Assembly: GCA_015179125.1 (NCBI GenBank)
Contig: WHVA01000075.1
Span: 186,001 to 250,000, forward strand
DNA from: Gautieria morchelliformis
Taxonomy: Eukaryota; Basidiomycota; Agaricomycetes; Gomphales; Gomphaceae
Direction of reading: 5' to 3'
DNA length: 64,000 nt
This document shows positions 1-64,000 of the stretch, one piece after another (within the stretch, counting starts at the first letter, position 1; the number at the start of each line of letters is the position of its first letter). Under the pieces are notes generated by a model. The model saw only the letters and a list, made by a program, of their open reading frames with translations. It was not told the origin of the DNA and did not search any database. The position numbers and the translations under genes were made by a program.

Positions 1-750
1 ATGGGAAAGGACCAAGCGGCTGAAGGGGGGGTGGTGATCTAACTGTCGCGGCCGCAGAAGCAAACCGAGGACGGGCAAACTTGAGGGAGAAAGCACGACA
101 AGGTGTTTGGTGGCCCTGGGATGAGTATGCAGTCGATATAAGCCCAGTGGACACTGTATTGGCTTGGTGTTACCTGTGAAATCCAAGCCGGGAGAATACG
201 CGCTGATTTAGAACAAGCTCGCTGTGTCGCCATGCAGAAAAGCGACGGGCTATGTTCAAAAGGATCGAGCCAAATCTGTTCAATCCACCACGTTGGCCTG
301 GAGGAAACCGTGAAAGAGGGAAGGCCTGCGAGTATAGAAGAACCAATAATCCGGCGGCTCTTACTTATGCTCATATTTATCACCATACTTGTGATCAAAA
401 CAGCCAACGATTATTAGACTATATATGCAACATAGAGATTCGACCCGAGCATATGCCAACGCCCACGGCAGTGATTCTCAGGCTCAGCAAAGCTAGTAGC
501 ATGATGGCGTTACAAATTTCCAAGCTAACCACTAGTGAGTAAGAGAGTATAGTATCCCTCAAGCAAGGAAGCAGAAAGGTGGCAATAAATTTGAGCTACG
601 GGGGCCTCTAAGACAGTGACACTGCTAAACTTGTGGTTGCACTTTTGAATGAGCCTACGAGGGTGGTATAAGCGTCAGGAGGTCACGTGCTCCGGGTCCA
701 AGAGTCTGTCGCGACTCAGTCTGTAACTTACTGTACACGTAGCTAAACTT
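1..750. other. Upstream stretch without a supported gene
   Basis: Only short open stretches are present on either strand. None shows a recognisable domain, an intron-supported structure or a run of coding-like residues. The minus-strand open stretch around 40-400 is 122 residues but has no family signature. The last part must hold the promoter of the gene that starts at 751. I see no tRNA or repeat here. Confidence 0.5.
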
Positions 751-3617
751 ATGGCGTCCCCGTGGAAGGGCAAAGCTCGTGCTCAAGAAACGGATGCCGA
801 AGACCTGAATCCTGTAATAACATACCGACACCTGTTATCCTCTGGTCTCGGCGTGAGGTGAGCCATAAGTGCTCTGTCAAATTGCCTTCATCTGACCGAT
901 GGCAGAAACCCACTGCGAGTCTGTGGTCTTTCTGATATGGATGCATTCTATGCATCGTGCGAGCAACTCAGACTGGGACTAGATCCGAGTGCGCAGGACC
1001 TCCTGAAGTGCCTTTAAAATGTGGCTGAAATCTACTCACAGGCGTACCTCTCATTGTTCGCCAATGGGACGCCTTGATTGCCGTCAATTACCCCGCTCGA
1101 GAGTACGGGATCTCTCGCATGGATAAAATCGCGTCTGCGCTTCAGCGATGTCCCCATCTTCGGGTGGTCCATGTGGCCACATTTGACCCTAATGTCCCAG
1201 ACGCCAAACCGACATACACAGACAGTCCGAATAGCGTGACCCACAAAGTGTCGTTAGATTACTACCGGAAGGAAAGCAAAAAGATTATGAATGTTTTCAA
1301 GGAAATGCTTCCCGGGGCAGAGGTAGGTAAGGCGTTTAATGGTTACTCGAAGATACTCCTCTTAACGAAAGACCAGAGCGAGCCTCGATAGATGAAGGTG
1401 CGTTGTTGACTTCATACGACCTCGCATACGATGTTTCAGGGCTCATGTTATTATTATGATAGCCTTCATCGACTTCACAGAGCCCGTACGCCGGCAGATC
1501 CTTGCCCACTTCCCCAACCTCGCTACCCCTCCCCCAGAAGGCCTCGATATTCCCTTACCACCCCCTCCTCGCGAAGGGGTGTCTCTCACATACCCCCCGT
1601 CACGCTCAGCTCTGCAGGGGCAAGGAGGGAACATTTGGTCAGGACTGGGTACATTAGTCCCAATCTCTGGAAAACCCCTTTGTAAACCAAAAAGTTCAGA
1701 ATCTGACGCCACAAAGCCCGTCACTCAAAGCGACGAATCAGTCTATCCTGAGATCGTAGACCAAAACGCCAGCGCTAACGGCAACAACCTGTTGACATCA
1801 TATGGACGGTCCCTGTCCGCAGAACTGGAAGATTTCGGCGATGAAGAAAGTAATGAATACCCGCTTTCTGACGAAGATGAATACGTCTCGTCCGCCGATG
1901 CTCCAGATCACGTACAATCTTCTGAGGCATCACTCGACGCAGACCGCCCACTCACATGGCATGACATTGCACTATCCATTGCGGCGTCACTAATGTTGGA
2001 AATGCGGGACGAAGTGAAGACGAGGTTAGGGTACACGACCTCAGCGGTGCGTATCGCTGTGTATGACCATTAGCGGAGATCTGAGGTGCGTTATCCGTTG
2101 ATCAGGGTATCGCCAGGAACAAATTTCTCGCCAAGGTATGGCTGTTCGCCGTCCTCAGTTTCTAATTTTCTTGCCCATTTTTGAGTCCTAACGATCTCCG
2201 AAGCTCGTAGCATCATACAAGAAACGTGACTCACAGGTCAGCTCAGGCTTACCCTTGCTTACGCAGCCACGGAATGTTGATCTGTACACATCAGACCATC
2301 CTTCGTAATGCTGCGATACCGAATTACCTTCGCCCCCTTCCATTTCAGAAGGTGAGATGTTCATGATTCTTGTAGGTGTTGGCTCTAAGCGGTGTACCTC
2401 AAGATTCGTTTCCTTGGGGGAAAGCTCGGAACTGCCCTTGCGGAAACGTACGAGGCACAGACGGTTGGAGATCTCCTGTGAGCCATGACGCCGCGTAAAT
2501 AGTCTTGGTGCTAATGCCACTCGGCAAAAGGGGTATTAGCATTGGTTTGTTGTCCAGGCTTTGAATTCATGTCATGATGGCTCTCATGGGCGGGCGACAG
2601 AGGACTTACAGCGCAAATTTGGGGAGAGCAGCATTTGGGTGTGGGAAATTCTTCGGTCAGTCTCCAATACCGTTTTCAGATAAGTTCAAATTGTCATTAT
2701 TGCAGAGGGATTGATCTCTCGGAAGGTATGTGAGGTCGTCTGTGACATTGTGTGTGAATGAGCGACGATATTGGCAGTGAAGGAGAAACCTCCTATCACT
2801 AAAAGCATGGGCGCATCGAAGAATCTCCAACATCCCATTACCCATCCATCCGAGGGTGCCCACTGGCTTCGAATTCTTGCGGGTGAGCTTGCATTTCGAC
2901 TCCAAGAGGCTCGAGAGGAGAACCCCGGATTATGGCCAAAAACGTTGGTCTTACATGTCCGGCAAGGTTATTTACTTTAATAAACTACGTCAACCCTTAT
3001 GTTAACTGCTGGATTCAGCATACGACACGACACGCTCGAAACAGGCTCCCTTCCCCTTTACGCGTGCCGCAAGTATGGATTTTATCTGCAAGGCAGCGGA
3101 GAGACTCTGGGTTGAACTCGTTGGGACCAATGCCGAATATGACAAGCACAAGGCAAAGGGGAGGGCAGCGGCGATGAAAATTACCAACGTTTTTCTGGGA
3201 TTCACTGGAGTCGAGACGAGGGCTGCAGGACAGCGCAGCATCGAGGGCTTTTTCTCGGACAGTGACCGACAGAGTAAGAGGAAGGCTGAGGATGGTGTAC
3301 GTGCCGAAGGATCAGACAAACGGCGAGCCTTGGGGGCGAGTGTTCGTGACGGGCCTGCCGAATTTGAGGTGGGAACAAGTCTCTCTTTCCGCTGTCCCCG
3401 GTGTGGTCAACAGGTTCGACGTGTGATTGATGAGGTGGATGATCGGGAGGCCGCGCTAGATGTGTTGAAGATGGAGCATGATGACTTTCACTATGCCCAG
3501 GACCTCGCAAGAGCGGGCGACGGGAACGCAAACCCCAACGAGAAGAGGCGGAAAAAAGGCAAGGTCGTGGCCAAGGGCATCGCGAAGTTTTTTTCTCCTG
3601 TGGCTCCAAAGAGGTGA
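751..3617 (+). CDS. RAD30: DNA polymerase eta (Y-family translesion polymerase)
   Basis: Inserts nucleotides opposite UV photoproducts at stalled forks in the nucleus. Fourteen exons: 751-857, 906-988, 1042-1326, 1377-1397, 1463-2046, 2106-2135, 2204-2236, 2295-2351, 2404-2477, 2531-2544, 2601-2655, 2706-2725, 2778-2966, 3019-3617. They join in frame to 716 residues, and every junction restores a conserved family motif. Visible signatures are DMDAFYASCEQ (first catalytic Asp), IAVNYPAREYGI, SIDEAFIDF (second acidic pair), GYTTSAGIARNKFLAK, and the helix-hairpin-helix region IRFLGGKLG...TVGDLL. After the little-finger domain come a canonical PIP box (QRSIEGFF), a UBZ-type zinc finger (FRCPRCGQQV followed by His residues in EHDDFHYAQDLA), and a C-terminal IAKFF resembling a second PCNA-binding motif. 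An acidic insert of about 100 residues lies between the IDFTEPVRR and WHDIALSIA blocks. The start is the first ATG before YRHLLSSGL; it is less certain than the core. Confidence 0.93.
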
Positions 3618-4071
3618 ATTACAGTACTGTAATCTGTGACAGGACATGTGTATTATCATTCTATCTGCCTCTCTAGACGGCGTATCACTGATTTGTGATG
3701 CTGGAGTTTCGACGTCCTTCTGTTTCCAAGTACTGTAATAGACGGCCAATGATGGCCACTGCCTGTTGTCTATCATATGTCGGAAACAGCCGAAAATTAG
3801 GTAGGAAGTCGATCGACTTAGTGACGTCGCTAAGCCCTTGGCGTGACACGGGCAGTCGGTGACGTTCGTCCATACTAGCTCACTTCGACAGTGGCAGGCC
3901 ACAACTTCACACCGGAAGAACTTGGGCGGATTAGATAGAGTTCTGCGTATACTCGTCTTTCTACTCTTCTTTCACTTCAACTTCGTGTAACGGCTGGCCT
4001 CGTCGGTGCCCCTCCGACGTTCTTTCCTTAGCTTCGGGTTTTTGGAAAACCATCGCTCTTTTTATCGTGTT
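3618..4071. other. Intergenic spacer between RAD30 and the receptor gene
   Basis: No exon-like stretch, tRNA or repeat is seen. The open frames on the minus strand here are partly antisense to the end of RAD30 and have no family features. The stretch should contain the RAD30 3' end and the promoter and leader of the gene starting at 4072. Confidence 0.5.
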
Positions 4072-6741
4072 ATGTCGCACTCAGTCGTTCTCAATGACCA
4101 GATGGTCACTGGTGGCACCGTGAGTGCTTTTATTCTTTCGTTTCGTTCAGTAGCTGGATAAACATGTTGTCCTTCAGATCATTACTGTCGCGGCAGGCTT
4201 CGCAATGGTCTTTCTACTGCTGACGCTTTGCCACATCATCCTTGCGCTCATCGTCCCGACTTACGCCCATCGCGTGTCCAGCTCCCAGGAACGCAATTTC
4301 ATTATGAGCCCACTTGGTTTCTACATTATTTGCCTTCTTGCGAGTAATTTCATTACTGCCCTGGGTGGCATCATGGAAGCCCAATGGGTTGGAGCCAGAG
4401 CTATTACAGAAGGTCCGGCTTGTACTACGCAAGGTATGATGGTGTGCCGAAGGCCGACAGTTAGTTCACTGATGCGTTGATATAGCGTTCACGCTGCAGC
4501 TGGGGAACAACGCGGCTGCGCTGTGGACCGCAGTGATCTCCGTATCTGCGTTGCGAACATTTGTGTTCCGCGCACGTCCGTTGTCAAAATCCGTTGCCGT
4601 GCCTGTGATTGCTGTGCTGTGGATTGGTATGATAGTGTTTGGTGCGTGTTCTGCGTGCGTACGATCACCGCAGTCATTTCAACGTTCCTCCAGATGGCCT
4701 AGCGTCAACAATTTTCGCCGATCACTCAGGAAGTTTCTTTTATGGTGTTGCTAACATGTGGTGCTGGATCACTCCGACTCATCGTACTGCTCGTCTCGCC
4801 ATTCAATACGTCTGGGTGCGTACTGTTATGTCCACTTCTATCATATCCCAAGGCTCACGTATTCCATAGATGTGGGTGTCGTCGTTTCTTAGCGCTGTGT
4901 GTTTCGTTCTTGTCTTCCTATCCGTGCGTGGACACATCACGGTGAAGAGGGATGGGCAAAGCCGAAGCGTGAGATGGAACAGACGCGCTTTTAATTCCTT
5001 TGCTCTAGGAAGTGGAGAGGAGCAGTACGGAGCTCTTGTCGGCAACGTTGGGAAGACGATGTGCTGGTTAGTACCTATTGATGGGCAGTTATTCAGACTC
5101 ACAGCTCGTTCTGCCTAGGTTCCCAATCAGCTATATAACCCTCACGCTGCCCATCTCCGTATCACGTGTCGGTGAAACTTTTGGTCTCCCGATCCCCACG
5201 TATGCATTCGTATTTTCTGCTGTCAGCGTTCTGCTCCTCGGTTCGTAGCCTGTCAGCAAAACATCCGTTGTTTTCTGACACACTACCTAACAGGAATTGT
5301 CTCGCCGATACTCTATTTCGCCATCCGTCACTCGCTGAAGCATTCTATGACCCGTATAAGCTCCGAGGCGACCCTACGGGGAAGCTTTGGAGAGAAACAC
5401 GATGCGGAGAGTTTCCACACGCCTCAGGATAAACGTCCTTCGCCTGTCACCAAATTTGACCCTTATCCCTGGACGCCGACACCGACTACAAAGGTGTGGG
5501 TTCCCCCATCGCCACACCATGGTATCGGTGAGGCGACCAGCCCATCCTCTGCTAGCTCCTACGGGGTGATCGATAGCAGAGAGGAGAGCAGTTCTGCCTA
5601 TCGCGGGAGCAATGCTCTGCCGAAGCAAGTTCCCGCTAGCTTACAGTTGGGACAAATGTCTCTCCATGGTCATATGGGCAGCATCAGCTCTGTCACCAGC
5701 TCTGGGACGATTGTAGGCCCTGTTAAGCAATTGTCTCCTGTATTAGAGGGCGATTCGCCCTCGGAATCAATGAACCCGCATCCCACTATCCCACCTGCTG
5801 CATTTGTTGCGCGTCGTCAGTCACAAGCGAGCCCAAACCTCACTGTGCCGACGGAGTCGGACAAATTCGCGAATGTTCCTTTGTCTCCCACTTTACGAGG
5901 GCACAAGCGCTCTGACACAGAAACATCTGCGTATACTGGGCCCCGTGCTATTTCTCCCGACCTTAAGGCCTTGATGCAGGCGTCGCAGATTTCCGCTCCG
6001 CCTACAGGCCCACCTCCGCCGCCTCGCAAGACCAGGCGTTTGCCCATCCCGAGTGTACCTGTTGATGTTGATGAGTCTGATCAAGGCTCAATCCTTTCTG
6101 CCGACCCATCCACTGAATCGTTTGATTCTGAGGATACACGCCCGATGTCGATTGGGGATGTCACTACGCGGGGTTCTCCCAGGCGTCCTGATTCCATGCG
6201 CACTTTCTGGGCGGCATACGATGGTGGGTCACCGATGAACCCCAGTATGCCTCCCAACGTGCCTTCTCCACCAGACGCAACTTCATCGAAGCACGACACG
6301 ATGCGTACCTTCTGGGCAGCTTATGAGGATCCTTCGCCTACCGCACCGAGTATGCCAATGCCCCCGGATGTCGCTTCTTTGAGGCAGAATGCGATGTTGA
6401 ACTCAAACGTTACCTCTCCGGATTCGTTGCAGTTCCGACGTCTCGATCCTTCCGTCTCTCTCAAACCATCCTTAAGTGCGGTCGGCGGTGCACCACCGAG
6501 GAAATTGCCTTCGGTCCCTTCAACAATCGATCATCATCGATCGAGGAGTTATACGCAGATGCCGACACCTCCGGTAGCTGCACTGCATCCTAGCTCCACA
6601 AATCTGCGGACTTCCAATAGCGCAACCGCTCGCTTTAACAGTCCCCAGACACGGAATGCACACACGCACACCCCATCCGAATTGAGTCTGAGCAGTGAGG
6701 GAAGCTACCGTACCCCCCGTCCTCACCCAGGATATCTTTAA
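4072..6741 (+). CDS. Seven-helix G-protein-coupled receptor, Git3/cAMP-receptor-like
   Basis: Plasma-membrane receptor candidate of the fungal glucose-receptor/CAR-like class; its ligand cannot be told from sequence. Seven exons (4072-4119, 4178-4433, 4486-4641, 4694-4815, 4870-5066, 5119-5240, 5294-6741) join in frame to 782 residues. About seven hydrophobic helices occupy roughly residues 17-45, 58-80, 100-122, 133-153, 185-210, 262-282 and 290-315. The segment FYGVANMWCWI just before helix 5 (YVWMWVSSFLSAVCF) is the typical class signature. The remaining ~460 residues, mostly in the last exon, form a Pro/Ser/Thr-rich cytoplasmic tail suited to phosphorylation. The tail carries the octapeptide MRTFWAAY twice (codons from 6196 and 6301), followed by acidic-Pro spacers. 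There is no signal peptide; the short N-terminus faces outside by the usual topology. The family call is firm, the subclass less so. Confidence 0.85.
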
Positions 6742-7446
6742 GCATCGACAGGACGTACTAATAGTCTGGGACTAATTGAATGTTTATTGGGACATTGCTT
6801 GCGTCATCGTCAGTGACTACTACATTGACTCCATTATATCGCAGATATACACAGCAATACTTACCTTTTTCTCTCCGTCGATAATTTATTGCTAGGTATA
6901 TACATGAGGTATAATTGGACTATTTACTTGTAATAAGTATCATGTGGGGCAATCTATGCTTACTCAGTCGTGACGGATTGGGTGAGTAAACTGGATTGGA
7001 TACCGATGCCGGCGCTCTTTCGCGCGACCGGGACTTGGACCGTGCTCAAGCCGGCGCAGGCATATGTACAAAAGGAAAAATTGGGGAATGGGTCAGGGTG
7101 GGTGTGAAAAGAAAAAGCTCGAAGCTTTTATGGCTATCGAGCGCGAGATATGTGAGAAGGACGCAAAGAGAGGTAGGCGGAATGTGGGGCTTATATAGCA
7201 TTGGAACACTAGAAAAAAAGTGGAATGTGGAGAGAAAAGTCACGTGGTTCGTGTCATAGATCCGGACAGTATGTGCTTTGTCCATCCCTGTTGGCGGTGT
7301 GCGCCGACCAGCAGGGCACCCTGTTTGAGCTCCGGCCTTGCGTTTTTCAAACTGCGCTTTTCGTTTCCTCCTGACCATCATCTCGTATCCCACTTTTCAT
7401 CTATAGACATACTCTTTACCCAGTCTTTCACTCACTTGTTATAAAT
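6742..7446. other. Intergenic region and probable DBP2 promoter
   Basis: AT-rich in its first third, then a mixed stretch with no recognisable exon. A pyrimidine-rich run with TTTACCCAGTCTTTCACTC just before 7447 is typical of the leader of a strongly expressed basidiomycete gene. No tRNA or repeat is seen. Confidence 0.5.
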
Positions 7447-10255
<2,809 letters not shown>

Positions 10256-10947
10256 CCCCATTCGCCCCCCTCGAGTGTAGTTGCCCTATCATTCTCAGTT
10301 CACCCGACGTTGCGAATACCGCTCTAGAGTGTTGATAATACATTATTTTGACAGCCTGTCTCCCAACTGCGACCTATCTGTTGATGATCAGGATGGCAGT
10401 GCTTCCAGAGTCACAGCAGTTACTTGTTTCGTCACCCGGTGTGTCCAGCTCTTGTTTGGCGGCAGATTCGGACGAGTGGTGATAGCCGCCACCGCCTTCC
10501 CACCAATGGAGCTGCGTGGAACGCGAGACCCTGCACGAGCCTATGCCAGACCTCGAGATGTCACTCGTTCCAGCCTGCCACAAACACGTTGCAAACTACA
10601 GGTACAAGCCGCGCCGTTTCCACGCTACTATATTTGAGCCGTCCCACACAGCGATGCTGTATTCTCCCCCCTCTCCGACTTTCCTCACTGGAGAGGCCGG
10701 CGTCCTAATATAAGCTAGCGTCATCCTGTCGCGATACCCGACGCGGTGCAGGCCTGAAAGACGGTATTGATCGTAGCCGTGCTTGCGTTTCTATACTACT
10801 ATTACCCCTCGCACCTGTTCACTGCCCTGGAACCTTGGACTTGCGTTTCTATACTTCTTCCTGCTCCCTCACTTCTTAACGCCCCGGGTCCTTAATAAAA
10901 ACAATCCAAAGATAGCTTCCCGTTTCCGAAACGCAACGCACCCCACC
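10256..10947. other. Intergenic spacer between DBP2 and the CRIB gene
   Basis: No supported exon. Short open frames exist on both strands without domain signatures. A C-rich leader ends in CCCCACCATG at 10948, a good initiation context for the next gene. Confidence 0.45.
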
Positions 10948-11712
10948 ATGCTCTCCCTCCTCACTTGCTCGGTGTCCCGCCTGGACGATCTTGACTCGTT
11001 CGATGTGGCACCCCCGTTACGACAGCGACGCGTCTCCAGAAGCCTGGGTTTCATAAAACCCACCTCGCCCGGCCCCAAGAGGCGCAGAGTGTCTAAAATG
11101 ACCATTGGGCATCCTACAGACTTTCGCCATGAGTTCCATCTAGGAAAGGACATGGTGAGCGGCATCAGAGCTGCCTTTTGCCGTTGTCCTTGTATGCTCA
11201 CGTACTCTCAAAGGTTCCGGAGGACATGATTTCTGTATGGGATTCTGAACGATGGCAGCAAGCACTCGAAAAAGAGGTACGTGGCTCATCCCGCTGCAAT
11301 GTTTCGTTTCTGACCGTAACGGTGTGTGCAGGACTCAAATTCATCGCCACCATCATCCATTGCTCCCTCTACAGTCCCCTCATCCCCTACCAAGTGCGAT
11401 GTCGCGAAACGCCGGAGTTTCACACCACAGAAACGAAAGCCCGTTCCCTCACTTATTCCTGACATGGACTCGCTCCCAATTGTGGTGCCACATGATATCC
11501 CGTTGCCGCCTTCGCCAGTCGGGTTCGTACCAGAATCAGAGAATGCCGAGTGCGGGCCTTCAGGGTTGTTTTTCCTCATCCCTGATCCCCCGAGACGAAG
11601 TATGGACGACAATGGGGAAGTTCAAGAGCCGGAAACAGCGGAGGATTACACCGTCTGCGAGACTACTCCGGCAACGCAAGTAACAATGACGACCGATGAG
11701 TCTGCCGTGTAG
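10948..11712 (+). CDS. Small CRIB-domain protein (Cdc42/Rac effector)
   Basis: Probably binds GTP-loaded Cdc42 or Rac at the plasma membrane. Three exons (10948-11154, 11214-11276, 11332-11712) join in frame to 216 residues. The CRIB core IGHPTDFRHEFHLG fits the consensus I-S-x-P-x(2-4)-F-x-H-x-x-H-x-G and lies around residues 51-66, preceded by a basic stretch (KRRRVSK) that could bind acidic lipids. The second exon gives VPEDMISVWDSERWQQALEKE, typical of the helix after a CRIB motif. The rest is Ser/Pro-rich and acidic, with no kinase, PH or WH1 domain, so it is a stand-alone CRIB adaptor rather than a PAK kinase. The start has a strong CACC context. Confidence 0.78.
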
Positions 11713-14580
11713 CTGCGCAGATACGTGTGGTCCTAGATGACTACAAACCCTGCATCCGAGACTCCCACACCATACACGGTATTTCTCACACTCACGACAC
11801 GCCTTTGCATTCCATCCCGGCCTTTCCCTGCCTCTGTGTTTGCTTTTCCGGTCACACGTGAACTTGGAAAAGTACGATTATGCGTGCTTGTACTGCCCTT
11901 CGTTCTTGGAAAGGACTCCTGTCGCGTGCATTGTTAAAATGCACCCCCCGTACCTTATAAGTTAGCTAATTGTGTACCAAACCAACGTCTTGGAGGCGTG
12001 TGTTGTACTCTTAATTAAGTTAATATCATTCGTGGAGCTAGTTTGGATCTCAGGACTTGCGTTCTCACAACGCTGTCTCAGACGGTCAGGACTCAGAAGC
12101 AAACGGGCAATCGACGCCGAACTACTCATGTGCCCGTGCACTCAGGCTTGTAGTATATGCATCCGAGGCCAAATATGCAGCCTGAAGGCACTATCAAGAT
12201 TTTAGGTTGGGAGAAGCATAATTACAGTTAGCCTTCGGATCCTCGCGGGTTGCGTTACGATCCGAGTATTTAGCGAATGAAAGAACGTGGTTTGTGAATT
12301 AATTCATCCCATCAATATACCGACATGTACACGGACACGTAGCCCAAGGTTTGCAGGGAATCTCTGCAAGAAATAGGGTCCTTGACTGTACGCTTTCCAC
12401 GGGCGTGCCACCGGTAATACTTTGAGTGGACATGCCAACACTGGACAAGAATCAAGCGGAAGTGTACATATAAGCATACTTAAGCTCCTATAACACGCAC
12501 GACCGAGCGAATGTGTACATCTCTCAAGCTGCGTTACCAGGCACCATACTCAGTATCGCGATCTTGTCCTCGAACTGAATGTTATAGACGGATACCTTCG
12601 ACGCTCTCAAACACGAGAGCTGCCACCACACAACCCATGCTCACCGTATGGGCATGCCGTCTGCGGTGATGTGTCCCTAAGTAGTATCTTGTAACCTGGA
12701 GAATGCTGTTTATTTAGTTTGCATGCAACCATCCAGCCTCAGCGAAAATTCTATCAACCTGCTCGCTGCCGCTGACTCGCACTAATCTATTAACTCTGTC
12801 TGCCGTCCCTCCTGGCTGATTACACTCATGTGCGACGTTCAGCTCGATATTCCCGTTGCGAGAACCCGTGTTACAGTAATACCGTTGCAGCTGCGGATGC
12901 CAGGGGTGGTTCAGCTTCATCCAGTGGACCTTGGTCTGCTATCAAATAACTCATACTTCTTTTACTATCCTTTCGCGTCCCTTGCTTGGTGCATGCATGT
13001 TTCACATACTCACCTCAGCACGGCTTTCGCATGGATCACTTGCATACACACCCGGATATCATAACCTCCGTATCCTCGCCGCTGGGCACGATAATGTGAT
13101 TAGAATAGGGTGTTTCTCGACTTGCGTACCTCACACATGAAAGGACGACAGTTGCTTTTAGATAGCAAATCATAGTTTCGCTAGTACAACATTGTCTCGT
13201 GGCCAGTTCCAATGCCTCCGCCGGTTTGTCATACGGAACCATATGTCCTGCCCTTCAATGGTGGCAAAGGTCAGTCCCTCCTCGGTCCTGGTGAGACCCG
13301 CAGGTTTGCCATCGACTTTCCACTCCCGTTAGTAGTTCTTGCGAGGCGACTCTACTCTGCCCTGACCATTCCATAGCAAGTGTAACTCGCTCGTTGCCGA
13401 CCTGGGTGTAATCGCTATAAGTATGTTATTCCGACAGGGCATAGGACCCACCCAATTGCAAACCTAATCATATGACCCAACGTAGATAAGTACCCTTATT
13501 CCACGCCCAAGCAGTTCAGCGACATAAAATTGTGTCTGATGGCTAACATCGTCCAGGTTCTGTCGGAACGCATTCCCTATATACTTCGGGAGAGCAACTC
13601 GTCAAGTTCCCGACAGATGGATCAACGCCGAGGATCTGGCGAGTCGCGGGCAGGTTCATATAGTTGACAATGTCGTTAACGGAAGATCAGTTAGTTCGGC
13701 ATGGGAAGCAACTGGATACAATTTACACCGTGACAGGATATCAGAGCGTCTCCGCAAGTTCACCCTCACAATCTTTCGAAACGTACCATCGTAAGGATTC
13801 CTGCCTGATAGATATGAACTTTAATATCGAAGAAGTATCGCTGCGCTCTCACCAGACAACCAATAGGGATTAGCAATTTCTGTGTGCGGAACTGTTGCCC
13901 GGCGCCGCAAGACATTGCATCAAATATGTCTACACAAGAGTCCTGCAGCGGTGGTCACATCATCATATCATGCATGCGACTTCACAGCTTGTTTCATACG
14001 GACGCACACTGATATGTCCTGGAACGCCGGCACGCTCGCACCCGTGTACTGCATGTCGTAAGACGATAGCATTGTGCTGCTTGCAGAGTTAGATGACTAT
14101 CGCAGCAGACTGGGCTGCCGACTATTTCGACTAACCGAGAAAAATCAGTCAGCCCGTTTCCTACCCGGTCATTTTTCAGAATTTTATTAGATTACCACAG
14201 AACGCGAGAACTCGCACCGATCATGACTGAAACCAGGTTGACAGGCGTAACTCCAGCGCCGACTGCCTGCTTATTCTCATCGTATATTTGGGCTGCGAAC
14301 ACGGGGAGATAACGGCACTGGTTAAGCCTATGAGATTCGCCAGCGAGGTGGAACGGCCTCCCTTTGAATTCTCTGAAAGTGTCAAAAAAGATTCTAGCAA
14401 ACACTGCGATATTCTTATCTTGAGGCAATGATCGGTTCAAGATAAGAATTAAGGATACTTAGACTCTTAGAAATAGGTTTGATTACCATTATGTTAATAA
14501 TTTTGTAAGTATAATCAGTACTCACCTAATATCAGTGTTGCAGATGACCTATGTTAAATCAGGAAATAGGAGTGGTTTAA
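11713..14580. other. Gene-poor stretch with scattered small open frames
   Basis: I find no confident gene in these 2.9 kb. A short plus-strand frame at 13213-13377 begins MPPPVCHTEPYVLPFNGGKG and faintly recalls the start of a cupin-type protein, but no barrel core or histidine motif follows, so I do not call it. A frame at 13664-13873 is likewise unrecognised. The composition turns AT-rich near 14400-14550, just before the retroelement repeat. It may be decayed sequence of an old gene or element. Confidence 0.4.
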
Positions 14581-14958
14581 TCCGTGTTTAAATAGGTACG
14601 TCTTTACACAGGGCGAATTCCGCCCAGGCCCGCAGGCTTAGTCGTCGCATCGACAGTTTTTGCTGCACGTGACCTTTGCGCTGCCTCACGCTGCCTTTTT
14701 CTATCTCGTTTTTTGTCCTTGGGTGCGCTTCGCCCCTTACCGCTGCTAATTTGCGTTCCGCTGAACGTTCTTTCACCCACAGGCCTGAGTCCCGCTTCGG
14801 CACTGCTGGACCCGCGTCATCGGGTTCGTCATAGTGTCTTAGCGGGGGGCTCACCCAGGCCCTTTATCTACTTTCGCGCCCCTACACTTTCTCCCTTGCT
14901 CGCTTTCTCCGCGCCCTTACCTTCGCACAGCCTATTCGCGCCGCTTTTTCGTCTCTTC
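14581..14958 (+). repeat. Left-end A repeat (A1) of a DIRS-order element, intron-less version
   Basis: This block is nearly the same as the A2 block from 29831. It starts at exactly the same base (TCCGTGTTTAAATAGG) and runs to about GCTTTTTCGTCTC. It lacks the 48-nt GT...AG segment found in A2 at 30181-30228. An ATG at 14983, just after the block, opens a short frame (MADNGQSTLSHENSTG), where the first gene of such an element would start. It is separated from the body of the element by about 10 kb of other mobile DNA. Confidence 0.75.
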
Positions 14959-15215
14959 ATTTATTGGTATCATCTTCTGATTCATGGCCGATAATGGACA
15001 ATCCACACTATCGCACGAAAATTCAACCGGGGCAGGCGACGTTAGCTCACCCCGAGGAGAGAACATCGACACGCGATGAGAGTAAGCCGCCTACTCGGAA
15101 GTTGGCTATAGCCAAGTGGCTATAGCGCTCAATAAATGAAACATGTCTCGCACGTTGCTTAGTATCAATATATCACGTGACTTTGGAACGAACGAACCCT
15201 GCAGCTTTCATCGGT

Positions 15216-15915
15216 ATGCCGTCCTTCGCAGAACTATACGAGCACTGTCGCCACCTGCCAGCTCTGCTTGACATGGATCCAGACATTATGTTCACCTATA
15301 TAGCCTTAATCAGGCACTTGAAACCTCAAATTATATTCACGCAAAAATCTGCTTTTATACACACAGCGCCGCAATGTTTACCTTCCTCGGTCCATGAATT
15401 CGTCAAGGAGACTCTTGATACGGATGAGGTAACTGCTGATATGTGCTGGAAAGGCCTCAGAGAGCTAGCCTGGAGTCCTCATAACTTTGCTGTATCGATG
15501 GATATAGCGTCGTTTGTGCCGAAGTTCTTGGAGTCTGGGATCCCCCAAAATATCGGTATGTCTCGTTACCTATATCCGAACACAAATGATCCTTATTTCT
15601 TGCAGGCATTTATCACTTTTTTCCACCGACACACAAATGCTTAATGCAGCATTGCCCAAACAATCCTATGAACAGAGGTTCGTCAGTGGGCACTGCACCA
15701 GATCTACGAGAGCCGGAAACCCATCAGGCCATGTTGTTTTCCTCATCTAATGGGCCACTCCCTGTCTACACCACGTCAACCTACTGCCGCAGTATGTGTT
15801 ATTATTTTATTTTTATTTCTGTCTAACTTGCTACCACTTTCACGGCGCATCAGGCTGCTGTACATGATATCATCACAATTGTTATGTGGCCAACAACATC
15901 TGTACTTTACATGAA
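15216..15915 (+). pseudogene. CxC5-like cysteine-cluster gene associated with KDZ DNA transposons, decayed
   Basis: KDZ transposons of basidiomycetes travel with CxC genes whose products are unexplained. The first exon from ATG 15216 to 15555 reads MPSFAELYEHCRHLPALLDM and continues in the family pattern (IALIRHLKPQI, WKGLRELAWSP). After an intron (15556-15605) the frame continues GIYHFFPPTHKCLMQHCPNN, then LPVYTTSTYCRS. A second intron leads to a C-C-T-stop-Y-H-H-N segment. The stop at 15865-15867 is TGA where the family has a conserved Arg, consistent with a CGA to TGA change. The right end is uncertain, because from about 15900 the minus strand reads as the end of another gene. No transposase core (DDE part of KDZ) is seen nearby. 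Confidence 0.65.
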
Positions 15916-16011
15916 AGTCTCGTGGCCAAACTCGGGTTGTACTCAAATTCTTCTCCAAAATATTATTACCTGGCGAAGGTCGTAAGCGTTTAGAAGGTGG
16001 CAGAGATATCC
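15916..16011 (-). pseudogene. Severed C-terminal piece of the cysteine-cluster gene at 24043-25494
   Basis: On the minus strand the frame LPPSKRLRPSPGNN...TTRVWPRDFHV runs right up to the Gypsy I insertion point. It matches the phase and style of the frame that ends at the other border (24043). WP-x-(D/G)-(F/Y)-x-V is a recurrent motif near the end of this Agaricomycete family. The reading frame therefore continues across the insertion site, consistent with one gene cut in two by Gypsy I. A GTAAAGT donor-like site follows DFHV. Confidence 0.5.
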
Positions 16012-16704
16012 TGTTACGTATCGAGATTTCCACTAAGTCGGAACTGGAAAGGACAGCGGCTTCAACTTATAGGTTGCGCCCCCAATGAACTATCGTCCTA
16101 GGTATTTCGGAAATGAGTCGGAAGTCGGAAAGTACTGGACCAGAGGTTTGGTCGGAACTTGTGTCGGAACTGAGGCGGAAAGCGGAAGACGGAAGGCTGA
16201 GAGAGAGACTGAGATCTTGCTAGACTCGCTGTGCTAAGAACAGGAGATGGAGCGAAGGAAATCAAGTATCGAAGGTGATTATCTGATTGCAGAATAACAG
16301 ACATACATGAGGGGGGTTTTATACAAAGCGCAGAGCAACAAGTAATGGTGTTGTACTAAACAAATTCCGGAGGAAGCGGAAGTCGAGTACAATGTGTGGG
16401 AACTAACTAATTGGGAACAATGGGACTACAAGGGGGGTTCAGGGTAAGGTAGAACAATGGCAAAGAACAAGGGGTCGGGAAAACATATCTGACAACGAAC
16501 TACAAGGGTGACCGGATGTGTGGTTTTGATGGATGGCGAGGTGGGTCCGGTGGGTCCGAGTAATCGAGTCGAAAGAACAAGGGAAATGTACAAGGGGCGG
16601 AATGTCGGAAATGTCGGAGGGGCGGAACGTGTGGCGGAACTATTGGAGGGGCGGAAGGAGTGGCGGAACTGAGGGTCGGAAGTCGGAAATGAACGGTCGT
16701 AACA
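16012..16704 (-). repeat. 3' LTR of Gypsy I
   Basis: A 693-bp terminal repeat, the same as 23350-24042 over its full length by eye comparison. Begins TGTTACGTATCGAG and ends CGGTCGTAACA. I count 18 CGGAA pentamers in it, all in the same orientation. Confidence 0.93.
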
Positions 16705-16826
16705 GTATCTCCCTTCTAAGGTCGAGCCCTGCGAGACCACAAGTCGGAATCACGTGACCTGTGAACAAACGCGTCGGAGTTTGAAATATGGGCTGAAGGA
16801 CAAACGCGTCTTCTCTCTATTCCATC

Positions 16827-18054
16827 ATGAGTGCCCCAGTAGATTTCTCGAAGATGTCCAGCGCGGAGATGAAACAGCACTTCGCTGATATGCTCGCGCA
16901 AAAGGAAATGGCCGAGAAACGCGAGGCTGAGGAAGCTGCGCGGAAAGAGAAAGAACGTCGGGAGAAGGAGCGGAAGGAGCAGGAGAGGAAAGAGCGCGAA
17001 CGCCGCGAGGAGGAGGAGCGCGTCCGTGAAGAGAAACGGAAACGGAACGCGGCACGGAAGGCTGCTGCGGACAAGGCTGCTGCAGAGAAAGCGGCTGCGG
17101 AGAAAGCGGAAAGGGATCAGGTGAGTCGGAAATGTCCGGCGGAAATGTTCTTGAAGTTAACTAGAGTTCTTCCAGAATCATGTTCAGGACGAGTCAGAGT
17201 CAGACTCGGAAGGTTCGGCGGAAAGTACACCGACTCCGGAAGGAAAAGGGAAGCAAAAGGAGATTGCGACCCCGGTGAACCTTGTGGCGGAACGGAAACG
17301 TCGAGCGGACGCATTCCAGAAGGCTCGAAAGGAGAAGTTGAGTCGTATGTTGGAACTCCGTGAACTGGGGCCGGAAAATCCCGCGACTAAGAAGCGGAAA
17401 ACTCGGGACGGCGAAGAGGAAAAGGCCCCTTGTGACCCATGCGAGTCTAAGGGGGTGGATTGCTCGTGGTCGAGCAATCCACGGGAAACGTCGTGCGACC
17501 AGTGCCGTGACAGGAAAAGGCGCTGCGTTGTGGACGGGTGCGCTTCCAGGCTGGAGCGAAAGAAACAGAAGGTTGAGGAGTCAAATCCGAAGGCGGAACC
17601 GGGACCGAGCGGAGGGAGGGCCGAGGAATCATTTCCGGTGACCGGAAAGTCGGCACAGGCGGTGTTGAACCGGTTTACCATGGCTTCTCCGCTCCTTGAC
17701 ATCGCCGGGTCGCTGAGGGCCATGCGGGAACAGCAACGCGAAATCCGGGATATCATGATCGATATGGCCGAGGTTCAACAGCATCAGGTTCTGTCGATTC
17801 AGAACCAGATGACTGTTATGTCCACAGTGCTACAGCAGTTGACGCGGGAAATGAGGTGGCGGAATGATTTGGTCCGGGACCGAATGGATGCGCGGCTGCG
17901 GGAGCAGGGAGTTGGGGCGGAAGCGGGTTCGAGCGGTGGGGCGGAAACAAGGGAAAGGGTGGAAACGGAGTTGGTGAGTGTCGAGGTAGAGGAGGCGGAA
18001 AAAGAGCCGGAAGCGGAAGAAGAGGTCGAGGCGGAGACAATGGGGGAGGAGTAG
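16827..18054 (+). CDS. Antisense accessory gene of Gypsy I: coiled-coil protein with a Cys6 cluster
   Basis: Function unknown. It lies between pol and the 3' LTR, on the strand opposite gag-pol. A first open stretch starts at ATG 16827 (MSAPVDFSKMSSAEMKQHFA) and runs into a long charged Glu/Arg/Lys/Ala region, a strong coiled-coil candidate. A second open stretch, ending at 18054, holds two half-clusters, CDPCESKGVDC and CDQCRDRKRRC, spaced by 10 residues (C-x2-C-x6-C-x10-C-x2-C-x6-C), flanked by basic residues (AERKRRADAF, KKRKTR). A hydrophobic/Gln-rich helix (IMIDMAEVQQHQVLS) and an acidic C-terminus follow. The two stretches are separated by an intron-like GT...AG gap near 17120-17176. 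The spacing resembles fungal Zn2Cys6 DNA-binding domains, but with the strongly basic half placed second. A DNA-binding role is inference only. Confidence 0.7.
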
Positions 18055-21000
18055 GGGTATCAAAGACTTGTAGATAATTTCTTGAAGTGTCGGAAAATAG
18101 AGTAACGGGAAATTAATCGGATTTTGGCCAATGACTTGAGAATTGAAACTTGTAAGAAAGCAATAGGAATCGGAAAAGAGGTCGGAATTGACTAGGGTGC
18201 GGAAATGGGGCCAGGCTTGTCAGGATATGTCTTGTGGAAATCAGAGACGAGGTCAGAGGCGTGGTCAAGTTCCGTGGCGGAAATCCACGAAGTCTCTTCG
18301 TCAGTGTTTTCATAGCCTGCCCACTTGACTAGGTACTGGAGTTGGCAGCGGTATCTTCTGTCAAGCTTGGAGTTGAGAATTTCCGAAATCTCATATTCCG
18401 GTTCTCCGTCAATGACGACTGGCGGAGGCGGAGGTTGTTCTCGATTCGGAATTGTATTCGGAACTGCGGGTTCAAGCATGGAGACATGGAATACCGGATG
18501 TACTGCGCGCATATTGTCAGGAAGTCTGAGGGTGAAAGAACGACTGCCGGCCTTAGCGATGATCTCGTAAGGACCGAGGTATTTCTCAGAGAGCTTCTTC
18601 GAGGGGCGAGTGGTGCGGAAGTTTTCAGCTTTGACAAAGGCTTTGTCGCCAATCTCGAATGCCGGTTGCGGAAGTCGTTTCCGATCAGCGGAAGTTTGGT
18701 ATCTCTTCTGGGCAGCTGTAATGTTCTCTCGGAGGTGCTGGTGAAGGTCGTCGAGTTCCACAACGAAATCTTGGGCTCGTGCAGAGGCGAGGTTGCGTTC
18801 GGGGTGGATGGCGAGATTCGGGTGGTAGCCCTTGTTGGCGTAAAAGGGTGAAATTCCGGTGGTGGCGGAAGGCGCATTGTTGTAGGCAAATTCTGCGAGT
18901 GGAAGAAGGTCGGACCAATTGCTATGTTGGTAGTTGCAATAGACGCGGAGATACTGCTCAAGGGTCTGATTAGTACGTTCCGTTTGTCCGTCTCCTTCGG
19001 GGTGATAACCGGAAGTGAAGTGGAGTTTCATGTCGAGAGCCTTGCCGAGTGTGCGGAAAAAGGAGGACACGAATTCGGATCCACGGTCGGAAGTGACATG
19101 GGAAGGGATTCCATGCTTGGAAAAGACGTGGAGCACGAAGAGCTGTGCGAGCTGGGCGGAAGTTATGGTGTCGTAGGTCGGAATAAAGATGGACTGCTTT
19201 GTGAGGCGGTCAACGATCACTAGAATGGTATCATAGCCGGATGACTTAGGAAGTTTCTCAATGAAATCCATGGATATCGAATTCCAGGGTTGATCCGGGA
19301 TCGGAAGTTGCTTCAGGAGGCCGTAGGGTTTGTGACGTTGAGGCTTGGCTCGCATACAGGTGGTGCATGACTTGCAGTAGTCTTGGACCATCGTGCGGAG
19401 GAGGGCCAAGTATAGGTGCGTCGGATTATGTCGAGGGTCTTGTTCTGGCCTTGGTGTCCTGAGAGCGGATGATCGTGGCTTTGCTGAAGTACGCGAAGTC
19501 GTAGATCGTTGGTGTCCGGAACGTAAATCCGGAACTTGTACCGGAGAAATCCGTCGGAATCGAGGGACCATCCAGGACTGGTGGTGTCATCGAGGTGGGC
19601 TGCGGAGGTGGGGTCGGAACGGAGTGTGGATCGGATGTCGGAATGGAGAGACTCGGTGTCCATAATAATTGAGGCGCGGAGTAGCGGAAACTGCAATGCT
19701 GTGGCACGCAGGGACGATGCCAGTTGCTCAGTGGAGAATACTGGGCGGAAATTGTGCGGATTAACGCTGGCATAGTCGCTACTTCCCTCTTTTGGGTAGA
19801 CGTCCCAACGTCTAGTGAGCGCGTCGGGTTTTGCTCCGAGCTTTCCGGGGCGGAAACGGATCACCATGTTGAACTGTGAGAGGTATTCAGACCAGCGGAC
19901 TTGACGGCGAGTCAAAATCTTAGTGGTTGCAAAATACTCAAGGTTCTTATGATCCGTTACAACGTCGATCGGATAAGTTGGACCTTCGAGGTAATGTCTC
20001 CAGATTTTGAAGGCTTCGAAAATCGCAAGTAGTTCCTTATCGTGGACGTCGTAGTTGAGTTCCGGGGCGGAAAAGGTGCGGGAATGAAAGGCGATTGGAT
20101 GAATTTCTCCGTCGTCGGGTGAAATGATGGAAAGAATGGCGGCTAGCACATAGTCAGAAGCGTCGGTTTCGAGTACAAGTTGGGCATCAGGAATCCAGAA
20201 ACCGAGTATGGGAGCCGTGGTGAAGGCCGATTTGAGAGCTTCAAATGCGGAACGGCATTCCGGTGTGAAATTCCATGGGGCACTCTTCCTGGTGAGACGC
20301 GTGAGCGGAACAGTAATGTCGGAAAAATTATAAATGAAACGCCGGTAAAAGTTGGCGAAGCCAAGGAAGACTGCACATCCTTAACACGTCGGGGTTCCGG
20401 CCATTCTTGAATTGCCTTGACTTGTCCTCTGCCATGGTAAGACCTGTTGGAGAGAGGATGTAGCCGAGGTATTCGACCGTGTCGCGATGCCATTCGCATT
20501 TCTCTGCTTTTGCATAGAGATGATGTTTGCGTAGACGGCGGAGTACTTCGCGGACATGTTCCCGATGTTTTTCCGGTGTGTCGGAATAGATGAGGATGTC
20601 GTCAATGTAGACTAGAACGCATACGTCGAGGAGGTCGGAAAATACGTCGTTCATGAATCGCTGAAAAGCGGCGGGAGCGTTGGTTAGACCAAAAGGCATG
20701 ACAGTCCACTCAAAGGCACCGTAGCGGGTGCGGAAGGTGGTTTTCCACTCGTCACCTTCTCGGATGCGGACAAGGTGATAAGCGTGCCGGAGGTCAATTT
20801 TGGTGTAGATCTTCGCCCTGCGGGGAGTGTCGAGTAAGTCGGAAATGCGCGGAAGCGGATATTTGTCCTTTTTAGTGAGGGCATTGAGTCCGCGGAAATC
20901 GACGCAGAGGCGGAGAGATCCATCCTTCTTCTTGACGAAGAGGACCGGAGCGCCGTGCGGAGACAGCGAAGGGCGGATAAAGCCCATGTTGAGATGTTCA

Positions 21001-23349
21001 TCGACGAACTCTCGGAGAGTTAGGAGTTCACTTTGCGAAAGGAGTAGATCGGTCCAAGGGGCGGAGATGCTCCTTCTTCCAAATCTATCTTCAAGTCGTA
21101 AGGTCGATGTTCAGCAGGTTTGTCGGCTTTGGCCTTATTGAACACGTCCAGGAAGTCACGATATTCTTCCGGAACTGAGCTCATGTCGACCGGAGCGGAA
21201 GTCGAGGCGGAACGAGCCTTGACTGAAGCCGAATCGGAGAGGTGAAGCTGGAAAACGGTCGTATCATCTTGCCGTTGCAATACGCGGAAAGCGGTGGCGG
21301 AAACGAGCGCAATTCGGGGGCTTCGAGGGGCGGAGGTGCTAAAGCGGGACCGGAGTGCGGAACTGAATCCACGAGCGGAGTTGCAGAAGAGGCCTGAGCC
21401 ATCTTTGCAGAAGACGTCGGAATAGATGGAAGTTGATCCGGGGTACGGAACTGTATTTGACCCAATGCCCAGTTAATCGACGGATTATATCGGGTGAGCC
21501 AATTGTGTCCTAGTACAACGGAACAGCTAGCATCTAGCGGAGTAACGTAAAACGTAACTTCATGGTTGTCCCCAGTAGCGAAATGGATAGACAGATCCAC
21601 AACTTGGGAAATTCCCGTGTTGGAAGACCCGTCGAAAAGGCGGAGCGGAATAGTCGGAATGTTGCGGGTCGGAAGTTTATGTTTCAAAACAAAGTCGGAA
21701 TCGAGGAAACAATGAGTCGAACCGGAGTCGACCAATGCTGTAAACGGGGGTGCGGAAATGGTGTCGGAAGTGAGCGGAACAGAGAGAGAGTCGGAGGACG
21801 AAAGAGCGGATGCGTTGAGTTTAACCTCGTTTGTCGCACGAATGGGGTCAACACAGCCCTCAGCTCGTGCGGAGGCCGGAGGACTGCTGACTATTTTTTT
21901 GAATCCGCAGCGGGAACCGCTTCGGATTTCTCTTCCGTCTTTGCTGCGCGGCCTTTGGCTTTAGCAGCGGAGGCGGAAGCTCGAGTGCAGTCGCGAGCGA
22001 CGTGACCTCCTTTGCCACAGAAGAGGCAAAGGTTGTTGTCCATGCGACGCTGGCGTTCTACAGGGGTTAGTTTTCCGTCTTTCCCAAGTTTGTCGGAAAG
22101 ATCCGGGGTGCTCTTCCGGGCGTTGGTGTTAGAACCAGAGGCCTGGTTGTTCCGAGGGGTGTTGTTGTTGTTCCGGTTGCCGGAGTTGGATCCGGAACTG
22201 TTGTTGTTGTTGTTTCCGGAGTTGGTGTTTCCGGAATTGGTCTTCTTCTTGTCTTTATCAGACTTCTTGTCGGAAGACTTGTCGTTCTTGCTCTGGGCGG
22301 AGGTTTCACGAGCAATCTCGGAGTGTCTTTCCCAGTAGCGCGAATCGATGGATTGGGCAGGTTGCGGAGGTCGGTAAGGGTGGCGGGTTTTCCGACACGG
22401 GCAATTTCATCCTTGATGCGGGATGGCAAGCCCATGTAAAACTGGCGTCGGAGTGCGGCTTCTCCCCATTGGACTCGAGGAGCGAGCTGCTGAAACGTGA
22501 CGATATATTTAGCTATCTTATGAGTGTCTTTCATGCGAAGCTTATCGAGTTCATTTTCCGCATCGGCTTCCATGTCAAATGGTCCGAAGTTGCTGCGGAG
22601 TTCGGAAATGAAGTTGGGGTAATCGTCGGCCCAGTCGACGAGAGCGAACGGATCCATGAGGGCGGGTTCGAAATAGTCGAGCGCCGTGCCTCGGAGATAG
22701 GAAAGGGCATAATTGACCTTTCGTTCGTCGTCGGGAAAGGCGTCGGGACGATCACGGAAATTGAGTTGAAGCTGAACCAGAAATGGCTGGAGCTTCTTGG
22801 GGTCGGAACCGTCGAACTGATCTGGTTCGCGGACCTTTGTCTTGGGGCGTGGTGGTGCTTGGGCCGGGCGCTGGAGTTGTCCGGCTAGCATGGCAATGGC
22901 TTGTGCAAGATCCGGAACTGGCGCGGGCGGAACTGGGTTGGCGGGAATCTGAGGTGGAATTGGAGGTGGAGGACCGCCTGGGGACCGCCGGGTGGGCCGC
23001 CATGAGGGCCGCCTGGAGGGCCGCCTGGAGGTGGTCCTGGTGGAGGTGGTGGTGGTGGAGCTGGGCGTCGGAATGACGCTGCTGTTTGTTCGCCGCTGCT
23101 ACTCGTCGAATTCCCGTCGTAGTCGGGATTGTCGTCGGGATTAGCGTCGGGAACTTCTTCGAAATGTTGCGGAAAAGCATCGGGAAACTCATCGTCGGCA
23201 CGAGAGCTGCTGGAGGGTTCCGCGTGCCTTGGTGCTGCGGATCTAAGATTGCCAAAATAAGAGAGAGCTTTGACAGCTCCTGCTCGAGCTGAAGTAGCTG
23301 TGGTACGAGGAGGCATAGTGATAGTTATCGGGTGGGAATCAGATAATAC

Positions 23350-24042
23350 TGTTACGTATCGAGATTTCCACTAAGTCGGAACTGGAAAGGACAGCGGCTT
23401 CAACTTATAGGTTGCGCCCCCAATGAACTATCGTCCTAGGTATTTCGGAAATGAGTCGGAAGTCGGAAAGTACTGGACCAGAGGTTTGGTCGGAACTTGT
23501 GTCGGAACTGAGGCGGAAAGCGGAAGACGGAAGGCTGAGAGAGAGACTGAGATCTTGCTAGACTCGCTGTGCTAAGAACAGGAGATGGAGCGAAGGAAAT
23601 CAAGTATCGAAGGTGATTATCTGATTGCAGAATAACAGACATACATGAGGGGGGTTTTATACAAAGCGCAGAGCAACAAGTAATGGTGTTGTACTAAACA
23701 AATTCCGGAGGAAGCGGAAGTCGAGTACAATGTGTGGGAACTAACTAATTGGGAACAATGGGACTACAAGGGGGGTTCAGGGTAAGGTAGAACAATGGCA
23801 AAGAACAAGGGGTCGGGAAAACATATCTGACAACGAACTACAAGGGTGACCGGATGTGTGGTTTTGATGGATGGCGAGGTGGGTCCGGTGGGTCCGAGTA
23901 ATCGAGTCGAAAGAACAAGGGAAATGTACAAGGGGCGGAATGTCGGAAATGTCGGAGGGGCGGAACGTGTGGCGGAACTATTGGAGGGGCGGAAGGAGTG
24001 GCGGAACTGAGGGTCGGAAGTCGGAAATGAACGGTCGTAACA
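23350..24042 (-). repeat. 5' LTR of Gypsy I
   Basis: A 693-bp LTR, the partner of 16012-16704. It abuts the minus-strand cysteine-cluster gene on its right side. Confidence 0.93.
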
Positions 24043-25494
24043 TATCCCCGAATTGTGGCTCAAAGAAGTGGAGGGTGTGGATGAACGAGAGGTTGGAAAC
24101 AAGGTCGAAGTGAAAAGGAAGGCTCTGTCATGAGGGGTGGGTGAACGGCTAGATGCCAAAAGCGGGGAGGAAAGGGCAGAACTGGTGCTTGACGAAGGGG
24201 ATAGTGTGGCCGTGGAACTTGGGATCGTAGGGGAGACAAGATCATCCAGGCGACGCTTTCTTTTGCCTAAGCTGTGCTGTATACTCAACTCCTCTTCAAG
24301 GCCCAAGCACGCGCTATCATCTATTGTAGCGGTCACCGTCCTAATAAGCTTATAAAGCAGCCGATCGTTTTCTCGAACTGTTCGTGTAGTTTCAAGTGAA
24401 TGTTGTTCCCAGTGCTGGTGTGCTGGAATCCAAGTTTCTATGGCATCATCTGCATGTATCGGTATTTCATTCACGAGCTTATGTGCCAGACTGAGAGAGA
24501 AATTAGGGTACGAAGGAAGAGGAAGTCGGTAGCGGTATGGTTTAGGGCTTCCCTATGTGAACCGTTGGTCTAGTGTACGCATATGACAAGATATTGACTC
24601 ACACTGTGCCACACGATAAGGTTGACATTTGTTCGGCTCACTTGGTTAAGGTCACGGACCACTACCTGACTCACGCGTTTTGCTTGTGAGCGTATCTGTG
24701 CTGCCATTGATGTTTCTGACCACAGATCACTGATGCTTGATGACAGAAGGTGGCGCTGACCGCTATTAGAGAGCTGAGTAGACCGTGCGGGAATAGGGAT
24801 ATCTTCTCGCACTTTAGGACTTGTAGGATTGGGCACCAAAAGAATAGGAATTCTAGGAGTTTGAGCGAGCGTAGGGTTTACTGGCCCATCCCGTTGTCTA
24901 GTGCGCTTCATATGTGCTGCGCACTCTCTCCGAAAGGTACCAGCTACTTTCGTATCCTCAAACTCCTTGTCACAGCAGCCACTGCAGCGACCATACAGAC
25001 ACTTGGAGTTGCGCTTGTGGGGGTTCCTTGTCTGACATTCCGGGCCACTACATTTGTCTACAGGATTGGCGGGAGTTTTAGCACAAGGGGCAGGAAGGGG
25101 AGGATGAGAGGCATGTGGTGCAGGAAAGGCAAGAAGGGGAGGCACATAGGCAGGTGAATGAGCATTGTAGTACTTTGCAACGGCTTCTGTGTGCTGAAAG
25201 ACAGTGTACGCATCACTATAGAAGATCGCATAGTTACAATATCGATTAGAACACTAAATTAATCATGCTTAGCTTGACTAGATGATCACAAAGATGAGTA
25301 AGAGATCTTACAAGTTGCATAATTGGGCCGCGGTTGCTTGTTGTCGATGCCCCTTTACAGACCACAAAATCACCGAGGCTGCGTTTGCAATCAGGACAGT
25401 GTGACAAGCGGCGCGGAATTTGCGGATTGGATTGGTCGGGACCACTAGGTGGGATAGGAACAGCAGCAGCATGACCATTAAGAAGAAGACTCAT
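24043..25494 (-). CDS. Cysteine-cluster protein of a multicopy Agaricomycete family, cut by Gypsy I
   Basis: Unknown function; I recognise the architecture as a large, uncharacterised family in mushroom genomes. It starts at ATG 25494 (MSLLLNGHAAAV). The first exon contains CPDCKRSLGDFVVCKG and ...NRGPIMQL, then a GT donor near 25309. The next coding part (about 25190-24600) has PPLLAFPAPH, then the cluster KCSGPECQTRN...SKCLYGRCSGCCDKEF and RRECAAHMKR. After an intron the frame resumes with KPYRYRLPLPSYPNF, then ADDAIETWIPAHQHWEQHSL and RENDRLLYKLIRTVTATIDD, GLEEELSIQ, KRKRRLDDLVSP and a Ser/Thr-rich linker ending at the Gypsy I border. Its last piece appears at 15916-16011. Apart from the insertion the frame looks well kept, so the gene may have been active until recently. 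Intron positions are approximate. Confidence 0.55.
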
Positions 25495-28400
25495 AGCATA
25501 GATATGTAGGCACTTAGAGGTGGAGAAGTTCGACGAACGAGGAGAACGACCACGCGTCTACGTAATTTATATTAAACGTAAGCTAAGGCTGGGGTCCCTA
25601 GTCACCCACATAGCCAGTGGCCCAGCGGGGGGCGAATTGTGCACGCGACCCATCGCAGCGGCTGCAGCAGTGCAGTGTCTCAGAACCGTTGACCGGAGGT
25701 GCGCTGGTGAAATCGACACGGCCGATGCAACAATCCAGTTCCATCGGATTTTGCCAGATGACGAACGAGGAAACGCTGCGCTCCGACGCTACATCGAGAT
25801 GTGCACTGAACTTGACGTTGAGCGAGCAACCACCGCGGTTCGCGGTGGAATGCCTGCCGCCATCCAGCCATCAATGGCCGACCAGCCACCAGTTAGGCAC
25901 AGAATCAGACGTGCTGATCACGCGGAGTCGCAAGCAAAGTCACGTGGAGAGGAAGCGGCTGACCGAAACACGTCAGAAGAACGTGAAACAGAGCCCAACA
26001 CTGACAGCACGTCCTTGCCTAGAGGTGCTAAAAGAGGACATACGGGCTCTGACTCGTCAGATTCAACTTCGCGAAGCCGCAAGCGACCCAACAAAGCAAA
26101 ATTCTCGTGGCGGCGGCGACCACGCGATCCTTTTCAAGCCAGCGCCGATCCGGCCAAAACGCTTTCACTTAAAGCGAACCACCTCCGTGACCTCAAAGCA
26201 GCCAGGGACGACCTTATCTCCCAGATTGACTGTCCCAACTTCCCCGACAATTTATGGCTCGACGTGCTTGCCAACCTGTTCATCGATCTCGACTGGGTCT
26301 TCTCGGGTCACTACAGCCTCGAGTCCGAACACAAAATCACCGAATCTATCGGCAACATTGACATCACCCTCCTTGCGGGAGAAGGATCCTGAGCACCTTC
26401 CAAATCCATTGAATCCCATGGAGACTGGACCATCGCTTTCGCAGCCGCGAAGCGAGCAATTTTGTATGTCTACCCCACAGAGCAGAAGAACTCCGCAGTA
26501 CGAGGAGTACATCATTGGGCTCTTCGCAGCACTTTGGCCAGCCACTTTCCACCACAGAGTCATTAATATGACAAAGCGATCAGAGTGCGTGTTGCGAGAG
26601 ACAACAGACTCTCCTTATTTCCTTCAGGAAATTCGAAGATCTTTCCGCCAGGCACCTCATTGGAGAGAGCTTCCCAACCTCAAGGGAGTCCCGCGCAACC
26701 CAACCGATGTTCGGGCGAATTGCCCCCATTTGCCAGCATTTCAACGCTGGCCGCTGTGCCGGAGACTCCTGAAAATACCGGCACTTATGTGCCGCCTGCT
26801 CGGGCAGACATCCTGTTAAGGACTGCGCTTACCGTAGGCGGATCGAACGCTCAAAATGAACGCGACTCCGCACGCTGGGAGCGTCCCAAATGGGCTTGAG
26901 GTTTTCTTTGGACCGAACATGCACTGTCCCACTCACCTTCAGCCGACTCAACCGAGTTTGCGGACCCCTTTCCATCAGTTCCTGACTGTGTACGCTGCGA
27001 CCGCACCGCGGCCCAGACGATAGCGGATAATCCAACTTTATTCCCAATCATTACCCCCATCAACGTCGACCGATTTGAATCCCTTCTCTCCACCCACCCT
27101 AACCGCCCTCTAGTCAATTCTGTCTGCAGGAGCCTCGCGAAGGTGTGTGGCCTTTGCCACCCTAGATGAATCAGCACCAGAAACATTTGATTTTTCCGCC
27201 CGAAATGTCTCAGAAGAAGGCCTTGCATTCCTTTGCGAACAACGAGATATTGAAATAGCATGTGGCCGCTACTCTCCTGCCTTTGGCTCTGATCTTTTAC
27301 CTGGAATGTACAGCTCCCCTTGGAGTAGTGCCCAAGCCCCACTCAGACAAATTTCGGCTCATTAACGATCTCAGGCGGGCCCCCATGCTCCAAATTCATG
27401 GATCGCCCACGACGACTCGAGAGTTCGTTTCGATAATATACAAGATTTCAGCGTGATCCTGCGCAACCTTCATAAAGAATTCAAGCGCGCCCCTGAGTGG
27501 CTCTTTAAAGATGACGTCTCGGTGCCTACAGGCGATGGCCCGTCCACCCCTTCTGGCAGCTTAAGCAGATCATCACTATCGATGGTCAGCGCCACGTAGA
27601 TCACTGCATGCAGTTCGGGACACGAAGCGCCGCTCGCATTTGGTGCACGTTCATGGGTCTCGTTATTTGGATCGCCATCCATGTCAAGGACATCCGCGAT
27701 CTCCTTCACTACATGGATGACGCGTGGTCCTGCGACATGGACTCGGCCCTAGTTCTCTACAAACCTTACGCTATGTGCTATCCTCGCAAACAAGTCCAGC
27801 TCCTTCTTCTATGGGATGAAATCGCGCTCCCTGACGAGCAACCCAAACAGTCGTTTGGAAAAACCCTTTGCATCATCGGTCTCAATGTAGACCCGCGCGC
27901 CCTCTCCATTACTTTCCCCCTTGATAGCAAGCGGATTTAGTTTCTGCTATTTGAGCCTTCGTCGATACCAGTGACTCGCGCCGCCGGACCCTCCTTCAAT
28001 GGCAGCGGCTCCTGGGTTGGATTAACTGGGCTCTCAACGTCTTTCCCTTGCTGCGCCCCGCTTTGCAATCGTCTTACGCTAAGCTGGAAGGAAAACCATC
28101 GCACGAGCATCCCTTTACTTGAACCAAGCTGTCATTGCAGACCTCACCTGGCTTGCTGACACAATCGCCACCTCCGACAGCATTTGCCGCATCAACTCTC
28201 TCATTTGGGGACGTTCAGACGCAGACCTTATCATATTCTGTGACGCCTCACTTGAAGGCATGGGATTTTACATCCCTGCCATGGACCACACTTTTTACTC
28301 CCCCATCACTGCTCAACAACCCTTAGCGCACATTTTCTTTTATGAAGCACTGTGCGTCGTCTCAGCGTTACATTTCGCTCTTGAGCTACAGCCCCCGCCA

Positions 28401-29734
28401 CGTCGGCTTCTGATTTATACCGACTCCATGAACACGGTTGATATGTTCCACTCGCTCAAAGCTCACACTTCCTACAACTGCTTGCTTCTCTTCGCTGTCC
28501 GTTTGCTCCTTCCCCAGACGTCTTCCCTCCGCGTCTTCCACATTCCTGGTGCCGAAAACACCGTCGCCGATGCTGTCTTCCGCGGCCTCTTCCATGTCGC
28601 CGCTGCCTTACATCCTGCATTACGTATACGCATTTTTCAACCCCCTCGGGATGCGATGGGGGCTGCAGTTTAATGTTCCTTCCCACCACGCGTGGCCGGC
28701 AGCCGATCAGAACTGCCTGGTCACGCGAAAAGCTCTGGTATGAATGCGCCGTTGCACTGGGCCATGCCATTGAGCCTTCAACCCGCCTTGCTTACAACTC
28801 GCATCTCCAATCCTATTTGACATTTTGCAAACTGCACAACTTCCCCATCGAACCCTCACCTGACACCCTCAGCCTTTTCGTCATTTTCATGTCACATCAC
28901 ATTAAGCCCAATTCTGTTTCCGCATATTTGTCTGGCATCTCCAACGGCCTCGAGCCCCATTTCCCTAATGTTTGCTCTGCTCGCGCTGCCCTCATTGTTC
29001 GCCGTTCCCTCGCAGGCATGCGCAAATCGCGCGGCGCTTCCATTCCTCACCAAAAGCGCGCTCTAACTCGCGATGACCTTATCACTCTGCATACTGCCTA
29101 CGGCTCCCCCTCCCATGACGACCTTCTCTTTGTTTCTATGGTCCTTACTGGTTTCTTCGCCTTACTCCGCCTTGGTGAGATGACCCTCCCCGATTCCCCT
29201 TCCAAGCGCTCCTCCAAAGAAATCGTCTCCCGCTGCTCTTTGCACTTCCTCCATGACCAATTCTCGTTCCAGCTACCTTATCGCAAAGCAGATCGCTTCT
29301 ACCAGTCCAGTACCATAGTCATTCTCCACGCGCTTCACTTCCCTCTCGACCCGCTACTTTTTATGCAGCGCTACATTTCTTCATGCGACAATCTTTTTCC
29401 TTTTCACCCTGAACTTTGGCTCACTTTGGCTGGCGTCACCCCTACCTCTACCTGGTTCCTCTCATGCCTCCGCCGCATTCTAGGTCCCGGCATTGGCGGC
29501 CATTCTCTTCGTTCTGGTGGTGCGACTGACCTAGCCATCACCGGCGTTCCCGACAACCTCATTCAAGGTATGGGATGCTGGTCCTCCAAGGCCTTCAAAG
29601 TCTACATTCACAAGCACCCTGTCATCCTGCACGCCCTTATCCATGGCCGCCCCACCGCTGACGCCCCCTCCTGAAAAACTTTATCCTCACCCATTTTTTC
29701 CTCATCTCCCGTTCACCCTTATACCACCTTTACA

Positions 29735-29830
29735 AGCTTCGATAAAATTTTTCTCGCGCGGCGGCCTCGCTCGGTGCCGACGTCCCTTTACCACGCTATC
29801 CTAAGCCAATCACGCCGTTCAAGGAATTCG
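29735..29830 (+). repeat. B1 repeat of the DIRS-order element
   Basis: A 96-bp block (AGCTTCGATAAAATTTTT to CAAGGAATTCG), nearly the same as B2 at 30409-30504, with the same length and a handful of base differences. It is joined directly to A2. Confidence 0.88.
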
Positions 29831-30408
29831 TCCGTGTTTAAATAGGTACGTCTTTACACAGGGCGAATTCCGCCCTGGCCCGCAGGCTTAGTCATCGCAT
29901 CGACAGTTTTTGCTGCACGTGACCTTTGCGCTGCCTCACGCTGCCTTTTTCTATCTTGTTTTTTGTCCTTGGGTGCGCTTCGCCCCTTACCGCTGCTAAT
30001 TTGCGTTCCGCTGAACGTTCTTTCACCCACAGGCCTGAGTCCCACTTCGGCACTGCTGGACTCGCGTCATCGGGTTCATCATAGTGTCTTAGCGGGGGGC
30101 TCACCCAGGCCCTTTATCTACTTTCGCGCCCCTACACTTTCTCCCTTGCTCGCTTTCTCCGCGCCCTTACCTTCGCACAGGTAATTAGTCCCTGGCTCGC
30201 TTGCCCCGCGCATACTGACTTCACGCAGCCTATTTGCACCGCTTTTTCGTCTCCCCACCCACCCCTCTCTCTTTGTTCGCATCCCTGTACGGCTCGAATG
30301 CTTTTTCCCCTTGGGGTTTTTTAACACCTCGAGTCATCATCAGGTAGCTCCTACATGTCCCTTTCCCTCACACCTTTTTTTTGCATACTTGTATTTTACT
30401 GGGTACCG
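29831..30408 (+). repeat. A2 repeat and spacer of the DIRS-order element
   Basis: Starts with the same TCCGTGTTTAAATAGG as A1 (14581) and matches it closely up to 30180, then again from 30229. It includes a 48-nt insert not in A1. The rest up to B2 is pyrimidine-rich. Confidence 0.85.
30181..30228 (+). other. Intron-like 48-nt segment present in A2, absent from A1
   Basis: Begins GTAATT, contains CTGAC about ten bases before the end, and ends ACGCAG. The sequence on both sides is continuous in A1 (CTTCGCACAG|CCTATT). This fits a small fungal intron that was removed in the RNA ancestor of A1. Confidence 0.65.
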
Positions 30409-30504
30409 AGCTTCGATGAAATTTTTCTTGCGCGGCGGCCTCGCTCGGCACCGACATCCCTTTACCACGCTATCCTAAGCCAATCGCGCCGTTCAAGGAA
30501 TTCG
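30409..30504 (+). repeat. B2 repeat, right end of the DIRS-order element
   Basis: A 96-bp partner of B1 that closes the split direct repeat. Unrelated sequence begins at 30505. Confidence 0.88.
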
Positions 30505-30579
30505 TATGGACTTCAAGACTGACCTGACAGTGTCGTCACAAAGGGCACCAGATAACACCCTCACCGCAAACTTTTCCCC

Positions 30580-30985
30580 TGACCGTGACCCACCATGCAC
30601 GTGTCAGTGGTTGCTAACGTTGCTTTGGATGGGACATGCATGGTCTCCCCATCGAGCACGAGATAGACAAGAAACTAGGTATCACAGGCAAAACGGACAT
30701 CATGAAGATGGGAATTGCTGAGTATAACTTGGAATGTCATAGTATCGTCATGAGATATGCGTCGGAATGGCATGCAACTGTGGAGTGGATGGGTTGCTGG
30801 ATCGATTTTGATAACGATTATAAAACTCTCAACGCGAGTTTTATGGAATCTCTGTGGTGGGCATTTGGACAGCTTCTCGAGGAGTCTATGGTATACAGAG
30901 GGCTGTGGGTAATGCCTTACTCACCCACGTTGACAGTGCCTCTGTCAAATTTCGAGGCCGGACAGGATTTTAGGGACATTTTAGC
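30580..30985 (+). pseudogene. Fragment of a cytoplasmic isoleucyl-tRNA synthetase gene
   Basis: One frame reads VTHHARVSG, then [72 protein letters not shown] and NFEAGQDFRDI. This is the conserved block after the HIGH motif of eukaryotic IleRS, which reads [30 protein letters not shown] and NFEAG. Only about 130 codons are present; both ends stop abruptly and a stop codon lies before the RCFGWD segment. Arg and Thr codons that would be CGN or ACG have become His, Trp, Cys and Met, the result expected from CpG transitions. It sits just right of the DIRS element. A functional copy must exist elsewhere, since the enzyme is essential. Confidence 0.85.
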
Positions 30986-32012
30986 TATGCTACCTGCGAG
31001 TGAAGCCGCAGGTCGCTGTGTCCAACAGAGCGCCACTGGGCAGACCACAACCTTGCACCTACCACAGACAGCCATCTCCGAATGGGCTTCTGCTGGTAGG
31101 GAAGAGGGTTGCTAGGGGAGACAGGTGTGTAGTGGTTTTGAGCCGATGAAAGCTCTCATCAGGGGTTTAGGAGTCGCTGCTTCTGAGCCTAGACTAGTGG
31201 GAGTGAACAGTTTGTGTGCGTGAACGGTGCCTATCGCCATCTGAACAGAGGCCACTACGGCACTTGTGACCCACCAGCGGGAAGTGTACAGCTGAGTGGT
31301 GGGTTTAGTCAGAGGATGGGAGCTTCATCCCAAGCTCCTCAGCTCAAGCTTAAAGTATGAACTGTGTCTGGCAGTTTCCATCCGGGTACAGATATTTTCG
31401 CATCCATGCAGCAAGACGATCACTGCGTTTTGGGGGTCTGAAAACAAACCCTGACTAGGTTAGGACAGCTTGGCTTAGAGCGGAAATATGGAGTAGGTTT
31501 AACCCATGTATTCAGACCATGATAAGATACATTACTATACGTCTGAGCTTTCATTTCGGATCTGATCAACAGCTTAATATGGGAGATAAACACGGCTTTG
31601 AAAAGTTCACTTTAACAATCCACTAACATATACAACTACTCACGCTGGTTGGGGTTCAAATAAATGTATCTATGTGTGCCCCACTGCAAATAGATAATGC
31701 TTTCTTACTACAAATAGGTTCGGCCACATTCACCTATATTCTCATTGTTGAATATTCCGGACTGCAATCATATCATACCAGCTTCAACCCAGTGCCAGTA
31801 CTCAATTCAATCAGACAGCAAATGCATTCAGACTGGTACAAAAACACAATGTAATTAGACAATGAAAACCTGCATTTAGCCACAAGCATCCCAATTGGGA
31901 GGATATTAAACACGCTGTGTCATCGCACCTCAAAACATATAAAAACGCGTCCACCACCCCCCATACCCATTCGTTTTTCCTTCCTTACCTCCACGTACCT
32001 CCCTCGTCGCCA
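30986..32012. other. Non-coding decayed stretch
   Basis: No recognisable gene, terminal repeat or RNA. Composition is mixed, then AT-rich from about 31500. It may be remains of an old insertion. Confidence 0.4.
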
Positions 32013-32880
32013 ATGGTGAAGCCATTGTACGACAAACCACCAAAACATGTTACGGACATGTTCCTGTGCAAGAACTGGAGTTCGTTAGCTTATGAAACAC
32101 GAAAGCATCATTGCGAGCTAGTGGACAACTCACCGACCAATACCGAATCAGACTCCCAGATAGATCCCACATTGAAACCGACTAAGTGCAAGCCAGCCAC
32201 TGATCCCAGCAGTGACGAAGACATTTATACCAAGAGGCCTAAGACGGCTGTTCCTAGCTCTAACTCCACTCGAAAGTGTAAGTGTTTGAGTATATTTGAA
32301 AAGGCGGCACTTACCCATATGTGTTTGTCTGCACTTCTTTCGCTAGATTCCAAAGGTGAGGCGAATTATGACTCAGTTAAGAACAGCGGCTTACGATGGC
32401 ACACTAGCCCTGGTTCCATCTCTTGTGAAGAATATGCAATTTATTCCTGATATCGTAGAACCAGCCGTGAGGTTAGTGAGCCACATGTCTGAAACTGATA
32501 GATTGCTTACATGATCACAGAAATGGCCAAGTTGAGATTAATGTCACATCTGCATTAAATGACTATGAGCAGGAACAGGAACATGAGCGAGATGAAAGTC
32601 AGTAGTTTGTTAGAGTTAAGTATTATATATCCTCACCTGTACTTAAGAACCATGGAGCGGTTCCCATAACCGCAAGAAAGAGAACATTCAGACTATCGCT
32701 GGCTTGGAGGGAAACAGGTGGACCAAGCATTTAGTGGCCCTCCTAGGGGTAGATCCTTGAAGAGGGTGCGTGGGGGAGGATACACTCAGAGCATGAAAAC
32801 AAACAAAATACGCAATTTTGCGAACCTTACGCATGCACAGCTAAATGATAAGGAACTGGAGCTCAAAAAAACATTGCAGG
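32013..32880 (+). CDS. Possible uncharacterised multi-exon gene
   Basis: Unrecognised. From ATG 32013 the frame reads MVKPLYDKPPKHVTDMFLC and continues for about 100 codons with a basic, Ser-rich region (TKRPKTAVPSSNSTRKCKC). Further coding-like stretches follow, separated by small GT...AG gaps: YDGTLALVPSLVKNMQFIPD (about 32390-32475), NGQVEINVTSALNDYEQEQE (about 32521-32600), then a Gly/Arg-rich segment ending NLTHAQLNDKELELKKTLQ next to a GTAAGT at 32881. No domain is recognised and no clear stop or next exon is evident. It may be a captured host gene fragment or part of an unknown transposon. Confidence 0.35.
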
Positions 32881-33198
32881 TAAGTGACTATTTTGCAACA
32901 GATATTCCGTACTTACCCAAGTCGAACAAGGACTTGGTTCGCGCGTTGAGGGGTATTGGTTATCTGGGGAGGGGTCTGAGACAACAGACTGGGAATCATC
33001 CTCGCCATCCGCGACGTCGTCGTCACTCTTGAGCGAGCCAAAATATGCCACGGCGGACGTGGGCCTCGCATACATGCCAGGCACAAGGTCTGTTGTCAAA
33101 GACTTTGCGTGAGATGTGAGGGAAGGGTCTATATTTTCTTGTTTCAGGTGTGAGCGCGGCGAATGATCGGCAGAGGTTGTGAGAGGGTGCAGGTCCAT
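32863..33198 (-). CDS. Hypothetical acidic Ser/Pro-rich frame
   Basis: An open frame of 111 residues from ATG 33198 (MDLHPLTTSADHSPRSHLKQ), with an acidic centre (KSDDDVADGEDDSQS). It overlaps the splice-like end of the plus-strand candidate, so at most one of the two is likely real. No homologous family is recognised. Confidence 0.2.
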   Translation of the reverse strand: MDLHPLTTSADHSPRSHLKQENIDPSLTSHAKSLTTDLVPGMYARPTSAVAYFGSLKSDDDVADGEDDSQSVVSDPSPDNQYPSTREPSPCSTWVSTEYLLQNSHLPAMFF

Positions 33199-34401
33199 TC
33201 AACGGACCTAAATATATCTCTCAATAACACTACCACACGTTCCCTAGTCACGCATAAAACATATTCTCCTGCAGCCGCATGAATACCCTCAACGTGCGTT
33301 CCTCCCAATTAGTGTTGGTGATATATACTTCAGGTTAGTGTTGCTGTTTGAAACAGAGGTTGCGACGTGGGGAAGATTCGCGACCGTCTGAAAAGCTTGA
33401 AGCTCGACATCGTCGATCATCCAAGTTCCAACTCGGACTTGGGGTCTCATCCAGAGGCAAAGGTGCCGTGCGGCAAGCAGCCCATCGAGGGAGTGGTGGA
33501 GGCGTAGGAGATGCTGAGGGCCATCTGAACTGGCGGTTCACCTTTGAGATCCAGGGATGCAGCACGTGCGGAGGGTCAGAGTCCTAGGCAGGGGCTATCT
33601 CGGTAGATAGAATGGCAGCCTCTTCAGATTCCTGTCAATGCAAGGTGTGTGTCCTCATGGACAGTGAAAGATGAGCAACAGGAGACTTGGGTAATGGTAT
33701 CTGAGAGGGCTCTATTTGACCCACCTGCACGGGTTCAGCACGCTGGGTAGGTCTAAAGATGCTCCTGCGTGGGGTATGCAGGTCATCCTGAGACAGATTC
33801 ACAGTACTCAAAAGACGATCTACATACCTGATCGAGTGATACTAGGGTCATCGAAGCATATATTCACTTGGTCTAGAGGCGAGCCAGGAACAGCATCATC
33901 GTCATGTCGCTGCGACTCGAGAAATCCGGTGGTGAACAGGGAATGAAAGAAACCCTTCATGTTATCGAGTTATGGGATAATCTGCAGGAGGAAAGAAGCT
34001 GCTTTGAGGGCTCGGAGACCCTTTGAGGGTGTGAGTGCAAATGCGAGGGTGGTGGGCAGAACGAAAGTGGGATGAGGCAAGCCCGAACCCTGGGAAACTG
34101 GACTTGAACAAAAAAATTCTAAGTTCAACATTTGAGGGTGTTACACGTACTTGCTTGCAATAAACTCTATTCATGCGTGGGCATATGCGTGCTAAGATAA
34201 ACGCACGTTGAGTTGATCGGTCATGTGCAGCCACCTGGATGTAGTTTGAGCTTGTTCATATCGGTATATCAGACATGCGGCATATCAATGCGGGTGGATG
34301 AAGTCGATCCAAATCTGAAGACTTCAAAGCTGTGAATAGATTAGACATACGATGATCTGGGTAAACATGTATACACGAAGATAGACCGGCAGAATGCGGC
34401 T
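33199..34401. other. Stretch without supported gene
   Basis: Short open frames on both strands without domain signatures. I see no terminal repeats or RNA genes. Confidence 0.4.
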
Positions 34402-34645
34402 GGTCATATGGAGTCCTATGGGCTTCAACTTCAATTCCAGACCCTGTCAGGGGACACCCTGTTTTCCATTTCCAGTTCCAGTTCCGACTCCATTTCCGAC
34501 TCCCCGGTTCCGATTCCATCTCCGCCTCCGCTTTTGGAAATGATTCCGCTTCTGGGAGAACTTCCACCAGTTCTGTTCACTTTTCCAGTTCCACTCCAAT
34601 TTCCGACTTCCGCTCTCGGAACAGTGTTGGAAATCAAGCGACTCG
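34402..34645. repeat. Degenerate TTCCG/TTCCA-rich tract
   Basis: Dense runs of TTCCA, TTCCG and CTCCG units. On the minus strand this becomes CGGAA/TGGAA, the same unit that fills Gypsy I. It may be a relic of a related LTR in the opposite orientation. It encodes no recognised protein. Confidence 0.5.
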
Positions 34646-34721
34646 CATAATAGGTGGCATCAAGGGTCGATCAAGGGTCAGGGAGGTCAGGGGGATGCAG
34701 GGTTGATGGCAGGTGCCAAGT

Positions 34722-34839
34722 TGTAAAGGATGTCGATCTTAAGGCCTTGTATCACAAGGGCACAACAGAACTTGACCAATGAGTGGTATTCTGAATGCTA
34801 CGTAGTGACAGGTAAGAGTAAGATGCGATGGGGGCCGCT
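34722..34839. repeat. 118-bp block shared with 57427-57544
   Basis: Starts TGTAAAGGATGTCGATCTTA and ends just where the copia LTR begins. It has the same length as the second copy, with about three base differences by eye. The other copy lies upstream of the gag region of Gypsy III, so this is probably a leftover of that family. Confidence 0.8.
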
Positions 34840-35337
34840 TGTAGAGGACAGGAATTATAGGCAGTAGGTATGGACTTGTTATTGAAAAGAATAGACTAGA
34901 AATCAATTCACTCTCTCAGTGAATTTAGTGGTCACTCTAAATATATTATACACTACCTAGAAATCAATTCACTACAGAGGATTTCTAGGTCAATAAATGC
35001 AAAGACTACTAGACTAATTTACTTGCCTCTCTCAGTGAATTTAGTGGTCACTGAGAGAGGGGGAAATGTGTTCCACTGCGCATGTACTACTACCCGGCCC
35101 TTTAGCGCCCAAGAGCTCGCGCGTCGAAGTCATTTCAGACTCCGCTGGGTGCAGCCGCTTGTGAAAGTAGGAATAACAAGATGAAATAGAGAGATAAGGA
35201 ATGAGTGGAAAATTTCGAAAATAACCAGAGAAATGGATGCATAATACAAGAACAATGTGAGAAGAAATTGGAAGGCCACACAACAAATTGGATATATTAT
35301 GCTTGATTTTGGTGCAGGAGCATAAATGCACCCAACA
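34840..35337 (-). repeat. 3' LTR of Copia A
   Basis: A 498-bp LTR with TG...CA ends on the minus strand (TGTTGGG...CTCTACA). Contains a perfect 13-bp inverted repeat, CCTCTCTCAGTGA/TCACTGAGAGAGG, at 35026-35060. Confidence 0.9.
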
Positions 35338-38300
35338 CGCCCCCTCAAGCTTAATATATTCCGATTTGCTCGTTGAGAATCTTCACTCTAGGACTAGGAA
35401 GTCCTTTAGTGAGGATATCTGCCAACATTTGTTCGGTTGGCAAATAAACGAGCTTGGCTTGTTGATTTTTGATTATATCTCGAAGGAAATATAATCGGAT
35501 GTCGAAATGCTTGGTTCTCGTGTGTTGTTGGGTGCCATACGTGATGGCAATGGCTGATTGATTGTCTGAATAAACTTGGATGGATCTGTTCAGTGGTTGG
35601 AATATTTCAGAAATAAAATGGCGCATCCAAAGAGCCTCTTTGCCCGCATGGGTCAGGGCGACGAATTCGGCTTCAGTTGATGAGAGGGCTACTATCGACT
35701 GTTTCTGGCAACTCCATGAAACAGTGCCTCCATCAATCTGAAATAAGTATGCCGAATACGAACGCCTATGACTCTGTGAACCCCAATCCGCATCTGAATA
35801 CCCCATCAAGCCGTCTTGATTTCTTCCAAGTGTGAGTTTGTAATGCTTCGTGCCTTTCAAATATTTGAAGACACGTTTGACTGCATTCCAGTGTGTGCCA
35901 CCTGGATTTTCAAGGAATTGCGAGAGTAATGACACCGCAAATGCAATGTCAGGTCGAGTGGCTACAGCCGCCCACATCAGTGATCCTATAGCTTGCCTGT
36001 ATGGAAACTTCGACATGGCTTTCTTGCCTCTCTCTGTAGAAGGACATTGGTCTTTAGATAATTTTACGGCTGGATCAAGAGGCGTAGCATAAGTCTTTGC
36101 ATCTTCGAGATTAAATTTTTTGATGATCTTCTCGATGTATGCAGGTTGTGAAATTGCAATGGTCTTCTTCTGCCAGTCTCTTTCGATTTTGAGATTCAAT
36201 AGCCAATGAATCTCGCCTAGATCTTTCATACTGAAGACCTGAGCAAGATCTCGTTTGACTTCGTCCAGGACTGATTGATTCTCAGCTGTGATGGTAAGGT
36301 CGTCCACAGCTGTTGCAATGATCACATGCCCCTTTCCGCCACGTCTATAAAATACAGCCCCGTCTGTGGCTGACGTAGTGAATCCTAACTTGTGGAATTC
36401 ACCACTTAGACGTTTATACCATTCTCTTCCAGATTGCTTGAGGCCATAGAGTGCTTTCTTCAAAAGTAGCACTTCGCCTTTGTCTCCTGACTCATATCCA
36501 TACGGCTGCTTCATGTAAATAGGTTCGGGCAACGTAGCATTGAGGTATGCATAGTCCACGTCCATTTGATGAATAGGCCAGTCATTCCTAGCAGCAATGG
36601 CGCATATGATCCGTAGGGAGGATAACCGAGCAACAGGTGAGTATGTCTCATCATAGTCGACTCCAAACTTCTGTGTGAAGCCTTGGGCGACCATTCTCGA
36701 TTTAGGCATTATTGGTTTCCCTTCTGGATTACGCTTCCAAAGGTAGACCCATTTATTACCGACAATATTGGCTCCAGGAGGTGGTTTGGCTCGTTCCCAC
36801 ACTCCCTTGTCGATTAGGGCCTCATACTCTTTGTCCATTGATTTCTTCCATATAGGATTATTCAGAGCTTCGTCTGCATTGCTAGGTTCAATTTGACTCA
36901 AATCCGGCGCCTTGTTATTGTTTTGACCGTCGGTTAGAAACGTACTGATGGCACACTCATAGCTACTGATGCCATCAATCTCGGAGGATAATTCTTGGTC
37001 GAATAAAACTTCTTCATGGTCCTCAACGTCCTCGTAAGCTAGCGTAGTCATATGTGCGCCAGCTTGTCTCTGGGTTTGAGATCTTGTTACGGGACCTGAT
37101 GGGGCCGGCTGCACTTGTTGTCGACGGATCCTTTCGCTTCTCCTTATCGGTTCAGCTTCTCTAGGTCTGTCATCAACTCCCTGAATAGGTTGTAGCTTTT
37201 CAAGATATTCCTCCGGTGCACTTTCATCAATTTCTTCGATCTTTGCCTCTTCGCTGACTAAGCGACCGGGCACAGGCACTGATGCCGGAATGGCCTTCTT
37301 CTCTTCTTTAGACGTAGGTAGCTTGGATTCCTCAATAGAAATGATTGGGACCTTTCCCTTCTTCATCTCTGAATCAAAGACAACGTTCCGCTCGACAGAA
37401 ACTTTGTGCGAGTCAGGCCAATAAACATAATGACCATGGCTCTGCGCAGAAATTCCTATCCACCGAGCTCTCTTGGCACGAGCTGCCAATTTATCTCCTT
37501 GAGTGACTTTGACATAGATTTCAGTTCCCCACGCGTGAATGTCTTTGAGATTCGGTTTTTCATGGTGAATCATCTCGTAGGGCGTTTTATCTGGTAGAGC
37601 TCTTGTATGCGTCCTGTTCCTAAGATAATTGGCATGCTGTATCGCATAGCCCCATAATATCTTAGGAAGGCCTGATTCTAGCAGCATGGCACGAGTTCTC
37701 TCAGTGAGAGTTCGGTTCAGACGTTCGGCAACACCATTAGACTCTGGTGTGTCGTGTACCGTCAACTGATGCTTCGTGCCTTGTTTGGCTAGATGCTGTT
37801 CGAATTCAGAGCTCGTATATTCGCCCCCTCGATCAGAAACAAGTGCCTTGATGTGCACATTTCTCTGTCGAAGCATTAAAGCCTCGTAGAGCTTGTACTT
37901 TGAGAATGCTTCTGATTTGTTCGCCATGAGATAGATCACCGATTCTCTTGAATAGTCATCGATAAAGGAGACATAATATGACTTCTTATCGATCGTGAGG
38001 TGTCTTGCAGGTCCCCAGACATCAGAATAAATTCTGTCACCGAATTTTGATGTTCGGTCTCTGGGTTCTCGAGGAAGAGGTTTGCGCGCAATCTTGGCCT
38101 GAATACACGCATCACAGACAATTCTATCGCCTGTGGAGCTCAGTTCAATGCCCAATATCATGCCATGATTTAATAGATGTTGTAGGGACTTCTGCGAGAT
38201 GTGCCCCATCTTTTGATGAATTTCCATGGCAGATAAACACATATGGGCTTGAGCACTTGGTGACTGGAGGTCTAGTCGATATAAGCCATTGACTTTCGGT

Positions 38301-39594
38301 GCTTGCATCAATACTTTTCCAGCAGCATTAGATATTGTGCATTTCTGGCCACCGAGTCGAATGTCGTAGCCAGCATCATCGCACCGACCGATCGAGACGA
38401 GGGTAGCAGCAATTTTTGGAGCATATATGTATCTTGCAACGTGACTTCTACTGTTTTATCTCCAACCTTGTTGGATAATACAAGCAGTCCTGAGCCGAAG
38501 GCATCAAAGGTACCTTTGTTGGCTGCTCGGATAGTCCTCGGCTGTGAGAATTGACAGTAGTTCCTCAATAAATTTTTGTGAGGAGTCATATGCGATGTCG
38601 TTCCGGTGTCGAGTATAACTATAACTCCTGAGGATGTGCTCAAATTGAAATTAGAGCACTCGTCAAAATTGGTGAAGGCAAGATGCCCATCACCATTTTC
38701 CTCAGAAGAGGACTCTTCTTCGGCAACATTCGCTTTTGCTTTACCCTTCTTCTTCTTCTTGCCTTTGGCTTTCTTCTTCTGACGTGGTCCTTGACCTTCT
38801 TTACCACCTCCTTTAGCCCAGCAATTTTCGATGGAATGTCCAGGCTTTTGCAGTTGGTGCATACATGCGCCTTCTGCCCTTCTGGTCCTTCTTAGTAGAT
38901 GAACCAATAAACACCTGCTCTTCTTGCGGGAATGTTTTCTTCCTGTCATACTGAGCCTTTAGTACCCTAATAATATTATCAGGGACCAATGGCATCCCGC
39001 ATTCTTCAAGCGAAGTGGTAAGGGCGTTCATGACTGCCTCATAGGATGGTGGAAGTGATGCAAGGATGATGTCCATGAATTCTTCTTCGGAAACTCTAGC
39101 TCCCATCTCATTAAGACGAGCATATAGGTCTTGGGCCTTGTCCAAGTGATCTCTCAAGTCTCCATCCTCAGGACATCTCATACTACGGAGTTGTCGCTGC
39201 AGGCTGGTGAGGACCATCTTGGGCTTTTTGGTCATCTCATTGACCAATGCATCCCAAGTCTCTTTAGCTGTCTTCTGCTTCTGTAGCATCAGGGCTAATG
39301 ACTCTGACACTGAGACGATGATTTGGGTCTTGGCTTGTCCTTCTCTAGCAAGGTATCTCTCCAGCTTCTCCTCGGCCTTATCCATCTGAGTTCCTCAGCT
39401 TCTGTAGAATATGGCCTGGGGCATGACTGGAGGATCAGGAGGTCGAGTGACTCTCCCTTCTACATGCTTGAGTAGATTTTTGGACTCGAAATAGCTGATG
39501 AGAGTGGCTCGCCACAATGGCCAATTACTTCCATCAGTAGCAAGCTTCTCAACACCCAATAGCTTCTCAGAAGTGTCTCCGGGGCCCATAACCC

Positions 39595-40092
39595 TGTAGA
39601 GGACAGGAATTATAGGCAGTAGGTATGGACTTGTTATTCAAAAGAATAGACTAGAAATCAATTCACTCTCTCAGTGAATTTAGTGGTCACTATAAATATA
39701 TTATACACTACCTAGAAATCAATTCACTACAGAGGATTTCTAGGTCAATAAATGCAAAGACTACTAGACTAATTTACTTGCCTCTCTCAGTGAATTTAGT
39801 GGTCACTGAGAGAGGGGGAAATGTGTTCCACTGCGCATGTACTACTACCCGGCCCTTTAGCGCCCAAGAGCTCGCGCGTCGAAGTCATTTCAGACTCCGC
39901 TGGGTGCAGCCGCTTGTGAAAGTAGGAATAACAAGATGAAATAGAGAGATAAGGAATGAGTGGAAAATTTCGAAAATAACCAGAGAAATGGATGCATAAT
40001 ACAAGAACAATGTGAGAAGAAATTGGAAGGCCACACAACAAATTGGATATATTATGCTTGATTTTGGTGCAGGAGCATAAATGCACCCAACA
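39595..40092 (-). repeat. 5' LTR of Copia A
   Basis: A 498-bp partner of 34840-35337, with the same hairpin at 39781-39815. Its right edge touches the integrase region of Copia B. Confidence 0.9.
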
Positions 40093-42823
40093 CCTTCATA
40101 GAAATGATTGGAGCTTTGCCCCCCTTCATCTCTGAGTCAAATATAACATTCCGCTCGACAGAAACCTTCTGAGAGTCAGGCCAGTAGATGCAGTGACCAT
40201 GGCTCTGTCCAGAGATTCCTATCCACCGAGCTCTTTTGGCACGGGCTGCTAGTTTGTTTCCCTCTTTGACTTTAACGTAGACTTCAATTCCCCACACGTG
40301 TATGTCTTTCAGGTTCGGTTTCTCGTGATGGATCATTTCAAAAGGGGTTTTGTCTGGCAAAGCTCTTGTGTGTGTCCGATTCCTAAGATAGTTGGCGTGC
40401 AAAATTGCATGCCCCCATAGAGTCTTAGGAAGACTTGATTCCAATAGCATGGCACGAGCTCTTTCAACTAGAGTTCGGTTTAAACGTTCAGCAACACCAT
40501 TTGACTCTGGGGTGTCGTGCACGGTTAACCGATGCTTCGTGCCTTGCTTGGCTAAATGCTGTTCAAATTCGAGCTTGTTATTCGCCCCCTCTGTCGGAAA
40601 CAAGTGCTTTGATGTGCACGTTCCTCTGTCGAAGCATCAAGGCCTCGTAGAGTTTGTATTTTGAAAATGCTTCCGATTTGTTTGCCATCAAATAGATAAC
40701 CGATTCTCTTGAGTAGTCGTCGATGAAAGACACATAATAGGATTTCTTGTCAATTGTGGAGTGTCTCGCTGGTCCCCAGACATCAGAATAAATTCTGTCA
40801 CCGAATTTTGATGATCGGCTTCTGGGTTCCTGAGGAAGTGATTTACGTGCAATCTTCGCCTGAATGCACGCATCGCAAACAACCTTGTCACCTTTTGAGC
40901 TCAATTCAATGCCTAATATCATGCCACGGTTGAGCAAATGCTGTAGGGACTTTTGTGAAATGTGCCCCATTTTTTGATGTATTTCCATGGCTGATGCGCA
41001 TACATGCGCTTCGGCACTTGTGTGTTGTAAATCAAATCGATATAAGCCATTCAGCTTCGGTGCTTGCATCAATATCCTGCCTTTACGATTGGATATTGTG
41101 CATTTCTGATCAGCTATTTGTGTGTTATAGCCTGCATCATCGCACCGGCCGATCGAGATCGGGGTAACAGCCATTTTTGGCGCGTAGAACGTATCCTTCA
41201 ATGTAATGTTCACAGTCTTATCTCCAACCTTGTTAGATAGCACGAGTGAGCCTGAACGAAGGCATAAAAGTGCTTGTTGGCTGCACAATTGTGGCGGCTG
41301 TGAGATGGACTGTAATCCTCAATAATTCTTGTGAGGGTCATATTCGGTCGTTCCAGTTTCAAGGATAACAACAGTGTCCAGAGATAAACTACTCAAATTA
41401 GAGCAGTCAAGTTGGCGAAGCGGCTGGACTGCCACTCTCATCCTCTCAGAGACACTTCTTCGGCAACATTCGCCTTGGCTTTGCCCTTCTTCTTTTGGCT
41501 TTCGCTTCTTCTTCTGACGTGGCCCTGGCCTTCTTACCACCTCCTTTAGCCCAGCAACTCTCATAGCATGTCAGGCTTGTGGCAATTAGTGCATGTATGC
41601 ACCTTCGGGTCTTCCGGCCCTTCTGCCCTTTGGTAGATGAACCAATAAATGCCTGCTCTCTTGTGAAATATTAAGGGTCTTCTCCTGTCGTATGAGCCTT
41701 TAGTACTCTGATAATATCATCAGGCACTAAGGGCATTCCACATTCTTCGAGCGACGTGGTAAGGGCATTCATAACTGCCTCATAGGAGGGTGGAAGTGAT
41801 GCAAGGATAATGTCGGTGAACTCTCCTTCAGAAATTCTGGCTCCCATCTCATTGAGACGAGCATAGAGGTCTTGGGCCTTGTCCAAGTGATCTCTCAAGT
41901 CTCCATCCTCAGGACACCTCATACTGCGAAGCTGTCTCTGTAGGTTGGTGAGGACCATCTTGGGCTTTTTGGTCATCTCATTGACCAATGCATCCCAGAC
42001 TTCTTTTGCTGTATGTCTCTTCTGTAGCATCAGAGCTAGTGACTCTGACACTGAGACGATTATTTGGGTTTTTGCCTGTCCTTCTCTGGCAAGATACTTT
42101 CTCCAGCTTCTCCTCAGCCTTCTCAATCTGAGTTTCCTCAGCTTCTGTGAGAATATGGCCTGGGGGATGACTGGAGGATCAGGAGGTCGAATGGCTCTCC
42201 CTTCTATATGCCTGAGTAGATTTTTGGACTCAAAATAACTTGTGAGAGTAGCTCGCCACAGAGGCCAATTACTTCCATCTGTTGCAAGCTTCTCCACACC
42301 CAAAAGCTTCTGCGAAGTGTCTGCGGGGCCCATAACCCTTGTTAGCAACTGGGGCTATGGCAGGGAAGGTTCGGTAGAGTTCTTAGAAAGCTAGAATCAA
42401 ATATACTCTCTCAGTGAATTTATTGTCACTGATGTATATTAATACAATACCTAGAATCAAATATACTACATGATTTTCAGTCAACATGCTATGTAAATAT
42501 GAAGAATACTACTCGCCTCTCTCAGTGAATTTATTGTCACTGAGAGAGGAGTGTAATCCTGTCTCAGAAGGCATATACTTGCACCCGGCCCTTTAGCGCC
42601 CAAGGGCTCGCGCGTCGAAGTCTTTCAAACTCCGCTGGGTGCAGCCGCCTTGAAATAGAAATAACAGAATGAATGGAGAGATAGGAGTGACTAGAAAATT
42701 TCGAAAATAAGCAGAAAGTGGATGCATGGTACAAGAACAGTATGAGAAAATATTGAAACACCACACAATAAATTGAATATATTATGCTTGATTTTGGTGC
42801 AGGAGCAATAAATGCACCCAACA
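40093..42823 (-). mobile_element. Copia B: Ty1/copia relic of a sister family
   Basis: Minus strand: a 5' LTR at 42340-42823, gag (about 41.7-42.35 kb), a protease/zinc-knuckle stretch and integrase (about 40.1-41.2 kb, similar to the Copia A integrase with many silent-type differences). The reverse transcriptase, RNase H and 3' LTR are missing on the left, where Copia A begins. It is broken in several places and older than Copia A. Confidence 0.85.
42340..42823 (-). repeat. 5' LTR of Copia B
   Basis: A 484-bp LTR related to the solo LTR at 50372-50868. It shares with Copia A the LTR edge (GCACCCAACA), the GC-rich middle and the CCTCTCTCAGTGA hairpin (42516-42549). Confidence 0.85.
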
Positions 42824-43379
42824 CAGAATATAGAAGCAAGTATGGACCATATGAGTACATGTTAGAAGTATATATGAAACATGTTAGATGTACAATCACA
42901 GAATATGGAAGCAAGTATGACAATACTTGTACTATATTATTATATATGGTTGAGAGATCTGATTAGAAGGTATGTTTAAAATAATATGCATGTATAGTAC
43001 AAAGATATGTAACTATTGATGTTTAGACAATGGGGTATACACCCTTCCTGGGGGAGCAGCAGACTGTGAGAAAAACTTTGGGGCTAGGATTAAGCATGCC
43101 TTAGCAGTGCTGGCAACTGCCTCAATTTTGATATATTTATGAAATATAGATGAGCTAAGCTATATATACATATATATGGACATTTATAAACATCCTCCCC
43201 ACAGAAGCTCGTTGGTCGTTGCCCCCAGCAAGATACTTGCCAAAGGCAGATATCCATCCCAACCCGGCTTCAAAAGACCCTTAGATGGATCTGAACAGAT
43301 TTTGACCGTCGGGCTTCGAACCCGATGGCCTCAATGGAGTACCTTTGGCCTTTCTGGCCTTGGCTCCTTGTCATCCAAA
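42824..43379. other. AT-rich stretch without gene
   Basis: Strongly AT-rich from 42824 to about 43170, with TATATA runs. The next 200 bases carry minus-strand coding-like remains continuous with the cysteine relic on the right. No RNA gene was accepted. Confidence 0.4.
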
Positions 43380-43560
43380 GACAAGATGATGATTGTCTCC
43401 ACCTTCCTTTTCCGCTTCCCATCAAGAAATGAACACTGAACCTTGCACATGCTGCAAGGCCAGCACACCCATCCCCACCCCTATCAGGCACCAGTTGCCC
43501 TGGAACACACAGTTATTGCACAGACCCTTCTAGAATGAACAAGTCAATAAGGTACTTGAT
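43380..43560 (-). pseudogene. Relic with two Cys-x2-Cys-x6-Cys half-clusters
   Basis: On the minus strand two short pieces show CNNCVFQGNWC and CWPCSMCKVQC, the second followed by SFLDGKRKRK. The spacing is the same as in the antisense gene of Gypsy I. It is broken. It lies beside an inverted LTR copy, so it may have belonged to a gypsy element. Confidence 0.45.
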
Positions 43561-43614
43561 GATGAAACACCATCCACTTACCGCAACTTCCTCATCTTCC
43601 TCCACACTTGGCTT

Positions 43615-44436
43615 CTTTCATGGAAAGTTGTTTAAGTAGCAACAATCCTTTCGCTGGCGAAGGTGCTCCTTTGGAGCCCTTCACCAACAGCACAGATAAT
43701 AGTTCGAAGGCTAAGGTAACGAAGGTGAAGTATGAAAACTCACCAGTGGTGCTTAAGTCTTCCTCTGGTCGAAGATAGAAATCTACAGGAGAGGGCTCAA
43801 GACGATGGTCACAGTGAGGTCAAGTTCTGCACAAGATAGACATATGATAATTGAACTGGGGAATATACATGCGAATGGAAACTACTTATGTTGAATGCTC
43901 GTATGATATCAGCGAATAGGAAAGAGGCCGTGGTGAGTCAGGGTTGGATAGGGGTGCGCAGTCATGATACAAATAGATGAAACACAGATACAATAGAATG
44001 AAAGAGGAGTGCGAACATGAAATGACAGGGAGGAAAGGGGATGAAGGTACTTATGTATGAAAACACACCTTGGGACCTGCATATACGCCACCCTGCACGG
44101 ACTCTTTGTCTGCTGGGTTATCCCACACGACCTATGGGTAGGACGTCCCGTGAATGCATGCTGGCCATATGAACACCTAAAGGGTTGGATCAGGAAGATG
44201 ATGGGGCCAGTGATGAACCATCACGCCGGGTAGAGGATGTCGATCGTGTTTGATGGCGTACCTGCTGGCGAATGATGCAAGCAGCGAATGGTCATTCAGT
44301 GAACGAGGTGAAGAGTGAATGGAGGGAACATGGAGGAGGAGTGGCCAAAGGGTAGGCGAACTCAGGCGAAGCTGCAGGAGGAGCGATGAGGGGAACATAG
44401 AGACAGCGAGGTAAGGGAAATAGACATGTCATGACA
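43615..44436 (-). repeat. Truncated LTR copy of the Gypsy II family, inverted
   Basis: Reads as the reverse complement of much of the LTR at 44986-46016, with the characteristic TGTCATGA start at its right end (44436). The far end of the LTR is missing on the left. Many base differences suggest an old copy. Confidence 0.75.
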
Positions 44437-44985
44437 CTTACTCCGGACTTCATTCCGGACTTCCCAAGCAATATTCGGCTTCCTTGCCTGTTGAAAATTG
44501 GCCCTGGCCTCAGTTTCCCCCTGGCTGCCCGCTGCTTCGCATACTCAGCATTCATCACCTGAGCCTTCGATGCATTACCGGCATTCACTTTCTCCTGCTC
44601 TCCTGACTTGGCCTGTTGCTTCACCTCCTGGTCAGCTTTTTCCCAAGCCTCCCAAGGCGCTCTGATCCACTCCACATCACCCTTCTCATGCTCCTTGCGC
44701 TCTTCTTTGGCCTCCTGCAGAGCTTCGGCTCGCCGTCATCGTCTTCAGCTAGCTTCTGCTCTTCCTCCGCCTTCCACTCCCTCTCAGCAGCCTCCTTGTG
44801 CAGTTTAGTAGTGTGCTGCCACTCCCTCAGTTCTTCCAACCTTGGGTCCCGCTCCCGCTCCGCCACCTCAAGCAACCTTTCGAGTTCTTCAGAGTGGGCT
44901 CATGGGCGTCAGATATGATGATTCGCGAAGATGATGGAAGAAGGAGGGCAAGAAGCAAAAAACACCACAAAGCTTAAAACAAAGC
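44437..44985 (-). other. Coiled-coil coding remains between two opposed LTR copies
   Basis: Minus-strand open frames with LEVAERERDPRLEELREW and KEAAEREWKAEEEQKLAEDD, then WEKADQEVKQQAKSGEQEKV, resemble the charged coiled-coil region of retroelement-borne proteins such as the Gypsy I accessory product. No catalytic domain is seen. Whether this is gag or an accessory gene cannot be decided. Confidence 0.4.
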
Positions 44986-46016
44986 TGTCATGACCTGTCT
45001 ATTTCTCTTACCCCACTGTCTCTATGTTCCCTCTCGTCACTCCCTAGCATCTTCGCCAGAGTTCGCCGCACCCTCCGACCACTCCTCCTCTACGTCCACT
45101 CTACCTGCTGTTCGCCCCATTCTCCGAACCGCTATTCGCTGCTCGCGCATTTCGCCAGCAGGCACGCCATCAAATATGATCGATACCATTCACCCGGCAT
45201 GATGGTTCATCATTAACCCCATCATCTTCTTAATCCAACCCCATTAGGTTTTCATATGGTCAAAGTGTGTTCGCAGGACGTCCCTTCCATAGGTCGTGCG
45301 GGATCAACCCAGTAGACAAAGAGTCCGTGCAGGGTAGCATGTATACAGGTCCCAAGACATGGTTTTGTCCATAAGTGCCTTCGCCACCTTTATTCTCCGT
45401 CATTTCATGTTCGCATTCCTCCCTCACTCTATTGTATGTTTATTCCATCTACTTAGTATCATGACCGCACACCCCTATCCGACCCTGACTCACAACGGCC
45501 TCTTTCCTATTGGCTAATACCTTGCGAGCATTCGATATAAGTAGTTTATATTCGCATGTATATTCTCCAGTTCAATTATCATACGTCGTCCATCTTGTGC
45601 AAACTTGACCCCACTGTGATCATCGTCTTGAGCCTTCTCTTGGAGATTTCTATCTTCGACCAGCAGAGGACTTAGGCATCACTGGTGAGTTCTCATACTT
45701 CATCTTCGTTACCTTAGCCTTCGAACTATTTTCTGCGCTGTTGGCGAAGGGCTCCGAAGGAGCACCTTCGCCGGCGAAGGGATTGTCGCTACTTAGACAG
45801 CCCTTCCATGACACCTTGCACATTGTATCATCAAGTGCCACGGGCCATTTCGCTACAACTGTAGATAGGGCAAGCCCCGTTCGGGCAACCCTCCTATCTT
45901 CTGAACATTCATTGGTTCACGTATTCGCCAAATGGCATACTTATTCGCACAAGTCATTCGGGCATTCGCTGTGTTCACTAATAGACGATATTAACGCCTA
46001 AAAACCAATCTTGACA
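44986..46016 (+). repeat. 5' LTR of Gypsy II
   Basis: About 1031 bp, from TGTCATGACCTGTCTATT to CAATCTTGACA. Inverted relatives lie at 43615-44436 and 57646-58608. Confidence 0.8.
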
Positions 46017-47589
46017 GTATAATTGAACTAACAGCTACAGTCAAAAGCATTCATTCCACCCATTCATCACCTGTTTTTTTATGTGCACCCCACACCACAT
46101 CTGTTCGTGGGACAGCCTTACCGTTTCGAAGGTCGCCTTCCCCCACACCGAACATTTTCTCAGACTCCTGTCCCACTCAGCGGGCCTGCCCTATTCCCCT
46201 TCATGGGACAACTCCCTTTTTAAACACCCCTCTCTACAGATTCCTGCTTCACCTGGCGGGCCTGAGCCTTGTTTATTCGCGGGACAGCCTTACCCCTTCA
46301 TGGGTTGCCCTTCCCCATACCAATCTTTCACACAGCTTTCTGCCCTACTTGGCGGACCTGGGCCTTCTCTCTCATTAGACTCGTTTTCCACAACTCTTAC
46401 CCATACCTGTTTTATCCCTCCGAATAACAACCCTATCAACTCTGTACCACCAACGTGCTTATTCGCCTCTATTAGCTCTCATTCCGATTCATCCTTCATC
46501 ATTCATGTACACCTTCCCTGTCTCTCTAGCTCAATCCCTACCCTCATTGACTCTGGCGCCACTTCCAATTTCATTGATAGCTCCTTTTCCTCCCGTCCTG
46601 GTTTCGTATGTACATCGCTCCGTTCACCAATCGCTCTCTCTCTTTTCAACGGGAAGCCAGCCACTGCTGGTTTCATTCACGAATACCTAGATACTAGTCT
46701 CACCTTCAGCGATTCCTCTTCGCAGGACATTTTGCTACTTGTCACAAAGTTACACCCTTCGGCCGCGATCGTTCTCGGGCTTCCGTGGTTTCGCTCTACG
46801 AAACCCACTATCGATTGGGGCTCCCTCTCAATCACCTTTCCTTCCAACCCCGATTCTATGCTTCCACGTATGACGGTCACTATGGCCTGTACAATGATTT
46901 CCCCGCCGGCTATCTTCGACAGTATCCCCAAACTTCACACTGCATCGATGACTTCACCACCACCAGTCCCTGGTTCACATTTGTCCCGGCCATCCTTGGG
47001 TTACGTCCCGAACACGGCGATTGGACCACCTCCCCAGATCCCGGTCTTTCTACCGGACGTCGCTTCTTCGCCCACTCCTATTCCGGATCTTTCTGGTTAC
47101 GAACAGACGTTTGACGTGGATGGCGAACCCTTACTTCTCTCAACCAAGCCGATCGAGAATCACTCCTCTGAGTCCTCGATATCGCTTCCTAACAATCTCA
47201 TCCGTCTATTTTCAGTCACAAAAGAACGCATAATAGAAACCGAACCTATTCGACCAAAAACAGAGCCCGTTACGAGTCACTCTCGCCCTTGTACACCATG
47301 TACAGAATTACTGACCGATGACCACCTCCCATTCCATTCTTCGCCCCCCAACTCACCTTCGACAAAAAGGGCAACACCGCATATAAGCTTAATCAGTGCA
47401 TCCGCCTTTGAGCTAATCATAAAACTCGGCGAAGAAGAAACCTTCATGTTGAACATGCATCCTACCATCCCTGAACCAACTTCACTTCGCGCTGTAGGCA
47501 ACACCCCAGCCCCGACTACACTCCTCCGTGGGAAACCCCTACCGAAGGACGAGTTAGAGATGTTCAGGGCTGTGGTACCAGAGGAGTAC

Positions 47590-49180
47590 TGTCATGATTC
47601 GTCTATTGTGTGAATCTTCCCTCAACACACAGTGAATGACCTCCTCAACCAGCGAACAGCTTCCCGACCCAGCGAATATCTTGCCAAAATATTCATCGCC
47701 ATACTGCTTTCGCATTCGCTATTCGCATCATTCCTGCCAGGACACCAGGTGTTGGGGCCCTCATCCATCATAGAACCCATCATCTGTTAAACTCCCACTC
47801 CATGACAGACCCACATGTTCAGGATGCATTCGGATAGTGCCAGTTGCAGTCTCCATGCAGGTTGGACTCAATGGGACTTGTACCACTGCAGGGCAGGACG
47901 AATTAGCTTCGCTGAAGTTTTCACTACACAGTTGTCATGACCCATTCATTTCTTGTATCAAGCTATCCCTGTTTTCCCTTTCACCACTCTTCCATGTTCG
48001 CTCGGCTTCGCTCCATTCACCCCTTGCTCAATTCACTATTCACCACATTCGCCAAATGGCCATTTGCTACTTGCATCATTCGCCAGTAGCCATGCCATCA
48101 AACACGATCGACATCCTTTACCTGGATTGATGGTTCATCACTGGTCCTATCATGAATTGCAAGGAGGTGCAGGCTGTCATGACTCATTTATTTCTTGTAC
48201 CCAGCTATCCCTGTTGTCCCTTTCACCACTCTTCCATGTTCGCTCGTCTTTGCTCCATTCATTCCTCGCTCCATTCACTATTCGCCACATTCGCCATATG
48301 ACCAGTTGCTACTCGCATCATTCACCAGCAGGCACACCATCAAACAGGATCGACATCCTTTACCCGGGTTGATGGTTCATCACTGGTCCCATCATCTTCT
48401 CAACTCAACCCCCTTTGGGTGTTCCTATGGCTAGAATGCATTCGCGGGGCATCCTACCCGTAGGTCATGTGGGACCAACCCAGCAGACGAAGAGTCCGTG
48501 TAGGGTGGTGTATATGCAGGTCCCAAGGCATGTTTTCGTACATAGGGGCCTTCGCCCTCTTTCCTCTCCATCATTTCATGTTCGCACCCCTCTTCCATTC
48601 TATTGTATGTCTATTTCATCTATTATGTATCCTGACTGCGCACCCCTATCCAATCCTGACTCCAGACGGCCTCTTTCCTACTCGCTAGCACCATATGAGC
48701 ATTCGGTATAAGTAGTCTACATTCGCATGTATATTCTCCAGTCTAATTATCATACGTCCATCTTGTGCAAACTTGACCTCGCTGTGACCATCATCTTGAG
48801 CCGTCTCCTGTAGATTTCTATCTTCGACCAGAAGAGGACTTAGGCATCACTGGTGAGTTCTCATACTTCATATTTGTTACCCTAGCCTTCGAGTTATTTT
48901 CTGTGCTGTCAGCGAAGGGCTCCGAAGGAGTGCCTTCGCCGGCGAAAGGATTGTCGCTACTTAGACAACCTTTCCGTGACACCTTGCACGTTACATCGTC
49001 AAGTGCCACGGGCTATTTCGCTATGACTGTAGATCAGGGCGAATTCCTTTTGAGTAACCCTCTTACTTCTTAACCCTTACCTCTTCAGTACTGTTCGCTG
49101 GGCGATTTGCTAGATCGCACACGCTATTCGGGCATTTGCCACTAACATGTGATATTAACACCCAAAATCCCATCTTGACA
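47590..49180 (+). mobile_element. LTR-type insertion inside Gypsy II with AGTAC target duplication
   Basis: A 1591-bp segment with TGTCATGA...CTTGACA ends, flanked by AGTAC at 47585-47589 and 49181-49185. Its right two thirds match the Gypsy II LTR. It contains three TGTCATGA starts (47590, 47933, 48175); the segments beginning at the last two repeat each other over about 242 bp. No coding domain. Best read as a solo LTR of a related family with internal duplications. Confidence 0.82.
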
Positions 49181-50371
49181 AGTACCATGACTTCTTCGAT
49201 ATCTTTTAACGTGCTAAAGCCAAAGACCTGCCCCCACATCGTTCCTACGATCACACCATCGAGATCGAGAATGATGGCACACCACCTCACGGTCCCATAT
49301 ACCCACTCTTGAACAGCGAATTAGAAGTGCTCTGCGAATATCTCGACATGCTTGGCAAGGGATTTATCCGCTCCTCCCAATCACCTGGTGGCGCCCCTGT
49401 TGTGTTCACAAAGAAGAAGGATGGTACACTGCAAATGTGTGTGGACTATCAAGGGTTGAACCGTATCACGCGAAAAAAACAAGTACCCTATCCCACTGAT
49501 TCCGAGTCTTATTGACCAACTCAAAAGCGCGAACGTCTATACCAAATTCGACCTTCGCGCCGGGTTCAATAATGTTCAGATCGCCTCTGGCCAAGAGTGG
49601 AAGACAGCCTTCCGAACTCGATATGGGTCCTTTGAATATCTCATCATGCCGTTCGGGTTAACGAACGCTCCGGTGATGTTCCAGCACTTCATGAATGATA
49701 TCTTCCAGGACATGGCTGACGTCTTCATTGTAGTCTACCTCGACGACATCCTTATCTTCTCCAAGAACAGGAAGGATCACTTGGAACATGTCCGAATGGT
49801 CCTCGCCCATCTTCGGAAGCACAACCTCTTTATAAAGCCAGAGAAGTGCCTCTTCCATTCGAACTGGGTCGAATTTCTCGGATTCATTATCTCTCCTGCT
49901 GGGGTCTCCATGGACGTCGAAAAGACAGCTGCCATCACAAAGTGGCCTGTACCAACGAACGTTCGCGAAGTCCAATCGTTCCTAGGCTTTGCGAACTTCT
50001 ACAGAAGATTCATCATTTCGTTCTCAGACATTGTCCTGCCACTCACTCACCTGACCAGAAAGGATACTCCATTCACCTGGGACGCGAAGCAGCAGGACGC
50101 TTTCGAAGCACTCAAGGCCGCGTTCTCACAAGCCCCAGTCCTCATCCACTTCGACCCGAGTAACCCGATCGTCATCGAGACAGACACCTCCGACTATGCC
50201 ATTGCTGCCATCATCTCCCAGATCACCCCCTCCAATGGTGATATCCACCCGATCGCCTTCTATTCACGAGGAATGGCACCTGCCAAAATGAACTATGAGA
50301 TCTATGACAAGGAACTACTCACCATCTTTTGTGCCTTCAAGCAATGGTGAAACTACCTCGAAGGGGCATCC

Positions 50372-50868
50372 TGTCAGCAACTAGGGGCTATGGCAGGGAA
50401 GGTTCGGTAGAGTTCTTAGAAAGCTAGAATCTAGAATCAAATATACTCTCTCAGTGAATTTATTGTCACTGATGTATTAATACAATACCTAGAATCAAAT
50501 ATACTACATGATTTTCAGTCAACATGCTATGTAAATATGAAGAATACTACTCGCCTCTCTCAGTGAATTTATTGTCACTGAGAGAGGAGTGTAATCCTGT
50601 CTCAGAAGGCATATACTTGCACCCGGCCCTTTAGCGCCCAAGGGCTCGCGCGTCGAAGTCATTTCAAACTCCGCTGGGTGCAGCCGCCTGTGAAAGTAGA
50701 AATAACAGAATGAAATGGAGAGATAGAGAGTGACTGGAAAATTTCGAAAATAAGCAGAGAAATGGATGCATGGTACAAGAACAATGTGAGAAACAATTGG
50801 AAACACCACACAATAAATTGAACATATTATGCTTGATTTTGGTGCAGGAGCATAAATGCACCCAACAC
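50372..50868 (-). repeat. Solo LTR of the Copia B family inside Gypsy II
   Basis: About 497 bp, highly similar to 42340-42823, with TG...CA ends. A perfect 5-bp target duplication CATCC lies at 50367-50371 and 50869-50873. It interrupts the RNase H part of Gypsy II. Confidence 0.92.
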
Positions 50869-52630
50869 ATCCCACGTCATCCTCGTCCTCTCTGACCACA
50901 AGAACCTTGAGTACTTCGCAACTACAAAGCAGCTGACCCGACGACAGGTAGGATGGTCCGAACACCTGTCAGGGTTTAACTACATCATTCGCTACCGAGC
51001 TGGGCGACTTGGCACAAAGCCGGATGCATTGACCCGTCGGGGCGACGTGTACCCTAAAGGGGGGGATGGTGCTTATGCATTAGCGAATCCCCACAACTTC
51101 CAGTCGATGTTTAAAACCGGGCAACTCATTCACGCCATCATCCTTGACTCTGCATCACTGTTGACATCCATCCAACAGGGCCAGTTGACCGATCCCTCGT
51201 CCTCAGCCCACATCACCTGTCTTCAGTCTCAGTCGATGATGGTCCTCCTTCCGAACACAAAGCCAGACCCTTGGTCACTTGGAGAGGATGGCAAAACACT
51301 GTTGTACAAACAGCGAACGTATGTCCCCGATCATAATGATATTCGCTTGGACATCCTTCACTCGCTGCATGATCATCAGTAAGCAGGCCACCCAGGGATC
51401 AGCAAAACGATGAAAAACATTGGGAGACAGTATCATTGGCCGAACATGTCCACCTTTGTCACCAACTATATCAGCTCCTGTTCCAAGTGTCGCCACGCTA
51501 AATCCATTCATCACAAACCCTTCGGTCCTCTTCGCTTTCTGCCCATCAGCCAACAACCTTGGGATTCGATCTCCATGGACTTCATCGAGGGACTCCCACC
51601 ATCGGATGGACACGATATGATCCTCGTCATTGTCGACAGGCTAACGAAGATGGCCCTGTTCATTCCGACATTCTCAGACATCGATTCAGGAGACGTCGCC
51701 ATGCTCTTCCTTCGCCACATATTCACTAAACACGGTAGCCCCAGCGACATCGTCTCCGATCGAGGGAAGCACTTCACATCTCGATTCTGGACCTCTCTCT
51801 GCGAAATCCTCGGCATCAGGGGTAATCTTTCTACAGCCTACCACCCCCAAACTGATGGCCAGACCGAACGAGTAAACCAGATCCTCAAGCAGTATCTCCA
51901 AGTCTATATCAACTACCAGCAGGACGATTGGGTCGACCTTTTGCCTCTCGCCAAATTCGCCTACAACAACACAGCCCATTCGGCGACCCAGGTCACACCC
52001 TTCTCCGCCAACAAGGGTTTCCATCCAAAGCTCGAAGTATCGCTCACTTCGGTCGCTTCCAAGGACGCTTATCGCCAGTCAGCAGACCTCAAGGACCTTC
52101 ACCAATACCTTCGAGATCAAATCAAGAAATCAATTATCCAGTACACTTCGGCCACAACCAGTCGCCGCATTCCGAGCCCTGAGTTTCAGGTCGGCGACAG
52201 AGTATGGCTCGACTCGCGAAATATTCACACAAAACGACCTTCAAAGAAACTCGACCACCGAAGACTTGGCCCATATCCTATCATGGCTAAAATATCTTCT
52301 CATGCATTTCGCTTAGGCTTACCACTGGACCTTCGCCAGATCCACCCTGTGTTTCATGTATCCCTTCTCAAACCCGCCACGACATCTACCATCCCAGGTC
52401 GATATGCAGACCCCCCACCTCCTATCGAAATTGACTCTGCCGATGAGTACGAGATCACAAAGATCCTCAATAGTCGCATTCGCCGGAAGCGATTGGAATA
52501 CCTAGTGGAGTGGAAGGGATACGAACACACTCCCGACACTACGTCTTGGGAACCCTCTTCGAATGTTACTAATTCTGCTCGCAGACTCACCGAATTTCAT
52601 GCAAAGTACCCCCAGAAACCCAAGGCTTAG

Positions 52631-53499
52631 ATGTTTACCAAACCCCAAGAAAACGACACTCTGTTCACATTCTACCTATAGATTCAACTCCCTTAATTAA
52701 TCTCCTCTCAATCCTCACCCAACTCCCTTCGACTCATTCTACGCCTGCAACCGACACCTCGTCAGACGCTCCGAGCTCCCCATCAACCTCTTCGCCCCCC
52801 CTCGATGGCTAGTAAGGGTACTCGAGGGTTGTGCATCATGCTTGGCCATCGTCCTGACCATACCCCTCGCTATCCGTGCCCTCTTACCTTCCCCATCAGG
52901 AGTGAAGCAGATGTGCAGTCGCCTCACTGTGACAGGCTCTGCAGCTTTCGCCGACCCAGGCATACCCTGGCCGGCTGTGAATCAGAGTAGGGGACTTCGC
53001 CGAATGCATCACCAAGTTAGCATAGTCGTCACAAGAATACATGAGAAAACTATACCTTCCAGGTCCTTCCTAGTCACCTCCCTTCCTTCGCACCCCTTCG
53101 ACGTCAGCCTAAAAATCGGAGCCGGAGTCAAATTGATATCCGCTTCTGCGGGTACCAGTTCCAATGTCGGTGCCGAACTTTCTAACCACACCCTCACTTT
53201 CTGGACCTCCTTTGCCAGCTCGTCTACTTCGGACGGTCTTTCGAACGTTTGGTCGACCACCTCCTCGGCCTGCAGCATTTTCCGAAGCTCCTCCTAGACC
53301 TCATCATTGAGCGAACGAAAGCTAATAAAGGAAAGAGCGGTACTCACTTGAACCCCTGCCGCATCGACCAACCCCTGTTCCACATCCCCACACGACTCTC
53401 CCCAAAGCTCTGGCCTAACCCTCCACATGATCTGCGATCGATCGAGGAGAACTGAGTACCCAGGTGTCGTCATAGGGGCAGTATGCTTGGCTGGGGTGC
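52631..53499. other. Unresolved stretch after Gypsy II pol
   Basis: The plus strand has no clear gene. On the minus strand a frame near 53009-53278 (MLQAEEVVDQTFERPSEVDE) has helical, charged character, and a Cys/Lys/Arg-containing stretch follows it (about 52740-52960). This is the place and strand where Gypsy I has its antisense gene, so a decayed counterpart is possible but unproven. Confidence 0.35.
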
Positions 53500-56400
53500 T
53501 TAGTTGGGTCCCATAACCCCGTTCCGTGCCGTGTTTTTACGGATCTGCTCATATGCCTCTGACATATCGAGTTTTGTTCGATATCGACAGCGAGCCATGT
53601 CGCTGCAAATGATATCTTGATCCGGGAAGGGCGTGACGTCCTTCACCGTGTTCTCGTTCTGCTGGCGCAGATCGAAGACGGTTCGCAATGTACCGTTCTT
53701 CTTCGGCACACACAGCATGGGCACGGCCTGCTGCACGACTGCCGGAATCCACCACTTTGCAGTGGTGTATCGTTCTATTTTAGCCGACAGTTCCTCTCGG
53801 AAGTGTTCGGGGCATTTCGGTAGTCGATACCGCATGTGCTTGTTGGGATCGATGAGGTTGATCTCGTGGTTGATCTCCCGTAGTGGCGGGGTTCTAATGG
53901 AATTCCACTGACTAAGTCAGTGATTCGTTCCATCCATTCCTCGCAGAGGCGAGGAAGGTCATCATCCGTGATGATGATGGTGGTGGTTGGCTTAGAAGCC
54001 CTTAGGCGCTGTGTGCGTCTATTAGGTCCCGCAGCGCACAGGCCCGCTTTCCTCTTTCCCATCGCTTTCACGGTTAGGTGAGAGTGCCTCTCCCTATGGT
54101 TGTAGGGTGAGTTCGAGGACAAGTCGTCCCGCGACTCGTCCTCCTGGCTTCAATGAGCCAGGTTAGGCTTCGGTGCCTGGGTGATCCTGCTCACCCGTGG
54201 CCCCTTGTCCTCGTTCATCGATCCATCGTCGTCGAACGATACCTTGCCCGTGGGGATCACTTCGTTCCCCTTGCGGATCGTCCCTGGGCTCGAAAAGTCC
54301 AGGGTTATGCCGAATCTCCTTAGGAACGGTGTCCCTAAGATAGTGTCGTAATATTCGACGTTCGCTACATCGAAATATTCGTCGTATGTCTCACGACCAA
54401 ATTTGATGGTCGTGTTTGTTCCATAGTTGATCGTGGAACGGCTGCCTATGCAGGCTAGCTGCAGCGCAATTGGTTGCTCCAGGGAGAATGTCTTCATCCC
54501 TGTAGCTCGCGTGAATTTGGGGGATAGCAGTACCCCTTCGCTGCTGCTATCTAGCAGACAGTGGGCTTTTATGCCGTTTATTTCCCAGTACCCCGATAGG
54601 GTACGGTTCTCACTGTGCGGGCGCATTGGCCACGTCCTGTGTTTGCTTCGGTGGTGATACACCGGCTCGGCTGCCTTGTCTGGCGTGACCGACGTGTGTG
54701 CCACCATGACCTTCGTGGCGATTTCGTCTTCCAGTGCGAATCTGATCGCGCTGGACCTGTAGGTGGTGTCTTCCACCTCCTCGTCCCATTCATAGTATTG
54801 GGACGGCTCTGGGTCCCATTCTTCAGTGGGCGCATCTCCGTTGTCCGGAGTGTCGTTGGGTTGGGGATCACCCTCCCCCTCTTCCTCAATCTGTTGAAGA
54901 GAATTTTGACCGAGATCCGTCTCTGGATCCTCGGCCTCATTGTCGTGCCTTACGGCTGCTGTCCTTATACTGGACCTAAGCCGGGGGCACTCTGCCTTCT
55001 TGTGGCCAGGTTGGCCGCATTCAAAGCACGTGGTGTTGCTTTGGCTGCCGTTGGGCCTATCGTTAGGCCGGCCCGACGTTTTCGTTGGTGGGGCAGGTCG
55101 TGGGGACGACCCTGATGCTTGAGGCTGTTTAGCTTCAGCCAGGCGTCCAGCTTGTGCTGGGCATGAGGGCGGTAGCCGTTGTCCTGTTCCGCTTCTTGCG
55201 AACAGGCTGGGCCTGGTCAGGCCTGTTTGTGTCAACGGCTTGCTCCCTGTGAGCCCGGCAGCGCTTGCCGTTGCTGCTGCGCTTTCTGTGTGGCGCATCC
55301 CCATGTTGTATCGGGATGCCTCCTCAATCATCCGGGCCATTTCGAAGAGTTGCTCTATTGAGCTGCTCTCGGCATTATAGCCCTTTTTGAGGACCTCGTT
55401 GCGCAGCGTTTCGCGCAGCGCCGATACGAACCGTCTCCGGAACATGTAATCGTCTGGCGGCTGTATCATACGTGCCGCGTATTTCGTGAGCTCGTTCAGC
55501 ATCTCCTGAACGGTTTTCATGCCCTGCATGACCGCGTCGAATTTATTCGATGCGTGATGGTACGTTAGTGTGTGCAGGAACCTTTTTTGAAGGCCTTGCA
55601 TCACAGTTTCTAGCGTCCAGCTACAGACCTGGCGATCGAAGCGTTCAACGTTTTGAAGGAACCACTCCTGGGCTTCGCCGGTGAGGCGAGTTCCCACATA
55701 GCCGACCTGCATGTCAATGCTGGTTGGCCCTAGGAGGCAATTCATTTTCAGCCATCGTAGGATGGCTGCCACGAAGATTTCAAACTCTTCGAGGTCAGAT
55801 CCCCCGGCATATGGCTCGGGGTGAGCCAATTTTACGCCGGCTTTTGCTAGCACAGACTTCTCCGGGTCTGTGTCCGCGGCGTCTGCTAACACCACGCGGA
55901 TCATCCATGTGATCCCATCGTACGGCTCCATTGGTATGACGTCGGCCTGGTCAGGGATTCCCTGGCCTTCCGTTGGGGCCATGGATCGCTCGCGCGGTTG
56001 TGATGCCGCGCAGGGCAGGCTGTTATATGCCCTGGCGGGCCCCGGGCCCGGATCGGGCTCGGGATCGGGAGCATTTTGTGCTCTTGGTTCCAGGGGTGTT
56101 TTGTGCCTGGTGTCCCCGGTCAGTCCCACGTTGCGGATCCGTAGCCTGCTGTTGTAGGCTGTGCGTGCTTGCCGTGCGTTCTGTATGGCTTGCATGAGCT
56201 GCTCGTTGGGCAGCTGAGCAGTGTGGCTGTGGGCCACTGTCTCTTCAGCGTTCTTCACTAGTAGCTCGAGTGCCCGTGTGTGGTGGCGCATGGCTGCGGC
56301 TTCTTTATGCTGCCAGTGTGCGACTTCGAGCTCTAAGCTCTCGGTCGTCATTTCAGAGTCAGGCTCTGAGGTGACCTGCTCCCTAACGATCTGTTGGATC

Positions 56401-57426
56401 GTCTTACGGCTGTCCGTTGGGGCAGCCGGTTGCTATTGAGGTTCGTTCCCAAACCTTATGTCCTGTTCGACTGGGACGGCTGGCGGTGGCATTCGCTGCT
56501 TGTCTCGCTCCTTTCAGCGTGGGTCTTCCACGTCGCGACTGCGTTCGTTGGCTGCAGACTGTTGCAAGCTCGGACGAGTTGCATCGCGTTCCCTGCGTGG
56601 ACGGAGGGCTTTCTGGACGTCCTCCAACGTGGCTGCGTCTTGCAGCCTGATCTCCTCCGCCTGGTGGAGTTCCTTGCCGATTGCCATTAGGGCGGCGGCA
56701 GCGTTGTCAAGCTGCGATGCCAGCTGATCGTGCTTGTGGCGTGTCAGCGTGCTTCGGTGCAGCGCAGCCTGCACCTGTTTGTTCAGGGCCTCTGCCGTCT
56801 CGTGGTCGATGGCGTGAGCCCTCGAGCTCTTGCGACTGGAGCTCGAGTATTCCGAGTCCTGACCATCGTCTGGGGCTTGTCTTTTTTTGCTGTCGTCCCC
56901 CTTCAGGGACGATCGTCGTCACTCTACTTCATGAGCGTCGGTTTGAGTCGTGGCTTTGTGCCCGCCTCGACGTTGTTGCTCTACCGTCTGACGATGGCGA
57001 GACTTCTCTGCCCTTTCCTTTGTCTCTGGGCAGAGAGGAATGGGGGGGCGGCACCGGCTCATTGCCCGGCATCGTCTCTTCCTCGGCCACGCTCGACAAG
57101 ACATGGTTGGGGTTTTCCTCGTCCTCTGCTGAGGGGACGAGGGCGGTGAGATCTACGATCTCTCCGTCTTCTATCGTCCTGGACTCTTGGTCCAGGGTAG
57201 CGTCAACTGTCGTGTCGCTGGGCTGCGCCTGGGGCGTGGACCTCGAGCTCATCGCTCGTGTCGGTCTTCGACTGTGTGGAATCATCATGCTCGCAGCCGA
57301 CAGTAGAAGGTCTACTGGAGGGTCTCAACGATGTTTAGTCGTCGACGCAGCGATCGTTTTCAAGATTGCTTCAAATCCACTATCGGTTGGTCGCGTGGCG
57401 ATCAACCGCAGGATAGTTCAAAAAGG
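53500..57426 (-). mobile_element. Gypsy III: Ty3/gypsy relic, gag-protease with the start of reverse transcriptase
   Basis: Minus strand: an upstream leader/frame region (about 56.5-57.3 kb); then one long frame of 733 residues (54150-56351) with a retrotransposon gag domain (LTGEAQEWFLQNVERF), a CCHC zinc knuckle (CFECGQPGHKKAEC) and an aspartic-protease-like domain (HCLLDSSSEGVLLS); then the first part of reverse transcriptase (VPKKNGTLRTVFDLR, about 53.5-53.8 kb). The rest of pol and the 3' LTR are missing, so it is truncated. The 118-bp block on its right is probably the edge of its 5' LTR or leader. Confidence 0.85.
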
Positions 57427-57544
57427 TGTAAAGGATGTCGATCTTAAGACCTTGTATCACAAGGGCACTACAGAACTTGACCAATGAGTGGTATTCTGAA
57501 TGCTACGTAGTGACAGGTAAGAGTAAGATGCGATGGGGACCGCT
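57427..57544. repeat. 118-bp block, second copy of 34722-34839
   Basis: Same length as the first copy and about three differences by eye. It ends in GATGGGGACCGCT, where Copia A begins in the other copy. Confidence 0.8.
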
Positions 57545-57645
57545 GGCCAGTTCCCACGCATAAACTATACAGTGGGTCCCTAAGGGGCCCACTGGGATTA
57601 TGTAATAACTATTGTACATGTAGATACACGGGTTATTTACAATTA

Positions 57646-58608
57646 GTGAACACAGCGAATGCCCGAAAGACTTGTGCGAATAAGTATGCCGTTCGGTGAA
57701 TAGGTGAACCAATAAATGTTCACAAGATAAGAGGGCTGCCTGAGCGGAGCTTGCCCTATCTACAGTCGTAGCGAAATAGCCCATGGCACTTGACGATGTA
57801 ACATGCAAGGTGTCACGGAAGGGTTGTCTAAGTAGCAATAATCCCTTCGCCGTCAGCACAGAAAATAGTTCGAAGGCTAAGGTAACGAAGATGAAGTATG
57901 AGAACTCACCAGTGATGCCTAAGTCCTCTTCTGGTTGAAGATAGAAATCTCCAGGAGAAGGCTCAAAACGATGATCACAGCGAGGTCAAGTTTGCACAAG
58001 ATGGACGACGTATGATAATTGAACTGAGGAATATACATGTGAATGTAAACTACTTATATCGAATGCTCGTAAGGTATCAGCGAATAGGAAAGAGGCCGTT
58101 GTCAGTCAGGGTTGGATAGGGGTGCGCAGTCATGATACTAAGTAGATGGAATAAGCATACAATAGAGTGTGGGAAGAGTGCAAACATGAAATGACAGAGA
58201 GTAAAGGTGGCGAAGGCACCTATGTACGAAACCATGTCTTGGGACCCACATACATGCTACCCTGCACGGACTCTTCGTCTACTAGGTTAATCCCGCACGA
58301 CCTACGGAAGGGACGTCCCGCGAACACACTTTGGCCATATGAACACCCAAAGGGGTTGGATTAAGAAGATGATGGGGTTAGTGATGAACCATCACGCCGG
58401 GTAAATGGTATCGATCGTATTTGATGGCGTGCCTGCTGGCGAAATGTGCGAGCAGCGAATAGTGGTTCGGAGAATGGGGCGAACAGCGGATAGAGTGGAT
58501 GTAGAGGAGGAGTGGTCGGAGGGTGAGGCAAACTCTGGCGAAGATGCTAGGGAGTGACGAGGGGGAACATAGAGGCAGTGGGGTAAGAGAAATAGACAGG
58601 CCATGACA
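57646..58608 (-). repeat. Inverted, partial LTR copy of the Gypsy II family
   Basis: Reverse complement of most of 44986-46016, ending at its right edge in GGCCATGACA (the LTR start). The inner end near 57646 lacks the last ~35 bp of the LTR. Probably old. Confidence 0.75.
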
Positions 58609-59124
58609 CTTACCCATGAAAATTGCAATAGCAGAAGTTGCCAATCTCCAAAATTGTGTCAGCCAAACAGTCACACAATCTCACGCAATTTCTGGAATCA
58701 TCTGGAATCAACATTATCTCATTTTGGGTGTGATTCCATACAATTCCGTAGTCGAATGGGCTCTCAATGTTTCATGAGAGTTTCTTGAATATTTTGAGGT
58801 AAAAATTTTAGAAGTTTTGAAGGATTTCCTGAAGTCAAAAAACTCTGACAAAACATTAAATTTTCATCCAATTTCCTGAACTGGGAAATTTTGAAGAAAT
58901 GTGGAATGCCTTAGGATTTCCAGTAGATTTCTAAAGTCAGGAAAATTTGCCATGTCTTCAGTGGGATGAGCTTTTGCAGGTTCATGGTGAGCCATCTTCC
59001 TGGTTCTGCCTCAGCAGAGCTCTATAAACTCCGTCGGACTTTCCATAGGTTTGGCGCAAAAGGCAAGCACGTGACCTGCCGATTGGGGATTGGTTCCGTT
59101 GAACGCTCATCTTACTGCTCCCCA
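58609..59124. other. AT-rich spacer at the right edge of the mobile block
   Basis: Contains many short repeats of TTTCCTGAA, GGAATCA and AAATTTT type and no coding-like stretch until close to 59125. The promoter of the next gene must lie here. Confidence 0.45.
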
Positions 59125-61320
59125 ATGGCCTCCGATCCATCCTTGCAAGATTCTGAATCTCCTATGGTAGAACAACAAGGTTCGGATTCTCCTACGTCTA
59201 CGACAAGGAAAGCCCGACGTCAGACCGCATTCTACCCAAACACTGCGAATAAGCCACAGAAGCCGTTCAGTCGCAGTGCTGCCAAGCGCGAAAGCGTTAT
59301 GGCGCTAGGCAGCATTGAACACTTACAGCATTATTTTACAAAAACAGGTCTTGTTGCTAGGAAAAAGTTCGTGACACATGTCTGTGTATTTATGGTTTTC
59401 TCACCGCCCAACTGTTAGTCCTCTTAAACCTAACAGTAATCTCGTGCCGGCTATAGGCCCAGGCCTTATTCAAGCGGACACATTCCAAGATTCTAACATC
59501 ATACTTCCCCCATCGCCGATGGCCCCGCCTCCGTTTCGTCCGACCTTGCCACCTTTTGTCAAGACATACCAGACCGATCCTGAGTTGCTTAAACCCGGCG
59601 TCATCGAAGATCTCGAAGCAGTTGAGCATGCGTGGAGCCTTGGCCAGATTAATAGCAAACCACGTGATCCGGAGTTGCTTGGTGGCGACCCACGCAGTTT
59701 CACCTCTGGAGACTTTGATGTACTTTCTGTACTGAAAACGACGACGCGCACCATTCGTTCCGTCAGGAATTATCTTGTTTCCCTCCCAGATGATTTTGCT
59801 ACCCCGCGCCCACCAGCTATGGAATTCAGGCCACAGTCACTCTCCCCGCCCACAGCAACTGCACGGAAGGTTTCTCAGCCCGATTTTCCAAATGACCCAC
59901 TTACGCTCATACGACGTTCGGCCCTCGAAGTTCTGACTGTCCTCAGAAACCTTGAAGAGGTCTCCAGAATACCGCTTTCGGATGATGTCTACGAAGTCCA
60001 AAGCGATGCCGGGTCGTCTTCAACTCGCTCACATACTCCTGGTGGAACGGAGCGCGTCGCGTCCCCTTTTACAACTATATCAGGGGACGACGACGATGAG
60101 AGCAATGGGTCTTGCTCCTTTTCTATCGTCAAAGTTCCGTGTCAAAAGAATTCCATTCTCGTGTGGAGCGATGACGAGGAGAGCGAAGGAGATGACGATA
60201 CTGAGGAGAGAAAACGATGGGATGAGCGTCTTGTGCTTGGCGGGGGCTGGCTTTACAAGCAGAACTTATCCGTGGATATCTTGACTAAGGAACGTGATGC
60301 AGTCAGACGGTACCTTGATGCTGCTGATCAGACGCTGTTTGGCGGGCGAGATCAAGATGGCCGGCGGGGTTGGGAGAAAGAGAAGCGGAGACTGGCAGCG
60401 GAGAAAGAGAAGGAGGCCAGGAGTAATAAAGCAAGACGGGCAAGTGCTGGAGCCGGAGAAGGCCAGGGCCTGTCTCCCCGGACCAGTGGGCGTGCAAGAA
60501 GGGTTGTCAGCGCAGGGATGATTGACGCGATGCGAGACATGATGGTTAGTGAAGAGCCGGAAGATGTGCTGCATAGTGTCATGGAGGAGGACGAGGAGGG
60601 AGAAGATGGTGTAGATGATGACGAGTTACCCGACTGGGCCAAGCGTTCGAAGTTCGTGGATGATCCTCTCGGTAAGATATCGCTACTGGTTGTGTCACCT
60701 CTTACTCACCATAGCCACGTCTCTCCAGCACGTCTTCTTAGCCTTCTCGTTGCCCTTCTTCCCTCCGAACTCCTCCCTCTTTTGCCTCCGCCCAGTAATA
60801 TTGACAAAAGCACCTTAGTGTACAAACTTTCATCGGGCCAGATTTTATGCACTGCATACAACATCGCAGTCCGAAAATCCCGAAAGCCGTGGGGGTATAT
60901 CACTCCAGCCGCTATTCATGATATAGCCATGCTTGAATCCCAGGCGTCCGATGATGCTGAAGCCGACAAGGAAAAGAAAAGGAATGGTTGGACGTTCAGA
61001 CGGACGGATAACCTCCGTCTTTGGGCCGCGTGAGTGACGCCGTAAATTACTTTGGAAACAGCTTGCTCACGACCTTTACTGATTAAAGCGCACTCAAACT
61101 GCGCTATATGGTCCCGATTGGCCCACCTAAGAACTCTCAAGGCAACACTCCAATGGCGTCACCTTCCGCCAATCAGCTGTCGTTCCCCAGCTTCGAGCAC
61201 ATGCTGTTATTCGACCCGCAACTCGTAGCGAAGCGCGAGGAAGGCTGGGATAACATGCTCGAGGCGGCCGTGTTAAAGTGGATGTGGTGCGTTGTTGGAG
61301 AGCGACGAACAGGCAATTAG
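59125..61320 (+). CDS. Uncharacterised conserved-type basidiomycete protein, 675 residues
   Basis: Function not recognised. Four exons (59125-59366, 59419-60671, 60729-61029, 61089-61320) join in frame. The N-terminus is Ser/Thr-rich and basic (TTRKARRQTAFYPNT), followed by LQHYFTKTGLVARKNPLKPN and a Pro-rich segment, then helices around LTLIRRSALEVLTVLRNLEE. The middle is acidic (DDDDESNG, DDEESEGDDDTEE). A Lys/Glu coiled coil follows (KEKRRLAAEKEKEARSNKARR), then another acidic run ending DELPDWAKRSKFVDDPL. The C-terminal quarter has ARLLSLLVALLPSELL and LSSGQILCTAYNIAVRKSRK, which faintly recalls a calponin-homology pattern, and ends ...WMWCVVGERR. The start is the ATG giving MASDPSLQ; an upstream in-frame extension exists but has a poor context. 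Confidence 0.75.
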
Positions 61321-61779
61321 AATGCATGCCGTTAGGCCTCATGAACACCGACCCTCTCCTGTGTGCATTGACATTTACGAATAGGTCACGATCATAGCGC
61401 ATAATGGGCGCAATTCCTCATGCAGATTCAAAGTCTCTCCAACAACATTGTATACCGCTCGCACGCATGCCAACTATCACGCACAAATTCTCTCGCATCA
61501 TGGTACATCACATACAGCTTCCTTATCTGTTAGTCGCTTTGAAGTCTCGTTTATCCTGAATATTTAGAGTATTAAAGAATAATGTCGTTTATTACAATAA
61601 AATGCTAACTTAATAGACAAAATACTTCAACCATCGCAGACTCCTTTTAATTCACGGAGCCATACATGAACCACTCTGATTGGCTAATAGATGTGGCGCC
61701 AGCGCCAAACATAAAAATATTAAAATATAGTGTCATTCGGGTTTAAAAGAACCATCCCACCACAACGCTGTCTGCCATC
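61321..61779. other. Intergenic region, ERG25 promoter
   Basis: AT-rich, with poly-A/T runs near 61570-61620 and 61710-61745 and a short CAACGCTG...CCATCATG leader. I see no clear sterol-response element and claim none. Confidence 0.45.
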
Positions 61780-63175
61780 ATGTCCACTTCCTCACTCTTT
61801 GCACGTGCATTAGCCATAAACGCGACCAGCGAGGCGGCTCAACTCTATGCGTCTGCGAACACCCAGCTTTCAGAGCTGACTATGCTGGAGCAGTGGTGGG
61901 CTGCATGGTATCTATGGATAGGCAATCCCACCATCGCGACAGGACTCATGAGTTTTATTATGCATGAAGTATGGCCATTCATATCATAACTTGGGGGCCA
62001 AGACCTCATTGTCAGTTGCACAGGTTGTGTACTTCGGCAGATGCGTCCCATGGGTTCTCATTGATGCAATTCCATACTTCAAAAAGTGGAAGCTTCAACC
62101 TGTGCGACCTCGTCTTCTAGTGCTTGGCAGTTTTTGACCACCATTTGCAGGCCAAAGTACCAACACGGCAAGAGCAATGGGAATGCACAAAGCTTGTGCT
62201 CTTCTCCCATTTCACGATTGAGCTTCCTGCTGTTCGTCTCTGTCACCTCCTTCCATCTTGTCGTGTTCAAACTGTTCCGGTAGATTTGGTTGTTCCATCC
62301 AATTGCGGAGGCATTCGGCATGTCAACGTGGCATGTTCCCTTCCCAGCTTGGACTACCATGGCGGCCCAAGTAGTGTTCTTCTTTTTCTTTGAAGATGCA
62401 TTCCATTACTTCGGTGCGCATGAAATCTTACACCACATATTGCGATTGACACTTCACCACCCGCAGCGCACCAGGCACTTCATTACGGCCCACTCTACAG
62501 GAACATTCACAAGATTCATCATAAGTATAGCGCGCCCTTTGGACTAGCAGCAGAGTATGCACACCCGGCCGAAGTATTGATCCTTGGTGCGTGTATTGTT
62601 TCATTCTTTGTTGCTCTGTTCATATCTTTTCAGGTACGGGAACACTTGCTGGTCCGTTCCTATACACGGCTGTGTATTCGGACCTCCATATCTTTGCTGT
62701 TTATATTTGGGTTACTCTTCGCCTTTGCCAGGCTGTCGACGCTCACAGTGGATACGGTGCGTGCCTTTACCGGTAGTCATATGTCTTTGCTTATAGTTTT
62801 GAAGATTTCCCTTGGTCCCTCCAACACATCTTCCCCCTCTGGTCCGGCGCTGAACACCATGACTTTCACCACATGGCGTTTGTAAACAATTACTCTACAT
62901 CTTTCCGTTATCTCGATTTCTTGTTCGGGACTGATAACAAGTATCGAGCGTACAAGGCACGGTTAGCGACACAAGCTCCAGAGGATGATAAGGCGAATGG
63001 AGCTGCGAATGGACGCACTGACAAAACAGGCGCCTCGGATGAGTGGAAGCAGCTGGTTGAAGCGGAGGTTGAGCGCGAAGGCGTACGAGCCGAGGCGGCG
63101 GCGGAACAGGGCGGATGGGGACGGGAGGCAAATGTCGGTTGGGCATGGTGGAGCCGCAAGGGGAAGACTGAATGA
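61780..63175 (+). CDS. ERG25: C-4 methylsterol monooxygenase
   Basis: Removes the C-4 methyl groups of ergosterol precursors with the ERG26/ERG27 partners in the ER membrane; a di-iron fatty-acid-hydroxylase-type enzyme. Seven exons (61780-61968, 62024-62101, 62151-62231, 62284-62413, 62467-62586, 62634-62756, 62805-63175) join in frame to 363 residues. Histidine boxes: HQALH (residue ~163), HKIHHKY (~176) and HHDFHH (~260). Other family blocks are [20 protein letters not shown] and [23 protein letters not shown]. Hydrophobic helices occur around [20 protein letters not shown] and [17 protein letters not shown]. The C-terminus is about 60-70 residues longer than the yeast enzyme and is Ala/Glu/Gly-rich with no ER-retrieval KKxx. 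All family-critical His residues I checked are present. Confidence 0.94.
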
Positions 63176-63500
63176 ATGCGGTCGTTGCGAAGAGTGCAGA
63201 CCATGTTAGAGAGCGGGCACAATACCCACACGCCGGACATTATATCACTCCGGTCACCAAGTCTCCGCATTCTTAGAAATGTAGTACTTACTGCTAGCGC
63301 TCATACCTTGGGTATCTGCATAATGTCTTTTTTCAGTTCTGCTATTCAACAGTACACACTTACGGTCAAAGGACCAGATCGATCAACGTTGGAACAAAGG
63401 AGGATAACTGTTTGAGTAATTATGTAAATTGCCGACAACTTTAAAGTCAGGCAGTCCGACGCCACCCAAGGTAGTCTTAGCCCCATCGTTGGCTCTGACC
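63176..63500. other. Spacer between ERG25 and the next gene
   Basis: No recognisable gene. Open frames here begin at non-ATG codons or are short. Confidence 0.4.
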
Positions 63501-63944
63501 ATGAGCTCTCCTGTTTTGTCACCTCCGAATTTGCTGGAAAGTCCTACAGGCTCGTCACCATGGGAAGCCGACTTGGAGACGCCCACGGACACCATGACGC
63601 CCGGTCCGTCCATCTTCGACCAGACAACAGAGAATTTGCTCAGATTGGGCTCATTGACATTGGACAAGTTTGCGCAAGATCCGTCTGAAGAATTGGATGG
63701 ATTCGATATCCCGCTTGTTGACCCTGCCAATCCGAATGCCACTGGTTATTATCTCGGCGACACTACTGCCACTCGTAATAAAGATGAACGCGAATCTGCC
63801 GAAATTCCAATTATCGCCCCTGCTGAAGCCGTCCGATTCTTACGAGATGCCGCGCAGAGAGAGTTTGGAACAACCAGCTTTGATCCACTGCAGTATGAGT
63901 ATCTAGAGGAGCCCGGCCAGAATGGTGCGTTACCTGCAAGGTGA
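63501..63944 (+). CDS. 5' part of an unrecognised gene running off the window
   Basis: From ATG 63501 (MSSPVLSPPNLLESPTGSSP) the frame is open for about 147 codons. It is Pro/Thr/Asp-rich at first, then has LLRLGSLTLDKFAQDPSEEL, GYYLGDTTATRNKDERESAE, AEAVRFLRDAAQREFGTTSF and DPLQYEYLEEPGQNGALPA. A GTGACC near the end could be an intron donor, so the true end may lie beyond the window. No domain is recognised. The frame also extends upstream without an ATG. Confidence 0.5.
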   Translation: MSSPVLSPPNLLESPTGSSPWEADLETPTDTMTPGPSIFDQTTENLLRLGSLTLDKFAQDPSEELDGFDIPLVDPANPNATGYYLGDTTATRNKDERESAEIPIIAPAEAVRFLRDAAQREFGTTSFDPLQYEYLEEPGQNGALPAR

Positions 63945-64000
63945 CCCCGATCGCGCTGATCGCCAAGTAGGAAAGAGCTGTATTCTTACCGTCAGTCGCC

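Follow-up and report, generated by a model that had tools for sequence, protein, structure and literature searches.

The antisense-strand genes of HTLV are spliced, encode bZIP proteins, and have an LTR promoter; VANDAL elements are DNA transposons; and proteins of the Zn2Cys6 family have six cysteines spaced C-x2-C-x6-C...C-x2-C-x6-C. Antisense additional ORFs, often of the TRP28 type (PF04195), are carried by plant Ty3-gypsy retrotransposons of the Retand/Tat group (Retand, Grande, and RIRE2), and HBZ and APH-2 of HTLV are antisense-strand retroelement genes whose products are nuclear proteins, as described in passages of PMC11963269. The VANC anti-silencing proteins of Arabidopsis VANDAL elements are encoded by the transposable element (TE), in which a short motif has accumulated; the motifs of VANC21 are located in tandem repeats of noncoding sequence, and each family has motifs of its own (passages of PMC5735166 and PMC10398659). 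CGG triplets in pairs are the typical target of Zn2Cys6 proteins, which dimerise via a downstream coiled-coil (passage of PMC5559640).

Gypsy I, a chromovirus in the genome of the fungus Gautieria morchelliformis, carries on the strand opposite gag-pol a real protein-coding accessory gene of its lineage, which is under purifying selection. The element was analysed in a 64,000-nt stretch of contig WHVA01000075.1 (the window, to which positions given without a contig or locus label refer), and copies were sought in the genome of 122 Mb and 1113 contigs, the sole fungal genome covered. Like a VANDAL element with its VANC gene, Gypsy I is a TE that encodes a protein and has accumulated a short motif, CGGAA, in its own sequence; it differs in that the motif also fills coding sequence (five gag/pol stretches lie beyond synonymous shuffles), in that the motif is constant while the protein diverges, and in being a chromovirus, whereas VANDAL is a DNA transposon. 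With HBZ and APH-2 it shares the antisense-strand position of a retroelement gene, but Pfam and the descriptions set these apart: the Gypsy I protein has a Zn2Cys6-like cluster instead, and neither bZIP nor TRP28 (PF04195) was matched in Pfam up to E = 1 when the exons were scanned apart. Its likeness to the fungal Zn2Cys6 family (PF00172) lies in the cysteine spacing, a basic half at model positions 1-13, a downstream coiled-coil candidate, an acidic tail, and a CGG-containing candidate site; it differs in that the halves are reversed, the cluster stands mid-protein, the scores fall under the Pfam cut-off, and the gene is TE-borne on the antisense strand. A close parallel in gene arrangement is Retand: there, too, an extra gene is found between pol and the 3' LTR on the strand opposite gag-pol, it is kept across copies, and its product is suspected of being a regulator that binds DNA (passages of PMC11963269). 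Retand elements belong to plants and are not chromoviruses, whereas Gypsy I has a chromodomain, a gene with an intron, and a short predicted spliced product (390 aa) with a Zn2Cys6-like cluster and without TRP28; Gypsy I is also studded with a short motif, and no element-wide motif is mentioned for Retand in the passages of PMC11963269. As far as the passages show, none of the Retand, VANC, HTLV, and Zn2Cys6 systems combines an antisense spliced zinc-cluster gene, a coding-wide motif, and cassette exchange, and among the papers listed in literature searches, judged by title and start of abstract, none described a fungal chromovirus with an antisense gene.

The features of the element are collected in Table 1. 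LTRs, the order protease-RT-RNase H-integrase, and a C-terminal integrase chromodomain were all found in Gypsy I, and the two LTRs are identical, with no mismatch inside the repeat. The antisense gene lies on the + strand, from an ATG at 16827 to a stop ending at 18054, between the 3' LTR and the pol stop, which ends at 18192 on the - strand; gag-pol as a whole is on the - strand. The sequence-only reading, which had proposed an antisense accessory gene of a chromovirus with its own ATG, gave exact coordinates, and the LTRs and chromodomain were confirmed. In the window copy gag-pol (18192-23098) is split over several overlapping frames despite the identical LTRs, and these frame breaks may be real or may be assembly indels; in several sibling copies pol is an open frame of 1257 aa. 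Direct repeats of 98% identity (14581-14880 and 29831-30130) flank a region that contains Gypsy I and a frame at 28442-29674, which we take to resemble a tyrosine recombinase and for which Pfam gave no match; Gypsy I may lie inside a DIRS-like element.

Table 1. Positions in the window of Gypsy I, its antisense gene, and features of the predicted antisense product.
Feature	Position	Strand	Basis
Gypsy I, chromovirus	16012-24042	-	LTRs and Pfam domains
3' LTR, 693 bp, TGTTACG...CGTAACA; upstream of antisense gene	16012..16704	-	Offset comparison, printed ends
5' LTR, 693 bp	23350..24042	-	Repeat comparison
Target-site duplication TATCC, 5 bp	16007..16011 and 24043-24047	.	Flanking letters
Integrase end, SH3-like domain, and chromodomain	18192..19586	-	Pfam rve, SH3_Tf2-1, Chromo
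RNase H and integrase zinc-binding region	19313..20380	-	Pfam
Reverse transcriptase	20328..21110	-	Pfam RVT_1
Aspartic protease region	21181..21960	-	Pfam RVP_2
gag region with CCHC zinc knuckle, two frames	21891..23098	-	Frames and Pfam
Exon 1, 98 codons; charged stretch rich in E/K/R after a conserved N terminus	16827..17120	+	ORF and allele comparison
Intron, 55 nt, GTGAGT...TTCCAG (GT-AG), phase 0	17121..17175	+	Kept in sibling alleles
Exon 2, 292 codons and stop	17176..18054	+	ORF, genome matches, dN/dS
Six-cysteine cluster C-x2-C-x6-C-x10-C-x2-C-x6-C, exon-2 residues 86-117	17431..17526	+	Sequence, Pfam half-matches
Long predicted helix (coiled-coil candidate), exon-2 residues 172-249	17689..17922	+	AlphaFold2 model
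Acidic C-terminal tail, net charge -14 over 42 residues	17926..18051	+	Charge count
CGGAA sites across element (123 CGGAA and 25 TTCCG vs 19.2 and 8.9 expected)	16012..24042	+	Counts against expectation

What had been read as an intron-like gap is an intron whose donor is kept in all copies examined. GTGAGT stands 49-58 nt upstream of exon 2 in 9/9 alleles and in all 29 loci of a second set (L038 belongs to both), while 10/10 further loci have GTGAGT followed by CAG or TAG 52-56 nt downstream. CAG or TAG directly precedes the exon-2 match in 28 of the 29 loci, and the match in L033 begins one codon later; the intron has therefore been held while surrounding sites diverged (dS about 1). An antisense intron could survive retrotransposition because the sense genomic RNA would not present it to the spliceosome. 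Exon 1 of L041 contains, at about 1530-1690, a tandem array of units of about 15 bp encoding repeated KEQEW, so exon-1 length varies among alleles.

Genome searches scored the best candidates only, so that copy counts are lower bounds, and a split match counts as two. With the window exon 2 as query at least 140 matches were obtained across the genome, and with a divergent allele again at least 140, of which, among the matches listed, 116 had no in-frame stop (138 places scored among the 140 matches listed). Homologues in sibling elements, the lack of which had been named in advance as fatal to the proposal, are thus plentiful, and relatives of the protein were found neither in viral contigs (365 pattern stretches) nor in prokaryote genome contigs (109 pattern stretches). 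Among the matches listed, 14/16 Gypsy I pol copies have an adjoining antisense match. The gene is in two pieces in different frames in one pol copy (L064), and it is internally deleted in L065 (C394; L065:231-550), which has a 1257-aa open pol frame. An amplified deletion derivative of the L065 type was considered and rejected, the deletion junction being spanned by 1 of the 41 matches listed, and on these matches the deletion copy looks like a singleton. Among the same matches, C670 has two flanking pieces only 346 bp apart, which is perhaps another shortened copy.

Purifying selection, the other point on which the sequence-only reading had staked its claim, was evident from Ka/Ks. Differences among 19 exon-2 alleles number 7907, 5678, and 16610 at the three codon positions, 55% of them at position 3. 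Over 153 pairs the median amino-acid identity is 0.74, dS 0.91, and dN/dS (omega) 0.17, with a maximum omega of 0.38; dS values near or above 1 are imprecise. The linked integrase end gave dS 0.21 and omega 0.15 over 153 pairs. Pair and tree counts use 18 of the 19 alleles, no integrase stretch having been found in L044.

In the predicted product, the conserved N terminus and E/K/R-rich stretch are followed, in order, by a basic helix at exon-2 residues 34-63, the cluster of six cysteines, a basic segment, a helix of 78 residues (172-249), and the acidic tail. The cysteine spacing is as the earlier reading gave it, and of the 19 alleles compared, 18 or all 19 retain any given cysteine. The accompanying claim of a Zn2Cys6-like domain with reversed halves also held. 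The first half matches positions 8-36 of Pfam Zn_clus (PF00172) and the second half, taken alone, positions 1-13, so the halves stand in reversed order; however, exon 2 scores 13.4 bits and the half-fragments 16.1 and 12.2 against a cut-off of 21 bits, and Zn2Cys6 membership is therefore not established. The strong coiled-coil that had been proposed also needs qualification, as exon 1 is a charged E/K/R-rich stretch and the better candidate is the exon-2 helix, for which AlphaFold2 gave a pLDDT mostly above 90. The model as a whole is mostly of low confidence (pTM 0.23), the cysteine region included. A PDB profile search with the protein gave 0 matches up to E = 10.

The antisense gene has a history of its own relative to its backbone. 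Compared in 200-bp steps, the window copy and L043, whose own LTRs are 100% identical, share 93-100% identity over LTR, gag, and pol, and the steps between 16812 and 18211 are the only ones to drop, to 69-82%; their exon-2 proteins are 70% identical. The same dip over the antisense gene was seen when L039, L040, L041, and L045 were aligned to the window, and it is shallowest in L045, whose antisense allele is closest to that of the window. Among the window copy, L043, L052, and L053 (five pairs), the integrases are 98-99% identical and the exon-2 proteins 61-81%. Exon-2 dS exceeds integrase dS in 152/153 pairs, and the two sets of distances are uncorrelated (Mantel r = -0.09, p = 0.67). The exon-2 tree conflicts with the linked-integrase tree, and each gene's data reject the other's tree in the AU test, at 1000 resamplings, which the program itself rates as few. 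Because backbone and gene conflict and their distances are uncorrelated, antisense alleles have been reassorted among gag-pol backbones, and we infer that recombination between elements was responsible. Judged from these comparisons, the antisense gene is an exchangeable cassette. That a single gag-pol backbone occurs with several antisense alleles, deeply diverged from one another, is reminiscent of an allelic polymorphism that is being maintained, and it raises the question of why the alleles diversified.

The CGGAA sites occur in the LTR, the intron, both exons, pol, protease, and gag. Expected counts were computed from dinucleotides. On the + strand the 3' LTR, counted to 16703, has 18 CGGAA and 1 TTCCG, and motif density in the LTR is 27.5 per kb with both strands counted. 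CGGAA is the top-ranked 5-mer in 8/8 elements; among these, the limits of L041 and L045 were set by eye, and L042 and L044 were taken with flanking sequence. Synonymous shuffles that hold amino acids and codon usage fixed were made for ORF stretches, some of which overlap slightly. TTCCG in gag, protease, RT, RNase H, and integrase (10, 15, 6, 12, and 17) exceeds all 1000 shuffles in each case, as does CGGAA in the antisense gene (21, against a shuffle mean of 9.6). For CGGAA on the gag-pol strand, the shuffles per 1000 that reach the observed count are 3 in gag, 11 in integrase, 64 in RNase H, 237 in RT, and 734 in protease. Across the gag and pol stretches TTCCG occupies each of the three codon positions, which together with the synonymous shuffles rules out codon usage or peptide repeats as the source of the motif.

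The ratio of observed to expected motif is 3.0-6.0 in 18/18 Gypsy I stretches and 0.5-1.4 in 14/14 controls, all loci including flanks. The controls comprise six other stretches of the window, six loci of Gypsy II, among them the window's own copy (L046), and two pol-end loci of a third chromovirus (L062 and L063), which cover only the pol end and downstream sequence; the six Gypsy II loci are thus free of CGGAA enrichment. Gypsy II occupies about 43600-53300 of the window on the + strand and is a chromovirus with a chromodomain and many decayed siblings. Genome-wide, three-site CGGAA clusters number 10,940, against 902 for the reversed pattern. A spacing of 12 bp between CGGAA sites was found in 10 pairs, against 1.5 expected, and may reflect small duplications. 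The motif is unchanged between divergent antisense alleles. On this evidence, CGGAA has been written into Gypsy I by selection, beyond codon and amino-acid constraint.

The reading that we favour, and to which we give about an even chance, is that the antisense protein binds CGGAA and thereby regulates or protects its own element. Its central coincidence is that a Zn2Cys6-like protein is encoded by a CGGAA-rich element. Transcription of the antisense gene would run opposite to gag-pol, probably starting at a promoter in or adjoining the 3' LTR, and would give a spliced mRNA. The product would most likely be nuclear, dimerise through the long coiled-coil, and contact DNA via the Zn2Cys6-like cluster with swapped halves, and its most likely targets would be CGGAA sites in the LTRs, in coding sequence, and in the antisense gene itself. 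Binding would presumably activate the chromatin of the element or hold it open, through transcription or anti-silencing via the acidic tail. The self-encoded regulator proposed from the first gains independent support from the CGGAA sites. Points against the favoured reading are the Zn_clus scores under the Pfam cut-off, the low model confidence for the cysteine region, CpG decay that is no slower at CGGAA, the constancy of the motif across divergent alleles, in contrast to VANC systems, and the one pol copy in 16 (L065) whose antisense gene is internally deleted. An exclusive link between protein and motif is also weakened by a second chromovirus family, L066.

L066 (C2:104600-106800) was found via the motif search, and its integrase is 42% identical to that of Gypsy I over 401 aa. 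The family gave at least 97 matches at 99-100% identity with open frames up to 1463 aa, and by these identities its amplification is very recent. It contains 12 CGGAA and 18 TTCCG, against 2.8 and 3.0 expected (5.2 fold), beyond synonymous shuffles in both orientations and with no strand bias. Motif arrays stand at C2:104495 and C2:110255, 5.76 kb apart, and the array is taken as the LTR. Its pol is open up to the edge of the examined stretch, about 80 bp from the motif array, so the antisense gene of Gypsy I does not fit there, and none was found between pol and array, the one position searched. Presence of the motif without the gene at that position weakens the exclusive link; either the Gypsy I protein would serve L066 in trans, or CGGAA would be read by a host factor. 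In a fuller version of the favoured reading, which is tentative, Gypsy I would have its own sequence-specific anti-silencing or activation system, with the antisense gene as cassette and CGGAA selected element-wide, and L066 would have come convergently to the same word by hitchhiking. To our knowledge, a retrotransposon regulator acting on a word across its own coding sequence would be new for fungi. Were it true, TE anti-silencing would become approachable outside plants through a compact protein and a five-base candidate site, and the motif in a distantly related chromovirus would let hitchhiking be set against use of a host factor.

That a host factor, such as a host Zn2Cys6 activator, reads CGGAA, with at least two chromovirus families exploiting it independently and the antisense protein otherwise employed, is the best placed of the competing accounts, though a doubtful one. 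It accords with the distant pol of L066, its at least 97 matches, its shuffle-proof motif in both orientations, and the lack of a gene before its array. It fits poorly with the strand bias of the gene-bearing family (123 vs 25) beside an unbiased L066 (12 and 18), with the absence of enrichment from two further chromovirus families of this host and from other window stretches, and with the Zn2Cys6-like cluster of the antisense protein, which fits CGG. We consider it unlikely, taken by itself, that L066 carries CGGAA in order to use the Gypsy I protein in trans. The same motif in the same genome, the distantly related pol, and the missing gene at the usual position all agree with such hitchhiking, and L065, with a deleted gene and an open pol frame, is as expected of a trans-acting product; against this, that deletion copy looks single.

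Also improbable is an action like that of HBZ of HTLV-1, in which the antisense protein would act on RNA or on the sense promoter, repressing or tuning sense transcription, or would bind UUCCG/CGGAA RNA. RNA binding of this kind would account for the strand bias of the motif, and the antisense position resembles that of the HTLV antisense genes in passages of PMC11963269, but the cysteine spacing and downstream coiled-coil candidate fit a DNA-binding Zn2Cys6 protein better, and the Pfam matches listed for the protein include no bZIP or RNA-binding family. A chance antisense ORF or a by-product of a sense-strand gene, finally, is improbable in the extreme and was rejected, for although long open frames also occur on the other strand (0-7 stops across 19 alleles over the 828 nt facing exon 2, one frame being stop-free in 1/19 alleles and another in 3/19), none of the opposite frames stays open in the majority of alleles, frame +0 shows 0 or 1 stop across the 19 alleles against 4-13 in the other two + frames, and omega is about 0.17.

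Shielding of CGGAA CpGs from methylation-like decay, a candidate effect of the antisense protein in a silencing-escape role, was rejected. In 27 of 29 close Gypsy I copies (two that fell below 85% identity over the stretch were left out), and at columns in which at least 90% of copies share the window's letter, CpG decay was 0.0105 and 0.0092 at CGGAA against 0.0084 and 0.0083 at other CpGs, that is, as fast as elsewhere. This lends no support to the version of silencing escape in which CGGAA is protected. Among close Gypsy I copies (L010-L038), C and G undergo transitions about 2.6 times as often within CpG as elsewhere, an excess that suggests CpG methylation of these copies.
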